Source: Chlorobium sp. (GTDB lineage Bacteria; Bacteroidota; Chlorobiia; Chlorobiales; Chlorobiaceae). From it: DNA of 64,000 bases. This document shows, one piece after another, positions 1 to 64,000 of the stretch. Below the pieces are notes generated by a model, which ran no database searches, was not told where the DNA came from, and was given only the letters and a program-made list of their open reading frames with translations. Location of the stretch: NCBI GenBank assembly GCA_005862225.1, contig SZXV01000013.1, positions 1-64,000 on the forward strand, in the 5' to 3' direction. A program made the position numbers and the translations under genes. Positions within the stretch are counted from its first letter, which is position 1. Every line of letters begins with the position of its first letter.

Positions 1-1259
1 TATTTTTTATTCACTATTTTATCGTACGACCAGCAATACCCACCAGCCTTGGCTTTTTGTCCTTTACATACCATTGAAATATTTGAACTATTAATTTTCA
101 TTTTCCTTGATGCATCTGAAATCGAAATAAACTTTGATACAACTTCACCTGTATTAGGGTCAATCATATTCACTTGTTTACGTTTTACTTTTGTTACTTT
201 TTCAATTGCACATTTTGGGCATCCAGTACCATATGTTCTATGTCCAATGGTTGATTCATAACTATAACCGCAACTAAAGCATTTCCACCAGATTTTGTGA
301 TCTGATCTAGGCTTAAACATACCAGGTTTCAAATTTCCATTTTTGGTTGGGTGCCATTCTTCTGCAATTTGAGGAAATTTATCTAAAAAAGATTCATTTT
401 CCAGAGTAAATCTGTAATTCTGTATCTTATATTTATCACGCTCTATGTTTACATCTATGGGGCATTTAGTCAACCAGGTATTGGAAAAATTTATTCGTCT
501 AAGAATTTCTTTAATTATATGTTCAAGGTTTTTAGGCTCATATAGTTTATTCGTTCCAAACTGATAATCAGCAACTATTGAACCCAGTTCAGGGAATTTT
601 TCTCGCAATCTTATTAGTTTTATGCCTTTTTCTTGGCACTTTGAATACTTTAATTGTTCTCGCTTAATTGTATCTTTTTTATGCCATGCTTCGCCGTCAT
701 ACTCGATTGCATACCTTATTGAAGGTATAAAAATATCCAGCTCCATTCTACCAAGGAAACTTGACTTATAACGGCTTATAGCATCAGGGTATAGTTTTTT
801 GATATAAAAAAATGTTGCTTGTTCTGCAAATGATGTCTGCCTTCCTGAGTTACAAATTGGACAATTAGTTCCTGATGTCCTATGAAGTATGGTTGCTGGA
901 TAATCATGTCCAAGTGGGCAAAGCCACAAAACTTTCTTACCACTTCCATGTGTAACATTTTTAGGAGTTAAATCACCATTTTTGGTTGGATGCCATTCAT
1001 TTGCGAGTAATTGGTGAGTTGTTCCTAAGTCATTTACTCCTTCAACGACAACTCTATTTGCGCAGAGAGGACACCCTCTTTCTAGAACTGAACGATTACT
1101 AATTTTTGCCTTCCACGTATATCTACATTTGGAGCATATCCATGAGACATTTTTATTGCTAGCCCTAGTTAGTTTACTGGGATCGAAGATTTGATTCGCT
1201 TCATAGTCCCATTCATTCATAAGCGAAGCATCATCAACGATATACAGTTTTTTAACCAT
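1..1259 (-). CDS. Zinc-ribbon / VSR-like endonuclease / NUMOD1-like protein (integron cassette 4, reaches window edge)
   Basis: An uninterrupted frame runs from ATG at 1259 to the window edge, 419 codons. The next codon begins TA, so a stop may lie exactly at the edge. Two CxxC...CPxC ribbons come first (C42/C45...C63/C66; then a second pair ending CPIC near residue 135). At about 165-215 follows a VSR-like nuclease signature, IEYDGEAWH, then KGIKLIRLRE. A third ribbon (CFSCGYSYES...GCPKC) lies at about 330-355, and a NUMOD1-like tail (ISDASRKMKINSSNISMVCKG) at about 370-400. Such repeated ribbons resemble the 'probable zinc-ribbon' DUF4379 family, often joined to short endonuclease domains. 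A DNA-cleaving role is inferred, not shown. It sits directly downstream of an attC-like site and is AT-rich compared with cassette 1. Confidence 0.75.
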   Translation of the reverse strand, partial: MVKKLYIVDDASLMNEWDYEANQIFDPSKLTRASNKNVSWICSKCRYTWKAKISNRSVLERGCPLCANRVVVEGVNDLGTTHQLLANEWHPTKNGDLTPKNVTHGSGKKVLWLCPLGHDYPATILHRTSGTNCPICNSGRQTSFAEQATFFYIKKLYPDAISRYKSSFLGRMELDIFIPSIRYAIEYDGEAWHKKDTIKREQLKYSKCQEKGIKLIRLREKFPELGSIVADYQFGTNKLYEPKNLEHIIKEILRRINFSNTWLTKCPIDVNIERDKYKIQNYRFTLENESFLDKFPQIAEEWHPTKNGNLKPGMFKPRSDHKIWWKCFSCGYSYESTIGHRTYGTGCPKCAIEKVTKVKRKQVNMIDPNTGEVVSKFISISDASRKMKINSSNISMVCKGQKAKAGGYCWSYDKIVNKK

Positions 1260-1271
1260 AATTATAAAATA

Positions 1272-1358
1272 GCATAACAACTATAATCAGCCGTCCGGCC
1301 ACTGCCCGTGCTATTTGGACATCGCGTGTTCCGGGTCAGCTGGATTAGATTGTTATGA
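1272..1358 (-). repeat. attC-like site 3 (end of cassette 3)
   Basis: On the minus strand it opens with TCATAAC (1352-1358) and closes with the core GTTATGC (1272-1278), 87 bp in all. The inner arms are imperfectly complementary (AATCCAGCTG near the start against CGGCTGATT near the end). It lies between the stop of the 80-aa gene and the start of the 419-aa gene. It is longer and less regular than the other two sites. Confidence 0.6.
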
Positions 1359-1373
1359 CAAACTTGCAAATGT

Positions 1374-1616
1374 CTAATCTTGTTTGAAATAACGGCTGAT
1401 ATCATTTACCTTTTTCATTTCCTCTTGAATATGGGCGGCACTGCAACCCTCGGCTTTTAACCAATTTTCGATTTCGGCAAGATACTTTTTAAATCCAACA
1501 TTGGCTTTAATTGCTGCCTCCAGAAGCTCTGCAGCTCTCTCGGAATCAAGAGAATGGCCAGCAAACTTTTTATCAACAGATCCAAAACTACCCGGAATTT
1601 TGTCTTTCCAACTCAT
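1374..1616 (-). CDS. Hypothetical protein, integron cassette 3
   Basis: An 80-aa acidic/basic, probably helical protein (MSWKDKIPGSFGSVDKKFAG start). It has no motif I recognise, no cysteine cluster except one Cys, and no membrane segment. The ATG is preceded on the minus strand by AAGGAGAATATAGAG, a good ribosome binding site (AAGGAG about 8 nt upstream). It fills the whole cassette between attC-like sites 2 and 3, which supports it as the cassette gene. The function is unknown. Confidence 0.7.
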   Translation of the reverse strand: MSWKDKIPGSFGSVDKKFAGHSLDSERAAELLEAAIKANVGFKKYLAEIENWLKAEGCSAAHIQEEMKKVNDISRYFKQD

Positions 1617-1642
1617 CTCTCTATATTCTCCTTATTTATTTC

Positions 1643-1703
1643 GTTATAACGCTGTAAATCAGCTGCGCGTCTTTTTGCATCGGCTGTATTTGCCTTGTTA
1701 TAT
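1643..1703 (-). repeat. attC-like site 2 (end of cassette 2)
   Basis: On the minus strand it opens with ATATAAC (1697-1703) and closes with GTTATAAC (1643-1650), about 61 bp. The arms are AATACAGCCGATGC and GCGCAGCTGATTTACAGC, which pair with bulges around a short loop. The opening ATATAAC is the exact complement of GTTATAT at the 5' border of cassette 2 (2479-2485), as expected if this cassette once circularised. Confidence 0.65.
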
Positions 1704-1712
1704 GCGAACCAG

Positions 1713-2455
1713 CTAGTTCTCAATCTGATCATCAACAAAGCCATCCCAGTTAAATGGGACACGCAGCAACTCATGATTACTCATATATACAACTCTTGGT
1801 AATTCAGGCTTGACCGAAGCATCAAATAATAGCCTTACTTCGTCTTCTCCAGAAAATTGTGTACGGACAACAGCTGCGCTCGCGGCAAGCATGGAACCGG
1901 TGCTCTCCATGTGATTTAAAACTACAGTTGGATTTTTCATTGCTCGGATCAAAATTGGTTCTTGTATTCAACATTTATTAGCCAAGCCCTATGCATATAT
2001 AGACGGTCACTATTCGACATCAAACGATCTAATAGCTTACCTACCGTAGTGGATATTCTTACCGCTTTTTTCCCATGTGAGAAGCTCACCCAATCGGCGG
2101 CGTTTGGACTTGAGCGATCAGTCCAGCAAAGTGCGTAAAATGATCTGACAAGAGAACCATAGTCAATTGCCCCCCCCGTTACCGTATCGATACCGGTTAC
2201 ATTTTCTAACGGGTTCTCAAGAGGATCTTTCCAGACAGTTGAAGATGCAACTGGTAGCGTCAGATATCCTTCTGAAACATCTTTTTCATAATAATCTCTT
2301 TGGAAAATCCTATGTATTTTTTTAAATGGATCTAAACCAAAAGAGTTTCTTAACTTGTATTGCTCAAGCATCTCACCGCAATAAAGATCTTTTCCTTGAA
2401 AGTCTAACTCTCTGATTTTACTTTGAGCCTTTTCAAATTCTTCAAATTTATTCAT
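1713..2455 (-). pseudogene. Frameshifted hypothetical gene, integron cassette 2
   Basis: The first frame starts at ATG 2455 (MNKFEEFEKAQ) and stops at 1949 after 168 residues. A second frame begins at once, overlapping by 4 nt (TTG at 1952), and runs 79 residues to 1713. No attC-like site, ribosome binding site or ATG separates them, and together they fill one cassette. The end of frame one (LINVEYKNQF) and the start of frame two (ILIRAMKNPTVVL) read as neighbouring pieces of one protein of about 247 residues if one base is restored near 1955. I therefore call a frameshift; real translational coupling or a sequencing error are the alternatives. The segment ending DWVSFSHGKKAVRI faintly resembles DUF2971-type cassette proteins. 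No function can be assigned. Confidence 0.6.
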
Positions 2456-3275
2456 TTCTGAGACCGAGTAATTTGGAGATATAACGCTCCGGTTCAGCGG
2501 CGGCGCGTGAGCGCCCCGTCCGCTGCAACCGGTTGTTAGGACACGTTGCGCTGATGGCTGATTTGAGGGCTTTCTCAAACTGCTTCATTCCTCGGGGTGT
2601 ATACTCATATTCAATGTAGCGGATTGCTCTGAGGTCAAACGGAATGTCATCCTTGTTCTGGGTGATTAGTATGACCGGTTTGCCAAGCGTGTGAGCGATG
2701 CCAATCTCATAGAAGACATTTGGATTGCGGCCTGTACACTCTGCGATGACCGCAGTAGCCCCTAGCAGCGAACGCCAGATGTCTTTCATGATCTCATGTG
2801 CGCCAAAGAAGTCGTCGGCCCGCCCGATTGCCAGCGACATCCCCGATACGACCTTCTGAATGTGATCTTGGTAGACCGGCAGAAGATCGTTCGAGAATGG
2901 CATCAGCATGAACAGGTCTAGGCAATCATCAACTTGAATGTCGGGTACACCGAAGAATGGCTCGACGACAATCGAACGTCCACGTTTCATCTTCGCAGCT
3001 TCAGGAAGACTAACGCCAAGCGCATGCTGTGTCTGAGCGGCTCGCGGCGTGAGTCGAATCTCGCCAGTCGGGAACCGGAAACTTCCAGGATCGAGGGGAC
3101 CATCGACTTCTAAGAGACCAGCGACGACGAGTTCCTGAAGCGCTTCCGCAATCCAGAACGTGAGCGAATTCCTCTCGGTTGGGTCACGCCCCAAAGCGCG
3201 ACACAGCGATGCCCAGTTTGTGGCCTGTCCTCCACGTATCAGGAGAAGGATTTGGGCACCGGTTGGCTTGTCCAT
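2448..3275 (-). CDS. NDT/TIR-like nucleotide-binding protein with N-terminal winged helix (integron cassette 1)
   Basis: 275 aa. Residues 1-90 look like a winged-helix DNA-binding unit (QATNWASLCRALGRD...LQELVVAGLLEVDG). Residues about 115-245 carry the pattern of nucleoside 2-deoxyribosyltransferase-like/TIR-like effector domains: FMLMPF, then AVIAECTGRNPNVFYEIGIAH, then GKPVILITQ and PFDLR. In relatives the Glu of the YE(I/L)GxAH motif is the likely catalytic or NAD(P)-contacting residue. The last 30 or so residues (from NNRLQRTGRSR) are encoded by the attC-like site itself, so the frame reads through the recombination site and ends 8 nt inside the next gene. This tail is probably not part of the original fold. 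A defence or nucleotide-sensing role is inference. Confidence 0.75.
   Translation of the reverse strand: MDKPTGAQILLLIRGGQATNWASLCRALGRDPTERNSLTFWIAEALQELVVAGLLEVDGPLDPGSFRFPTGEIRLTPRAAQTQHALGVSLPEAAKMKRGRSIVVEPFFGVPDIQVDDCLDLFMLMPFSNDLLPVYQDHIQKVVSGMSLAIGRADDFFGAHEIMKDIWRSLLGATAVIAECTGRNPNVFYEIGIAHTLGKPVILITQNKDDIPFDLRAIRYIEYEYTPRGMKQFEKALKSAISATCPNNRLQRTGRSRAAAEPERYISKLLGLRNE
2479..2542 (-). repeat. attC-like site 1 (end of cassette 1)
   Basis: The clearest of the three sites. On the minus strand it opens GTCCTAAC (2535-2542) and closes GTTATAT (2479-2485), 64 bp. Arm CCGGTT pairs with AACCGG and CAGCGG with CCGCTG, leaving a single unpaired G between the two blocks on one side only, the extrahelical-base asymmetry typical of attC. 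The central loop is GC-rich. GTCCTAAC is the exact complement of GTTAGGAC at the 5' border of cassette 1 (3293-3300). Confidence 0.8.
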
Positions 3276-3292
3276 CGCGTGTTACCTTTCGT

Positions 3293-3458
3293 GTCCTAAC
3301 AATAATTAGACTGATCCGCCTAAACCGCAGATTTTTGAATAGTAACCCATATAAGAGGCAAATTACAAACTACTCGAAATACCGTTAATCGTTTTAATAA
3401 AAAATACTTAACCATTGTATTACGTTTTATTTTAGCGTCTTATACGGATCGGCATAAC
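3293..3458 (-). other. attI/first-junction region without a gene
   Basis: This stretch lies between the core GTTATGC (3452-3458), 8 nt past the integrase-stub stop, and the core GTTAGGAC (3293-3300) that begins cassette 1. It is AT-rich and holds no reading frame of note. GATCCG near the first core is complementary to CGGATC near the second, so it may be a decayed gene-less cassette or part of attI. The attI site itself cannot be delimited without a homologue. Confidence 0.4.
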
Positions 3459-3466
3459 AACGTTGC

Positions 3467-3730
3467 TTACAAGCCATCAACAGGACTTTTTACTCCATGG
3501 CCACCTTTGTTCAAAACATGGGTATAAATCATCGTGGTGCTTACATCTTTATGGCCCATTAATTCCTGAATAGTGCGAATATCATACCCAGCCTCAAGTA
3601 AATGTGTTGCAAAAGAGTGCCTAAATGTATGGCAAGTGGCTCGTTTTATCAATTGTGCATGAAAGTTTCGGTGAACGACACAATACCTGAGGATATACAG
3701 GTACTCGTAAATCTGCATGGAGATCCGCAA
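3467..3730 (-). pseudogene. intI: C-terminal remnant of integron integrase (tyrosine recombinase)
   Basis: The frame shows the end of a tyrosine recombinase from residue about 31 on: [20 protein letters not shown], then [18 protein letters not shown] and [12 protein letters not shown]. It keeps the HxxR, the GH and the Tyr nucleophile of the catalytic set. The wording of this C terminus, including the GGxGVxSPxD tail, is typical of IntI proteins. Full IntI is about 310-340 aa; here the N-terminal core-binding domain, the first catalytic Arg and the IntI-specific insertion are missing. The first 30 residues (about 3640-3730) do not look like IntI. It is a truncated, presumably inactive gene ending next to the array. 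Confidence 0.8.
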
Positions 3731-3910
3731 TCATCTTGTCAGTCCATTATTTGCTTTCTCACAAAAAAATCACAGCGATATTATAACAAAAATAATACTC
3801 CCCATCAAAAAAACAGGCAACCACAACATCGGCATTTTCCGCATGAACCTTGTGTAAATTTCAACTTTAGTAATATCTTGAGCAGCATAACAAACCCTTA
3901 CCATGCCACT

Positions 3911-5176
3911 ATGAGCGAGCTTCTCTTGATCAACATTACAGGCCCCGACAAACCTGGCCTGACCTCGAAAATAACCTCAATCCTTGCTGGCTATAAAGTG
4001 CCGGTGCTTGATATTGGTCAGGCGGTTATTCACAATCATCTGTCGCTGGGGATGTTGGTGGAGGTGCCGAAAGAGTCGGCCTCTTCGCCGGTGCTGAAGG
4101 ATCTGCTTTTCTGCGCTCATACGATCGGCATTCAGATCACCTTTACGCCGGTTACCGATACCGAATACAACGACTGGGTGCATGAGCAGGGCAAGCACCG
4201 TTATCTGCTCTCGCTGCTTGCGCGAAAGATTACCGCTGAGCAACTGGAGCGGGTGTCGTCGATCATCACCGGGCACAACCTCAATATTGAGACCATCAAT
4301 CGCCTCTCGGGTCGTATTCCTCTTGAAAACGAGAATGCTGGACACACAAAGGCCTGCGTGGAGTTTTCGATACGGGGCACGCTGCTGAGCGAAAACAGCT
4401 TCCGCGAACAGATGCTTGCCATTACCGATACGCTTGGCGTTGATATCGCGTTTCAGGAGGACAACATTTTCCGGCGCAATCGTCGTCTGGTGGTGTTTGA
4501 TATGGACTCTACCGTGATTACCTCTGAAGTGATTGATGAGCTTGCCATCGAGGCTGGCGTCGGCGCTGAGGTGGCGGCAATTACTGAACAGGCGATGCGT
4601 GGGGAAATCGACTTTACCGGCAGCCTTCAGCGGAGGGTCTCCCTGCTGAAAGGGCTTGATGAACATGTTCTCGAAAAAATTGCTCAACGCCTTCAATTGA
4701 CTGAAGGAGCTGAAACGCTTTTTCATAACCTCCACAACCTTGGCTTCAAGACCGCTATTCTCTCTGGTGGCTTTACCTATTTCGGCCACTATCTCCAGAA
4801 AAAGCTGAATATCGATTACATCTATGCCAACACGCTTGAAATTGACAATCACCGGTTAACCGGCAAGGTGATCGGGCCCATTGTTGATGGCAAAAGAAAG
4901 GCTGAACTGCTGGAGATTATTGCGAAAAAGGAGAACATCCGGCTGGAACAGACCATTGCCGTTGGTGATGGCGCCAATGACCTCCCGATGCTGGGCAAAG
5001 CGGGACTCGGCATCGCTTTCAGGGCAAAGCCCATTGTGAGGGAGAGCGCAAAGCAGGCTATCTCAACCCTCGGGCTTGATGCCATTCTCTATCTGATGGG
5101 ATTCAGGGATCGCGACGACCTTTCGGTCAGTCAACATACTCCACAAACTGCTCAAAATCCTCCTGACGTGGCATGA
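3911..5176 (+). CDS. serB: Phosphoserine phosphatase with N-terminal ACT domains
   Basis: 421 aa. Catalyses the last step of serine synthesis, O-phosphoserine to serine plus phosphate, in the cytoplasm. Residues 1-175 form one or two ACT-type regulatory domains ([20 protein letters not shown]). The HAD phosphatase part has motif I DMDSTVI at about 197 with the nucleophilic Asp, SGGFTYF as motif II, and [10 protein letters not shown] at about 352 as the Mg-binding motif. The frame is open for about 100 codons upstream, but that part overlaps the integrase remnant and has no homology, so I start at ATG 3911, where the ACT domain begins. The 3' end overlaps the convergent ferredoxin gene by 50 bp. 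Confidence 0.95.
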
Positions 5177-5627
5177 TGATTGCCCCGGAGGTACAAATCG
5201 GCACACATCTGGTGCAGAGCACGAGGCACTTGTAGGGATGCGCGACAATCAGTTTCGGGCGGTGGATACCTGTGGGATCTGGCTCGCCCAACTCAAAGAC
5301 ACCGGGTTTGCAAAGAACCTTGCAGTCGCCGCAGCCGTTGCACAGCTCCGGCTTGATGACAGGATACCACGCAATCTCCTCCCTCGGAGCGAGCAGCCGT
5401 TTCCTTTTTTTCGTCGTATCCGGTTTGTGGATCGTTGGCTTATGGTGCAACGTCGCTGTCTCAGGTGGCTCCCACGAACCGACCGGAGCGACGGAGGACT
5501 CTTCTTTCTTCTGCATCGCGCGTGACTTCAGGGCGAGGCGCAGTGAACGAACGAGCCCCAGGGCGCAACCATCGCATGAGGGTTTTGAGCATCGCCCGAA
5601 AAAGCAGTCAAGAACCAGCATAACCAT
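5127..5627 (-). CDS. Ferredoxin-type protein with two [4Fe-4S] motifs
   Basis: 166 aa from ATG 5627. Two cluster motifs lie near the C terminus: C96xxCxxCxxxC ([12 protein letters not shown]) and C134xxxCxxCxxxC ([12 protein letters not shown]). The second has three residues between its first two cysteines. The N terminus carries four more cysteines (C8, C13, C18, C21) before a basic, Pro-rich linker, so an extra metal site is possible. If ATG 5516 (residue 38) is the true start, those are not translated. It begins 15 bp after alaS, so both are probably co-transcribed. Electron transfer is likely; the partner is unknown. Confidence 0.8.
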
Positions 5628-5642
5628 TTATTTGTTGTTCCT

Positions 5643-8309
5643 TCATCCCTGCACAAGTAACGTATTTATCGATGCGGTATAGGCTTCAAGCGCTTTTGCT
5701 ATGCCGTCGATATTCTTCCCTCCCGCCGTGGCGAATTCAGGCTTGCCGCCGCCACCGCCCTGCACCTGTTTGGCGGCTTCACGAATCAGTTTCCCGGCAT
5801 CGATACCGCATGCACGAACCGCTTTATCGGAAGCAAAACTCACCAGCGAGACCTTGCCGTCGTCAACCGTGCAGAGCAGACCTGCCGCACAAGGCACCTT
5901 CTCTCGCAGGGCAAGAGCCGCCTGGCGCAACGTCTCGGCATCCACCCCTTCAACAATCTTCGTTATCACCCGGCAGCCATTGATGTCAGGGGACATGTCA
6001 AGTTCACCGGTCAACGTGTTGAGAAGAGCGGTGATCTTGCCCTCAAGGAGCTGCTTTTCCAGCTCTTTTTTAGCCTCCATCAGTTCAGCAACTCTCTCCG
6101 TCACAGGCTCATCCCCTTTTGCTTTGAGCAGATGGCGCACCTGCTGAAGTTCGCGATATTCGTGCCATAACAGCTTTTCGGCAGCGCTGCCGGTCACCGC
6201 CTCAAGACGCCGAACGCCGGATGCTACCGACGATTCACTGACAATTTTGAAGAGACCGATTCGGCCAATATTATCAACGTGGGTGCCGCCACACAGTTCA
6301 ACTGAAATGCCCGGCACTTCGACCACCCTCACAAGGTCGGCATATTTATCACCGAAAAAGGCAAGGGCGCCTTTGGCAATCGCCTCATCGTAAGGAACAT
6401 CGGCGTGCTTGATAACCTGCTCAGCCCTTCGTATCTGTTCGTTCACTTCGGCTTCGACGGCCTCAATCTCTGCATCAGAGAGTTTTGAAAAATGGCTGAA
6501 ATCAAAACGAAGTCGTTCGGCGCTCACGAATGAACCTTTCTGCTGCACATGCTGCCCGAGAACCCTGCGGAGCGAGGCATGCATAAGGTGCGTTGCGGTA
6601 TGATTGCGCTCGGCATCCTGACGCACACCGCAATCGACAGCGGCTTGCGCTGACAGCTCAGGCTCGTCAAGTGAAAGATCATCGAGCATGGCGGAAGCAT
6701 TAAGAGTCTTGTCGAAGGCATTTGCAATAACATGAATAATCGTGTCGCCATCCTTGACGGTATCGGCAACCTGAAAACGGTAACGGGGCGTCTCTATCAC
6801 TCCTTTGTCACCAGTCTGACCACCGCTTTCTGCATAGAATGGCGTCTGGTCAAGCGCGAGGAGCAGCTTCTCCCTGGCGTGTTTGATACCGGTAATCACG
6901 ACAGGCATATCGAGCTGGTTGTAACCGGCAAACACCGAGGCGTGACAATCGCTGAACCATTGCCACTCCGTTCCATCATCACCAACCTGCTGCTTCCCCT
7001 TGCGGTCGCTTCTTGCGCGACTCTTCTGTTCGAGCATACAGCGTTCAAAGCCCTCTCCATCAACCTGAAAGCCAACATCCGCAGCCATCAGGCTGGTCAG
7101 ATCAAAAGGAAATCCGTAGGTATCATAAAGCTTGAAGGCATCCTGACCATCGATAATTGTTCCTTTTGCAAAACGGACTTTATCGACCACATCATTAAAA
7201 ATCTCCATGCCACGATCAAGGGTGACAATAAAACTCTCCTCCTCGGCCTTGATGATATTGGTGACCGTCTGCTGCTGTTTTTGCAGTTCAGGAAAAACAT
7301 CGCCCATCGACGTGGCAAGGGTTCCAACAAGCTGATGCAGTATCGGTTCGTTATAGCCAAGATTTTTGGAATAGCGCAAGGCCCGCCGAAGAATGCGGCG
7401 AAGCACGTAACCGCGCCCCTCATTTGAAGGCATGGCGCCATCAGAAAGGGCAAAAGTGAGCGTACGGGCATGATCGGCAATAACCCTCATCGCTATATCG
7501 AGGGGATCATCGATTGATGCCCCATAGCGGACGCCGGTAATTTCGGTGATGCGATCGAACAGCGGCTGAAAAACGTCACTGTCATAATTGGATCCTTTCC
7601 CCTGCATCACCGCCACAACACGTTCAAATCCCATGCCGGTATCGACATGTTTCATGGGCAGCGGCTCAAGAGATCCATCACTCTTTCGGTTATACTGGAT
7701 AAAGACAAGGTTCCACAGTTCGATAACCCGATAATCACCAACATTGACCAGCTCCTTGCCGGAACCATCTGGCGTCAAATCGATATGAATTTCGGAACAG
7801 GGGCCACAGGGGCCGCTCTCTCCCATCTCCCAGAAATTATCCTTGTCACCAAACCGGAGGATATGCTCTGGATTGATGTCCGTCTGGCTCTTCCATATCT
7901 CAAAACTCTCGTCGTCATCCTGATAGACTGTTGCGTAAAGGCGATCTTTTGGCAATTTCCAGAGATCGGTCAGTAATTCCCAGGCCCAGGTGATTGCCTC
8001 CTTTTTATAATAATCTCCAAACGACCAGTTGCCGAGCATCTCAAAAAAGGTGTGATGATAGGTATCGCGACCAACATCCTCCAGATCGTTATGCTTGCCT
8101 GATGCCCTGATACATTTCTGAGTATCAGCCGCTCGCAGATATGGCCTTGTTCCCTTTGCAAGGAACACATCCTTGAACTGGTTCATGCCGGCATTGGTAA
8201 ACAGTAAGGTTGGATCATCGGCTGGAATCACCGGAGCAGAACGAACTATTGTATGACCTTTTTGAGCAAAATAATCCAGAAAGGATTGTCTGATGTCTCG
8301 GGATTTCAT
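5643..8309 (-). CDS. alaS: Alanyl-tRNA synthetase
   Basis: 888 aa, the usual length. Attaches alanine to tRNA-Ala and edits Ser/Gly errors. The N-terminal class II core starts [14 protein letters not shown] and contains [12 protein letters not shown]. The editing domain shows [11 protein letters not shown] and [10 protein letters not shown], which together supply the zinc/editing residues. The C-terminal DHHA1-type region has [14 protein letters not shown]. The frame is open 15 codons further upstream, but family alignment and the conserved MKSRDIR start favour ATG 8309. The ferredoxin gene follows on the same strand. Confidence 0.97.
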
Positions 8310-8666
8310 AGAAATTGTAATCTTGTTGCAAGGTATTGCATCATGCCAATCCACACTCTGGACGGCTCTTTCTCATGGCTTCAAAGTTACTCTTTTTTGA
8401 GGCTTGTTGCCAACTTAATTTTAATCTGTTTCCCGGCAATCAGTTAACCATGATCGATGCTCTCCGTGTTGCATCCTTCAACGCCTCTGCCCGTCTTGAT
8501 TGCTCTTTCATTGTATAAAAAATCCCGATCCTTTTTCTTGTTGTCAATGCGGGCCGGGGTCGCATAGCAAAAGGAGTTTTTAAGAAAAGAATTTATATTA
8601 TCAACAAGACGGGTTCTCGCTTTTCTATCCCGTTATATTTTTCTGATAAACAACAGGAGCGCTGCT
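8310..8666. other. Intergenic region between divergent alaS and the 85-aa gene
   Basis: 357 bp that should hold the alaS promoter (minus) and the promoter of the small gene (plus). I see no RNA gene, no strong hairpin and no convincing coding frame. A T-box leader for alaS was looked for on the minus strand and not seen. Confidence 0.5.
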
Positions 8667-8924
8667 ATGAGTTGGGGAGTAGAACATCAGCAAAAGAGAA
8701 AAGATATTCTGGAACTCATGGATATTGCTTCCAGGATAATGAAGGAAAATCCCAATCACGTCAATGAGGTATCCAAAAGCAACAACGATTGCTGGATGGA
8801 ACAGATGTACCTTATACAGCGCTGTGATTTCTGTGACCTCTCTCCCGATTGCCCGACAAGGGAGGAGCAGGAGTGGCAGGATTATCTGACAAAAAACAAC
8901 ATCGTCATTGAAAAAAACTCTTAG
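8667..8924 (+). CDS. Small cysteine-motif protein, unknown function
   Basis: 85 aa. AGGAG lies 8 nt before the ATG, so the start is well supported. The protein is helical at the N terminus (ELMDIASRIMKE) and has a cysteine motif in the second half: a single Cys in NNDCWMEQMY, then CDFCDLSPDC. That gives CxxC plus two further cysteines, a possible metal or Fe-S site. No family is recognised. It stands alone between alaS and korA, with 221 bp separating it from korA. Confidence 0.75.
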   Translation: MSWGVEHQQKRKDILELMDIASRIMKENPNHVNEVSKSNNDCWMEQMYLIQRCDFCDLSPDCPTREEQEWQDYLTKNNIVIEKNS

Positions 8925-9145
8925 GGTATAAGAGTTGGCCTCTTGTTTTAATCCGGCAGAACGCTTATAATACTATTTATAGCAGATGACTGCGGGGTAG
9001 GGCTTTGCCTTCTCTTTACCCACCAATAATACACTTACCAGACAACAATATCAAATGGCCTTTGTGCCGCGATGTTTTATTAACACGGGGATTTTCTTGC
9101 TGTGCCCTCATTTTGAATAACAATAAAAAGTAATGAACAGGGACA

Positions 9146-11032
9146 ATGACTGATACAAAACAGAAAACCAGACAGGTCAATGTGACCTCCAAAACCAGTG
9201 TCTCCGTGCTTTTTGCTGGAGATTCGGGAGACGGTATGCAATTGACCGGCACTCAATTTGCCAATACTGTTGCAATTCATGGCTCAGAACTTAATACGTT
9301 TCCAAATTTTCCTTCTGAAATAAGAGCCCCGGCAGGCACCATTGCCGGTGTTTCAGGGTTTCAGCTCCAGTTCAGCAGCAAGCCGGTCTATACGCCGGGT
9401 GCGCGATTTGATGTTATGGTCGCCATGAATTCCGCCGCACTGAAAGCAAATCTCAAAGACCTGCATCGTGGCGGCATCATAATTGCCGGCACTGAAGGAT
9501 TTGATGAAAAAAACCTCAAGCTTGCAGGCTATCCCGAAGGAGTGAATCCACTCGAAGACGGCTCTCTGAGCAACTATATTCTTTTTCCTGTCCCGATTCT
9601 GCAGCTTACCCGTGAAGCGCTGAAAGAGAGCGGCCTCAGCAGCAAGGAAATTGACCGCTGCAAAAACATGTTTGTTCTTGGCTTGCTCTATTGGCTCTAT
9701 ACACTTCCGCTTGAAGGAACGTTTGAAACGCTTCGCGCCAAATTCCAGAAAAATGTTCACATGGCCGAAGCGAACATCCGGGCTGTAAAGGCGGGCTATT
9801 TCTTTGGTGATGAAACTGAGCTTTTTGCAAACCTTGGCCGTTTTGATATTGCTCCGCAAAAACAGCATGGTGTCTATCGCAGGGTCACCGGAAATGAAGC
9901 GTGTGCCATAGCGCTGACCGCCGCATCGAAAAAGGCCGGTCTGAAACTGTTCCTTGGCTCATACCCTATCACACCGGCAACGGAGATTCTTCAGACACTG
10001 GCCAAAAAGAAAAAATATGGCGTCAAAACGTTTCAGGCTGAAGATGAAATTGCCGGCATTGTGAGCAGCATTGGCGCAGCTTACGGTGGCGCACTTGCCG
10101 CAACAAATACCTCTGGCCCCGGGCTTGCGTTGAAAACCGAAGCCCTTGGTCTGGCGGTTATTCTTGAACTGCCGCTGGTAGTGATCAATGTTCAGCGCGG
10201 TGGCCCGTCAACCGGTCTTCCAACAAAACCCGAGCAGTCTGATCTTTTCATGGCCATGTACGGCAGACATGGAGACGCCCCTCTCCCGGTTATTGCGGCC
10301 AGCTCTCCTGTTGATTGCTTCTATGCGACCTATGAAGCTGCAAGAATTGCTATTGAGCACATGACACCGGTGATCTGTTTAACTGACGGTTATCTGGCGC
10401 TCAGTTCAGAACCATGGAAAGTCGAAAGTCCGGATAACCTTGCAGACATCACGCCGCATTTTCACGCTCCAAGGCAACCTGAAGATCCGCCTTTCCTCCC
10501 TTACAAACGCGACGATCGTCAGGTTCGCGCATGGGCAATCCCCGGAACGAAAGGGCTTGAACACCGTATCGGCGGTCTCGAAAAGCAGAATGAAACCGGC
10601 AACGTCTCTCATGATCCGGATAATCATGAGCTGATGACCAGGCTTCGTGCACAGAAAATTAATCAGATTGCTGACAGCATTCCTCTTCAGACTATTGATA
10701 ATGGTTCGGAAAAAGGAGATTTACTTGTTCTTGGGTGGGGCTCTTCTTATGGCGCCATTAAAACCGCTGTTGAACAAGCCATTGAACAGGGTTACAATGT
10801 CGCTCATGCTCACTTGCGCTATATTCACCCGTTTCCGAAAAATCTCGGAGAAATTCTCGGCAATTATAAAAAAATCCTTATCCCCGAACTCAACAGCGGG
10901 CAGCTTATCCATATTATCCGCGACACTTTCCTGATTGCACCCGAGGGATTCTCCAAGGTACAGGGAGTACCATTCAATGAAATGGAAATACTGATAAAAA
11001 TCACTGACATCATAAAGGAGCTTCAATCATGA
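9146..11032 (+). CDS. korA: 2-oxoglutarate:ferredoxin oxidoreductase, fused gamma-alpha subunit
   Basis: 628 aa. With KorB it interconverts succinyl-CoA plus CO2 and 2-oxoglutarate using ferredoxin; in green sulfur bacteria it runs in the carboxylating direction of the reductive TCA cycle. Residues about 20-210 are the gamma domain ([14 protein letters not shown]). From about 250 the alpha domain begins ([17 protein letters not shown]...[12 protein letters not shown]), with [18 protein letters not shown]. The fused gamma-alpha layout is common for the two-subunit KOR type. The stop overlaps the korB start by 4 nt (ATGA), so translation is probably coupled. Confidence 0.95.
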
Positions 11033-12069
11033 CCGATAATACAACAGTACCAGTCCTTCCAATCCTGATTGCCAAGGATTTTGCTTCGGATCAGGAGCCA
11101 AAATGGTGTCCCGGCTGTGGTGATCATGCCGTGCTGCAGCAAATAAAAAATGTTTTACCTGAACTGGGTATTGCACCTGAAAACATTGTGTTTGTTTCGG
11201 GTATAGGCTGCTCGTCCCGTCTCCCCTATTATCTTGCCACTTATGGTGTTCACGGTATTCACGGCAGAGCGCTGCCGATGGCAACCGGGCTGAAAACTGC
11301 ACGACCGGATCTGAGTGTATGGGTTGGAACAGGAGATGGCGACGCACTCTCAATTGGTGGAAACCACTTTATTCATACCCTGAGAAGAAATCCGGACCTG
11401 AATGTAGTGCTCTTCAACAATGAAATTTACGGTCTCACCAAGGGCCAGTATTCACCAACCTCAAAAGTCGGGTTGCGAACTGTTACCTCGCCGTCTGGAG
11501 TTATTGATCAGCCATTTAATACGGCGGCCCTCACTATTGGCTCAGGTGGATCATTCTTTGCCAGGGCTTTTGATCGCGACGGCAAATTCCTTCGCTCAAT
11601 ACTGAAAAGCGCCGCGCTTCATAAGGGAACGTCTCTGGTCGAAATTTATCAGAACTGCCCTATTTTTAATAATGGCGCTTTTGAAGCATTCGCCACTCCA
11701 GATAATAAAGCCAATAACACGGTTTATCTGGAACAGGCGAAACCACTTGTTTTTGCAAGAGGAAAACGTGGCATTCTGCTGGACGGATTCCAGCCCGTTG
11801 TTGTTGATCTTGACAAGGATGGAATTTCAACCAGTGACCTCTGGATTCATGATGAAACCGATATCAACAAAGCATCCATTCTTGCTCATTTTGCTGACGA
11901 TCATTCTGAACTGGAAGAGCCACTGCCACGGCCTTTCGGTGTCTTTTATGCCAAAACACGGATAACGTACGAAGAGGCTCTGATCGCACAAATCAATGAC
12001 GCCCAGAAAGATGGAGTTGGCACCCTCGAACAACTGCTCAAGGGCGATCAATCTTACGAAATCAAGTAA
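11029..12069 (+). CDS. korB: 2-oxoglutarate:ferredoxin oxidoreductase, beta subunit
   Basis: 346 aa, the thiamine-diphosphate-binding subunit. [12 protein letters not shown] near residue 25 carries cysteines that help hold the single [4Fe-4S] cluster; [14 protein letters not shown] near 103 is the TPP/Mg motif, followed by [11 protein letters not shown]. It overlaps korA by 4 nt. A strong bidirectional hairpin ends the transcript 20 bp later. korAB is the clearest metabolic marker in the window for reductive-TCA autotrophy. Confidence 0.95.
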
Positions 12070-12088
12070 CAAGAAAAGATGTTATAAC

Positions 12089-12120
12089 AAAAAGCCTGCA
12101 CTTTATCATGCAGGCTTTTT
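12089..12120. terminator. Bidirectional terminator between korB and accA
   Basis: A perfect 12-bp inverted repeat (AAAAAGCCTGCA, 8-nt loop, TGCAGGCTTTTT) lies between the convergent stops of korB (12069) and accA (12133). Its A/T ends give a U-run in both directions. Confidence 0.9.
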
Positions 12121-12132
12121 GCTTATGTCTTC

Positions 12133-13140
12133 TTAAACCTCTTCTTTCCAGACACCCATCGATGAAAACTTTTCGATCCGGTCATGGACAAGCAGCGCTG
12201 AATCCTTTGTCAGAAGCTCTTTCAGCTCCTCAACAAGCATACTTTTCAACGTTGCAGCCATAGCATCAGGATCTGTATGGGCTCCGCCAATCGGCTCAGG
12301 AATGATGCGGTCAATAATACCCTGCTCGAGGAGATCCGGGGCGGTAAGCTGCAATGCTTCTGCTGCCTGCTCTTTATAGTTCCAGCTTCTCCACAGAATC
12401 GAAGAGCAGCTTTCGGGCGAGATCACTGAATACCAGCTATTTTCAGCCATAAGAATGCGATCGCCGACTCCGATCCCAATTGCTCCGCCACTGGCGCCTT
12501 CTCCGATAATAACACAGATAACAGGAACAGTCAACTTCGCCATTTCAAACAGATTGCGTGCGATGGCCTCAGCCTGGCCGCGCTCCTCGGCTTCGATTCC
12601 GGGAAAAGCACCCGGGGTATCAATCAAAGTAATGACCGGTTTTCGAAACTTCTCGGCCAGTTTCATCAAACGAAGCGCCTTGCGGTACCCTTCAGGCTGA
12701 GCCATACCAAAATTCCTGTAAAGATTGGACTTGGTATCACGACCTTTCTGATGACCGATCATCATGACTGATTGCGAAAAACCTGATGAACGCTCTTCAA
12801 GACGTGCAAAACCTCCGACAATAGCTTTATCATCGCTGAAATGCCTGTCACCGGCAAGTTCAGCAAAGTCTTTCGTCATCATATATATATAATCAAGCGT
12901 ATAGGGCCTTTCAGGATGGCGGGCAAGCTGGACCTTCTGCCAGCGAGTAAGATTTTTATAGATCGAACGACGGAGTGTGTCAATTTTCAGTTCAAAGGCC
13001 TCGATGTCGCGATTAAGGGCCTCAGTCTGTGGCTGGGTCTGATCTCTCGCACTACTCCGGAGGCACTGTCGCATTTCTTCGAGCTTTGCTTGCAGCTCAT
13101 AGAGTGGCTTTTCAAAATCAAGAATAACCTTCGTTGCCAT
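12133..13140 (-). CDS. accA: Acetyl-CoA carboxylase, carboxyltransferase alpha subunit
   Basis: 335 aa. Forms the carboxyltransferase half of acetyl-CoA carboxylase with AccD, passing the carboxyl group from biotin to acetyl-CoA to give malonyl-CoA. The N-terminal helical part starts [17 protein letters not shown]; the crotonase-like core has [20 protein letters not shown] and [16 protein letters not shown]. Length is normal. accB and accC lie 1.2 kb away on the other strand; accD is not in the window. Confidence 0.96.
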
Positions 13141-13164
13141 TATGCTGGAATAAATGATAAAAAA

Positions 13165-13194
13165 AGCCCATCAGGCAGTAGCTCAAGATGGGCT
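13165..13194 (-). terminator. Terminator of the HU gene
   Basis: Inverted repeat AGCCCATC/GATGGGCT between the HU stop and the accA start. On the minus strand it is followed by a run of seven T, so it stops HU transcription before accA. Confidence 0.8.
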
Positions 13195-13222
13195 GAAAAA
13201 AGCAGAGACAAAAACATCAAAA

Positions 13223-13498
13223 TCAGCTACAAACCTCGTCCTTGAGCGCTTTCCCGGGTTTGAACTTTACAACTTTTTTAGCGGATATGGTAATAGCCTC
13301 ACCTGTCTGGGGATTTCGCCCTTGTCTTTCAGCTCTGTCACCAACGGTAAACGTCCCGAAACCGACGAGAGCAACATCCTGACCGGCTTTCAATGATGTT
13401 GTCACAACATTGAGCACAGCATTGAGAGCACGCTCGGCATCAACTTTCGTCAGTTTAGCCTGCTCGGCGATTTTCTCTACTAATTCAGCTTTTGACAT
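13223..13498 (-). CDS. hup: HU-family DNA-binding protein
   Basis: 91 aa, the standard HU length. A small dimeric DNA-bending protein of the nucleoid. Visible are the N-terminal helices ([20 protein letters not shown]) and the beta-arm signature [21 protein letters not shown], with [12 protein letters not shown] at the end. It is transcribed away from efp with its own terminator. Confidence 0.95.
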
Positions 13499-13714
13499 AT
13501 GACTTAAATATTATTAATGTTTGAAGTAAAATGAACTTTTTTTCATCACCTCCCCTTTGAGATTGAATTTAAACAGTAGAATACTAACATGCAATGGCTT
13601 TTTAGCAATAATCAATGATTGCCCGGTAATTGGTATTCGTCTTGGACTGTGTTATATTTCGGTTTCTTTTTAAAGAAAACTGGCATTGTAACAAGATAAT
13701 TTTTTAACCGGCTT

Positions 13715-14281
13715 ATGATTTCAATCAGTAACGTCTCCAAAGGATCAATTATTCGTTTCAAGGGAGAGCCCCACAGTATCGAAAGCCTTATGCACCGTAC
13801 CCCTGGTAATCTTCGGGCATTTTATCAGGCAAACATGAGAAATCTGAAATCCGGCAGAAATGTCGAATATCGATTCAGTGCCACAGAATCTGTTGATTTG
13901 ATTGTCACAGAGAGAAAACAGTATCAGTATCTGTACCGCGATGGTTCTGACTTTGTGATGATGGACAATGATACCTTTGAGCAGATTAATGTTGCTGAAT
14001 ATTTAATTGGTTCTTCAGCACGTTTTGTGAAGGATGGTATCACGGTGACGATTTTATTTTCTGATGATGGCTCTATTCTTGGAGTTGAACTCCCCACGTT
14101 TGTTGAAGTTGAGGTGACTGAAACCAGCCCGGCGCTGAAAGACGACAGGGCAACCAGCGGAACGAAACCAGCAATTGTAGAAACCGGGGCTGAAGTCAAT
14201 GTCCCCATGTTTATACAGACTGGAAGTATTATTCGTGTGGATACCCGAACGGGTGATTATATTGAAAGAGTTAAAAAGTAA
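13715..14281 (+). CDS. efp: Elongation factor P
   Basis: 188 aa, full length. Helps ribosomes through proline stretches. It opens with [20 protein letters not shown] and ends [11 protein letters not shown], both typical of EF-P. The loop residue normally modified falls in the [11 protein letters not shown] segment: the usual KPGKG-type loop here reads RTPGNLRA, so the tip residue is Arg-type/Asn rather than a modifiable Lys, as in EF-P branches that use Arg. I cannot see a modification enzyme here. It is followed by accB and accC on the same strand. Confidence 0.93.
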
Positions 14282-14334
14282 CTATCTTACGGCGATTCAC
14301 CAGTACTTGTGTTTATAACCTAAGTAATATCATC

Positions 14335-14790
14335 ATGAACCTTAACGAAATCAAACAGCTTATTGACATTGTCAATAGCTCAGATCTTCAGGAAACCATC
14401 ATTGAGGAGGGAAACTTTAAAATTATCCTTCGGCGTTCTTCCGCAGCGATAATTTCACAGGCAGCTCCAGTAACAACGACAGTCACCCTGCCAGCTCCCT
14501 CCGCATCAACCAGTACTGCGCCTTCAGTGGCCAACGCTGAGCCAACATCTGATCTTATTGAATCCCGATCGCCAATTGTAGGAACATTTTATCAATCATC
14601 ATCACCTGACTCCCCACCTTTTGTTGCCATTAACGACACAGTGAAAAAAGGTGACGTCCTCTGTATTATCGAAGCCATGAAGCTGATGAATGAGATCGAA
14701 GCTGAGGTGTCTGGAACTATTGTTGAAATTCTTGTTGAAAACGGACAAGCGGTCGAGTATGATCAGCCACTGTTCCGGATTAAACCATAA
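14335..14790 (+). CDS. accB: Biotin carboxyl carrier protein of acetyl-CoA carboxylase
   Basis: 151 aa. The N-terminal segment ([20 protein letters not shown]) is followed by a Pro/Ala/Thr-rich flexible linker at about 45-80. The C-terminal biotinyl domain has [14 protein letters not shown], where the Lys receives biotin. It lies 54 bp after efp and 21 bp before accC, so it probably shares a transcript with both. Confidence 0.96.
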
Positions 14791-14810
14791 TCAATTCATC
14801 ACAAAAAGCC

Positions 14811-16154
14811 TTGTTCAAGAAAATACTTGTTGCAAATCGCGGCGAAATTGCTTTGCGTATTATGCAGACCTGCCGCGAAATGGGGATCAGTACAGTAGCT
14901 GTTTATTCAACAGTTGACGCTGAATCTATCCATGTTAAATACGCTGACGAAGCTGTCTGCATAGGACCTGCTTTATCAAGAGAGAGCTACCTCAACATCC
15001 CGCGCATCATTGCTGCCGCCGAGGTAACCGGTGCCGATGCCATTCATCCCGGATATGGATTTCTTGCTGAAAACGCTGATTTTGCTGAGGTATGTGACTC
15101 GGCAAACATCAAGTTTATTGGCCCTACAGCAAGAATGATCAACCAGATGGGTGACAAAAACACCGCAAAGGCAACCATGATTACGGCTGGTGTACCGGTC
15201 GTCCCGGGAAGCCCCGGCTTGGTGACTGATCTGAAGCAGGCCATTGAGACTGCCAAAAAAACTGGTTATCCGGTTATTATCAAACCGACCGCCGGTGGTG
15301 GTGGAAAGGGCATGAGGGTTGTCACAGAGGAAAGCCAGCTTGAAAAAGCGCTGAATACTGCTCGCAGTGAAGCGGAGCAGGCTTTTGGCAACAGTGGAGT
15401 CTATATTGAAAAGTATCTCGAAAACCCTCGTCACGTTGAGATTCAGATTCTTTCTGATCAACACGGCAACACCATACATCTCGGAGAGCGCGACTGTACT
15501 GTCCAGAGACGTCACCAGAAGCTGATTGAAGAGACACCCTCCCCTGTTGTTGATGATGCTTTGAGGAAAAAGATGGGTGATGCCGCTGTCGCTGCTGCTC
15601 GGGCTATTAACTACGAAGGCGCCGGTACTATTGAGTTCCTGCTTGATATACACCGCGATTTCTACTTCATGGAGATGAATACCCGTATTCAGGTGGAGCA
15701 TCCTGTGACTGAAGAGCGTTACAATGTTGATATTGTCAAAGAGCAGATTCTCATTGCAAGTGGTGAATCAATTGAAAACAGAACGTTCACCCCACAAGGT
15801 CACTCCCTTGAGTGCCGTATCAATGCTGAGGATCCGGAACACATGTTCCGCCCTTCACCCGGACAGCTTCAGGTATTCCACACGCCTGGGGGCCACGGTG
15901 TCAGAGTCGATTCTCATGCCTATGCGAGCTACGTGGTACCATCCAACTACGATTCCATGATCGCAAAGCTGATCGTCACCGCTCACACCAGAGAAGAGGC
16001 TATAGCAAGAATGTCAAGGGCGCTTGATGAGTTTATTGTTGTCGGAGTAAAAACAACCATTCCTTTCCATAAACAGGTCATGCACTCACCGGTCTTTCAG
16101 AGTGGGGATTTTGATACCAGTTTTCTGGAAACGTTCAGGTTTGAAAAGAAGTAA
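14811..16154 (+). CDS. accC: Biotin carboxylase subunit of acetyl-CoA carboxylase
   Basis: 447 aa, full length. Carboxylates the biotin on AccB using ATP and bicarbonate. The start is TTG at 14811, chosen because the family start ([16 protein letters not shown]) follows at once and no ATG is available. The ATP-grasp features are visible: [30 protein letters not shown], and [15 protein letters not shown]. It follows accB by 21 bp. Confidence 0.96.
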
Positions 16155-16933
16155 ACAACTTGCTGAACAATAGTTGTCGTATCTGAATAAACTGATGTAC
16201 ACTTCTCTTTATAAACACTTAAGTTTGCTGTGGCTCTATTACAGCAAACTTAAGTGTTTATAATTTATAATGCCTGCGATTCTCTCAGAATCAAAACCAA
16301 TAGATATATAAGGGCGCCTTTATAAATTTATTCCTTGATCCGGTTGCTTCATTCATTTTGCCATCAATTCAAATCGCTCACTGAGATTTAAATATCTGCC
16401 CATAATTCTTGACTGCATATTCTTATTTCCATCGACGCAGCAAGTCAGCTTTGATTCCTGAACTGGCAGCAGTCTCTATGATTGATTAATGACATTATTA
16501 TTTTACTTGACTCACATTACACAGATTCTTAAATTAAAATTGTAATAGAAAGTATTTTTTTTAGCGGCTGCTCCTTAAGTGAGCTATTATTCTCCAGAAC
16601 ATCTGCATTTATCGCGCTAAGCGTTTTACGACATTTTCATTACAGACAAAGGTATAAACTCTAACTTTTTGAGTTGGGTTAACGTTTTGTCAGAAGACTT
16701 TTATTGGGATTAAGGTTTTCTATTCTGGCGCTTTAACAATCGTTAATAATGACTTGCCAAGCCAAGCCTAGAGTATTATTATATAATAATATATTCGCTT
16801 TTTCCATGCTATAGAATCCTTGAAGTAAAGCTTAGAGGATGCTATACCTTAAAGACTTGAGTGTCGGTGTTTTATTCGTATCAATCTGATTATTTTTAGC
16901 TTCCATAAATAAAACAGAGAGGAGAAATTGACT
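16155..16933. other. AT-rich 779-bp gap before the foreign gene
   Basis: No credible gene, tRNA or insertion sequence was found. It contains one perfect inverted repeat (16211-16261, listed separately) and long A/T tracts. It marks the left side of an accessory insertion between accC and rpoC. The only clear expression signal is the ribosome binding site GAGGAG before 16934. Confidence 0.6.
16211..16261. repeat. Perfect 21-bp inverted repeat downstream of accC
   Basis: The arms (16211-16231 and 16241-16261) are exact reverse complements around the 9-nt loop GGCTCTATT; the stem core is CACTTAAGTTTGC. It lies 57 bp after accC. No T-run follows, so it is not a textbook terminator. It could still end accC transcription, or be the mark of a small mobile element. 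Confidence 0.7.
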
Positions 16934-19900
16934 ATGGCAGTCAACATCAACATTCCGATATTGCGGATAAATAATAAGATCCTCGGGCAAATTCGCGTCA
17001 CGCCGCCGAATCCCAAGGTTGGAGAAAGCGTTTGCATTGAAGTCTTGTCACCCGATGGCACGCTCTGCAACGAAAGCGGTACCGATATTTATCTCAATCG
17101 GGCACCGGGAGTGCGACATTGGCGGCAATGGCGTCGACCTGGCACCCATCGGCTGCGCGCCGTTGCCCGCCATGCCGACGGTTCGATTGAAATGATTAAC
17201 ACCAACGTCACTGTTGCGACGGCAGCTCCAGGCAATGAGCCGCCTCGCTTGGCGGTGTCCGGGCATCCACACCGCCACACCGAATTCCAGATGAGTGTCG
17301 TCCATACCGAAGCGGAGGGAGTCAGGGTAGGTCTGCCGAAAACGCCCACATTTGCCGGTTTGTTTCCAAGGCGCGCCGCTGCAAGCCAGGTTGCACCGAA
17401 GCAAATCCGCATCGTCATGGCACAACAACCATTGCCGACCAAAGTTCCGCCCCGCACAGTTGCTGCCGGTTTCCATCTGGCCGATTCCCCGATCGCTTAT
17501 GCCTGGGATTTTGGCGACGGAACCACACTGCAAACCACCGAGCCATGGATAGACCACGATTTTGTCGCAGCACTGGACACCAGCACCGAACAGATGGTGT
17601 TCCATATCCAAGTGCGTATGACCGCACCGGGGCAACCACCTCAAGACGTGCGGCGTAGCGTCACCGTCGCCAATCACTATGCGATGGCCAAACGACGCGG
17701 GTTGATCCAGCCCTTGGTGGTTAATGCTGCCGCCAATGCGCAATTCACTCAGGACGGATACCGTGGGTCGTTCACCGTACGCAACCTGGAACCAGTAGCG
17801 CTGGCATTTACCAGCCGCCGTATTGAGCTGATGTTCAGCGACCACCGCCCGGCGGTCATGCTTGATCTTGAGGCGCTAAACGTGGCGCTGCCGCCCAAGG
17901 CTGAAACCATCATCCATGTGCTGAGCACCAAAATTCCCGTCGACGCGATAGGTTTCGCGGTACATTATTCTGGCCTGGACAGCGCTAGGCGACCTGTACG
18001 GGCTTCGGCCTATTTCGATTTACCTGCCCATATAGCTCGCATAACCCCTCATTTGCTGGCGAATCCCGCCCTGAACGCCCAGCTCAATAATCTGGTCGCG
18101 CAAAGGCAGGTGCAGAACCCGACCTCCATCAAGGCTCTGGATATTTTGCAAGTGGTGCAACGCGGCGGGTTGGTATCGCTGCCCAAAGCCCCGCCTAACC
18201 CGCCAGGACCGCCCAAGCCAAACATCGTCGAGGGCGGGGTGTGCGACCCCTGGAACCTGCCCGCCAACATACCAGAAGGTTTTGTCTGCCAAGCTTCCAC
18301 CGATCCGAACGATACAAGCTGGCTGCCGATGCCGGGACGGTTCATGAACGCACGCAAAGGCGATATGATTATCACTGCCGCAACCCCGGGCGATATGATC
18401 GCAGATTTGCTGCTCAGCATCGGCCAGGTCTATTCGCATTCCGGTATGATGACCACCAACCGTGAACAAATAACACATTCGACTGCCTCCAAAGACCGCT
18501 TGCTGGACTATCCGAATGGGTCACTGCTTGGCACACCCGCCCCCTCTGACGGCTTCAAGGTCGATGAGTTACGCTATCTTTGGCCTGGCGTCATCACTCA
18601 GACGGTAGAAAACTCGGTCAATGGTCAAGACTTTGTCGATCCGGAAAGCTCCACTGGCAAGACATTCAACATCGGCGGGTTTGGCACGATCAACTCCATG
18701 ATCGATACCCAAGGCGACTATGAGCCGAAACTGGTGCAATCTCTGGTCATCAAGCCTGATCCAACGCAGGAAACCCCGGCCATCCGCAGCCAGTTGCACG
18801 CCATCGCCGACTGGGCCGCTGCACAAGCGGGCAAGAGCTACTACAGTTTCTATTGCTACACCAACCCGGCCACAGACAAAATTGCCCCCAACCCGGCATC
18901 ACCCTTGCCCTCGCCCTGGTGGCACGGCACTTACCCGACCGTGTGCGCCTCATTCGTATGGCGTGCCGTGCACCAAAGCGGAGCCGTAGTCGAGAACCAG
19001 AAAGACCCCAAGGACGCTGGCGCAAACTCCAAGGACGGCTTGTACCTGTATACCGCCGCCGAGCGTCTGGTGGCTGGCAACGAGTTGTTTGACGCGCTGG
19101 AGCAACTGGTAGATGACAGCGTGGCCCCGAATGGCGTGCTCGCCGAGCTTGCATCGTCGATCGCCGACATGGAAGACGATGTCGCAAACCAGGTCTGCAA
19201 CGCTTTTAACTCGGACTGGTGCGAAACTGAATCCAAAGATTCCGACCAGTGGAGGCAACAGCAAGCGGCCTACGCCATTAGCCCTGAAAACCTCCTGCGT
19301 TGGAATGCGCCGCTATACGGTTATTCCGAACCACTGGTCTACGCCACGCCGCGCTATGAGCAAGTGACCATCTACCGCTGGAAAAAAGTCCCGACACAAG
19401 GTAGCCTGGCTGGCAAAGTGATGTTCAACGGCGCACCAGTGAGCGGGGCATGGGTACAACTATACGACGGTAAGGGCGTCGGCACAAAGAGCGATGGCAG
19501 CTTCAGTCTCGACAAGATCCCTGCCGGTAATTATATCGCTGATGTCGGCAAGACACGTAATGACGGCATGTATATCCAGGCCAAAGTGCCAGTGTCTATC
19601 ACTGCTGGCAAGACCACCCAGGTCAATGTTGTGCTGCAACTGTCATCGGATCTCTATCGCGCCCTGGAAATTGATGGCTGGGTGCAAACAACCGACCACG
19701 AATGCAACGCTGCAGTGGATCCCACAAAAACCTCTAACATGTATCGAGTACTGTTGGTCGGCCCTTACAATACCCATGCCGCTGCCACCTTCCAGGCCAT
19801 CGCTGACCAGGACGTGCTGGGCGAGGCGATTTTTGAAGCTGACTGGCAACTGGACAAATCGGTAAAAATCAAAGTAACCTTGCGAGTCCATGACGGCACA

Positions 19901-20041
19901 AAAACCAGCGATTCCTATTATGAATACGCGCATAACTTTACTGTCGCAGCCGGCAAATCCCTGTCAAAATGGATGTACGCCAATGACGGCGACAAAGTGT
20001 TCGCCCGGTTCACGCTGAAAAACAAACAGGCCGCAGTGTAA
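16934..20041 (+). CDS. 1035-aa PKD / permuted NlpC/P60-like / CarboxypepD_reg protein, foreign-looking
   Basis: ATG 16934 is chosen because GGAG lies 9 nt upstream; a TTG six bases earlier is too close. No signal peptide or membrane span is seen. A beta-rich N terminus is followed by a PKD-like unit at about 184-215 (AYAWDFGDGTTLQTTE). At about 476-680 lies a cysteine-hydrolase core in permuted order: RKGDMIITA, then QVYSHSGMM with the His near 501, and much later TYPTVCASFVWRA with the Cys near 671. This is the order of permuted NlpC/P60 (YiiX-like) enzymes. Residues about 822-902 form a CarboxypepD_reg-like beta domain (SLAGKVMFNGAPVSGAWVQL), then a beta-rich tail. The gene is clearly more GC-rich than its neighbours and stands alone, which suggests recent transfer. 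Substrate and role are unknown; an effector or cell-wall/lipid hydrolase is a guess. Confidence 0.75.
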   Translation: MAVNINIPILRINNKILGQIRVTPPNPKVGESVCIEVLSPDGTLCNESGTDIYLNRAPGVRHWRQWRRPGTHRLRAVARHADGSIEMINTNVTVATAAPGNEPPRLAVSGHPHRHTEFQMSVVHTEAEGVRVGLPKTPTFAGLFPRRAAASQVAPKQIRIVMAQQPLPTKVPPRTVAAGFHLADSPIAYAWDFGDGTTLQTTEPWIDHDFVAALDTSTEQMVFHIQVRMTAPGQPPQDVRRSVTVANHYAMAKRRGLIQPLVVNAAANAQFTQDGYRGSFTVRNLEPVALAFTSRRIELMFSDHRPAVMLDLEALNVALPPKAETIIHVLSTKIPVDAIGFAVHYSGLDSARRPVRASAYFDLPAHIARITPHLLANPALNAQLNNLVAQRQVQNPTSIKALDILQVVQRGGLVSLPKAPPNPPGPPKPNIVEGGVCDPWNLPANIPEGFVCQASTDPNDTSWLPMPGRFMNARKGDMIITAATPGDMIADLLLSIGQVYSHSGMMTTNREQITHSTASKDRLLDYPNGSLLGTPAPSDGFKVDELRYLWPGVITQTVENSVNGQDFVDPESSTGKTFNIGGFGTINSMIDTQGDYEPKLVQSLVIKPDPTQETPAIRSQLHAIADWAAAQAGKSYYSFYCYTNPATDKIAPNPASPLPSPWWHGTYPTVCASFVWRAVHQSGAVVENQKDPKDAGANSKDGLYLYTAAERLVAGNELFDALEQLVDDSVAPNGVLAELASSIADMEDDVANQVCNAFNSDWCETESKDSDQWRQQQAAYAISPENLLRWNAPLYGYSEPLVYATPRYEQVTIYRWKKVPTQGSLAGKVMFNGAPVSGAWVQLYDGKGVGTKSDGSFSLDKIPAGNYIADVGKTRNDGMYIQAKVPVSITAGKTTQVNVVLQLSSDLYRALEIDGWVQTTDHECNAAVDPTKTSNMYRVLLVGPYNTHAAATFQAIADQDVLGEAIFEADWQLDKSVKIKVTLRVHDGTKTSDSYYEYAHNFTVAAGKSLSKWMYANDGDKVFARFTLKNKQAAV

Positions 20042-20414
20042 CCCGAGCTGGATGCAATTAATATCCTGTGCGTGCCCTGTGAAAAAGGTGGTTCGCACAG
20101 GTTTATTCGTCGATTGCCTTGTACAGTCTCAACGGAGGAACAGGTGGTGGAGACCAACATCGTCGCGTGTCGGAATAGGGCCAACGGAAGCTTCGATCAG
20201 TTATGTCGATGCAGAATATAGGTCAATTCAAATGTCGTATTACGGCCCATTCGCTCATCCATGGCACTCTTGATCTCACCAACAATCAAAATATGCCGCT
20301 GTGAGCCGCTTGATCAAAAAAAGATGCAAGACAGTCAGCTTTCTCCTCTTTGCGCATACAAAGAAGGGAGACGCGAGTCTCCCTTTTTTGTTTTGTTACT
20401 GTTGTCCGTCGAGG
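20042..20414. other. Gap between the foreign gene and rpoC
   Basis: 373 bp. The first 200 bp are GC-rich like the gene before and probably belong to the same insert. Short frames on both strands there match nothing I know, and no transposase motif or terminal repeat is visible. The right end holds the rpoC terminator. Confidence 0.5.
20364..20385 (-). terminator. Terminator after rpoC
   Basis: A perfect 9-bp stem AAGGGAGAC/GTCTCCCTT with a GCGA tetraloop lies 30 bp past the rpoC stop. A T-run follows on the plus side and a weaker CTTTG on the minus side, so it may work in both directions. Confidence 0.75.
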
Positions 20415-23400
20415 CTACCGCTCATTGGCAAAACCTTCGCGAGTTTCGATGACCACCTCTTCAACTTCCCTGGCAGAAGACGATTCCTGACCATCACCTG
20501 TCAGTTTGATTGACTTGTATCTCTTAAGGCCTGTGCCTGCGGGAATCAGTTTACCAACAATCACATTTTCCTTCAAACCTGCAAGAAAATCTACCTTCCC
20601 GGCAACGGCAGCATCAGTCAACACCTTGGTCGTCTCCTGGAACGATGCCGCTGATATCACACTCTCGGTCTGAAGAGCCGCGCTTGTAATACCAAGCAAC
20701 ACGGGATGTGAGGTTGCCTGAAGAGCTGGCTCAAAAGCAATCATACTTTTATTGTTTTTGCGCAGCTCACGATTCAGTTTGGTAATCTCACGGTTCTTGT
20801 GAAGCTGACTGTCCTGAATCCTGGCTGGTGCATCACCCTTTTCGGTAATGCGTACCTTTTCGGAAATAGCTCTATTTGACTCAACAAAGGCGCTTCTGTC
20901 AATAAGATCACCTGGCAGAAGTTCGGTGTCGCCCGGCTCTTCAACGCGAACTTTCTGAAGCATCTGACGCACGATAACCTCAAGATGCTTGTCATTGATT
21001 TCAACGCCCGCATTAATCTGATACACTTTCTGTATTTCGTTCACCAGATACTGCTGCACAGCATTGGGGCCCTGAATACGCAAAATATCTTGCGGCGACA
21101 CAGCGCCATCTGTCAGCGCATCTCCGGCCTTGACCTCATCGCCCTCGTTGGCAAGCACATGTTTTCCAACCTGGACATAATAGACCTTCTCTTCACCAAA
21201 GTCATTTTTAACCTTGATCTCCTTGCTGCTTCTGCGCTGTGAACCAAAGCTCACATAACCGTCGATTTCAGAAACAATAGCCGGATCGGTTGGAATGCGT
21301 GCTTCAAACAGTTCCGTAACTTTTGGAAGACCGGCAGTAATATCACCACCGACACGGTCAAGGTTTCTTGGCACCTTGGCCATGATATCACCCGGATTGA
21401 CCTTCTGCCCATCTTCAACATAAAGATTTGACTTGATCGGCACAGGATAGGTTTTTCTGACCTCGCCACTTGCATCAATAATCATCAGCCTCGGCTCCCT
21501 TGTTTCGGTAGCTCTGAGCTTGGTACGCCAGTTGATAATGGTATGCTGTGAAAAACCGGTCTGGGGATCAACCTCTTCCTTGTAGGTGACACCTTTTTCG
21601 ATATCGGCAAATTTAATGGTGCCGGGAATCTCGGCAATAATCTGTGTACTGTTTGGTTCACTGCTGAACATCACCTGATCTTTCTTGACCAGCGAGCCAT
21701 TTTTGCAATGAAGATGCGCACCATGAGGCACGATATAGCGTTTCAGAATCTTCCCGGTTTCAGGATCTGCAATATTTATTTTACCATTTTTCTGAATAAC
21801 AATGATCCGGAAATCTTCGACTCCATCCTCGTTGATAGCGGTATGCTCCACCGTTTTGATATCCTCAAACTGAACCTGCCCATCATAAAATGCCTTGGTC
21901 TCGGTTTCAGAAATACCACCCTGAGCCGTTCCGCCCTGGTGAAAGGTACGAAGCGTAAGCTGGGTTCCTGGTTCACCAATCGACTGAGCAGCAATAACAC
22001 CTACCGCCTCACCAATTTCAACAAGTTCGTGAACCGAAAGGTTTGTGCCATAGCATTTCGAACAAATACCGATTTTAGACTCACAGGTGAGCACCGAACG
22101 AATTTCTGCCTCCTCAACACCGGCTGTCTCCTGAATAAGCTCAGCAAGTTCTTCGGTAATAATTTCCCCGGACTCTACAATAACAGTGTTGTTCAGGGTA
22201 TCAACAATATCTCGGGCCGCAACACGTCCCTTGATTTTTTCACGGAATTTGATCTGCCCGCTGGTCTCTTCCTCAATGTTGCGGTGAACATAGAGGCCTC
22301 GTGTAGTGCCGCAGTCATCAATGGTCACAATAACATCCTGTGCCACATCATGAAGTCTTCTGGTCAGATAACCGGCATCGGCGGTTTTCAGCGATGTATC
22401 GGAAAGACCTTTACGCGCACCGTGTGTTGAAATGAAGTACTCAAGAACGGTAAGTCCCTCCTTGAGGTTCGAGATAATCGGGTTTTCAATAATTTCACCC
22501 GGCTGGCCCGACATGGATTTTTGTGGACGGGCAATAAGACCCCTCATACCGGTCAACTGACGCACCTGCTCCCTGGAGCCACGGGCTCCGGAATCAAGCA
22601 TCATATAGAGCGGATTAAAGCCATCCCGATCTTTTTTAAGCTTCTGGTAAGACTCTTCTGCAACAATATTTGAGGTCTTCTGCCAGACATCAACAATCTG
22701 GTTATACCGTTCGTTGTCCGTCAGCGTACCACGGTTATACTCTTTGACAACCTTGGTGCTGTCGCGCTGCGCACTCTTGATATGTCGTGCCTTGGTTTCT
22801 GGAACAATGGCATCGGAAAGCCCTACCGAGAGACCGCCTTTCATGGCATAATGGAATCCAACTTCCTTGATATTGTCAAGAAATTTGGCGGTTTCAACAT
22901 TGCCAACCTCGCTGCTCAAGCGGCCAATCAGCTCTTTTGCAACCTTTTTGTCAATAACCCTGTTAATAAAGCCAATTTGGGAAGGCACGTGCTGGTTGAA
23001 AATCACACGACCAACCGTGGTCAAGAGAATTGATTTTTTTTCAATCTGTGATTTCAGCCACAGAGACTTCTCCGATGTTGCGTCAACTAGGGTATCAAGA
23101 ACACGCAGTGAATCGAATTTCTGATCAATCTCTCCATCATACTGCACGAAAACCTGTGCATGAAGACCCACACGCTCTTCGTTATAGGCGATAAGAACAT
23201 CTTCTGGACTGTAAAATATCCGACCCTCGCCAAGATCTCCCGAACGCGACTTTGTCAGATAATACATGCCGAGTACCATGTCCTGTGAAGGAACTGTAAC
23301 CGGCTTGCCGGACTGTGGTAAAATGAGATTATGCGACGAGAGCATAAGCAGAGATGCTTCAAGCTGCGCTTCCTGCGACAGAGGAATATGAACGGCCATC

Positions 23401-24911
23401 TGGTCACCGTCAAAGTCAGCGTTGAACGCTGTACAGACAAGAGGATGAATCTGAATAGCCTTGCCTTCTATCAGTAATGGCTGGAAAGCCTGAATACCGA
23501 GACGATGAAGGGTCGGCGCCCTGTTCAGCAGCACTGGTCTGCCATCAATAACCTTTTCCAGCACATCCCATACAATCGGGTCTTTTTTGTCAATAAGTTT
23601 CTTGGCAGATTTAACCGATTTTGCAATGCCACGATCGACCAGCCTGCGAATAACAAAAGGCTGGAACAGCTCAATGGCCATACTTTTCGGCAGTCCACAC
23701 TCATGCAGCTTCAATTCCGGACCAACCACAATCACGGAACGACCAGAGTAATCGACCCTCTTTCCAAGAAGATTCTGACGGAAACGGCCCTGCTTGCCTT
23801 TCAGTGCATCGGAGAGTGATTTAAGCGGCCTGTTTGATTCACCGGTTTTAACGGCATTCGCTTTGCGGGAATTATCAAACAAAGCATCAACAGCTTCCTG
23901 AAGCATTCTCTTTTCATTTCGAAGAATCACCTCTGGGGCACGAATATCGATGAGTTTTTTCAACCGGTTGTTCCGGATGATAACGCGGCGATAGAGATCA
24001 TTAAGATCGGAAGTTGCAAACCGGCCTCCTTCAAGAGGCACAAGCGGACGCAGTTCGGGCGGAATAACCGGAACCACCTCCATAACCATATATTCGGGCT
24101 TATTACCCTCATAGACATAAGGTTCCGGAAGGTCGTCTTCGGGGAAAAGCCCATGTGACTTTTTCCGGACTTTCTTCTGGGGTTCATAACTTTTTCTGAA
24201 CGCCTCGACAACTTTCAGCCTTTTCAGGGCATCAGCTCTTTTCTGTTCTGAATTACTCTCTTTGAGCACCTTGCGAAGATGTGTCGCCGATTCATCAAGG
24301 TCAATATTCTTGAGCAGCAGATGAATGGCTTCGCCGCCCATTTTGGCAACGAACTTGTCAGGATCTGAATCCTCAAGATCCTGGTTATCCTCATACTCAG
24401 TAATAATCTGGAAATACTGCTCTTCAGTCAGGCGGTCAAGCTTTTTGATGCCCTGCTTCTCTCCTGGTTCCCCAGGATTGATAACAACATAGACCTCATA
24501 ATAGATAATCCGTTCAAGTTCCTTGGTGGAAAGATCAAGCAGTGCGCCAATCTTGCTTGGAACTGATCGGAAAAACCAGGTATGCACAACAGGAACCGCA
24601 AGGGAAATATGACCCATACGCTCCCTGCGGACACTTTTTGTTGTAACTTCAACACCACAGCGATCGCAGATAATTCCTTTATAGCGGACTCGCTTGTATT
24701 TGCCGCAGTAACATTCCCAGTCTTTTGTTGGTCCAAATATTTTTTCGCACATCAATCCGTCACGTTCAGGCTTGAAAGTGCGATAGTTGATCGTCTCAGG
24801 CTTCAGTACCTCTCCCCTTGAATGGGCAAGAATACTTTCAGGTGATGCAATACTAAATTTTATCCTTGAAAAATCACCTTTTAAGGGCGATGCTCCCTGT
24901 GCAAAAATCAT
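20415..24911 (-). CDS. rpoC: RNA polymerase beta' subunit
   Basis: 1498 aa. The start is ATG 24911 ([20 protein letters not shown]); a TTG two codons upstream is also in frame but less likely. The first zinc site is [20 protein letters not shown], the catalytic Mg-binding motif is [12 protein letters not shown], and the second zinc site is in [13 protein letters not shown]. The trigger-loop region with [16 protein letters not shown] is present. It follows rpoB by 68 bp and ends the rplK-rpoC cluster. Confidence 0.98.
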
Positions 24912-24979
24912 AGTCAATATCCTTGTTAAACGACTCTTGTTAACGTCCGTTAATGATGTCCACGCTAATTACCACATTA

Positions 24980-27900
24980 CTAAGGAACCTTGTCGTCAAT
25001 ACGAATCTCAAGACCTAAACCCTGCAACTCTCTGACAAGAACGTTGAAGGATTCGGGTATACCCGGCTCCGGCAGATTCTGGCCTTTAACAATTGCTTCA
25101 TAGGTTTTGTTCCGCCCAATCACATCGTCCGATTTGACTGTAAGCATTTCGCGCAAAATATTCGCTGCGCCATAAGCTTCAAGTGCCCAGACTTCCATTT
25201 CACCAAACCGCTGTCCACCAAACTGCGCCTTACCGCCGAGTGGCTGCTGAGTGATCAGTGAGTATGGGCCAGTTGAACGGGCATGAATCTTGTCATCAAC
25301 AAGATGACTGAGCTTGAGCATGTAAATATAGCCAATCGTTACTTCGTCATCAAAGCGTTCACCGGTACGTCCATCAAAAAGGCTGACCTTTCCGTGAGCT
25401 GGAAGACCGGCCCGTTCAAGCTCATGCTGAACTTCCTGATAGGTGGCACCATTAAAAATCGGAGTTTTAAACTTTACCCCCAACGTTTTTGCCGCCCAGC
25501 CAAGTGATGTTTCGTAAAGCTGGCCAATATTCATACGGCTCGGCACACCAAGCGGGTTAAGAACGATGTCAACAGGAGTGCCATTTTCCATGAAGGGCAT
25601 ATCCTCAATCGGCAGAATCTTGCCCACAACACCTTTGTTACCATGTCGTCCAGCCATTTTGTCGCCTACCTGAATTTTTCTTTTCTGGGCGATATAGACC
25701 TTGGCCAGCTCCTCAATACCTGGAGGAAGCTCATCGCCAACATTAATCTTGTATTTTTCGTTATCACGCTCATCGGCAATATCTTTCAGCATGAAACGGA
25801 ACTCCTTGACAAGGCGCACAACATTGTCGTTGAGCTTTTTGGAGTCAGTCACACCTTTTGAAAAATCAATCGATTCCAGGAAAGGCATTGAACTGAATTT
25901 TGCAATCACACTATCATCATACAGCGCGCCTTCAGCAACAAGCAATTTACCTTTATCACTGTACAGACCAGTAGAGCTCTTGCCTTCAAGAAGTTGCTTT
26001 ACCCACTTTGCAAACCGCTTCCGAAGATCGTACTCTTTGGCATCATATTTCTTGTCAACAACCTCAAGTTTTTCCTTGACATCCATCCCAACCTTTTTCT
26101 TCCGGCTGAACAGCTTTGTCTTGATCACAATGCCCTTCATTCCAGCAGGCACATGCATCGAAGCATCCTTGACATCACTTGATTTGTCACCAAAAATTGC
26201 CCGGAGCAGCTTCTCTTCAGGTGTTGGATCACTCTCTCCTTTCGGCGTTATCTTGCCTACCAGAATATCCCGTTCCTTAACTTCCGCGCCGTTACGAACA
26301 ATACCGTTCTCGTCAAGATTTCTAAGTGCCTCATCGCTGACGTTATAAATATCACGGGTAAACTGCTCTTCGCCACGCTTGGTGTCACGAACATTGGCCT
26401 CAAACTCGTGAATATGAATTGAGGTAAACACATCGTCATAGACGAGTCGCTCACTGAGAATAATGGCATCTTCAAAGTTATAGCCTCGCCATGGCATAAA
26501 CGCTACCAGAACATTTTTTCCAAGCGCAAGTTCACCGTTATCTGTTGATGAACTGTCAGCAAGAATTGCACCTTTTTCAACGCGCTGGCCAATCTGCACC
26601 AGAGGTTTCTGTGAAATACAGGTATCCTGGTTGGAACGCTTGAACTTGATCAATTTGTAGGTTTTAAGACCTTCATCAGGATCAAGCATTGACAAGCGAA
26701 CATCATTGTCAAGGTCAATATCATAGCGAATCGTAATATATTCTGCTGTAACATCTTCAAGCACTCCGGAACCTTCCGCCACAATAACTGAACGGGAATC
26801 CCTTGCAACTTTTGACTCCATGCCGGTTCCGACAACGGGAGCCTCTGAAGTCAGCAGTGGAACTGCCTGACGCTGCATGTTCGCACCCATAAGGGCACGG
26901 TTTCCATCATCATGCTCAAGAAAAGGAATCAGTGCCGCTGCTGCGCTGACAATCTGAACCGGCGAGACATCCATAAAATTGACATCTTCGGAAGCCACCA
27001 CAGGATAGTCACCCTTTGTCCTTGCCTGAACCGTCTCAATGGCAATTTTATTATTCTCATCGAGGGGAACACTGACCGGCACGGTCACCTTGTTTTCCTC
27101 GTCCTCTGCAGAGAGCATCAGAACATTGTCAGTCACCTGACCCTTGTCGACAATCCTGTAGGGTGTCTGAATAAATCCCTTGTCGTTAATTTCAGCATAG
27201 ACTGAAAGAGAGGAAATAAGACCAATATTCGGGCCTTCAGGTGTCTCAATCGGGCACAAGCGGCCATAATGCGTATAGTGAACGTCACGAACCTCGAAAC
27301 CTGCACGCTCTCTGGTCAGACCACCTGGTCCAAGGGCAGAAACCCTTCTCTTGTTGGTCATTTCGGCCAAAGGGTTCGTCTGGTCCATGAACTGTGAGAG
27401 CTGACTGGTCGCAAAAAAGCTTGAGACCACGCTTGAGACTGTACGCGCATTGATCAGGTCAGCAGGCGCTATCTTGTCAGAATCTCGGGAGTTGAGCTTT
27501 TCACGGACGTTCTTGCCCATTCGTGCGAGGCCAATGACAAACTGTGCTGCAAGCTGTTCGCCGACTGACCGAACACGCCGGTTCGCAAGATGGTCGACAT
27601 CATCCACATCAGCCAGACCGTTGACCAGTTTGATCAGATAGTAGATGACAGAAATAATATCGTAATGCGTGAGCACCAGAATATCTTCACCCGTCGGCTC
27701 GTCAGAAAAAGACTGGATAGTCTGGAGAATTTTTTCGTAGATGGTATCTGAAAGCTGTTTCAGCTCCGGCGTTTGAGAAAGGTAGGTTTCAAGCTCATCA
27801 AACTCTTTGGCAAGCTTTTTCTTTATTCTGTATCGGCCTACCTCACCAAGATCATATTTCTTCTGGTTAAAGAAGGTTCGCTCAAGGAAACTTCTCGCAG

Positions 27901-28897
27901 CATCAATGTCAGGCGCCTCGTTAGCCCTCAATTCCTCATAGACAATCTCAAGCGCCTCTTCTTCAGTCGCTGAACTGTCATTCAGAATAGTATTAATAAT
28001 AATAGATTTGTCAGGGCCCTTGTCTCCACCTGAAAAGGTCTTCATCACCTTGACGCTTTTGTAACCAGCGGCAAGAATCTGCTCAAAAATATCTTCAGTA
28101 ATAGCCGTCCTTGCGCTGACTACCTCACCGGTCTGCATGTCAACAATATCGGAAGCGAGATACTGGCCGACAAGCTGCTCCTTTTTACTTGATTTAAGAG
28201 GCACCTCTTCAACAAGATCAAAAAGGCCAAGAATATCTTCATCTCTGGCAAATCCGATAGCACGCAGAAGTGCACTGACCAGAAAATTCTTTTTCTGGTC
28301 GATGTAAACAAAAATCTGGTTATTGATATCGGTCTGAAATTCAATCCACGAGCCTCTGGTCGGGACTATTTTGGCTGAATACATTTTCTTGCCATTCGGA
28401 TGTATGGCTTCACTGAAGACCACACCAGGCGAACGGTGAAGCTGTGCGACCACAACCCGTTCGGCACCGTTGACAATAAAGGTACCACGATCCGTCATAT
28501 AAGGAATCCTGCCAAGATAAACCTCCTGCTGTATCGTCTCCTTCCAGTCAGTCTCATCAGCCTCATCCTTGTAGGAGAGTTTGAGCTTGACTTTCAGGGA
28601 AACATCATAGGTCAGCCCGCGTTCAATACAATCTTCAACGGTGTACTTTGGTTTATCAAAGCCATAGGAAATATACTCAAGCAGATAAAGTCCTCTCGTA
28701 TCAGTAATAGGAAAAGCACCACGAAGAACTCTCTCAAGTCCCTGGTCTTTTCTTTTGGCAAGAGGTACACTGTCCTGTATAAAATTATGAAATGAATCTA
28801 ACTGAACTTTTAATAAGTCGGGAGGCTCTATAATACTTTGGATTTTGGAAAAGTCTATACAGGGTGTTGTTGTTGTATCAGCCACTTTCACATGCAC
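24980..28897 (-). CDS. rpoB: RNA polymerase beta subunit
   Basis: 1305 aa. The GTG at 28897 is used; GTG codons at 28891 and 28885 are in frame and equally possible, and no ATG fits. Typical segments are [29 protein letters not shown] (the rifampicin region), [16 protein letters not shown], and near the C terminus [27 protein letters not shown]. At the rifampicin cluster the wild-type residues appear intact. Downstream of rplL, separated by a 208-bp leader with a hairpin. Confidence 0.97.
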
Positions 28898-29050
28898 CTC
28901 ACTTTTATCAATTGCATGAATTACTTACACAGGTTAAGTCATCACAAATATCTCACATAAACGTCCACGGACATGCAAAAGCGTCCGGTAGAACCTTAAT
29001 CGTATCATCACAGGCACTGCTATCAAAACTGTATCTTATACAAACAGATA

Positions 29051-29079
29051 AAGCTCCGTCTCATATCGAGACGGAGCTT
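29051..29079 (-). terminator. rplL-rpoB attenuator hairpin
   Basis: A perfect 12-bp stem (AAGCTCCGTCTC/GAGACGGAGCTT, 5-nt loop) lies 27 bp past the rplL stop. The minus side has only TTTAT after it, so it should be a partial terminator. That matches the known need for less rpoBC than ribosomal-protein transcript. Confidence 0.75.
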
Positions 29080-29105
29080 GCTTTAGTAATGACTCTTTTC
29101 AAAGA

Positions 29106-29480
29106 TCACTTCACCTCTACTGATGCTCCAGCGTCTTTCAGCTCTTTGGCAATCTTTTCTGCTTCGTCCTTGGAAATAGCTTCTTTAACTGTTTTAGGTG
29201 CGCCGTCCACAAGATCCTTGGCCTCTTTCAGCCCAAGACCAGTAATGGCACGAACTGCCTTGATAACATTGATTTTGCTTTCACCAGCGGCTGTAAGCAC
29301 AACGTCAAACTCGGTTTGTTCTTCAACGACAGCGACATCACCAGATGCAACTGCTGCGACACCGGCAACAGCAACAGGAGCGGCACTCACACCAAACTTC
29401 TCTTCAAGTGCCTTTACTAAAGCAGACGCTTCAGTAAGAGTCAACTTACCAATTTCCTCTACAAGTGTTTCGATAGACAT
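29106..29480 (-). CDS. rplL: Ribosomal protein L7/L12
   Basis: 124 aa. The N-terminal dimer helix ([20 protein letters not shown]), an Ala/Val-rich hinge, and the C-terminal factor-binding domain ([20 protein letters not shown]...GAPKTVKE) are all present. Part of the stalk that recruits elongation factors. Follows rplJ by 67 bp. Confidence 0.97.
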
Positions 29481-29547
29481 TATTCCCCTCTCTTGTTTAA
29501 TTTAAAATGTATAATAATCTCTTGAGTGCGTAATAGTTTTGTATAGT

Positions 29548-30066
29548 CTATTGTTTCTGCCTGGCTATTTGATCAAGGGCACAGACCAGATTTCTCATAA
29601 CCGCATTAACAACCATCGGGACAGAGCTGACCACATTATTGATCACGCCAGCAGTACGTCCGATATTTTCAGTCCTGGTCAGCATTTCCGAAAGCAAAGG
29701 AAGTGAATCCGCTCCGAAAACAACTCCATCAATTGAAGCCATCTTGAATTTCAGCGCATCATTGGTTTTGCTGAACTTCCTGATCACTTTTGCCGGAGCG
29801 ACCGGATCATCGAATCCAAATGCTACGGCTGTTGTACTTTTCAGCCCCGGAGCAAGTTTGTCGACACAGGCAAGATCCTTGAGCGCTTTTTTGATGAGTG
29901 TGTTTTTAACAACACGAAACTCAACGCCAACTTTCCTGAACTCATTGCGAAGCTCCGACATCTTGGCCACGCTCAACCCCTGGAATTCTGTCAGATATAT
30001 ACCCTGTGACCTTTGGATCTTTTCAGCAACTTCCTGAACGATCTGCTCTTTTGTATCTCGCTTCAT
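29548..30066 (-). CDS. rplJ: Ribosomal protein L10
   Basis: 172 aa. Anchors L7/L12 dimers to the large subunit. Recognised from KEQIVQEVAEKIQRSQGIYL, YLTEFQGLSVAKMSELRNEF and VVKNTLIKKAL. It lies 18 bp after rplA. In many bacteria an L10-L7/L12 complex represses its own leader; no such leader structure was resolved here. Confidence 0.96.
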   Translation of the reverse strand: MKRDTKEQIVQEVAEKIQRSQGIYLTEFQGLSVAKMSELRNEFRKVGVEFRVVKNTLIKKALKDLACVDKLAPGLKSTTAVAFGFDDPVAPAKVIRKFSKTNDALKFKMASIDGVVFGADSLPLLSEMLTRTENIGRTAGVINNVVSSVPMVVNAVMRNLVCALDQIARQKQ

Positions 30067-30084
30067 CGTATAAACCGTTTTTTA

Positions 30085-30774
30085 TTAGGCGACAAATTTT
30101 TCCATTTTAACCTTTACGCTCGGAGACATTGTGCTTGAGAGCGCAATACCCTGCACATACTGGCCCTTGGCTGCCGATGGCTTCAATCGGACAACTTCTT
30201 TCAGAAAACTGGTAATATTGGCAACCAGGTGCTCAGGCTGAAACGAAACCTTGCCAACAGGAGCATGAACATTTCCTGCTTTATCAACCCTGAACTCTAT
30301 TTTTCCGGCTTTAACTTCCTTGACCGCCTTGGCAACATCCATGGTGACCGTTCCGGACTTCGGATTAGGCATTAAACCACGGGGTCCAAGAATCTTTGCA
30401 ACTTTACCGAGTTGACCCATAACATCTGGAGTGGCTATAATCACATCAACACCGGTCCAGCCTTCCTGAATTTTTTCGATATACTCCTCAAAACCAACCA
30501 TATCAGCGCCGGCTTCCCTTGCTTCATCGGCCTTGGCCTCTTTGCAGACAACAAGCACAGTCACTGTTTTGCCGGTTCCATGCGGCAGCATGACGGTGCC
30601 ACGCACAACCTGATCCGCATGACGGGGATCAACGCCAAGCTTCACAGCAATATCAACTGTAGCATCGAATTTCGACACTGTAATTTCCCGGATCTTCGCT
30701 ACGGCATCAACCAGATCGTACTCATGAAAACGCTCAATCTTTGATGCTGCCTCTCTGTATTTTTTCCCAGCCAT
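30085..30774 (-). CDS. rplA: Ribosomal protein L1
   Basis: 229 aa, full length. Binds 23S rRNA at the L1 stalk. Typical pieces: [39 protein letters not shown] and [15 protein letters not shown]. It lies 73 bp after rplK. Confidence 0.97.
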
Positions 30775-30847
30775 TATTTATTCTTGTATAAGTGGTTAAA
30801 AAAACGGCTTTTCAGCCTCCCACAGCCTGCAAACCAAAAAACTATTT

Positions 30848-31273
30848 TCAGCCCTGAACGACAATACCCATACTTCTGGCAGTGCCCCTGATCATCTCCT
30901 CTGCGCCCTTACTGTCGAAAGCATTGAGATCAGGCCTTTTCAACTCAGCAATTCTGCTAATCTGCTCACTGGTAACAGTACCCACCTTATTGCGATTCGG
31001 CTCGCCTGAACCCTTCTTCAGGTTCGCTTCCTTGAGAAGCAACACTGCTGCCGGAGGAGTTTTGGTGATAAAGGTGAATGACTTGTCAGAAAAAACAGTA
31101 ATCACTACAGGAATAATCATCCCCGCTTCGGCCTGGGTTTTTGCATTGAACTGCTTGCAAAACTCCATGATATTAACACCCTTCTGCCCAAGCGCCGGAC
31201 CTACAGGAGGGGCTGGATTAGCTGCGCCAGCCGGTATCTGAAGCTTGATAAAACCAATTACCTTTTTTGCCAT
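30848..31273 (-). CDS. rplK: Ribosomal protein L11
   Basis: 141 aa. Binds the GTPase-associated region of 23S rRNA. Recognised from [38 protein letters not shown] and the C-terminal [17 protein letters not shown]. Follows nusG by 41 bp. Confidence 0.97.
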
Positions 31274-31314
31274 AAACTATTTCAATTCAGAAGCTTGCAT
31301 TACTCAAGCCACTA

Positions 31315-31890
31315 TTATTGGGAAACTGACTTAACTTGTGAAAAATCAAGCTCTGTCGGCGTACCACGGCCAAAAAAGCTTATCATAACCTTTACCTTCA
31401 TCTTTTCGGTGCACACCTCATGAACGACACCAGTCAAAGAGCTGAAGGGACCATCAATGACTTTAACTGAATCACCGAGTTTGAACGGCGCCTCTACGAC
31501 AGCGCGATGCTCAATATCTCTCTCCGGCTCAAGAATTTTTTCTACCTCATCCGGCCTTAACGGGGTAGGAACATCATCAACACCAAGAAAACCAATAACA
31601 GAAGGAATGTCAAGAATCAGATTCCTTGTCTGTTTGTCAAGCACGGCTTCAATAAGCACATAACCCGGAAAAGCGTTCTTGGTTAAACTTCTTTTTTTGC
31701 CATTCTTCACCTCGACAAAACGCTCGTAAGGAACGTAAATCTGCAATATCTTCTCGGAAAGAGCACAGCGAAGAACCTCCGCATCGAGTGTCTCTTTTAC
31801 CTTGCGCTCATGGCCTGAATAAATCCTGAGTGCATACCAGCGTGCAACCGGAACACCCTGAACATCAACATCCTTTTTTTTTGCGCTCAT
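31315..31890 (-). CDS. nusG: Transcription antitermination protein NusG
   Basis: 191 aa from ATG 31890 (a TTG one codon upstream is in frame). The NGN domain begins ARWYALRIYSGHERKVKETL; the KOW motif is FKLGDSVKVIDGPFSSLTGV near residue 145. Couples RNA polymerase to the ribosome or Rho. Follows secE by 24 bp. Confidence 0.97.
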   Translation of the reverse strand: MSAKKKDVDVQGVPVARWYALRIYSGHERKVKETLDAEVLRCALSEKILQIYVPYERFVEVKNGKKRSLTKNAFPGYVLIEAVLDKQTRNLILDIPSVIGFLGVDDVPTPLRPDEVEKILEPERDIEHRAVVEAPFKLGDSVKVIDGPFSSLTGVVHEVCTEKMKVKVMISFFGRGTPTELDFSQVKSVSQ

Positions 31891-31914
31891 CAATTCAACC
31901 TTAACACTGTTATC

Positions 31915-32106
31915 TTACAATAACTTTCCCATTACAAAATTTATGACCCAATCAACAAGAAAGGTAAACAAGGCCAAAATACCCGACACAGTCAGCACAA
32001 CAACGGTCAAATCCTTGATTTCATCCTTGGACGGCCACATGACCTTCCTCATCTCACTGATTACATCACGATAATACTGCCCCGCTTTGCCGATATATTT
32101 ATTCAT
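31915..32106 (-). CDS. secE: Preprotein translocase subunit SecE
   Basis: 63 aa, the short single-span form. An amphipathic N-terminal helix with VISEMRKVMWPSKDEIKDL is followed by one membrane segment (VVLTVSGILALFTFLVDWVI). Part of the SecYEG channel. Lies between tRNA-Trp and nusG, its usual place. Confidence 0.95.
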   Translation of the reverse strand: MNKYIGKAGQYYRDVISEMRKVMWPSKDEIKDLTVVVLTVSGILALFTFLVDWVINFVMGKLL

Positions 32107-32152
32107 GAATAAAAAGTGCGGAATAAACTACAGTGAAAAATTGTTTCTGGTG

Positions 32153-32225
32153 CACGTCAGGAGGGAATCGAACCCCCAACCTGCGGTTTTGGAGACCGCT
32201 GCTCTACCAATTAAGCTACTGACGT
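32153..32225 (-). tRNA. trnW: tRNA-Trp (CCA)
   Basis: Cloverleaf on the minus strand: acceptor ACGTCAG/CTGACGT, anticodon stem GCGGT/ACCGC with loop CTCCAAA (anticodon CCA), T arm GGGGGTTCGATTCCCTC, discriminator G. CCA is not encoded. Confidence 0.95.
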
Positions 32226-32249
32226 ATCAATCAATACCTCCAAAACCTG

Positions 32250-32322
<73 letters not shown>

Positions 32323-32339
32323 CTGAAACAAAAAGACTG

Positions 32340-32421
32340 TGGGTAGGGGAGGATTCGAACCTCCGAAGACAGAGTCGACAGATTTACAGTCTGTTGCGTT
32401 TAACCACTTCGCTACCTACCC
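32340..32421 (-). tRNA. trnY: tRNA-Tyr (GTA)
   Basis: Acceptor GGGTAGG/CCTACCC, anticodon loop CTGTAAA (anticodon GTA), and the long variable arm expected for bacterial tRNA-Tyr. 82 nt, discriminator A. Confidence 0.95.
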
Positions 32422-32432
32422 GTTACATTTTG

Positions 32433-32505
32433 AGCTGGTGATGGGACTCGAACCCGCAACCTGCTGATTACAAATCAGCTGCTCTACCAATTGAGCTACA
32501 CCAGC
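32433..32505 (-). tRNA. trnT: tRNA-Thr (TGT)
   Basis: Acceptor GCTGGTG/CACCAGC, anticodon stem GCTGA/TCAGC with loop TTTGTAA (anticodon TGT), T loop TTCGAGT. First gene of the four-tRNA run. Confidence 0.95.
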
Positions 32506-32539
32506 AGCCCGCATTTACAACTCAAAAAACAGGGCTGGT

Positions 32540-32568
32540 AATATAATGAGAGCTTTTCAAAATACAAA
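32540..32568 (-). promoter_or_regulatory. Possible promoter of the tRNA-secE-nusG-rpl transcript
   Basis: On the minus strand TTTGTA (32563-32568) and TATATT (32540-32545) are 17 bp apart, about 35 bp before the first tRNA. The -35 is weak, so this is a tentative call. Confidence 0.35.
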
Positions 32569-32586
32569 GGAAAAAAGATTAATTCA

Positions 32587-33363
32587 TCAGTCATCTTTTA
32601 CAGCAGCAAAAAATCCTGCAAGCCGCACGACCGTTTTCCTCGAAACTGCTCGCTGGGAAAACGCCAGAACCTTGTCAATCAGCGTTGGAAATACCCAAAT
32701 ACGGTTTTTCTCCAACCCTTTCAGTGCCGCCTTGACAACCACATCAACTCCAGACATCGGCAGACGAAGGTTCGTTTTATTGTGGCCGGCCCGCTCAAAA
32801 AAGCCCGTATCAACAAAACCTGGACAAACAGCAAAAATCTTGACCCCCTTGCCTTTCAACTCTTCATAGAGCGCCTCACTGAGCGTCATCTCAAATGACT
32901 TTGTGGCCGAATAGAGACCCAGACCAGGCACACCCTGCAGGCCACCGATTGAGGCTATATTAATAATGGTTCCTTTTTTCCTCTCGACCATATCAGGCAA
33001 AAAGAGACGGGTAAGACGGGCCATTGCCATCATATTAACCATCATAATCTCTTCGAGCCGGGAAAGCGGGATTTCTTCGAAGTCGCCTGCATGAGACAAT
33101 CCAGCACAATTGACCAGAAAATCTACTGTTCCATGCAATGTATGGCAGAACTCATACACCCTGGCCGGACTGTCTGCATCACTGAGATCCTCAACACAGA
33201 TTTCAACTTCAACCCCCTTTTCCTTTCGAAGCTCTTGGGCCAAATCTTTCAATTTGTCACCTGAACGGGCCACAAGCACAAGATGATGACCCCTGCCGGC
33301 AAGTTCACGGGCAAAAGCAGCTCCTATACCCATGGATGCTCCGGTGATGAGGGTAAACATCAT
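32587..33363 (-). CDS. Short-chain dehydrogenase/reductase
   Basis: 258 aa. The Rossmann motif is TGASMGIGAAFARELA, the NAG-type motif is VNCAGLSHAG, and the catalytic Ser and YxxxK are in INIASIGG and YSATKSF. Substrate cannot be told from sequence. The start (ATGATG at 33363/33360) overlaps the ispG stop, so translation is probably coupled to ispG. Confidence 0.9.
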   Translation of the reverse strand: MMFTLITGASMGIGAAFARELAGRGHHLVLVARSGDKLKDLAQELRKEKGVEVEICVEDLSDADSPARVYEFCHTLHGTVDFLVNCAGLSHAGDFEEIPLSRLEEIMMVNMMAMARLTRLFLPDMVERKKGTIINIASIGGLQGVPGLGLYSATKSFEMTLSEALYEELKGKGVKIFAVCPGFVDTGFFERAGHNKTNLRLPMSGVDVVVKAALKGLEKNRIWVFPTLIDKVLAFSQRAVSRKTVVRLAGFFAAVKDD

Positions 33364-35411
33364 ACAGGATCAACCCATTTGCCCTGCTCTCTTATCAATG
33401 AAATCAGTCTCTCGACGGCATTCAGTTCTGTAATATTCTCTTCAACACACTCCTTTCCGACATACAGACTGATGCGATTTTTTCCCGCGCCGACATAACC
33501 AAAATCAGCATCCGCCATCTCGCCAGGGCCGTTAACAATACAACCCATAACGCCGATCTTCAGCCCCTTGAGGTGACCCATCCTCTGTTTGATTTCCGCA
33601 ACAGCCGTTTCCAGATCAAAGTATGTTCTCCCGCAACCCGGACAAGAGATAAATTCGGTTTTCGACATCCTGATTCTGGCGCCCTGCAGAATATTGAACG
33701 CCAGATGCACTTCATCATCCAGTGACAGGCTTGTCTGAAGCGAGAGCATATCACCGATACCGTCACAAAAAAGAGCTCCCGCTTGTATCGAACTTTTGAT
33801 GATCGTCTCAAGTCGGTCAGAAGCGTCTCCCCTGAAGCGGACAAGAAGTGGATAATCAAGCGAACGACTTTTAAACGCCTGCACAAGCCGTCGATAGACA
33901 AAAACAACATGATCGGATAACACTGAAAAGAGAAGTTGCTGCGTCTTCCGCTTGCTGAGCTTTTCGGCAAGATGAACAAGCACCCTTGCAGGAACGGAGT
34001 CGCCGGACTCTTCATGAAGAAAACATAACTCGACAACTGCGCGTCGGTCATTGTCGAGAAGCTGAAAAAAGTCGTTGTCAAACCGCTCCCCTTCAATAAT
34101 ATCAAACCGTACTTTCGAGACGGTATTGAGCAAACGGGAAAAGAGTGCGAAATCGCTTGTCGAGGCCACCACAAAATGAGCCATCTCCCCCAGCTTCTCC
34201 AGAAGTTCATCAAGCGCGTCAAGATCCTCCTCACTGTTGACACGAACCGAGACAAACTCTGAACGAATGGCATCCTGAGGCTTTTCTGGTGCAAGCCGTT
34301 TCACTATTTCTTCAAACACAGCATCCCGATCAGAGAGTAACGCACGCGCCTCAGTCTCAACCCTCGGCACAGCATCTCCTCCAATCGCCAATCCGGCAAG
34401 CATGAGCTGGCTGGAAACCCGGCGTTGATAACTGAACGGATTAAATGGTGGCTGTTCATCTGAAAAAGGGGTATTAATTGCCAGCTTGTTGCGACTCTCA
34501 ATGACGTGCCGCAGAGGAACATGACCCCGGTCACCGTTGACCAGATGAAAATCATTGTACTTTTTGACAAGAGCAAAACCAACAGGAACTTCGTTCACTG
34601 GATCTTCCGTCAATGAGACCCTTATAGTATCACCAAGTCCATCCTCAAGCAGCGCGCCAATACCCATGGCCGATTTGACACGACCTTCGTCACCATCTCC
34701 AGCTTCGGTGACACCAAGATGCAAAGGATAAGCATAAAGCAGCTCAGCATCAGCCTTTTGTACCAGAAGCCGGTATGACTGAATCATGACCCGGACATTG
34801 GAAGATTTCATCGAAAAAAGAATCTCATGATAGCCAACGTCTTCACAAAACCTTGCAAATTCAAGTGCGGCTTCAACCATACCTTCCGGAGAGTTCCCGT
34901 AACGGCTGACAATCCTGTCAGACAAAGAGCCATGATTTGTGCCGATTCGCATCGAAACGCCGTACTGGCGGGCTTTTTCTACCAAAGGGATAAATTCCTT
35001 GCGGACATGCTCAATTTCCTTCAGGTATTCCTCTTCGGTATACTCATTCGTTGAAAATTTTTGACTGGTCGCATAGTTCCCTGGATTGATGCGAATATTT
35101 TCAACAAATTCAACCGCCTTGAGTGCGGCACGAGCTGAAAAATGGATATCCGCAACCAGTGGAGTATCAATGTTGTCACGGCGAAGCTGCTCCCTGATAT
35201 TGCCAAGATTTTCGGCATCTTTCTCGGTCGGCACAGTCAGCCGGATAATTTCACAGCCTGCTTCATACAACCGTCTGCACTGCTCAACCGTTGCAGCGGT
35301 ATCCATGGTATGGGTATTGGTCATGGACTCAACCCTGATCGGCTGATACCCCCCCAGAGCGATGGTTCCAAAAGCGACTTCACGGGTAACACGGCGACGA
35401 TACTGATACAT
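33360..35411 (-). CDS. ispG: (E)-4-hydroxy-3-methylbut-2-enyl-diphosphate synthase, long form
   Basis: 683 aa. Converts MEcPP to HMBPP in the non-mevalonate isoprenoid pathway with a [4Fe-4S] cluster. The TIM-barrel start is RRVTREVAFGTIALGGYQP...ESMTNTHTMDT. The reductase-like end holds the cluster ligands in SCPGCGRTYFDLE and GCIVNGPGEMADADFGYVG. At about 683 aa it is much longer than E. coli IspG (372) because of a middle insert, the type seen in Chlorobi, chlamydiae and plants. The frame is open 20 codons upstream to 35471, but that part overlaps the previous gene, so ATG 35411 is preferred. Confidence 0.95.
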   Translation of the reverse strand: MYQYRRRVTREVAFGTIALGGYQPIRVESMTNTHTMDTAATVEQCRRLYEAGCEIIRLTVPTEKDAENLGNIREQLRRDNIDTPLVADIHFSARAALKAVEFVENIRINPGNYATSQKFSTNEYTEEEYLKEIEHVRKEFIPLVEKARQYGVSMRIGTNHGSLSDRIVSRYGNSPEGMVEAALEFARFCEDVGYHEILFSMKSSNVRVMIQSYRLLVQKADAELLYAYPLHLGVTEAGDGDEGRVKSAMGIGALLEDGLGDTIRVSLTEDPVNEVPVGFALVKKYNDFHLVNGDRGHVPLRHVIESRNKLAINTPFSDEQPPFNPFSYQRRVSSQLMLAGLAIGGDAVPRVETEARALLSDRDAVFEEIVKRLAPEKPQDAIRSEFVSVRVNSEEDLDALDELLEKLGEMAHFVVASTSDFALFSRLLNTVSKVRFDIIEGERFDNDFFQLLDNDRRAVVELCFLHEESGDSVPARVLVHLAEKLSKRKTQQLLFSVLSDHVVFVYRRLVQAFKSRSLDYPLLVRFRGDASDRLETIIKSSIQAGALFCDGIGDMLSLQTSLSLDDEVHLAFNILQGARIRMSKTEFISCPGCGRTYFDLETAVAEIKQRMGHLKGLKIGVMGCIVNGPGEMADADFGYVGAGKNRISLYVGKECVEENITELNAVERLISLIREQGKWVDPV

Positions 35412-35439
35412 TGGTTTGCCTAAGGGTTGAATAATAAAT

Positions 35440-35760
35440 TTATTTCTCTCTGATGATAAAAAGGGTTTCATCAGGTTTGCGGAAATTATACCTCTCCCGA
35501 GCCGCTTTTTCTATGCTGTCAGGATCTTTGGCATGCCTGATACGCAATTCGTTTTCTATAATCTTTTGTTGCTCGGTTTTCTGTCTTTCAAGAAGCATCC
35601 TGTGTTCAACTTCCATGCGAATTCTTTTCACAATACCGTAATCATCGAAAAAAAACCAGACAATGAAATAAAGAAGAAAAGCCCAAAAAAGAATTTTTTT
35701 AGGGTGCGAACGACTATAATGCCAAATGGTATTGAATAACTTTTTCACGCCTTTAAACAC
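35440..35760 (-). CDS. DivIC/FtsB-like septum formation protein
   Basis: 106 aa from GTG 35760 (AGG 9 nt upstream). The frame is open further, but that part would cross the enolase terminator. A basic N terminus precedes one membrane span (ILFWAFLLYFIVWFFF) and a charged coiled coil (HRMLLERQKTEQQKIIENEL). The end RERYNFRKPDETLFII matches the FtsB/DivIC pattern. Likely part of the FtsQLB-type divisome complex. It lies between eno and ispG on the same strand. Confidence 0.8.
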   Translation of the reverse strand: MFKGVKKLFNTIWHYSRSHPKKILFWAFLLYFIVWFFFDDYGIVKRIRMEVEHRMLLERQKTEQQKIIENELRIRHAKDPDSIEKAARERYNFRKPDETLFIIREK

Positions 35761-35809
35761 TTTTATTTGCCTGGTCGTGCTGGAATCGCTGCAGGGGTGA
35801 AACGCACAA

Positions 35810-35838
35810 AGAACCCTTGCCATTCAGACAAGGGTTCT
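35810..35838 (-). terminator. Terminator after eno
   Basis: A 10-bp stem AGAACCCTTG/CAAGGGTTCT with a 9-nt loop lies 16 bp past the enolase stop. Only TTT follows on the minus strand, so leakage into the next gene is likely. Confidence 0.65.
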
Positions 35839-35853
35839 CTGCAAAGCTTCTGA

Positions 35854-37179
<1,326 letters not shown>

Positions 37180-37378
37180 TTATGGTTGTTACATGTTTTT
37201 TATGCGCAAAGGAGTATCCCAGATGATTTCTCATGAATATGAGTTGAAAATATATCTTTTTTTCCTGACCTTTTCATTGTTGTCACAGCAGCAAATAAGG
37301 CTTTTTTTGTTTATTATTTGTGATGCTGTTTTCTTAAACGCCTGCTATTTTGTTATCAGTCAAAAAAGGAGCCCCGCC

Positions 37379-39451
37379 ATGCAAGCCGTACAACCGGATC
37401 AATTGCGAAACATTGTCATAACAGGTCATGCCGGAAGCGGCAAAACCATACTTGCTGAATCTCTTGCCCTGACGATGGGTGTCATCAACCGACTCGGCAG
37501 TATTGAAGAGGGTAACACCCTTTCCGACTACTCCGCTGATGAAATTGAAAGGAAACACAGCCTGAACACCAGCCTTATCAACGGCTTCTGGAATGAGCGT
37601 AAAATCAATATTATCGATACACCCGGCCTGCTGGACTTTCACGGAGATGTAAAATCCGCCATGAGAGTTGCTGATACAGTACTGATTACCGTCAATGCGG
37701 CATCTGGTGTTGAGGTGGGCACAGATACAATATGGGAGTATACCAAGGAGTATTACAAGCCCACTATGTTTATTATGACAAAGCTGGATGCAGACCGCTC
37801 CAGCTTTAACAATACCATACAGGCGCTTCAGGATCATTTCGGTCATCTTGTTACACCAATACAGTTTCCTGGTGATGAAGGACTCGGGCACCATACCCTC
37901 ATCGATGTTCTGCTGATGAAGCAGCTTGAGTTCAACCCCGACAAACCCGGCGGCGCCATTATTTCAGACATTCCGGATCTCTACCTGAAACGTGCGGAGG
38001 ATCTCCATCAGCAGCTTGTTGAAGCTGTTGCCGAGACTGATGAAGCGCTGATGAACAAATTTTTTGAAGAAGGTAATCTGACAGAAGAGGAGCTGAGAAT
38101 GGGAATCAAGTCAGCCCTGGTTACCAGAACTTTTTTCCCTGTTTTCTGCACCTCCCCGCTTCACCTGATCGGCACAGAACGGCTGTTGAACGCCATCGTC
38201 AATCTCTGCCCGTCACCGATTGAACGTGGCCCGGAACATGCCCTCTGTACGGTCGATGAAACCAAAAGTCTGATCCAGCCAAATCCTGACGGACCAACGA
38301 TTGCCTTTATCTTCAAAACAATGTCCGAGCCACGCGTCGGAGAAATCTCCTATATCAGGGTTTATTCAGGCCATATCGAAACCGGGCACGAACTGATTGA
38401 TGTGCAGACCGGGCAACTCGAAAAGCTTGGACAGGTCTACACCATCCTTGGCCAAAAGAAAAATCCTGTTGAAAAGTTGCTGGCCGGAGATATCGGCATG
38501 GTGGTCAAGCTGAAAGATGCTCATACCAACGACACTCTTGCCGACAAAGGGACAAGTTGCCGGATCAGCCCGATTATTTTCCCCGTCCCTGTTCTCTCCA
38601 CGGCGATCGTGCCCATTACACAGGGCGACGAAGAGAAAATCTCTGCCGGCCTGCATCATCTGCATGAAGAAGACCCAAGCTTTGCCATTGAACACGATGT
38701 CGAGTTTAACCAGACCATCCTCAAAACCCTTGGTGAGACTCACCTTGATACCATCATCAGCCGACTGCAGGTAAAATTCAATGTCAAGGTTGATATCGCT
38801 CCAATTAAAATACCTTACCGCGAAACCATCCGGATAGCATCTTCGGCACAGGGAAAGTACAAAAAACAGTCCGGAGGGAAGGGTCAATATGGAGATGTCT
38901 GGGTAAGGCTTGAACCTATGGCACGTGATACCGGATTTGAGTTTGCCAGCGAGGTCGTCGGTGGCGTTGTCCCCACAAGATACCTGCCCGCTGTTGAAAA
39001 GGGAGTCAGAGAAACTATTACCAATGGAATCCTTGCAGGTTACCCGATTGTTGATCTTAAAGTCGTTGCTTATGACGGATCGTTTCACCCCGTAGACAGC
39101 TCAGAATTTGCCTTTAAAATAGCCGGAAGCATGGCATTAAAGAACGCCTTCGAAAAAGCAAGACCATTTTTGCTGGAACCTGTTTACGCACTGGATGTTT
39201 ACGCACCAGAGCAGTATACCGGAGAAATCGTTGGTGATATTTCAAGTAAACGCGGCAAAATTCTTGGCATGGAATCCGACGTCAAGATGCAGATCATACA
39301 CGCCCTGATTCCACAGGCTGCGCTCACCACATTCCATCACGCATTGACAAGACTGACCCAGAGCAGAGCCCGGTACTCCTACCGTTTCAATCACTACGAA
39401 GAGGCACCGCCCGATATCGCACAGCAGATCATTGCTGAAAAGAATACTTGA
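37379..39451 (+). CDS. EF-G-like translational GTPase (EF-G paralogue)
   Basis: 690 aa from ATG 37379, supported by AAGGA 9 nt upstream; the open frame further 5' is non-coding. The G domain has GHAGSGKTILAESL (P-loop), DTPGLLDFHG (G3) and MTKLDADRSS (G4). The later EF-G domains are recognisable (GGKGQYGDVWVRLEP; SKRGKILGMESDVKMQ). Sequence is closer to the EF-G-like/EF-G-2 group than to canonical FusA; no ribosomal-protein genes of the str operon are nearby. Its specific task (recycling or another) is not clear. Confidence 0.88.
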   Translation: MQAVQPDQLRNIVITGHAGSGKTILAESLALTMGVINRLGSIEEGNTLSDYSADEIERKHSLNTSLINGFWNERKINIIDTPGLLDFHGDVKSAMRVADTVLITVNAASGVEVGTDTIWEYTKEYYKPTMFIMTKLDADRSSFNNTIQALQDHFGHLVTPIQFPGDEGLGHHTLIDVLLMKQLEFNPDKPGGAIISDIPDLYLKRAEDLHQQLVEAVAETDEALMNKFFEEGNLTEEELRMGIKSALVTRTFFPVFCTSPLHLIGTERLLNAIVNLCPSPIERGPEHALCTVDETKSLIQPNPDGPTIAFIFKTMSEPRVGEISYIRVYSGHIETGHELIDVQTGQLEKLGQVYTILGQKKNPVEKLLAGDIGMVVKLKDAHTNDTLADKGTSCRISPIIFPVPVLSTAIVPITQGDEEKISAGLHHLHEEDPSFAIEHDVEFNQTILKTLGETHLDTIISRLQVKFNVKVDIAPIKIPYRETIRIASSAQGKYKKQSGGKGQYGDVWVRLEPMARDTGFEFASEVVGGVVPTRYLPAVEKGVRETITNGILAGYPIVDLKVVAYDGSFHPVDSSEFAFKIAGSMALKNAFEKARPFLLEPVYALDVYAPEQYTGEIVGDISSKRGKILGMESDVKMQIIHALIPQAALTTFHHALTRLTQSRARYSYRFNHYEEAPPDIAQQIIAEKNT

Positions 39452-39470
39452 CAACGTCAGAATCTGCTAT

Positions 39471-39498
39471 GAAAAACCCCTTGGAAAAGGGGTTTTTC
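39471..39498. terminator. Bidirectional terminator after the EF-G-like gene
   Basis: A perfect 12-bp inverted repeat GAAAAACCCCTT/AAGGGGTTTTTC with loop GGAA lies 19 bp past the stop and before the convergent glycosyltransferase gene. Confidence 0.9.
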
Positions 39499-39523
39499 AT
39501 GTTTATGCACCACCCCTGCTTCC

Positions 39524-40312
39524 CTAAAGAAAGCCAAAAAGCGACTTTATTTTAAGCCACCATACCATCCAGATTGCCTCACGAATATTCTTTTTGCTCA
39601 TTTTCGATTTTCCAACCGAACGATCGACAAAAACAATTGGAATCTCCCTGACAGCAAACCCCTTTTTCCAGACCCTGAAGTTCATCTCAATCTGAAATGA
39701 ATAGCCCTGGGAGTTTATCCGGTCAAGATCAAGCGACCGCAACACCTCTGCGCTGAAACATTTAAAGCCGCTTGTCGGATCAGCGACCGGCATTCCAGTA
39801 ATCATGCGGGTATACACACTTGCCATTTTTGAAAGAACCAGCCTCCCGAGCGGCCAATTGACGACATTGACGGTATTATTCATATAGCGTGATCCAATCA
39901 CCAGATGAGCATCGCCTTGAGCATCCAGAAAGCCTTGTATCACAGCAGGATCATGCGAATAATCAGCATCCATCTCAACGATATATCGATAACCCTTCAG
40001 CAAGGCGTATTTAAAACCGGCAATGTAAGCGGTGCCCAGCCCTAACTTGCGTTCCCGTGTCATCAACTGAAGCCCTCTCGTCCTACCCAGCATTGAGCGG
40101 ACAATATCAGCCGTCCCATCTGGAGAGTTATCGTCAATAACAAGAAGATCAACCGTACTTGGATAACGTGTTGCAAGTTCGCCCAGCAGCCTGCCGATAT
40201 TATCAGCCTCGTTGTAGGTTGGAATAATGACAAGAGTCTGATCCGTAAAAACTTGCTCACCGAAGCTCTTGACGTCAGATTGTTCAGGGATAATTTGGGT
40301 TTGTTGCAACAT
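39524..40312 (-). CDS. Polyprenol-phosphate mannosyl/glucosyltransferase (DPM1-like GT2)
   Basis: 262 aa. GT-A fold with LVIIPTYNEADNIGRLLGEL, VIDDNSPDGTADIV and MDADYSHDP, the DxD-type donor site. GTAYIAGFKYAL and ADPTSGFKCF are typical of dolichyl/polyprenol-phosphate mannose synthases. It lacks the C-terminal membrane domain of longer forms. It should load a sugar on polyprenyl phosphate for envelope glycosylation; sugar identity is not determined. Confidence 0.88.
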   Translation of the reverse strand: MLQQTQIIPEQSDVKSFGEQVFTDQTLVIIPTYNEADNIGRLLGELATRYPSTVDLLVIDDNSPDGTADIVRSMLGRTRGLQLMTRERKLGLGTAYIAGFKYALLKGYRYIVEMDADYSHDPAVIQGFLDAQGDAHLVIGSRYMNNTVNVVNWPLGRLVLSKMASVYTRMITGMPVADPTSGFKCFSAEVLRSLDLDRINSQGYSFQIEMNFRVWKKGFAVREIPIVFVDRSVGKSKMSKKNIREAIWMVWWLKIKSLFGFL

Positions 40313-40317
40313 GAAGG

Positions 40318-40671
40318 TTAATAATCATTCAAAATCGGAACAGGGCGGGTTGCGCCTTTACACGTCTGGAACCGGTTTGATACTGCCGTATATGACCGGT
40401 CCCGGATCATCAGGATATCTGGCTCACTTCGGTTTTTCCCATTTGATCTGATTGGAAGTTTTGCCCGATGCTGGAAGTTTAACCTGAGTTGAAAGCTTGC
40501 TGTATAAAGTGCCATACATTCCGTCGTCGAAATTCCGAGATTCCGTGCAAGACGTGCTATCTCGAAAGGGTTAACCTGAATTTTTTTTGATCGACAGCAA
40601 TGCAAGCAGCATCTGCATGAAAAACTGAACGATGCCTGACTGTCAAGCTGTGTACGGCGTAATGGTATCAT
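40318..40671 (-). pseudogene. Truncated YkgJ-type cysteine-cluster protein
   Basis: The first 55 residues fit the YkgJ/CxxCxxCC family (FSCRCCLHCC, then VNPFEIARLARNLGIST). In intact members a second cysteine segment (CxFL...C.IY..RP..CR) follows. Here residues 60-117 have only one further Cys and no such pattern, and I found no continuation in other frames. Probably a decayed gene. It ends 6 bp before the glycosyltransferase start. Confidence 0.55.
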
Positions 40672-40851
40672 GCTGATTCTTCCGTCTCATGATAGTGACG
40701 TGCGCCCAATTAGATTGTGAAGAATGATACAGCATTTTTTCTGATCTTGCACAAGAAATTTTGGCCAGCATGGATTGAGACCTTGGCAACGCCGTACTTT
40801 TACTAAAGCCATTCACCGCGATTTATCTATAAATTATTTCTGATATTGCGA

Positions 40852-43800
40852 TTAGCTTACAATCTCAGTCGCAATCATCTCTGCCTGTTTGAGAACCGTT
40901 TCGGTGGCGAGGAGTTGCATGTCGGGCGGGTAGCCGAATTGGCGCAAGGTGCGTTTTACTATTACTTTCAGTTTGGCTTTGACGCTCTCCTTGATGGTCC
41001 AGTCTATCGATGCGTTTTCTCGAACTCGCTGGGTCAGGACAACGGCCAGTTCACGCAGTTTGTCCTGCTGCATGAGTTCCCGGGCACTGTCATTGCTGGC
41101 AACGGCAGTATAAAAGGCATATTCGAAATCGCTGAGGCCCAGATGTTCGGCCTCATTGTCTGAAGCAATAATCTCTTTGCTGATTTTGATCAGCTCATCC
41201 ATCACTTCGGCAGCGGAGAGAATTTTGTTCTGGTATTTCTTGATGGCTTTTTCGAGCATCTCAAGCAAGCTTTTGCTCTGAACGAGGTTCTTTTTGGCGC
41301 GAACTTTGAGCTCGTCATTGAGCAGTTTTTTCAGCACCTCAAGGGCTACATTCTTGTGCTTGTGCCCTTTCAGTTCAGCCAGAAACTCTTCAGAGAGAAT
41401 GGAGATATCCGGTTTTTTGATTCCTGCTGCATCAAAAACATCAATCACCTTTTCGGAGACCAGCGCCTTGTCGATTACCTGGCGAATGGTGGTTTCGATA
41501 TCGTCGTTGCTGCAGCCGTTACCGGTGCTATCAAATTTTGCAAGACGTGCCTTGACTGCCTGAAAAAAGCCTACCTCATCTTTTACACCCATTGCCTGCT
41601 CATGAGGAATAGCAATGGCAAAGCTCTGTGAAAGCAGGGCGACTTCATTGCTATAGCGCTTCCGACCATCATCAAGGCCGAGAATATGTTCTTCGGCGGC
41701 AAGAATGAGCGAGAGCTTTTTTGCGGTATCGGCATCGAAATACTCTTCGTAGGGGAAGCCGTGGTACATCGCTGATACCACTTCAATCTTTTCAAGCATC
41801 AACGTCACAGCCTTTTCCTGCAAGAGTGTGGGATCGCCTTTTCCGCCTGAATCGGAATAGAAAGAGAGCGCCTCTTTCAGGTCGGCTGCAATTCCCAGAT
41901 AGTCCACCACAAGACCGCCGGGTTTGTCTTTGTAAACCCGGTTCACGCGAGCAATTGCCTGCATCAGGTTGTGCCCTTTCATCGGCTTGTCGATGTAGAT
42001 GGTATGCAACGAAGGGGCGTCAAAACCGGTGAGCCACATATCGCAGACAATCACCAGTTTCAGCGGATCGTCATCATCTTTCATGCGTTCGGCCAGCAGT
42101 TTGCGCTGTTCCTTGGTGGTATTATGTTTGGACAACAATGGGCCATCACTCGAAGCGGAGGTCATCACCACCTTGATGACACCCTTGTTTATCTCGTCGG
42201 AATGCCATGCAGAACGGAGATTGATGATCTCTGCATACAACTCGGCGGCAATGCGACGCGACATACAGACAATCATCCCCTTTCCGGCAAAAACCTCCTG
42301 TCGGGCCTCGAAGTGCGTGACAATATCATTCGCAACATTTTTAATGCGGTTGGCACTGCCAATCAGCGCCTCCATTCTGGTCCATCTGGCCTTGCTTTTT
42401 TGCGTGTCGCTCAGTTGCTTCTGGTCAAGCTCTTCATCAAGCTCGGCAATAAGTTTTTTGCCCTCCTCTTCAAGCTCAACCTTGGCTAACCGACTTTCAT
42501 AGAAAATCCGCACGGTGGCACCATCTTCAACAGCCTGTGCTATATCGTAGATATCGACATAGTTGCCGAAAACTGCCGGAGTATTCACGTCGGTTTTCTC
42601 AATCGGTGTACCGGTAAAACCGAGATAGGTGGCATTCGGCAGGGCATCACGCAGATACTTGGCAAAGCCATAGACTACCTTTTTGCCAATCACCATACCA
42701 TCACCATTTTTCTCATCAATGGTTTTGGCGGTGAAACCATACTGGGTACGGTGGGCTTCGTCGGCAATAACCACAATATTTCGGCGAGAGGATAACTGCT
42801 CATAAACATTACCCTCTGAGGGCTGAAACTTCTGGATGGTTGAAAAGATCACCCCGCCGGAAGCGACTTTCAACAGCTCTTTCAACTGCTCCCGGTTCTC
42901 AGCCTGCACCGGTTCCTGCCGCAACAACTGTTTTGATGCCGCAAAGGTATCGAACAACTGATCGTCGAGATCGTTGCGGTCGGTTATGACAAGAATGGTA
43001 GGATTATCGAGTACCAGTACAATCTTGCCGGTATAAAAGACCATCGAAAGCGATTTGCCTGAGCCTTGGGTATGCCAAACCACACCAGCCTTCATGTCGC
43101 CCCTTGGCTGGCCGGCTACTCCAGGAAGGCCATAACTCAATGGATTTTCACGAGCTTGCAGGTGTGCATCCAGGTCAACCGCCCGCAGGGTTGACACTAC
43201 AGCGGCATTGACGGCATAGTATTGGTGATAGGCTGCCAGTTTTTTCACTGACGTGATGGTGACGATACCGGTAACCGGATCTTCCCTTTTACTTTTCTCA
43301 AAAACAATAAAATGACGCACAAGGTCAAGCAGCGTTGCCTTGTTCAACATGCCCGTAATCAGCGTTTCAAGCTGACTGACCAGATGCGAGGCTTCAGCTT
43401 TGCCATCAGCACTTTTCCATGCCATGAACCGCGAGAAGCCTGCGGAAAGAGAACCTGCCCTTGCCTCAAGCCCATCGGAGATGACGATAATTGCGTTTGA
43501 AGTAAAGAGTGCAGGTACTGCCTGCTTATAGGTTTCAATCTGCCGGAATGCCGACTTGATGGTTGCATTTTCATCAGCAGCATTTTTCAGTTCGAGCACA
43601 ACGAGCGGAATGCCGTTAACAAAGAGCACAAGGTCGGGGCGTTTGTTCTGGTGGTTCTCAATAACCGTAAACTGATTTGCCACCACAAACTCATTGTTTT
43701 CGGGAGTATCAAAATCAATCAGCCTCACCAGATCGCCACGCTCATTGCCATTTTGCTGATAGCTCACCCCCACACCTTCGGTAAGCAGGCGATGAAAGGC

Positions 43801-44103
43801 TTCATTGTTGGCCAGAAGGTCAGGCGAATGGATACGCTGTACCTCTTTCAGCGCAGTCTGAAGCACCGATGGCGAATGCCGGGGGTTAATGCGGCGAAGT
43901 GCCGCTTCAAGCCGACCTGTCAGCAGCACCTCATCGTAATGACGGCGCTCGGGCCTCTCACCATCAGGCGAAATATCCGGCCCATAGAGAGAGCTGTATC
44001 CCTGCCGCTCAAACAGATGAATAGCAAACTCTTCTATGGCGGATTCGGTAAGCTTTTGTGTCATGCTTTCGTTGTCACGTTCATCATCCTGCACAGGTGT
44101 CAT
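40852..44103 (-). CDS. hsdR: Type I restriction enzyme, R subunit
   Basis: 1083 aa. The motor and nuclease subunit. The N-terminal nuclease core has PDLVLFVNGIPLVVLELKN near 155-173. The helicase part has WHTQGSGKSLSMVFYTG (Walker A, near 327), ADEAHRTQYG (motif II, DEAH) and GFTGTPIEK (motif III). LMQAIARVNRVYKDKPGGLV is motif VI. Same strand as hsdM-hsdS, but separated from them by 443 bp, so it may have its own promoter. Confidence 0.95.
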   Translation of the reverse strand: MTPVQDDERDNESMTQKLTESAIEEFAIHLFERQGYSSLYGPDISPDGERPERRHYDEVLLTGRLEAALRRINPRHSPSVLQTALKEVQRIHSPDLLANNEAFHRLLTEGVGVSYQQNGNERGDLVRLIDFDTPENNEFVVANQFTVIENHQNKRPDLVLFVNGIPLVVLELKNAADENATIKSAFRQIETYKQAVPALFTSNAIIVISDGLEARAGSLSAGFSRFMAWKSADGKAEASHLVSQLETLITGMLNKATLLDLVRHFIVFEKSKREDPVTGIVTITSVKKLAAYHQYYAVNAAVVSTLRAVDLDAHLQARENPLSYGLPGVAGQPRGDMKAGVVWHTQGSGKSLSMVFYTGKIVLVLDNPTILVITDRNDLDDQLFDTFAASKQLLRQEPVQAENREQLKELLKVASGGVIFSTIQKFQPSEGNVYEQLSSRRNIVVIADEAHRTQYGFTAKTIDEKNGDGMVIGKKVVYGFAKYLRDALPNATYLGFTGTPIEKTDVNTPAVFGNYVDIYDIAQAVEDGATVRIFYESRLAKVELEEEGKKLIAELDEELDQKQLSDTQKSKARWTRMEALIGSANRIKNVANDIVTHFEARQEVFAGKGMIVCMSRRIAAELYAEIINLRSAWHSDEINKGVIKVVMTSASSDGPLLSKHNTTKEQRKLLAERMKDDDDPLKLVIVCDMWLTGFDAPSLHTIYIDKPMKGHNLMQAIARVNRVYKDKPGGLVVDYLGIAADLKEALSFYSDSGGKGDPTLLQEKAVTLMLEKIEVVSAMYHGFPYEEYFDADTAKKLSLILAAEEHILGLDDGRKRYSNEVALLSQSFAIAIPHEQAMGVKDEVGFFQAVKARLAKFDSTGNGCSNDDIETTIRQVIDKALVSEKVIDVFDAAGIKKPDISILSEEFLAELKGHKHKNVALEVLKKLLNDELKVRAKKNLVQSKSLLEMLEKAIKKYQNKILSAAEVMDELIKISKEIIASDNEAEHLGLSDFEYAFYTAVASNDSARELMQQDKLRELAVVLTQRVRENASIDWTIKESVKAKLKVIVKRTLRQFGYPPDMQLLATETVLKQAEMIATEIVS

Positions 44104-44546
44104 TACTGTTCACCTGTATTATTTACTCTTAATACAACTCTTGATGCCACTCAATTGGATCGCTTTTAATTGATTATTTTGTAAAGAGTTATTGCCATCT
44201 CTTCTCTTAATTCTTCTCTTAAACTTACACTTAAATTTGTCTCTTCACTGACATTTAAGAGAAGAGTTGCAACAATATCGCCCCCCTCGACAGGTCTGGT
44301 GCAAGATGTCAGTAAACACAAACAGCAGAAAAATTGGAAAACTCGCCTTCGTGTCTCGTAAAACTTTTTATAAAACAAAATTTACGAGATACTAACCTGT
44401 TAATTTTAATAAGGTTAAATAAATAACGTTAAGTTTTCTTTACGTAAATTTTCTCTTTGCGATCTATTTTACGAGAACCCATTGAGTACCGGTTATGTTC
44501 TCGTTTTTGTCAATCAAATGATTTTTGCGCACCCTTGAAGCCGCAA
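44104..44546. other. 443-bp gap between the HEPN-like gene and hsdR
   Basis: AT-rich. It contains an inverted repeat (CTTCTCTTAAA near 44211 and TTTAAGAGAAG near 44255) inside the small 70-codon frame 44166-44378, and repeated CTCTT motifs. It probably holds the hsdR promoter and perhaps its operator. Confidence 0.45.
44166..44378 (-). CDS. Doubtful small ORF upstream of hsdR
   Basis: 70 aa, with a hydrophobic Cys-rich stretch (FFCCLCLLTSC) followed by an acidic helix-like end. It resembles nothing I know. Repetitive leader DNA makes it more likely that this is regulatory sequence than a gene. Confidence 0.2.
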   Translation of the reverse strand: MFYKKFYETRRRVFQFFCCLCLLTSCTRPVEGGDIVATLLLNVSEETNLSVSLREELREEMAITLYKIIN

Positions 44547-45365
44547 TCATTTCCTTTCCCCACACAGATCAGCAATAGCAGCTTGCAATACTTGCCAACT
44601 GATTTTGGCTGTATGTTGATCCGGATTAAAGCCTTGAACTGCTTGCTGGCGTGGGTGAATATAATTGCGAAAGTCTTTTAATGCGTGAGCGTGTTTTTTG
44701 ATATCGAGTGATAGCAGACCAACTTCATGGGCAACATTAATCAGGTTATCGAGCGACCAATCCTGAAGTGGTTTCACTTTGCTCTCTCTATCTTTCGGTG
44801 ACGCGCTGGAAGTATTAAACTGTTTAGCCTGTTTACTGGCAGCATCTAACAGCAAACCTTCCAGAGTACTTCCGCACAAAAAAACAGTAGCCAAGGCGGC
44901 TTCAGCCTTTAACGATTTATGAATTTCATTGATACGCTGCTCTATAACCGATTGAAAGGGAGGATCAATATTTAACTTCCGCAAATCAAGCTGGGTGAAT
45001 TCCTGTTTAAGAAAATCATTTTCAGATAAACCTGACTCTACATGACTCGATGTTTTTCCTGTTAAACGATTAATAATCTCTATAGCAGCTTCTTTATCCT
45101 TCTGGTTAACCTCTTCAACTACGCAAGCATACACCAATAAAGCGTCCAGAAGGTTACCAACCACTTGATCAGGTTCCAACTCCCAAAAAGCCCGAAGACG
45201 CTTCATCTTTGAAGCGCCATTTATTTTATATTTATCTGCATCAATATTCAGGCCATGTTCACGAAAGAATTCTGCAAATGTTCGATCATTAAAAGTCAGC
45301 ACATAGCCACCCCGATCAAATAATCGTTCAAAAACAACTTTTTCATGAGCTTTGAGTTGTGACAT
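44547..45365 (-). CDS. AbiJ/HEPN-like protein in the type I RM locus
   Basis: 272 aa from ATG 45365, 1 nt after the hsdS stop. The N-terminal half (TFAEFFREHGLNIDADKYK, then SKMKRLRAFWELE) looks like an AbiJ N-terminal-type domain. The C-terminal half ends in LKDFRNYIHPRQQ, an R-N-Y-I-H signature like that of HEPN-type RNases and their relatives. Abortive-infection function is inferred from these features and from the neighbours. The overlap with hsdS suggests coupled translation. Confidence 0.7.
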   Translation of the reverse strand: MSQLKAHEKVVFERLFDRGGYVLTFNDRTFAEFFREHGLNIDADKYKINGASKMKRLRAFWELEPDQVVGNLLDALLVYACVVEEVNQKDKEAAIEIINRLTGKTSSHVESGLSENDFLKQEFTQLDLRKLNIDPPFQSVIEQRINEIHKSLKAEAALATVFLCGSTLEGLLLDAASKQAKQFNTSSASPKDRESKVKPLQDWSLDNLINVAHEVGLLSLDIKKHAHALKDFRNYIHPRQQAVQGFNPDQHTAKISWQVLQAAIADLCGERK

Positions 45366-45366
45366 T

Positions 45367-46596
45367 TTAAACCTCCACCCTCGCATTACCGCTCATCAGT
45401 TTTGGGAGAAGGGTATCTCGAAGTTTTTCAAGTGTCCTGAGTTGTAAATTGTTCAAGCCTTTCTTTTTCCACCAGGCCATAACCATTCCTGAAAACTGAA
45501 CAACTTTTTCTTTGGGAGGTAATTTAAACTTAGGTCTTTGTAAACCGTCTATTGCAAGCATATTCACAGTTGAACCATTTGTTGCAGATATGATTTGTTC
45601 TCTGATATTAGGCGTCATGAGGAGGTAATAAAGGAATGCTGTCGTTAGATAGCTGTTTTCCTTTAAAATTACCCTGTAAATATGTTGGCTGAACAATCCT
45701 TTTTCTCCATAAAAAGACGGAACAACTGCGGGGTATCCAATTAACCTAAAGTCATGTCCCTGCTCAGTGTTTGCAACAATAATATCTCCATGTCTGACGA
45801 GATGGCGTTCTTTGAATTCGCCCGTATAATACTTAATTCCGACTTCTTTATATCCGCCACCTTCATAGATAGAATTCAAATTGTGCATTGGTATGCCCAT
45901 AGCTGAATCTGATAACCCACTGCCTTTATAGCTAAGTCCTCTCATGACTTCACTGTGACAATCAAGTGTTGTGTCTGCCCAGTCATCCCACGCCTCCTCA
46001 ATAAACCACTGGCGAAAGAGGGTTTCTGCCATGGATTCAAGGGTTTTGTTCTGGCGATGCAGCAGGTCGATTTTTAAGGATATATTGAAGTACTGATCAC
46101 CAATATATTTTTGCAAAACTGGAACAATAATAGGTATTTGCAGGTCATCAAAATCGCCCTTTTTGAAATGTGGAATTAATGAGCCAACGTGCAAACCTTC
46201 AATTTCTTGTTGGATCGTTTTCGAACGCAAAACCGCAAATAAATACTTCGAATAAATCTTACTCTCGTCTGCTCTAATTGCAACCATGTCTTGAGCGATA
46301 CAAAACCCTACAGGATTTGGCACCCAAGCAACTCGACCGGGAGTTCCTTTCAACACAAAAATTATATCCCCTGGAAGCGGATGTCCACGAAACCATTTTT
46401 TGTAAACATCCTCACTTATATATCTAACCTTTTCAAATTGAGGATATAGGAGGCTATTTGAAATACAATTGGTAGCTATTAATGGGATGCCGCTGGCATC
46501 TATAACGGGACACGTCTTCCCTCGGTTATCAACAACATTTTTAAGTAAACTTCCAAATGTTCGGTACTCATCAATAATACTCAAACCCTCACTCAT
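45367..46596 (-). CDS. hsdS: Type I restriction enzyme, S (specificity) subunit
   Basis: 409 aa. Two target-recognition halves with the usual repeat: first FGSLLKNVVDNRGKTCP, then LLHRQNKTLESMAETLFRQW as conserved spacer, then a second TRD (from about 215) and NNLQLRTLEKLRDTLLPKLM as the C-terminal spacer. ATG 46596 is chosen because it begins the S domain; 20 upstream codons overlap the previous gene. Target sequence cannot be read from the protein. It overlaps the DUF1016 gene by 8 nt. Confidence 0.92.
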   Translation of the reverse strand: MSEGLSIIDEYRTFGSLLKNVVDNRGKTCPVIDASGIPLIATNCISNSLLYPQFEKVRYISEDVYKKWFRGHPLPGDIIFVLKGTPGRVAWVPNPVGFCIAQDMVAIRADESKIYSKYLFAVLRSKTIQQEIEGLHVGSLIPHFKKGDFDDLQIPIIVPVLQKYIGDQYFNISLKIDLLHRQNKTLESMAETLFRQWFIEEAWDDWADTTLDCHSEVMRGLSYKGSGLSDSAMGIPMHNLNSIYEGGGYKEVGIKYYTGEFKERHLVRHGDIIVANTEQGHDFRLIGYPAVVPSFYGEKGLFSQHIYRVILKENSYLTTAFLYYLLMTPNIREQIISATNGSTVNMLAIDGLQRPKFKLPPKEKVVQFSGMVMAWWKKKGLNNLQLRTLEKLRDTLLPKLMSGNARVEV

Positions 46597-47671
46597 CTCC
46601 ACCTCCCAACTCCGCTTCAATCTGTTCGATACTCGGCAGGGATGACTGGAATTCAATGGGCAACTGTTTCATTAACTGGTATTCACTGATGCCTATTGGC
46701 TTGTCAATACCTTTCAATGCGTATTCTGCAACAAGTTCATTTTTATCCTGGCATAAAATCAAACCAATGGTTGGCTGGTCATCAACATGCTTGAGCGTAC
46801 CATCCACAACATTGCAATAAAAATTCAGCTTTCCGGCATATTCCGGTTTGAACTTCCCTTTTTTCAGCTCTATGACTATAAAGCAACGCAACTTGAGATG
46901 ATAAAACAGGAGGTCAATATAAAAATCATCCTTTCCGATGCTCAAAGGGTATTGCCTGCCTACAAACGCAAAGCCCACTCCAAGCTCAAGTAGAAATTTT
47001 TCCATATGCCTGAGCAGCGTTGTTTCCAGTTCCCGTTCATGATAGGGTTCGGTGAGCGTCAAAAAATCAAATACATAAGGATCTTTTAATGCCTGCCGAA
47101 CCATATCCGACTGCTCAGGAGGCAGCAATTCACTAAAATTTGACAGCTTGCACCCATCTCTTGCATGCAGTTGACTTTCGTACATCATAGCAAGAACATT
47201 TCGGCTCCAACCATGAAGCAACGCCTGCTGCATGTAAAACAACCGGTGTTGACGATCTTTGATCTTTTCCAGGAGCAGGATGTTATGACCCCAGGGCAGA
47301 GAAAAAATCAGAGACTCAATTTTTGCCTCAGGCTGTGGCAAATTTGAGGGTTGCTTATTTTTTGCCACAGGCTGTGGCAAAAACAGATCGGCATCAGGGT
47401 ATTCGCGATAAAAAGCAATCATACGCCCGATGTTGCGGATCGAATAGCCTTTGATTTCAGGTAATAAATTGTTGATATCACGACTCAGCCGTGGAATAAT
47501 GGCGCTTCCCCACCCTTCCTGCTGTTGGCGCTGGGCAATAAGTTTTCCCGTTTCCCAGTAAAGAATGAGTAACTCACGGTTAATGGAAAAAACTGCCTTC
47601 TGTTGTGCCTGTCTGATTTTTATCTGAACCAGCTCCAGCAACTCATTATATAACCGGTTATTTCCGTTCAT
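46589..47671 (-). CDS. DUF1016 (YhcG-type) PDDEXK nuclease
   Basis: 360 aa. The N-terminal domain ([36 protein letters not shown]) is followed by [15 protein letters not shown] and a C-terminal PDDEXK-like nuclease ([15 protein letters not shown]...[18 protein letters not shown]), where Asp and the ELK are the likely catalytic set. It overlaps hsdM by 4 nt (ATGA) and hsdS by 8 nt, so it is translated as part of the RM operon. Its linker (PQPVAKNK...PQPEAKIE) is written by two palindromic DNA repeats. Confidence 0.9.
47320..47383. repeat. Two palindromic repeats inside the DUF1016 gene
   Basis: Unit 2 (47359-47383) is a perfect palindrome: TTTTTGCCACAG, one G, CTGTGGCAAAAA. Unit 1 (47320-47344) is a degenerate copy 39 bp away (13 codons). 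They encode the PQPVAK/PQPEAK linker and keep the reading frame. Confidence 0.75.
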
Positions 47672-49212
47672 ATTTTCACCCTCGCTAAATTCTCGGCAAT
47701 TGCCTTGTTCAGCTCAGCTTCTTCCACCAATTGCGATTCAAACTCAGCTTTCAGTGAGGCAAAGCGTGAGGCAAAATCAAAGTCATCCTCTTCTTCAGCG
47801 AGACCAACATAGCGCCCCGGTGTGAGCACGTAGTCGAGTTCGTGCACTCGTTCCAACGGGACGGAGGCACAAAAGCCTTTGATATCTTCATACTCGCCTT
47901 CGCTGGTTCGCCAGTCGTGATAGGTTTCGGCAATGAGATCAATGTCATCACCCGAGAGTTCACGGGTACGACGGTTGATGAGGTGGCCTAGGTTACGCGC
48001 ATCAATGAAAAGGATTTCATTCTTTCGCGGGTGCCCGTTGTTCCGTGCCCGGTTCAGAAACCAGAGAGCGGCAGGAATCTGGGTGTTCAAAAAGAGTTTG
48101 GCGGGCAGGTTGACAACGCAGTCAATCAGGTTGCCGTCGGCTATCATGGATTTACGGATATCGCCTTCTCCACTGCTTTTGCTGGTGAGGGCTCCTTTGG
48201 CAAGTACCACTCCGGCAATGCCGTTCGGTGCAAGGTGAAAGATGAAGTGCTGCAACCATGCAAAGTTGGCATTGCCTGCTGGTGGAATACCGTATTTCCA
48301 GCGGCCATCACCACGCAGTTGTTCACCGCTCCAGTCGCTGTCGTTGAAGGGGGGATTGGCTATAACGTAATCGGCTTTGAGGTCTTTATGGGCATCGTGG
48401 AGAAAGGAGCCTTCGTTGTTCCATTTGACCTGGGAGCTGTCGATACCTCGAATGGCAAGGTTGATCTTTGCCAGACGCCAGGTGGTCTGGTTGCTCTCCT
48501 GACCGTAAATTGAGATATCCTTCACTCGGCCCTGATGCTCGGTGATAAATCGTTCCGACTGCACAAACATACCACCGGAACCACAGCAGGGATCCAAAAC
48601 CCGGCCTTTGTAGGGCTCAAGCATGGAGACAAGCAGTTCAACAATGCTGCGCGGTGTGTAGAACTGCCCACCCTGCTTGCCTTCGGCGAGAGCGAATTCA
48701 CCCAAGAAGTATTCGAAGACATGACCGAGCACGTCACGGCTCCGTGACCTGGCATCACCGAGAGCGATATTGCTCATGAGGTCAATCAAGCCTCCAAGAC
48801 TTGCTGGATCGAGGTTTTGGCGTGCATAGACCTTAGGCAGGACACCCTTGAGCATGGGGTTCTCTTTTTCAATAATATCCATCGCCTCATCGACAAGGAT
48901 GCCAATATCCGACTGGCGGGCACTCGTCAGCAGATAAGACCATCGAGCTTGCTGAGGTACAAAGAAAATGTTTTCTCCTTTGTACTCATCCTTGTCTTCT
49001 GGATCGGCTCCGGCATATTCACCTTTGCCATCCTGAAGTTTGGCGTACATCTCCTCGAAAGAGTCGGAGATGTATTTGAGGAACATCAGACCGAGCACCA
49101 CATGCTTGTATTCGGCAGCGTCAATGTTTTTGCGCAGCTTGTCGGCGGCTTTCCAGAGCTGCTTTTCTATGGGCTCTTCTTTTATCTCTTTTACTGATCG
49201 GGTTTTTGCCAT
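47668..49212 (-). CDS. hsdM: Type I restriction enzyme, M (methyltransferase) subunit
   Basis: 514 aa. N-terminal helical domain ([20 protein letters not shown]), SAM-binding motif [16 protein letters not shown] at about 205, and the adenine N6-methyltransferase motif [11 protein letters not shown] near 295. First gene of the RM operon and, in a type I system, needed for both protection and restriction. Confidence 0.96.
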
Positions 49213-49311
49213 AGAATAGAGTCCTGTTCAATGCTTAGTCAAGAAGAGTCTGATACGTCAAATACTTAACCCTGTAAGCGGAATCAAACAGGTTTGTCAA
49301 CAGGCTGCATT

Positions 49312-49533
49312 TCAGCCAGCAGGGGTTTCAGGAGCAATATCCTGCTGGTGCGGCCAGGTCACCGAACCATTTTTTACCCCTGCCTGATTAAAATAGTTGA
49401 TGTCACGCAGCTCCCTGAAAACTCCGAAATCAAGATAGGGCTTGACATCAAAGATACCTTTTCGCCCCGCCACGGTTTCAACGTAGATTTTATAATCGGG
49501 CAGTGGCTTTACTTTTTTAATATCCCAATACAT
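49312..49533 (-). CDS. DUF2442 protein
   Basis: 73 aa. Opens MYWDIKKVKPLPDYKIYVET and has IFDVKPYLDFGVFRELRDI, the DUF2442 core. Such genes often accompany a DUF4160 partner (a toxin-antitoxin-like pair); no partner is visible here. It lies 99 bp upstream of hsdM on the same strand. Confidence 0.8.
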   Translation of the reverse strand: MYWDIKKVKPLPDYKIYVETVAGRKGIFDVKPYLDFGVFRELRDINYFNQAGVKNGSVTWPHQQDIAPETPAG

Positions 49534-49635
49534 GGCATGTTATAATGGGTTGATGTTACTTTCTGCTTAGCCTAAACTACCGAAAATTTATCAAAAAGTC
49601 ATTATAGAGAGCAGAGGAATCGGGCAAGACATTGC

Positions 49636-50751
49636 TCAATCCTTCAGCACCCGATCCAGCACTGCCACAATTCTCCCGGCAGCGGCACCATCCCATTTCT
49701 CGGGAATTTTTGAACGGCTTGTCAGGTGTGTATGCGCACCCGGATGGAGAATGTCGTGAATCCGGCTTTTGATATCATCCTCATCAAGGCTGACAAGCAC
49801 GTTGGTGCCGATTTCGATGGTGGCGGGGCGCGATGAACTCTCCATAATGGTAAGGCAGGGAACATTCATGACGGTGGCTTCCGACTGCATCTCTTCGATG
49901 TCTGTGAGCAGCAGCATGGAATCCCTGAGCAGCTTCAGGAGCGAAGAGTGTGGCGGGGGCGCAATGAGCTTTACTTCATCAATTGCGCTGAACGACTCCC
50001 CTGTGTTGTGCTGCTGCATTACTGCATCAAGCTCGGAGCCCAGCGGCATGACGACGGTGATTGTACCGGAAATCTCCTGAAGAAGTCGGTGCATCATTGC
50101 AAGCGACGCTTTATCAGAGAAACGGCCCGACGGATTCAGGATCACAAGCGCATATTTTTTCGGTTTGACTTCCTGAACCACGGATATTTCAGCATTGTTC
50201 GCCTGTTCCATCAATGCGACAAGGCTGTCGATGATCAGGTTGCCTGTAAAAAAGACCTTCTCGTCAGCAACACCTTCATTGATAAGGTTATACTCGCCGC
50301 TATGCTCGCTGACAAAGTGAAGATCGGCCATGGCATCGATGACAACGCGGTGAACTTCTTCAGCGCTTGAACGTTCGTAGCTCCGCAGCCCGGCATCGAC
50401 GGCGGCAACGGGCAAACCAAGCTTTGCCGCAGTAATGGCAGCGCCAAACGCGGCATCGTCGCAACCGCAGACCAGAACGAGATCGGGTTGTTCTCTCCGC
50501 ATGATTTTTTCCATGCCGGTCATGGCTGCCGCAAGTTGTTCAACCGGTGTGCCTTTTGGAAGCCTGATGGCATAATCCGCCTCGCCAATATTGAAACTGG
50601 CGGCAAGCTCGGCGCTGATCGGTTCGGCGCCTTCCGGAACGGCAAGCAGCACCACCGGCTCAAAGCTGGCCTTGTTTTTCAATGCTTTATAGAGCGGCGC
50701 AAGCAAAAGAGTGCCTGGTCTGCCACCAGCGGCCAAGAGTAATTTTTTCAC
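49636..50751 (-). CDS. UDP-N-acetylglucosamine 2-epimerase-like protein (divergent)
   Basis: 371 aa with the two-Rossmann WecB fold: KLLLAAGGRPGTLLLAPLYK, then VCGCDDAAFGAAITAAKLGL, VDAGLRSYER and FFTGNLIIDSLVAL. Against WecB, the E of EAGLR is D here (VDAGLR), the His-containing HPxxN segment is missing (VMPLGSELDAV), and the SGG loop reads EEMQSEAT. A true epimerase may therefore be doubtful; another nucleotide-sugar role is possible. Divergent from the LptA-like gene, 70 bp apart. Confidence 0.75.
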   Translation of the reverse strand: MKKLLLAAGGRPGTLLLAPLYKALKNKASFEPVVLLAVPEGAEPISAELAASFNIGEADYAIRLPKGTPVEQLAAAMTGMEKIMRREQPDLVLVCGCDDAAFGAAITAAKLGLPVAAVDAGLRSYERSSAEEVHRVVIDAMADLHFVSEHSGEYNLINEGVADEKVFFTGNLIIDSLVALMEQANNAEISVVQEVKPKKYALVILNPSGRFSDKASLAMMHRLLQEISGTITVVMPLGSELDAVMQQHNTGESFSAIDEVKLIAPPPHSSLLKLLRDSMLLLTDIEEMQSEATVMNVPCLTIMESSSRPATIEIGTNVLVSLDEDDIKSRIHDILHPGAHTHLTSRSKIPEKWDGAAAGRIVAVLDRVLKD

Positions 50752-50821
50752 AGTAAAAACAAAGCTTTGTTACATTATAGAAAATCAATCTCCGGGACGA
50801 CTATCAATATCATTATCTGCT

Positions 50822-51754
50822 ATGCGAAGAGTTTTTTCAGCCATATTTCTGACCGCTTCTCTCGTTTTGTTTCAGACTCTCCTGATCCCGGCTCTGAACT
50901 ATAATAAACTCCATGCGGAAAAAAAGAAAATTATTCTCCAGCACGCAGATACTATTGAAGGTGGAGAGACGGCCGCAGGGAGTTATCGGTCGGTCATCGG
51001 CAATGTGGTTTTTCTGCATGATTCGTTGACACTGAAGTGCGACAGTGCCACAGATTATGAACAGGACAATAAAATTGTGCTGAAGGGAAATGTTTTTTTT
51101 ACTGACAATTCGGTTGAAATTTATGGCGAAAACGGGGTCTATTATCCTGATCGGGGAATTGGTGAGTTAACCGGTAATGTGCGGGGGCGGATGGCGGAGA
51201 ATTCGCTTGTCAGCAAAGCGCGAAAAGCTTTGGTCAACAGGGTTACCAGTCAGATTACGCTCAACGATGATGTCATTGCCTGGCATGAGCAGCAGCAGAT
51301 CAGCGGCGACACTATTCTGCTGCATTTCAAGGAATCCGGCGACGGCAAAAAGCACAAAAGAATTGATGAAATCGAGGTGCTGGGCAATGCGTTTATTGCC
51401 GCCCGTGATACGCTCTCCACTTCGCCGGTTGTGTACGACCAGTTCAGTGGAAAAAACATGCGTATGCAATTCAACGATGCCTCAAAAATAACAGGGATCA
51501 CCCTCACCACTCAGGCAGAGAGTCTTTACCATCTTTACGATGACAAGAGGAACCCCTCCGGTATCAACTATTCGAGCGGAGATATCATACAAATGTTCTT
51601 TAAAAATGGCATTCTGAACAAGGTGAAGGTCGTTGGCAGTGTCGAAGGGAGGCAATATCCCGAAAGTTTCAGGGGAAACAAGAGCATCAATCTTTCAAAG
51701 TTTTCCTGGAGAGAAGGAGAAAATCCATTCAGACAGAAGAAAAGCCTCCCTTGA
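50822..51754 (+). CDS. LptA/OstA-like periplasmic protein
   Basis: 310 aa from ATG 50822. A signal-like N terminus (MRRVFSAIFLTASLVLFQTL) is followed by OstA-type beta repeats: YRSVIGNVVFLHDSLTLKCD, NKIVLKGNVFFTDNSVEIYG and RGIGELTGNVRG. Proteins of this kind carry lipopolysaccharide across the periplasm. It is longer than E. coli LptA (185 aa) and may be a Chlorobi variant. Confidence 0.8.
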   Translation: MRRVFSAIFLTASLVLFQTLLIPALNYNKLHAEKKKIILQHADTIEGGETAAGSYRSVIGNVVFLHDSLTLKCDSATDYEQDNKIVLKGNVFFTDNSVEIYGENGVYYPDRGIGELTGNVRGRMAENSLVSKARKALVNRVTSQITLNDDVIAWHEQQQISGDTILLHFKESGDGKKHKRIDEIEVLGNAFIAARDTLSTSPVVYDQFSGKNMRMQFNDASKITGITLTTQAESLYHLYDDKRNPSGINYSSGDIIQMFFKNGILNKVKVVGSVEGRQYPESFRGNKSINLSKFSWREGENPFRQKKSLP

Positions 51755-51767
51755 TGGCGAGGCTTTT
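51740..51767. terminator. Terminator between the LptA-like gene and fmdB
   Basis: A 9-bp stem AAAAGCCTC/GAGGCTTTT with a 10-nt loop. It overlaps the LptA-like stop codon, and A/T ends allow use in both directions. Confidence 0.6.
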
Positions 51768-51828
51768 CAAAAAGCTGTTCTGTGGTTCGATAACGACATC
51801 AGGGGCGCTCCTGAGAAGCTGAGGTGTT

Positions 51829-52095
51829 TTACTTTGCCAGTGGGCAGGCACCGCCAGAACAGCCGGCAGTGGCACAAGGGCTTGGGGCGGCAGGAGCTGC
51901 CGATGGCTTTGCGTTTGCATAATCTGTTTTATAAAAGCCTGAACCCTTCAGCACAAATCCACCTTCAGCCGTGATGACCCGTTCAAACGTCTCTTTTTCA
52001 CATTTTGGGCAGAGCGTCAAAGAATCATCGCTCATTTTCTGGACTATTTCAAGCTCATTTCCACAAGTGGCACAACGGTACTGGTACGTGGGCAT
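51829..52095 (-). CDS. FmdB-family zinc-ribbon protein
   Basis: 88 aa. The ribbon is MPTYQYRCATCGNELEIVQK...CPKC, typical of the FmdB/CxxC_CxxC_SSSS family. A Pro/Ala linker follows, then a Cys-rich tail (CATAGCSGGACPLAK). Function unknown; zinc binding is likely. Confidence 0.88.
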   Translation of the reverse strand: MPTYQYRCATCGNELEIVQKMSDDSLTLCPKCEKETFERVITAEGGFVLKGSGFYKTDYANAKPSAAPAAPSPCATAGCSGGACPLAK

Positions 52096-52208
52096 ATCTA
52101 TTTTTCTCCTTGATTAATCGCGTTCTTACTGTTTTCAATTTCAGATTGCAGTGTTGATGCTGCGTTTTCGTATATAATTATATTTCGTAACATATAAAAG
52201 TTCAAGCC

Positions 52209-52994
52209 GTGATTGTCAAAACCCGCGCCATCATCCTGCGGGAAACAAAATACCGTGATCAATCCAGAATCTGCTCGATCTACACCCGCGAGTTCGGTAA
52301 AATGACGGTTATCATTAAAGGTGCCCGAAACCCGAAAAACAGGCTGTCGGGAATGTTCAGCATTGGAAATGTTGTCGATATAGTCCTCTATAAAAAAAAC
52401 GCCCGCGAGATTCAACTCGTCAGTGATGGGAACCTTGTTTTAAGCCCAATGGTTCCCGAACCGGATATGGAGCGCTTTGCCATTCTTTATCGAATCATTG
52501 ATCTGGTCAGACAAACGACGGAGAACGGTGAAAAAAGCCTCCCGCTGTTCACTCTTTTGCACGGCACTCTTGAGCATCTCTACCGGACCGGGGTCAATTT
52601 TCGACAGCTCTATGCCTGGTTTCTCCTGCGATTTGTCTCAGTGCTTGGTTTTCAGCCCTCCCTGCAAAGATGCGTTTTCAGTGGAGAGGAGCTGGCAGAG
52701 GCCATCAGTACCCTGAAGCTGACGGAGCTTTATTTTGTGATGAATCCCGGTGGTCTGGCGCTACCCGGAGCTGCTGGAGACAACTTTTCCGGGAAAAAGC
52801 TTGTTCCTGTGCGGCTTGCCATGCAGTTGCGCACTCTTGCCGCAACATCCTTGCCTTCCGGGAACGCTCTCAATGCTGATGCTGCCGATATTGACATGCT
52901 GTGCGATCTGCTGCACGAATACTGTGGAGTGCATCTGGAGCATGTCCGCTCGCGCAACAACATCGCAATCGTCTCGCAAATGCTTGGGCAATAG
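52209..52994 (+). CDS. recO: DNA repair protein RecO
   Basis: 261 aa from GTG 52209. Loads RecA with RecR in gap repair. The N-terminal OB domain is KTRAIILRETKYRDQSRICS and TREFGKMTVIIKGARNPKNR; the helical C-terminal part ends LLHEYCGVHLEHVRSR. Only the N-terminal region is strongly conserved. Confidence 0.92.
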   Translation: MIVKTRAIILRETKYRDQSRICSIYTREFGKMTVIIKGARNPKNRLSGMFSIGNVVDIVLYKKNAREIQLVSDGNLVLSPMVPEPDMERFAILYRIIDLVRQTTENGEKSLPLFTLLHGTLEHLYRTGVNFRQLYAWFLLRFVSVLGFQPSLQRCVFSGEELAEAISTLKLTELYFVMNPGGLALPGAAGDNFSGKKLVPVRLAMQLRTLAATSLPSGNALNADAADIDMLCDLLHEYCGVHLEHVRSRNNIAIVSQMLGQ

Positions 52995-53104
52995 CGCTTC
53001 CTTCATTTTTTGTGGTTTTATATCTTCTGGAGTATTTCTATCTTGACCGGACATTTTATTTCCTTTTGTAACCTCTTGTTCAATCCTAAACTGCATTTTC
53101 CGAC

Positions 53105-54400
53105 ATGCCTCAACTCACCAAATCCATTGAACTCTTTGAAAAAGCAAAGAAGTTTATCCCAGGCGGCGTAAACTCTCCGGTACGAGCATTCAAATCCGTT
53201 GGCGGAACTCCAGTCTACATGGCCAAAGGGTCGGGAGCATACATGACCGACGTTGATGGCAACAGCTACCTTGACTACGTTGGTTCATGGGGACCCTTTA
53301 TTCTTGGCAGCATGCACCCCAGAATCACCGCAGCGCTTGAGTATACCCTGAAAAATATCGGCACCAGTTTCGGCACCCCGATTGAAATGGAAATCGAAAT
53401 TGCCGAGCTTCTCTGCAACATTGTTCCATCGCTTGAAATGGTGCGTATGGTCAACAGCGGCACTGAAGCAACCATGTCGGCTGTGCGTCTTGCGCGTGGC
53501 TACACTGGTCGCGATAAAATCATCAAGTTTGAAGGCTGCTACCATGGCCACGGCGACAGCTTCCTTATCAAGGCAGGTTCTGGCGCCCTGACCCTCGGCG
53601 CTCCCGACAGCCCCGGCGTCACCAAAGGCACCGCGATGGATACGCTCAATGCAACCTACAACGATATTGAGTCGGTAAAACTGCTTGTCAATGAGAACAA
53701 GGGCAATATTGCCGCTATTATCATTGAGCCTGTTGCCGGAAACACGGGCGTTATCCCGGCAAAACCCGGATTCCTTGCCGCACTTCGCGAGCTGTGCGAT
53801 CAGGAAGGTATTGTGCTGATTTTCGACGAAGTGATGTGTGGATTCCGCGTGGCACTTGGCGGAGCACAGAGCCTCTACGGCGTCACGCCTGATTTGACCA
53901 CCATGGGAAAGATTATCGGCGGCGGCCTTCCGGTCGGAGCATTCGGCGGCAAACGTCAGATCATGGAGCGTGTTGCTCCGCTTGGCGACGTCTATCAGGC
54001 TGGCACTCTTTCAGGCAACCCGCTGGCACTGACGGCAGGTCTTGAAACCCTGAAAATACTGATTGAAGAGAATCCCTATCCCGAGCTTGAAAGAAAAGCG
54101 GGCATCATTGAAGAGGGCTTCAGCGACAACCTGAAAAAGCTTGGCCTGAACTACGTACAGAACCGTGTCGGCTCCATGTCCTGCCTCTTCTTTACCGGAA
54201 CTCCGGTCGTTGACTATTCGACGGCAATCACTGCTGATGTCAAAAGACACGGCAAATACTTCCACTCCATGCTTGATCAGGGCATTTACCTTGCTCCGTC
54301 ACAGTTCGAGGCGATGTTCATCAGCTCGATGCACACCGATGCGGATCTGGAAAAAACCATCAAGGCAAACTACAATGCTCTTGTAGAGTCCGGGAAATAA
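53105..54400 (+). CDS. hemL: Glutamate-1-semialdehyde 2,1-aminomutase
   Basis: 431 aa. Forms 5-aminolevulinate in the C5 route to heme and bacteriochlorophyll. [15 protein letters not shown] opens the protein; the PLP lysine lies in [18 protein letters not shown], after [23 protein letters not shown] is also typical. Confidence 0.97.
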
Positions 54401-54424
54401 ACGGCCGGGACAAGGAAACAATAA

Positions 54425-54454
54425 AAAAAGGGAAGCTTCGTGGCTTCCCTTTTT
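54425..54454. terminator. Bidirectional terminator between hemL and the DUF190 gene
   Basis: A 12-bp stem AAAAAGGGAAGC/GCTTCCCTTTTT with a 6-nt loop, 24 bp after hemL and just before the stop of the convergent gene. Confidence 0.9.
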
Positions 54455-54456
54455 CG

Positions 54457-54792
54457 TTATTCAATAATTCCGGCGCGAACCAGCTCTCTGGTAATCATCA
54501 CCCGAGCTGATGAGTCCCTGACCATCTGCTGAATGATCGGCAGAAAACTGTCAAGTTTCTCTGGAGAGTCGACAAGCTCGATAACCATGGGAAGGTTCGT
54601 CCCCAACTCCATGATTTTAGATGTTTTGATGTGCATGTCGTGACCGTAGGAGAGCACCCCTTTCAGCACCGTGGCGCCTGCCATCTCCAGTAAGCGGGCT
54701 TCACGGACAATCTCTTCATAGAGAGGCCGATGACCGTACCGTGCCTGTTCGCCCACAAAAATCCGCAGCATTTCAGAACTCTGTAATTCCAT
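54457..54792 (-). CDS. DUF190 protein
   Basis: 111 aa from ATG 54792, with GGAG 6 nt upstream (a TTG 7 codons earlier is also in frame). RIFVGEQARYGHRPLYEEIV and AGATVLKGVLSYG are the DUF190 signature, a PII-like fold. The genes are often next to crcB, as here. It starts 12 nt before the crcB stop is reached, so the two are coupled. Confidence 0.88.
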   Translation of the reverse strand: MELQSSEMLRIFVGEQARYGHRPLYEEIVREARLLEMAGATVLKGVLSYGHDMHIKTSKIMELGTNLPMVIELVDSPEKLDSFLPIIQQMVRDSSARVMITRELVRAGIIE

Positions 54793-54803
54793 GATTGACT
54801 CCG

Positions 54804-55187
54804 TTATGTCCAAAGTTTTGCAAAAAGCGTTCCTGTATAGAGTGCGATAAATCCACCGGCGATACTGCCGGCAAGATAGAGCGTTGCATAAAAAAGCTGG
54901 CCATCCCTGAGAAGCGCTGCATCCTCAAACATGTAGGAAGAAAAGGTGGTAAACCCCCCGCAAAAGCCGGTGACCAGAAAAAGTCTTGCTTCAGGAGAAA
55001 CAAGAGTGGTCGAGATTGCCAGTTCACTCAGAAAACCGATCAGAAAACAGCCGAGGATGTTGACCGTCAAGGTGGCAAACGGAAACCACGGCGCCACAGG
55101 AGAGAGCATGAGTGAGACCACATAGCGCGCCACAGAGCCGAGAAACCCGCCAACACCAACCAGTGCTATGGCTCCGGCATGTTTCAT
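54804..55187 (-). CDS. crcB: CrcB fluoride channel
   Basis: 127 aa, four predicted membrane segments. GVGGFLGSVARYVVSLML and GFCGGFTTFSSYMFEDA are the Fluc family motifs. Exports fluoride as a dual-topology dimer. The gene ahead is 43 bp away. A fluoride riboswitch was looked for and not seen. Confidence 0.93.
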   Translation of the reverse strand: MKHAGAIALVGVGGFLGSVARYVVSLMLSPVAPWFPFATLTVNILGCFLIGFLSELAISTTLVSPEARLFLVTGFCGGFTTFSSYMFEDAALLRDGQLFYATLYLAGSIAGGFIALYTGTLFAKLWT

Positions 55188-55229
55188 AACCAGATACTCC
55201 CCAAAAACTCCCGGCCGGAAGGCATCAGC

Positions 55230-55457
55230 CTAACGATCATGGCTGCAGGTTGCATCCTCAATACGCTTGTGTGCACAACACATCTCATCAAGAATACCGA
55301 GCAGTGTGTTAAAAATACCAAGACAGATAATTGTCGGCGCCCATAACCCTACAAAAATGGCAATCAGCTCATGGTTTACTCCCGTCCCAAAAATAAAAAG
55401 GTAGATGGAAAGGAGTATCGAAAAGGTTGCCCCAACGAAATAGTAATGTGGCTTCAT
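55230..55457 (-). CDS. Small two-span membrane protein
   Basis: 75 aa. Two hydrophobic segments (YYFVGATFSILLSIYLFIFG and HELIAIFVGLWAPTIICLGI) with a Cys/His-rich C terminus (CCAHKRIEDATCSHDR). No family recognised. It lies 42 bp before crcB and is probably co-transcribed with it. Confidence 0.7.
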   Translation of the reverse strand: MKPHYYFVGATFSILLSIYLFIFGTGVNHELIAIFVGLWAPTIICLGIFNTLLGILDEMCCAHKRIEDATCSHDR

Positions 55458-55552
55458 ACCCTGAGTTTGATTAAGTGACCCATATTTTTATAAAATGTAA
55501 GAATAATAACTCCACTAAAAAATCTGCACACCGCCACCTTGACGTTCAACCC

Positions 55553-56197
55553 TTACTCAATATCAATATGCACCTCGTTGCGGCGTAAAAACGGGAGAGT
55601 CCAGGGAGGATCGTAACTTGCTGCTCGCGGTTGCGAGCAAACACGGTGCCCCTTCTTTTCAAGCCACACGGTCAACTTCTCCGCATAGTTCCGCAAGTTA
55701 CTTTCGGAATGCAGGCCCGAATAGCGAAGAACGGCAACCTTTTTTCCCGGCACCGAACGCAGTGTTACGGCCGGATCGAGCGGCACGGGCAGCGTTTCAA
55801 GCCTTGATCCTTCAGGCATCACAAAGGCCATCACCCAGGCGCTACCCTTCTTTTCCTGAAGCACCGGGGCCGTCATGGAGATTTTTTCACTGACCGGCTC
55901 CTGAAGAACAGGGGCTGTCATCGACAATTTCTCTTTTGAGCGGTTCTTGCCAAAGATATATCCGGCAAGGCGACTGAACCCCGGCGCTCCTGTCTGCCCG
56001 TAGGCCCCCTCAATAACCGTTTCAGCAACAATCATCTCGCCATATTGCCTGACCTCAATATCCCCATCCTCCTCAAGCACCCTGTATGGCGGCTCAGATG
56101 CTGTACGCTTTCCCAAAACCGAACAACCGGCAAGCATCAAGCTTGTCATCAGCAACAACGACACTGCTCCCATCATATTCTCCTGTGATAAATTCAT
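55553..56197 (-). CDS. SOUL-family heme-binding lipoprotein
   Basis: 214 aa from ATG 56197. Lipobox LMLAGCSV at about residues 21-28 (lipid Cys near 25). The SOUL domain starts [19 protein letters not shown] and carries two copies of SMTAPVLQE, the repeat typical of this family. Likely anchored in the envelope and able to bind porphyrin; real heme binding is not shown here. Confidence 0.85.
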
Positions 56198-56406
56198 TGT
56201 TTTTAAACCTGCATCTACAAAAGAGAACAATCATAACAGGAAAAAGGTTTGGAAAAGCATGACACGGTTTTCTTTGTCGAAGAGGAAACGACATTGGCGA
56301 GCAAAAAACACTGTTCCCCTTGATAAAGTTGCTATATTTTGTTGGCGCAGAGAGCGCTTCGCACAAAGATATTTTGCAACTTCAGCATTGACGGAAAGGT
56401 TCTGCC

Positions 56407-56856
56407 ATGAGTCTGACTCCAAAAAAAAGGGTGGTCGCCATCGACTTCGGAACAAAGCGCATTGGCGTGGCCCAGAGCGATCCACTTTGGCTTTTTGCCC
56501 AACCTGTAGGTACCTTTGACCGGGCCGGGCTTTCAGGAGCCCTTTCGACAATGGTGAAGCAGGATGATATTGCGTTGGTTCTTGTTGGATACCCACTGAG
56601 TGACGGCGATGAAACCAATGCCATGACCGGAGTGGTTGACCGATTTATTGAAGAACTTCGTGCAGAGTTTCCGCAACTGGTCATAGAGACTGTTGATGAA
56701 CATCACTCGTCGAGGAGTGCACGCCAGATTCTGATTGCTTCAGGACGTTCAAGAAAGGAACGACAGCAGAAGGGGCGGCTCGACAGCGCTGCGGCATGTG
56801 TCCTGCTCAGTGAATATCTTGAACGTTGCAACAGGAGTGTGCAGAAAAAAGCGTAA
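56407..56856 (+). CDS. ruvX: Holliday junction resolvase-like YqgF/RuvX
   Basis: 149 aa. RNase H-like fold with VVAIDFGTKRIGVAQSDPLW, LVLVGYPLSDGDETNA and TVDEHHSSRSARQILI. Linked to pre-16S rRNA processing in E. coli. Start ATG 56407 has AAAGG 6 nt upstream. Confidence 0.93.
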   Translation: MSLTPKKRVVAIDFGTKRIGVAQSDPLWLFAQPVGTFDRAGLSGALSTMVKQDDIALVLVGYPLSDGDETNAMTGVVDRFIEELRAEFPQLVIETVDEHHSSRSARQILIASGRSRKERQQKGRLDSAAACVLLSEYLERCNRSVQKKA

Positions 56857-56941
56857 CTATTACTAAATTAACATGCATGACTTCGGTATGTCAGTGATAA
56901 TTCAACACTCTCTACGGATATAATTAAAAGGAGGTATCTCT

Positions 56942-57139
56942 ATGGAATCAACTATACCACAAGGGAAATATGTTATTAATACTCAAGGGAAAAAGACAGG
57001 TGTACTGTTATCCTTGAAACAATACCAGCAATTATTAGAGGATTTACATGATTTAACGATACTTGCATCTCGTCGGGATGAAAGCCCGGTGACGCTTGAA
57101 GAGATGAAACGCAGATTACAATTCCATGAGCGTGTATAA
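56942..57139 (+). CDS. Antitoxin of a RelE-type TA pair
   Basis: 65 aa. Basic and polar, with YVINTQGKKTGVLLSLKQYQ (a Phd/YefM-like start) and an acidic C-terminal helix (VTLEEMKRRLQFHE) that should cover the toxin. It overlaps the toxin start by 14 nt. AGGAGG lies 8 nt before the ATG. Confidence 0.85.
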   Translation: MESTIPQGKYVINTQGKKTGVLLSLKQYQQLLEDLHDLTILASRRDESPVTLEEMKRRLQFHERV

Positions 57140-57392
57140 CGTCATCCTCAAGCCATCTGTTGAAAAAGATTTACGAAAAATACCAGCGGTGATAGTTGAT
57201 CGTCTTTTTCAGCGAATAGAGGGGCTACAATCAGATCCATTTCCTCCACAATCTCTAAAACTTGCTGGAGGAGAGCTGTTTTATCGAATTCGGGTTGGTG
57301 ATTATCGCATTGTCTATCAAGTCGAAACAGAGGAAAAGCAGATTGTCATCCAGTATATCCGTCATCGCCGTGATGTCTATCGAGATTTGTAG
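57126..57392 (+). CDS. RelE/ParE-family toxin
   Basis: 88 aa. Typical RelE fold: YNVILKPSVEKDLRKIPA, then KLAGGELFYRIRVGDYRIVY and IRHRRDVYRDL. Likely a ribosome-dependent mRNA endonuclease or, as in ParE, a gyrase inhibitor; family membership alone does not decide. Confidence 0.9.
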   Translation: MSVYNVILKPSVEKDLRKIPAVIVDRLFQRIEGLQSDPFPPQSLKLAGGELFYRIRVGDYRIVYQVETEEKQIVIQYIRHRRDVYRDL

Positions 57393-57511
57393 CGTAAAAT
57401 TATCTATCTGCTTCATGCCACTGGTTATGGGAAGTTTTCCTTTAGCTTTTGGGAGCCGCTTCTTTATCTTTACCATTATAAACGACAACATTCACCAGCA
57501 ACAGGCTTTTT

Positions 57512-58093
57512 ATGAGTACTTCAACAATGCTTGACGTTTTCAAAGCAACCGGCGCTTTGCTTGATGGCCATTTCAGACTCACTTCAGGCCGCCACAGCAA
57601 CGCCTATTTTCAGTGCGCCAAAGTGCTGCAACATCCGGAACACCTGACAGCGGTTTGCAGCAGGATTGCTGAACATTTTGCCGGAGGCGGCATAGAAACG
57701 GTAATCTCTCCGGCTATCGGTGGCATTGTGGTTGGAACCGAGGTGGGACGGCAGCTTGCTGTAAAAACCATTTTTGCTGAGCGCAAGGATGGGGCGATGA
57801 CCATCCGCAGGGGCTTCAGCCTTGAACCAAATGAGCGTGTTCTTGTGATTGAGGATGTGATAACCACCGGTGGTTCAGTCGCTGAAGTGATTTCGCTGAT
57901 CAAAGCGGCAGCTGCAGTCGTCGTTGGCGTCGGCTCTGTCGTTGACCGCAGCAATGGTCGCGTCAAGCTTGCTGATGATCAATTTTCGGTGCTTTCGATG
58001 GAGGTCATCAGCTATGCGCCAGAAGAGTGCCCGCTCTGCAAAGCAGGCTTGCCGATTGATGCGCCCGGAAGCCGGTCAAACATACAAAACTGA
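57512..58093 (+). CDS. pyrE: Orotate phosphoribosyltransferase
   Basis: 193 aa. Makes OMP from orotate and [24 protein letters not shown] opens the enzyme; the PRPP motif is [21 protein letters not shown] normal length for the bacterial form. It is 5 bp ahead of tyrA. Confidence 0.95.
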
Positions 58094-58098
58094 AGGGC

Positions 58099-58968
58099 AT
58101 GACGGTGAAGTCACCTATCAGAAGCATCTCATTTATCGGCCTCGGGTTGATCGGCATGTCACTGTTGCAGGCCATGAAACGTTCACCGCTTGCGACCGAG
58201 AGTGCTATCATCTTTCAGGGATTTGACCCCAACTTTACCGAAAGCGACCAGCAATGCGTCAAAGAACTGGGATTGGACGCTTTTATGACCGATAAAAAAG
58301 CCCTGTACAGCGCGGATCTGCTTATCCTTTCAGCTCCGGTTGAAGTCAATATTGCTCTTTTGGAGGAGATTAAACAATTCGCCCCTCCCACGACGCTGGT
58401 GAGCGACGTATCGAGCACCAAGGCGCTCATTGCACGTAAAGCAAGGGAGCTTGCTCTCCCTTTTATCGGTATGCACCCCATGGCAGGCAAGGAGCAGAAA
58501 GGATACCGTGAAAGCCACGAAGAGCTTCTGCGCGACCGTCGGGTTATTTTTTGTGATGATCATGGCCTGCTTGCCAGTGAGAAGGGCGTTTTTCTTGTCC
58601 GGTTGCTCGAATCGGCGGGGTGCACAACGATCTCCATGACCCCTGATGAACATGACCGTATCGTCGCAAGAATAAGCCATCTTCCGCAACTCCTTTCGAC
58701 ACTGCTGATGGGCTACTGCGGTGAGTCAATCAGTACATCCGGCCCAGGGTTCGCAACCTTTACCAGACTTGCCGGCAGTTCATGGGAGATCTGGCGTGAT
58801 ATTATTGCCACCAACAGCGATAACATTGCAGAGGAACTTGACAAGTTTTCCAAAGAATTATCCCTGCTTGCCTGTAACGTAAGAGAACAGAACCTGCAAC
58901 AGCTTGAATCGCGCTTCAGTGAGGCCAATCGGCTTTATCAAACCCTTAAAGAGATGAACCGATCATGA
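58099..58968 (+). CDS. tyrA: Prephenate dehydrogenase
   Basis: 289 aa. Oxidises prephenate to 4-hydroxyphenylpyruvate for tyrosine. The NAD motif is [28 protein letters not shown] and the later [19 protein letters not shown] are TyrA hallmarks. The stop overlaps the nadK start by 4 nt (ATGA). Confidence 0.95.
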
Positions 58969-59822
58969 AATTTGGGATTGTTGTCAATGTTTTACGGGAA
59001 AACGCACTTGTTCTGGCACGAAAGCTCGCCACATGGCTTGAAGAACGGAAAGTCGATTATGTTTTTGAAGCTCTCTCCGCAGAAAAGCTGAATATCGAGC
59101 TTTCGGCTCCAATTGAGGAACTCAGCAAGCAGTGCGACGCCTTTATCTCACTTGGCGGCGATGGCACGCTCCTTTTTACCTCACACTACGCCGTCACAAA
59201 GCCGGTTATCGGTGTCAATGTCGGGTTCCTCGGTTTTCTGACCGAGTTTACGCAGGCAGAGATGTTCACGGCTATAGAACGGATGCTGAACGGCACGAAT
59301 ACCATCCATACCCGTTCGCAACTTGAAGCAACGGTGACTATCGATAATGAGATGCGACACTTCAGAGCCCTGAATGACGTCGTCATCGAAAAGGGAGCCT
59401 ATCCCCGCATTCCGACCTTTATCATAAAGCTGGACGGCGAACTCCTCAGTTCGTACCGGGCTGATGGCATCATTATTGCGACATCAACCGGTTCAACAGC
59501 ATACTCCATGTCTGCCGGTGGGCCGATCATCGCTCCGAAATCAAGCGTGTTTGTCATTACCCCGATATGCCCGCACATGCTGACGGTAAGACCTATTGTG
59601 ATCAGCGACGAAAAGGTGATTGAGGTGTCTGTCGATGCTCCTGATGGCTCTTTCCCCTTGAACTGTGATGGCAACCTGAAGAAAATGCTCACGTCGCAGG
59701 AGAGTATAACCGTTAAAAAATCATCCGTTGTTATCAATCTTGTCGCTAATGAGAGCAGGAATTACAGTGAGATTCTGCGCACAAAACTCCTCTGGGGACG
59801 TGAGCATAATTTCGGCCAGTAA
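58965..59822 (+). CDS. nadK: NAD kinase
   Basis: 285 aa. Phosphorylates NAD to NADP. The GGDGT motif is in [16 protein letters not shown], and [15 protein letters not shown] is the second NAD-binding loop, with [10 protein letters not shown] between. Overlaps tyrA by 4 nt. Confidence 0.95.
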
Positions 59823-59864
59823 CCAGCCAATGAGGTCTCCAATAAAATCTGCCAGCACATCTGC

Positions 59865-61310
59865 ATGAGTAACTGTATCAGTTCCGGCTCACTCCACGAT
59901 CTGCTCGGCATTCCTCTCGATACTCCGCTGTCCATCGATGAGATGTGTGCCAGGATGAAACCGGTCATCTATCCCGCGCCTCAGCTCTCGCTTCGACTGG
60001 AGCAGTTCTGCCATGCGCTTGTTTCGGCAATGCAGTCGCTCGGCATAACAGCGCTTTCAAAAGAGGAGGCATCGGAAAGTGACGGACGGTTTGTTCCTGG
60101 AACAGTTATTCTCGCACCGGGTTATTTTCCTGACAACCTTCTGGCAATCAACCGCGTCACAACGCTTTACAACAATATCATTGTCGGCATATACGATGAA
60201 CCACCACCGCTCTCCTCCGAGTCGCTCCCCCAGGAGCGCCTTGACGCCATAGTCGGCAGGCTGGCCCGCGATATGGTTCATATCCTCATTTTTGTGACCG
60301 ACCATTCATGGACGATCTGCACCATGAACGGCGGGGTTGTGACGTTTAAGACACCTTATCCTGCTGTTGAGGATGTTCGTGGCACGCTTGTACCAAAACT
60401 CACGGCACAGGTCGTACCACCAAGAGCTGAAGATCTCGATATGGAATATGGTACATTGATGACGGGAACTCCGGAGTTTGAAGCTGTTGCGGCAGATTTC
60501 ATGCAGTGCAGCGCACTCTGGAGCAACAACGCCTCTCTGTTAACACACACCTCTACCGCTGGGCTCGACTACCGCAACGCATTTTACAAAAAAATTGTTG
60601 CACGCTATCTCGACCATCGAAGCGGAATGAGTTATGGCTTTTTTGCCCGTCAGTTGCCGGTTGCCGTTCGAGCAGCGCTCGTTGACCAAGAAAATGAATT
60701 GCTTCCCGTCCGTATAAAGGAGAGGCTTTTTTTTGTTCCTGTGCCTGAGATCAGCGTTATAACAACCAGGTCGGGATGCAGAAAAAATAATCTTGACCCG
60801 AAAAAAGATCTTGTGGAAATCGGGCTCAGGCTATGTCAGGGAAAAGGACGCGCCTACATGAAAACCCCGGCAGGACTTTCTCGGGAAAGTGTAGCCAAAC
60901 CATCATTTGACACCCTGACCATTCTGGCTCACGCTCTGGGTAATGCCCTGACGGCAAGCATCCTGATGACCCTCAGGCCGGAAGCACGCTTTCCTTACCA
61001 TCTGGCGCATTCCGGAGCATCGATCACGCACTGGCATGATTACCCTGACATCGAACAACTGCCCAAAGGATACCATCTCCACGGAGAAGACAATCCGCCC
61101 GTCGCCTGCTCAACACCCCAATCAGCGGCATACAGCCTCTTTGGCAAAATTACTGCGCTTGAACGTGCGCTCGACGAGGAAGTTGAATACTGCGGAGATG
61201 TCCATATTGAACCAAACCACGGCACCAATATTGTCGGGATACTTTCACTTGAAGAAACCGCAAAGCTTCTGAACCCTCTCTTCATCCCGGAGTTCATTGC
61301 TGAAGAGTAA
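59865..61310 (+). CDS. 481-aa protein of unknown function
   Basis: Starts at ATG 59865, 42 bp after nadK, so it probably belongs to the pyrE-tyrA-nadK transcript. No signal peptide and no membrane span. A conserved-looking core lies at about 85-120 (GTVILAPGYFPDNLLAINRV...IIVGIYDEPPP) and 390-450 (HLAHSGASITHWHDYPDIEQ; YHLHGEDNPP). No family is recognised; it may be specific to green sulfur bacteria. Confidence 0.7.
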   Translation: MSNCISSGSLHDLLGIPLDTPLSIDEMCARMKPVIYPAPQLSLRLEQFCHALVSAMQSLGITALSKEEASESDGRFVPGTVILAPGYFPDNLLAINRVTTLYNNIIVGIYDEPPPLSSESLPQERLDAIVGRLARDMVHILIFVTDHSWTICTMNGGVVTFKTPYPAVEDVRGTLVPKLTAQVVPPRAEDLDMEYGTLMTGTPEFEAVAADFMQCSALWSNNASLLTHTSTAGLDYRNAFYKKIVARYLDHRSGMSYGFFARQLPVAVRAALVDQENELLPVRIKERLFFVPVPEISVITTRSGCRKNNLDPKKDLVEIGLRLCQGKGRAYMKTPAGLSRESVAKPSFDTLTILAHALGNALTASILMTLRPEARFPYHLAHSGASITHWHDYPDIEQLPKGYHLHGEDNPPVACSTPQSAAYSLFGKITALERALDEEVEYCGDVHIEPNHGTNIVGILSLEETAKLLNPLFIPEFIAEE

Positions 61311-61333
61311 TTCTTTCTGTGCGGACGAAGGAA

Positions 61334-61885
61334 TTATTCCTCCACTTCAGCACGTTCAATATAAGGCCATTTCCCCTGTCGCAGCAGAATCATCTCTACC
61401 ATCTCCCTGATACACCCTTTTCCGCCTTCATACCCTGCAATATAGCCAACCCGGTTTCTGAGATAATCAGCTCCGTCAATGGCGGTTGCAGGTAAGCCTA
61501 CTCGTGCAAGCACCTCAACATCTCCGATATCATCGCCAATATAGGCGCACTCATCATCGGCAAGATCGTGCCGCTGACAGAAGGCTTCATAAGAGTAGAG
61601 CAGATTTTCTCCATTGAGATAAAGGTCATGCACGCCGAGCGCTTCAAGCAAAGGACGGTACCCTTCTGCATCCCTTGCCGACACAACAGCAACAAGAATA
61701 CCCTGTTTCAGGGCCTCTTTTATGGCGACGGCATCTCTGACCGAAATTGAACACATTTCTCCGCCGTTGCAGTCAAAGGTAATCCTGCTGCCATTCAGCA
61801 CACCGTCAACCGGAAACACAAGCGCACGAACCACCTGAAGCGCCTGATCAATTCGTGATGATGGATCAGCCTGCGAAGGCTGCAT
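61334..61885 (-). CDS. kdsC: KdsC-like HAD protein lacking the nucleophilic Asp
   Basis: 183 aa from ATG 61885; the longer frame to 61951 overlaps kdsA and is not needed. In KdsC the motif I is DxDGV; here it reads F24-P25-V26-D27-G28-V29, so the nucleophile is Pro (CCG at 61811-61813). The general-acid Asp (D27), motif II (VAVVSARD) and motif IV (YIGDDIGDVEVL) are kept, and GGKGCIREMVEMIL resembles the normal tail. It follows kdsA by 38 bp on the same strand. Such a change should abolish phosphatase chemistry, so it may be inactive, regulatory or a partner; another HAD may do the reaction. Confidence 0.8.
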   Translation of the reverse strand: MQPSQADPSSRIDQALQVVRALVFPVDGVLNGSRITFDCNGGEMCSISVRDAVAIKEALKQGILVAVVSARDAEGYRPLLEALGVHDLYLNGENLLYSYEAFCQRHDLADDECAYIGDDIGDVEVLARVGLPATAIDGADYLRNRVGYIAGYEGGKGCIREMVEMILLRQGKWPYIERAEVEE

Positions 61886-61923
61886 TCCGAAATATTGAAA
61901 CCCTTCCAAGAGCGTATATTGTT

Positions 61924-62754
61924 TTAGAGTGAATGAAGAGCGTGCACACACCGGTAAAGATGGAGCAGTTGCTTGACCATTATCCTGAAATCCGGCAGCG
62001 CCACCTGAGTGGCGGCATCCGACAGGGCTGTTGACGGATTGGGATGGATCTCAAAAAAAAGTCCATCAACACCGGCAGCAACTGCTGCGCGGGCAAGTGG
62101 CATTACATACTGGCGTTCCCCGCCGGAAATTCCCTGATCGGCCCCGGGAAGCTGGAGACTGTGCGTGGCATCATAGAGCACCGGATATCCCGATTCAGCC
62201 ATTTTGGCAAGCCCCCTGAAATCGACAACAAGATTATGATAGCCAAAACTTGAGCCCCGCTCAGTCAGCATAACCCGGCTGTTACCGGTTCGGGCAACTT
62301 TGGCGGCAGCAAGCACCATATCTTCAGGAGCCATGAACTGCCCTTTCTTGATATTGACCGCCAGACCGCTCTCTCCGGCGGCAACCAGCAACTCCGTTTG
62401 ACGACAGAGAAATGCGGGTATCTGCAACACGTCCACATAACGGGCAGCAAGAGTCACCTCTTTTGTTTCGTGTACATCGGTAATAACCGGCATATTAAAC
62501 GTCTGGCGAATCTCGGCAAGCACTTCGAGCGCCTCAACGTCACCGATGCCAGTAAACGAGGAGGCCGAAGTGCGATTGGCTTTGCGATAGGAACCTTTGA
62601 AAATAAAACGAACTCCCTCCTGCTGACTGATGCTCTGCAGCTCTTCGGCAGTTTCAAAGGCCATGGCGCGACTTTCGATCAGACAGGGTCCCGCAATAAA
62701 AAGCGGAGTGGTGTCATCAGGAACTGAGAGTGGACCAATTGAGAACTTTTGCAC
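61924..62754 (-). CDS. kdsA: 3-deoxy-D-manno-octulosonate 8-phosphate synthase
   Basis: 276 aa. Joins arabinose 5-phosphate and PEP to give Kdo-8-phosphate for lipid A. Segments such as [45 protein letters not shown] and [20 protein letters not shown] are typical. Shows that the organism makes lipopolysaccharide. Confidence 0.96.
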
Positions 62755-62876
62755 GTTATTGTACGTTCCTTTTTTGTAGTTTCAGTTATAGAGGACAAAA
62801 TTGTCTTTTCCTCTGTTCGACCCTGAATTTACAACAATATTTCTTATTCACACTCCGCAATCAAACCTTAAAAACC

Positions 62877-64000
62877 ATGAGTTCCGCTGACACAAAACAA
62901 CGGTTGGACGAGATAGAAAAACAGCTCGCAAATCTCATCGAGGAACAGACCGTGATCAAGGCTAAATGGGATAGTGAAAAGGAGTTGATACAGTCGTCAC
63001 GAGACCTCAAATCGCAGATTGAACAACTGCGGGTGCAGGCTGAAGAGTTCGAGCGCCAGGGTGACTACGGCAAAGTTGCCGAGATTCGCTACGGAAAAAC
63101 GGTGGCGATTGAGCGTGAGCTGGAAGAGAACCGAAAAAAAATAGAAGAAAAAAAAGTTTCAGGCGACCTGATCATGAAAGAGGAGATTGATGCGGAGGAC
63201 ATTGCCGATATCGTCTCGAAATGGACAGGGATACCACTCAGCAAGATGCTGCAATCAGAGCGGCAGAAACTGCTGCTGATTGAAGAGGAGCTGCATAAAC
63301 GGGTTATCGGACAGGAAGAGGCGGTTACCGCCGTCAGCGAGGCAGTCAAGCGCTCCCGCGCAGGCATGGGCGACGACAGGCGTCCGATAGGCTCCTTTAT
63401 CTTTCTTGGACCTACCGGCGTGGGAAAAACCGAGCTGGCACGCACGCTGGCCGATTATCTGTTTGATGACGAAGAGGCGATGATACGCATCGACATGAGC
63501 GAATACATGGAAGCACATAACGTCAGCCGTCTTGTTGGCGCTCCTCCGGGCTATGTTGGCTACGAAGAGGGCGGCCAACTCACCGAAGCAGTAAGACGCA
63601 AGCCATTTTCGGTGGTACTGCTTGACGAAATCGAAAAAGCGCATCCTGATGTCTTCAACATTCTCTTGCAGATTCTTGACGATGGCCGCCTGACCGACAG
63701 CAAAGGGCGGACGGTTAACTTCAAGAACACCATCATCATTATGACGAGCAACATTGGCGCCCAGCTCATCCAGTCTGAAATGGAGAGGCTTGAGGGGACA
63801 AACCGTGAATCGGTGCTTTCCGGCCTTCAGGAAAAGCTCTTCCAGTTACTGAAGCAGAAAGTTCGGCCTGAGTTTCTCAACCGGATTGACGAGGTGATTC
63901 TCTTTACGCCATTGACAAGAGAAGACCTGAAAAAAATTGTCCTGATCCAGTTTGACCACATCAAGGCTGCCGCAATGCGGCAACGTATCAGCTTCGCCAT
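62877..64000 (+). CDS. ClpB-like protein without N-terminal domain and AAA-1 (partial at window edge)
   Basis: From ATG 62877, 374 residues to the edge without a stop. Residues 1-115 are a coiled-coil M-domain ([18 protein letters not shown]), then [20 protein letters not shown] and the second AAA+ module: [19 protein letters not shown] (Walker A), [17 protein letters not shown] (Walker B), [19 protein letters not shown], and [10 protein letters not shown] with the Arg finger. No NBD1 lies upstream in any frame; the 120 bp before are non-coding. A half-size ClpB, perhaps a second paralogue; a full-size ClpB elsewhere would explain it. Confidence 0.8.

Follow-up and report, generated by a model that had tools for sequence, protein, structure and literature searches.

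The usual picture of an integron shows one integrase, a single attI site and one long cassette array. The locus at the start of the window analysed here (the whole 64-kb stretch, which starts at the first base of contig C10 in a 2.50-Mb genome of 13 contigs) raises the question of what becomes of an array once its integrase gene has been destroyed: does it freeze in place as a relic, or can its attI serve as a platform for an integrase encoded elsewhere?

The window opens with the head of a sedentary chromosomal integron of the "reverse" type, which in this Chlorobiaceae group lies beside serB and alaS, its neighbours in the window. Read on the minus strand from 3734 down to 1, it consists of an intI remnant, attI and four cassettes separated by three attC sites (Table 1). 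The initial annotation had called an integron with three minus-strand attC sites from the letters alone, and both calls are borne out by a covariance model, R3, trained on 12 attC sites from other genomes and none from the window, together with the TIGR02249 match of the integrase stub. Across the 64 kb, on both strands and at E<=10, R3 returned four matches: the top three are the attC sites of Table 1, each within 1 nt of the annotated position, and the fourth (21.6 bits) is an opposite-strand shadow of the attC of cassette 1. The possibility raised in the annotation that attC covariance models might score nothing here is thus removed. Under this model all three sites fold, in a single orientation, and an earlier model, R1, trained on 14 sites of which two came from the window, agreed with it. 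A degenerate attC pattern search gave no match, and a home-made hairpin scan for attC, too noisy alone, gave way to fold filters and covariance models; in Rfam and tRNA scans at gathering level the window has no hits except four tRNAs at 32 kb.

Table 1. Features of the window integron and attC sites of the orphan array at locus C4
Feature	Position	Strand	Remarks
intI remnant	3467..3734	-	native start ATG 3734; 749-bp frameshifting deletion, junction ~3664; IntI C-terminal part 3467-3664
attI element	3294..3471	-	conserved multi-copy segment, about 170 bp; ends in recombination core GTTAGGA, 3300-3294
Cassette 1 ORF	2448..3275	-	275 aa; weak TIR / nucleoside deoxyribosyltransferase-like match
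attC of cassette 1	2479..2541	-	R3 34.8 bits, E 2e-4; also R1
Cassette 2 ORF	1949..2578	-	matches PADLOC PDC-S31
Cassette 2, second short ORF	1713..1952	-	no Pfam or NCBIfam family found
attC of cassette 2	1644..1703	-	R3 28.8 bits, E 0.003
Cassette 3 ORF	1374..1616	-	80 aa; no family above cut-off
attC of cassette 3	1272..1358	-	R3 24.3 bits, E 0.02; absent from both training sets
Cassette 4	3..1280	-	DUF4379 zinc-finger protein and weak homing-endonuclease-like match
C4 array attC sites (L060 coordinates)	10321-10413, 11459-11524, 12379-12447, 15522-15609, 17360-17420	same as attI	

The ORF of cassette 1 starts 24 bp past the core and at its other end runs into its own attC, and the ORF of cassette 2 likely starts at an ATG at ~2455. 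Since window base 1 is a contig end, cassette 4 is incomplete. The array was also said to look mixed in origin; in composition it is mixed, with GC contents of 53.5% in the GC-rich cassette 1 and 34.3% in the AT-rich cassette 4, against 47.5% for the window.

The stub at 3467-3730 on the minus strand aligns to positions 249-315 of the TIGR02249 integron integrase family with 116.5 bits and scores lower with XerC (76.6 bits) and XerD (73.6 bits), so that a closer kinship to XerC-type recombinases, which the annotation had left as an option, does not hold. It was rightly called an integrase stub, but only its 3467-3664 part derives from the 3' part of intI, and the segment at 3664-3734 is the 5' end of the gene, joined by a deletion and out of frame with the 3' part. 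The 87-aa ORF of the stub runs in another frame and not from the native start, from which 37 codons can be read before a stop. In two intact relatives (G022 and G013) window segments 3298-3664 (or 3285-3664) and 3664-5115 align to pieces ~750 bp apart, and the deletion size of 749 bp derives from this spacing and the junction. Two further genomes, G018 and G088, align gaplessly across the junction, which is therefore common to three genomes including this one. We rejected the view that the deletion carriers form one clade, as flank identities do not group the three: serB identity to the other five is 85.6-86.5% for G088, and G018 is 94.8% identical to the intact G013 and 92.8% to G000. As the flanking genes do not group the carriers, the deletion allele could have spread at this locus through homologous recombination, and it has probably moved between lineages. 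A short Phe-His-Ala-coding repeat was considered as the cause of the deletion and dropped, the junction overlap being only 1-2 nt. The genome-wide search for a full intI that the annotation had proposed found none over the family cut-off; full-length intI over the cut-off occurs in 12 of 65 same-genus genomes, G010 adding one partial match over the cut-off. With no intact intI found in the present genome, its platforms should be idle until one arrives.

The shared direction of intI and cassettes, all on the minus strand, was correctly seen in the initial annotation, and among the matches listed attI directly adjoins the intI 3' end and shares its strand in at least 8 of the 12 genomes with full intI (G016, G023, G009, G085, G022, G013, G026 and G011). 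This orientation alone is not new, since same-direction integrons have already been published: the accessible parts of the literature record "reverse integrons" in Treponema denticola, Chlorobium phaeobacteroides and Blastopirellula marina (PMC6557892, PMC3607928, PMC7691350), the Chlorobium phaeobacteroides case in PMC6557892. As in these, intI in our group is transcribed towards attI in the direction of the cassettes, and relatives of this genome carry the same TIGR02249-type IntI. Unlike in these, intI is deleted here and attI occurs in several dispersed copies, a multiplicity not found in the accessible parts of those reports. The integrase-dead reverse integron is real and known in kind; the dispersed family of intI-less attI copies with homology breaks at the core, described below, is new as far as searches of an open-access library show, in which no title or abstract opening listed mentions such copies.

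With window 3285-4100 as a query, a segment of ~180 bp by the core recurs among the 65 same-genus genomes; this multi-copy nature of attI lies outside the reach of a reading of the window alone. A model built from 24 attI copies (R2) has matches in 55 of the 65, up to 16 per genome, in counts that include fragments and some opposite-strand shadows. At E<=0.01 the present genome has 13 such matches, comprising six full-length copies, four fragments elsewhere and three shadows. An integrase gene is missing next to five of the six full-length copies, and attC sites follow downstream of three of these five; a same-strand ORF begins 24-70 bp past the core in five of the six (the copy on contig C13 is not in this count). 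An exact-pattern scan of 84,980 species, one genome each, found 21 stretches, all in Chlorobiaceae and all in named records labelled MAG, a tally from which records very near the window may be omitted. Genomes with a full intI carry a median of 8.5 attI matches (n = 12) against 3 in the other 53 (p 0.001, in a comparison that ignores relatedness), and three or more matches are still present in 30 of the 53 genomes without it. An interpretation of attI as a long attC was abandoned, its end cores being direct rather than inverted. A sigma-70 Pc promoter seemed to be present in the alignment; a scan of 3260-3760 finds one sigma-70-like site, against a mean of 1.9 in shuffles, and hence no excess over chance in the window attI.

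Three of the orphan copies of this genome head arrays of their own. On contig C4 attI begins just after the stop of rmlC (rfbC) and leads five same-strand attC sites (Table 1), with 12 same-strand ORFs of at least 90 aa in a mechanical ORF list; rmlD (rfbD) resumes ~11 kb past rmlC, its start flanking the insert on both sides as a 7-bp near-repeat, and no IntI residue was found near this attI. Query matches for the locus exist in 61 of the 65 genomes, and in 10 of the 29 relatives' loci compared rmlC and rmlD are joined exactly where the insert lies, among them G074, with 96% identity in rmlC. On C13, attI is followed by attC close to the contig end. The array at C13:1-3000 shares cassettes with the serB-locus arrays of G018 and G022 at 93-95%, as well as two 72-bp pieces at 83-85%, and since this contig end and that of the window both point outwards in the orientation required, the two arrays may be parts of one, with C13 continuing that of the window. 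On C11 three attI copies, ~69-88% identical among themselves, lie inside 7 kb, one of them followed by a gene and an attC.

Across the genus we found 76 attC matches in 33 of the 65 genomes. Among the matches listed, which include 150 attI, 39 of the 76 lie within 5 kb of an attI and 37 do not. All 39 near sites have an attI on their own strand, with 33 downstream of that attI and 6 upstream; once the 13 training sites listed are removed, 27 of 63 are near attI, 21 of them downstream and 6 upstream. Conversely, of the 150 attI listed, no more than 27 are followed by a detected attC in the 5 kb downstream, so that most attI copies have no detected array at this threshold. Cassettes ~92-96% identical to one another were found behind different attI in different species.

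We compared 53 attI copies with 2.5 kb on each side, at loci chosen from best hits and not at random. Pairs were retained as orthologous where fewer than 150 IntI residues lay near either copy and at least 600 bp of upstream homology ran through attI; same-contig C11 pairs of this genome were excluded because their loci overlap. Sixteen pairs in 12 locus groups qualified, and in 14 of them homology is lost no more than 7 bp from the recombination core, with different DNA beyond; the two exceptions continue past the core (G017:C83-G088:C39 and G023:C18-G085:C88). The broken pairs include C11 of this genome with G074 (93.2% over 2.5 kb), C13 with G078 (83.7% over 2.5 kb) and G005 with G022 (99.7% over 2.5 kb, G005 having only 188 bp downstream), and three of the 14 come from the window's own locus group (G000-G018, G000-G088 and G018-G088). 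In eight of the 14 tblastn finds no IntI residue in either copy, though some tblastn-negative copies still hold a decayed intI tail at the DNA level. IntI-type recombination leaves just such a break at the core, and we therefore read these breaks as cassette exchange. Because the members of each pair share a collinear upstream region devoid of intact intI, loss of intI in cis would have preceded the exchange, in which case IntI must have come from elsewhere, be it another locus, an ancestor or a donor. The alternative posed in the initial annotation, that the array is frozen or moved in trans, accordingly divides: it should be frozen now, no full intI having been found, and relatives suggest cassette turnover after the loss of intI in cis.

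We propose, with a probability of about 0.6 and from comparison of sequences, that the scattered attI copies are separate cassette platforms served by IntI in trans; at the window's own platform a deletion has destroyed intI. IntI encoded at one place, in this genome or in an ancestor or donor, would have inserted and removed cassettes at scattered attI, and each copy, judging by the homology breaks at the core, would have become a platform of its own. As for the spread of attI, the copies that keep an intI 3' end would fit whole integrons that were duplicated or acquired and later lost intI. The higher number of attI matches in genomes with full intI and the similar cassettes behind different attI favour the proposal. 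Weighing against it are the two pairs that continue past the core, the attI and attC that lack a partner within 5 kb, the absence of a promoter above chance and the identities of orphan attI given below. Whether the Chlorobiaceae integron as a whole is distributed, with one IntI and several chromosomal attI platforms carrying short arrays and outliving any single loss of intI, we regard as an even bet.

Another reading, which we consider rather unlikely, is a plain decayed reverse integron with frozen cassettes, the other attI being old relics of separate complete integrons, each fixed under its own intI. Decay of intI is common according to the accessible part of PMC2426708, and several features of the 53 compared copies point the same way: 34 retain at the DNA level a motif from the 3' end of intI, with tails of two types, and 44 have fewer than 150 aa of IntI nearby. 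The motif is absent in 19, and no tail is found at the C4 copy, the C13 copy and one C11 copy of this genome. Orphan attI also appear unconstrained. We had expected stronger conservation in them than in their flanks, which would have pointed to selection, and rejected this: in the 13 of the 14 broken pairs compared, attI identity is below that of the flank in nine (e.g. 77.9 vs. 92.7 and 87.3 vs. 98.4) and above it in four, and continuing selection on orphan attI is therefore unsupported. What relics fixed under their own integrases do not account for is that the breaks at the core lie between loci already sharing a collinear upstream region without intact intI, which places turnover after the loss in cis.

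Arrays and platforms could also have been swapped by interspecies homologous recombination and not by an integrase, as may be suspected from the platform segments of G088, 92-98% identical to others while its serB reaches 85.6-86.5%, and from the ~2.3 kb of cassettes that G018 and G022 share at 97.7-99.0% between less similar flanks. Under such exchange there is no reason for 14 of 16 pairs to break within 7 bp of the core, and we hold it to be improbable. More doubtful still, and in our estimate very improbable, is an assembly artefact in which contigs were misjoined at the core owing to short exact repeats at the ends of attI. Several loci do break off close to attI or attC, among them window base 1 and C13, and since many comparison genomes consist of tens to hundreds of contigs and the named records are MAGs, misjoins at attI copies could mimic some of the breaks. 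Within this 13-contig genome, however, the three copies on C11 are as divergent from one another as noted above, and attC near attI are oriented as expected.

The reading of attI copies as platforms served in trans bears on how arrays without an integrase are understood. Such arrays, known as CALIN, e.g. in Xanthomonas, can be mobilised in trans by a functional IntI, according to the accessible part of PMC12444791. The C4 array, with five attC and no IntI residue near its attI, falls under the definition of two or more attC with no intI next to them, and the window array has three attC with only an intI remnant beside them. As in CALIN, attC arrays here lie distant from any intI, but unlike those described in the accessible part of that report they are headed by a recognisable attI. 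Delta-attI-type cassettes of class 1 and class 2 integrons likewise carry attI-derived sequence distant from intI; in the accessible part of their description an attI fragment replaces attC at the end of a cassette, whereas here an attI of ~170 bp heads arrays (PMC12901181). If IntI does act on such copies, some integrase-less arrays would be attI-headed platforms and not debris, and a genus with more attI copies than integrases would allow one to ask whether IntI acts in trans on dispersed platforms in nature. The system may also deliver phage defence genes, since another of the C11 orphan attI lies 35 bp upstream of the ORF of a Thoeris pair (ThsB 254 bits, ThsA 412 bits).

The arrays of comparison genomes G018 and G022 (loci L048 and L041) have about 2.3 kb of cassettes in common at 97.7-99.0% identity, whereas the flanking genes are less alike (alaS 89.2%, serB 92.3%). 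The integrase gene intI is deleted in G018 and intact in G022. In the genome of the window (G000), a cassette following an orphan attI, a copy with no integrase gene beside it, is 96% identical to G088 DNA located immediately after an attC (L058 5500-7745 and L062 15036-15544, respectively), with further similar copies found in G013, G017 and G027.

Copies of attI are also present in G074, G078, G005 and G017, and an IntI search of these four genomes returned no match at E<=1e-26. In G000, a Thoeris pair lies behind an orphan attI on contig C11, with 35 bp separating the attI core from the start of the ORF (Table). On contig C4, rmlC and rmlD are separated by an 11-kb orphan array whose junction does not lie at a GTT core; the motifs bordering the array could represent a target-site duplication. 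Separately, a near-perfect inverted repeat is found at window positions 16210-16262, where the attC covariance model gives no match.

Contig C11 also encodes an IntI/XerA-like tyrosine recombinase, in whose matches IntI model positions 180-237 are skipped; resembling ORFs of about 490-500 aa occur in G013, G022, G085 and G088.

Table. Coordinates of G000 features on contigs C4 and C11
Feature	Location	Remark
Tyrosine recombinase, IntI/XerA-like, ORF 497 aa	C11:38965-39780	Matches skip IntI model positions 180-237
Borders of the 11-kb orphan array, rmlC-rmlD gap	L060 9565-9583, L120 3560-3580 (C4)	TGAATAT / TGAAGAT
Thoeris ThsB-ThsA pair	L058 11755-13163 (C11)	Downstream of orphan attI

Follow-up and report, generated by a model that had tools for sequence, protein, structure and literature searches.

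What does a KdsC-like protein do when it is encoded directly behind the gene for Kdo-8-phosphate synthase and carries proline where active KdsC carries its nucleophilic aspartate, and which enzyme then performs the phosphatase step of Kdo synthesis? HAD phosphatases act through a phospho-aspartyl intermediate formed on that residue. The locus lies in a 64,000-nucleotide stretch of contig SZXV01000013.1 from Chlorobium sp., the whole of which is called the window here, and comprises the following features.

61334..61909, minus strand: pseudo-kdsC gene, 191 amino acids, stop codon included in the coordinates, start revised to TTG
61909..61907, minus strand: the revised start codon, TTG, which gives the 191-residue form
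61813..61811, minus strand: proline codon CCG, residue 25 of the ATG reading, where motif I of active KdsC has its nucleophilic Asp
61649..61651, minus strand: leucine codon of residue 79, which corresponds to Arg64 of KDN-9-phosphate phosphatase in a comparison with 38 homologues
61601..61603, minus strand: leucine codon where motif III of active KdsC has Lys
61529..61534, minus strand: Asp-Asp pair of motif IV (GDD), retained as an acidic pair
61924..62754, minus strand: kdsA, Kdo-8-phosphate synthase (metal-type, AGPC), above cut-off with NF003543/TIGR01362

A first-pass annotation had placed the pseudo-kdsC gene at 61334-61885 with no strand given. The gene is real and lies on the minus strand; its start had to be corrected. 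Read from the ATG (61885..61334, minus), it yields 183 residues containing RALVFPVDGVLNG. Judging from related genes, the true start is probably the TTG at 61909..61907 and not this downstream ATG: 79 of the 80 readable Chlorobiaceae genes carry TTG (76) or GTG (3) at this codon, the residues past the TTG start (FQYFGM) are conserved in Chlorobiaceae, and one orthologue (L046) is without an ATG at the downstream position. With the KdsC subfamily model TIGR01670 (YrbI; cut-off 106.95) the product reaches 113.6 bits, and with the KdsC equivalog model NF007019 it reaches 111.5 bits, far under the cut-off of 208. Because it passes the KdsC profile cut-off, automatic annotation calls the gene Kdo-8-phosphate phosphatase, which is very probably wrong. 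An AlphaFold model built from 41 aligned relatives (mean pLDDT 91) adopts the KdsC fold of a capless C0 HAD; its closest PDB structure is E. coli KdsC (2r8z; rmsd 1.1 Å over 164 columns), and its top PDB matches are all KdsC. By sequence and predicted fold, the window protein is a descendant of KdsC. In nearly every Chlorobiaceae locus, pseudo-kdsC converges on a gene for a 481-residue protein with no Pfam match (window 59865-61310, plus strand), and an 88-residue protein encoded at 57126-57392 (plus strand) has, by eye, the look of a RelE-type toxin.

Motif I of the window protein reads F-P-V-D-G-V, as against D-V-D-G-V in active KdsC, so that proline occupies the first position of the DxD motif. 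Our survey covered 98 genomes of the order, 95 of which hold an orthologue, 94 in the Chlorobiaceae, Chloroherpetonaceae-type (f2) and Thermochlorobacteriaceae-type (f3) groups and one in the MAG ES-bin-17. All 62 readable genes of the same genus have Pro at the nucleophile site, written with four different codons (CCG 35, CCC 20, CCT 5, CCA 2). Among 20 genes of the sister genus (Chlorobaculum-type) the site is Ser in 14, Pro in 5 and Ala in 1; it is Thr in both f2 genes, and Asn (4), Ser (3), Thr (1) or Val (1) in f3. Altogether, 93 of the 94 readable genes of the order are non-Asp (P, S, A, T, N or V), 31 of them beyond the 62 of the same genus, and Asp is kept only in ES-bin-17 (G276, L088), a deep MAG. 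A second collection of 80 loci gave the same picture, as its Chlorobiales genes all lack Asp except that of ES-bin-17 and its readable genes from other phyla carry Asp (L217 among those checked). All 94 readable genes retain the second Asp of motif I. The loss of the nucleophile and its spread across the order are certain.

The proline that the first-pass annotation had pointed out thus stands, with its CCG codon, and extends through the genus. A sequencing slip was rejected on the strength of the 62 genomes and four codons; the argument first offered against it, that Asp to Pro needs two base changes, is not needed, since the codons found at the site (GAT, AAT, AGC, ACC, TCC, CCC, GCG) can be linked in a chain of single-base steps. 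With the N, T, S, P and A codons one base apart, Pro can be reached from Asp stepwise. Asp in other Chlorobi, which was to count against the whole idea, turned up in one MAG only, and the alignment across Chlorobi that had been proposed as a check shows the loss of Asp to be general, although Pro itself is not universal and gives way elsewhere to Ser, Ala, Thr, Asn or Val. A single loss of Asp and repeated losses are not separated by the tree, as the support of the ES-bin-17 branch is 78/0.

The first-pass annotation further held the remaining HAD motifs to be kept, which proved wrong for the Chlorobiaceae. The motif III Lys, Leu in the window protein, is absent from 83/83 Chlorobiaceae sequences, where the site holds Leu, Pro, Phe, Val or Arg, and is retained in f2, f3 and ES-bin-17. 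A second loss concerns the position of Arg64 of KDN-9-phosphate phosphatase, a residue that we take to be contributed by the neighbouring subunit and to contact the sugar. The 38 Asp-bearing homologues compared (15 from Bacteroidota, 18 second paralogues and 5 from the PDB) all have Arg there, as does f3; ES-bin-17 has Trp, and the 30 Chlorobiaceae rows checked all have a hydrophobic residue. What the window genome does retain is the motif II Ser, which is Ala in 14/20 of the Chlorobaculum-type genes, and the motif IV Asps, the first of which is kept in all readable orthologues; a GGxGxxRE segment at the C-terminus is conserved in all copies. Since Lys and Arg are still found in f3 and gone in Chlorobiaceae, while the nucleophile is gone in the whole group, the losses were stepwise, with the nucleophile lost first and group-wide and the substrate-binding residues later, in Chlorobiaceae.

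With nucleophile, Lys and Arg lost, no phospho-aspartyl intermediate is expected. The loss of phosphatase activity is well supported and very probable, and by the known mechanism the window protein, as its residues indicate, cannot be an active KdsC. With two catalytic residues (motif I Asp and motif III Lys) missing, it should not be counted among the KdsC phosphatases and would at most be a pseudophosphatase-like subunit. Two other functions may be considered for such an active site. The protein could employ a different catalysis, for example with the second Asp as acid/base, or retain weak residual hydrolysis, and the invariance of that Asp together with an enzyme-like low dN/dS (see below) would fit this. 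However, we know of no HAD that catalyses phosphoryl transfer without the nucleophilic Asp, the nucleophile position varies freely outside the genus of the window, and the Lys is lost too, all of which makes this very improbable. Alternatively, it could be a sensor that binds Kdo-8-P, Kdo or phosphate without hydrolysis and regulates the pathway; the same-genus set keeps the general-acid Asp, the motif II Ser and the motif IV Asps, and the Thermochlorobacteriaceae still have Lys and Arg. This reading is improbable in view of the complete absence of Lys and the Arg64 equivalent from the Chlorobiaceae sequences compared and of the Ser to Ala replacement in most Chlorobaculum-type genes. Both ideas are weakened by the fact that pocket residues keep being lost in Chlorobiaceae. 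For the same reason, the Kdo-8-P binding suggested at first pass finds no favour here, as the lost Lys and Arg speak against binding in the usual pocket in this family.

Despite these losses, the gene is not in decay. Pairwise dN/dS values, calculated by NG86 from pairs with dS of 0.1-0.9, have a median of 0.103 for pseudo-kdsC (219 pairs), as compared with 0.121 for the intact paralogue described below and 0.072 for kdsA. Across the family, conservation reaches 98% or more in 43 of the 183 columns, and the reading frame is intact in all genomes checked; the one seemingly broken copy (G149) was dismissed as such, its apparent stops sitting upstream of a GTG start. Chance survival, or service as a spacer downstream of kdsA, might be suspected from the gene's faster evolution relative to kdsA and from the further motifs lost in Chlorobiaceae. 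Given the open frames, the conserved columns and a dN/dS of about 0.1, this is hardly credible, and a pseudogene was rejected; for the clade, the selection estimates refute decay unless they are a saturation artefact. Its dN/dS being no higher than that of the intact paralogue, the product is better described as a conserved pseudophosphatase, and it shows the three marks of a HAD pseudophosphatase, namely a HAD fold (as predicted), a lost nucleophile and purifying selection. It is almost certainly a functional protein under selection. The selection for a non-hydrolytic role that had been proposed for it is likely, with the proline real and purifying selection evident.

The genomic neighbourhood suggests where such a role may lie. 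In the window, kdsA is directly upstream, with 14 nt from its stop to the TTG start, and the same arrangement on the same strand is seen at 82/83 Chlorobiaceae loci, the remaining one being at a contig edge, as well as at both Chloroherpetonaceae-type loci and in four Thermochlorobacteriaceae genomes. AGPC is present in 26/26 KdsA rows. In the KdsA tree, the dead protein follows KdsA in most lineages. The exceptions are two f3 genera (g4 and g8), in which KdsA is non-adjacent and of another lineage and the dead protein is still kept, so that the tree does not support a strict dependence on KdsA. The order has two KdsA lineages, one linked to pseudo-kdsC and one unlinked (g4, g8 and ES-bin-17; L148, L149 and L150 against L085-L094). 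A near-complete genome of the sister genus (G114, L167) is without kdsA, pseudo-kdsC and waaA and has retained kdsB together with the NeuB-like gene and with the second HAD introduced below, a pattern that possibly reflects Kdo loss or assembly gaps. The conserved gene linkage and the joint absence of both genes in G114 favour a partnership of pseudo-KdsC with KdsA, which we regard as plausible, if somewhat short of an even chance. In one MAG (G330, L023:622-2058), a frameshift at the kdsA 3' end puts KdsA and pseudo-KdsC into a single frame of 478 aa, which may be a genuine fusion or a fault in the assembly. A literature search on a KdsC-KdsA complex returned nothing relevant.

If the KdsA-linked protein is inactive, the phosphatase step needs another catalyst. 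KdsB and WaaA were found in this genome and in five of the others searched. In the genome that we take to be that of Chlorobaculum tepidum (G106), the KdsA-linked KdsC has Ser at the nucleophile site. Kdo has been measured by HPLC in the LPS of C. tepidum (PMC12285230). Kdo is therefore made although the KdsA-linked KdsC should be dead, and another enzyme must do the phosphatase step, as had been anticipated. A profile search for KdsC-family genes in the window genome found two above cut-off and no third, and thus one candidate apart from the window gene. The features concerned are these.

C9:53556-54071 (L002/L142), minus strand: second KdsC-family HAD gene, unlinked, product 29% identical to the window protein
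L142:8600-9469 and 9554-10117, both minus strand: NeuB-family synthase gene and KDN-9-phosphate phosphatase-like HAD gene, a pair near universal in the order

The second HAD carries the motifs DNDGVFTD, MTGE, GVKDKL and YIGDDVND, and its active site (D-x-D, T/S, K, GDD) is intact in 48/48 copies read. It occurs in 93/98 genomes of the order, which bears out the expectation that a second HAD of KdsC type would be found; the five genomes without it are ES-bin-17 (97% complete) and four of 77-91% completeness. The tree unites these proteins in a single clade (100/100) close to KDN-9-phosphate phosphatase, a likeness that weighs against Kdo-8-P as their substrate. The gene adjoins, in most genomes, that for a 289-aa NeuB-family synthase, which is 73-95% identical across the order, more conserved than KdsA, and has the Pfam NeuB domain alone, with no SAF domain match. 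ES-bin-17, the lone lineage with an intact KdsC, is without both the second HAD and the NeuB-like synthase. Such a distribution is consistent with the phosphatase step having been handed over, on the evidence of that one MAG; G299 (91% complete) has the Pro form and no second-HAD match. From distribution and motifs, we would give about an even chance that the second HAD supplies the Kdo-8-phosphate phosphatase. Elsewhere in the window, a weak KdsC-profile match (4892-5047, plus strand; 16.8 bits) lies inside a 524-aa open frame and presumably belongs to another HAD protein.

The second HAD also offers an alternative partner. KdsC enzymes are tetramers whose sites are completed by neighbouring subunits, and the dead protein could be a pseudo-subunit that tunes the active one in mixed tetramers. 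The two proteins co-occur in about 90 genomes, the intact-KdsC lineage lacks the second HAD, and the C-terminal GGxGxxRE segment is conserved in all copies of the dead protein. On the other hand, the two are only 29% identical, their genes are unlinked, and the Arg that would reach into a neighbouring site is lost in Chlorobiaceae. We consider this, the main rival, unlikely.

We therefore return to the partnership with KdsA and propose the following course of events. The Kdo-8-phosphate phosphatase of the Chlorobiales ancestor lost its catalytic Asp early, and the dead protein was retained by purifying selection. In the Chlorobiaceae, the Lys of motif III and the Arg of the neighbouring subunit went as well, and with them, probably, Kdo-8-P binding in the usual mode. 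Made beside KdsA, pseudo-KdsC would most likely scaffold or regulate KdsA, or an assembly of KdsA with a phosphatase, as a subunit with no catalysis of its own, and the phosphatase step would most likely fall to the intact KdsC-type HAD beside the NeuB-like synthase. As a whole, the reading of a KdsC-derived pseudophosphatase at the side of KdsA, with the second HAD as the hydrolysing enzyme, seems to us as apt to be right as wrong. Its stricter form, a free-standing pseudophosphatase subunit of Kdo-8-phosphate synthase with the phosphatase step taken over by a nonulosonate-type HAD throughout the order, is rather doubtful. If true, it would be a clean, datable case of an enzyme turning into a pseudoenzyme inside its own operon, in which a pathway enzyme became, order-wide, the regulator or scaffold of the enzyme preceding it. 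The second HAD is a strong candidate for the true Kdo phosphatase of green sulfur bacteria.

Literature searches gave no match for a KdsC pseudoenzyme and, for kdsC with Chlorobium, only unrelated genome work. The window protein resembles KdsC/YrbI (HAD subclass C0; E. coli 2r8e, B. thetaiotaomicron 4hgn) in its family HMM score above cut-off, kdsA adjacency, predicted fold, C-terminal GGxGxxRE and RD ahead of the DG pocket helix. It differs in lacking the nucleophilic Asp and, in its own family, the motif III Lys and the Arg64 equivalent. KDN-9-phosphate phosphatase (BT1713, 3e81; NF058599) is resembled not by the window protein but by the second paralogue, which retains the equivalents of Glu56 and Lys67 and has a NeuB-like neighbour; unlike that family, however, the paralogue scores below the curated cut-off (143 bits with NF058599, its best equivalog, against 180). 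For the window protein, the nearest precedent comes from vertebrates, whose CMP-sialic acid synthetase has a C-terminal HAD domain (3ewi) that is likewise KdsC-like with its nucleophile lost (motif I CNIDGCLTNG, with Asn at the nucleophile position) and whose motif II S-E-R recurs in most Chlorobium copies. According to the account of Oschlies et al. (2009) given in PMC8636478, that domain has no phosphatase activity and forms the tetramer interface. If the partner role holds, pseudo-KdsC would be its bacterial, free-standing counterpart. Whereas the vertebrate HAD is fused to a sugar-activating enzyme, the window protein stands free, beside a sugar-phosphate synthase.
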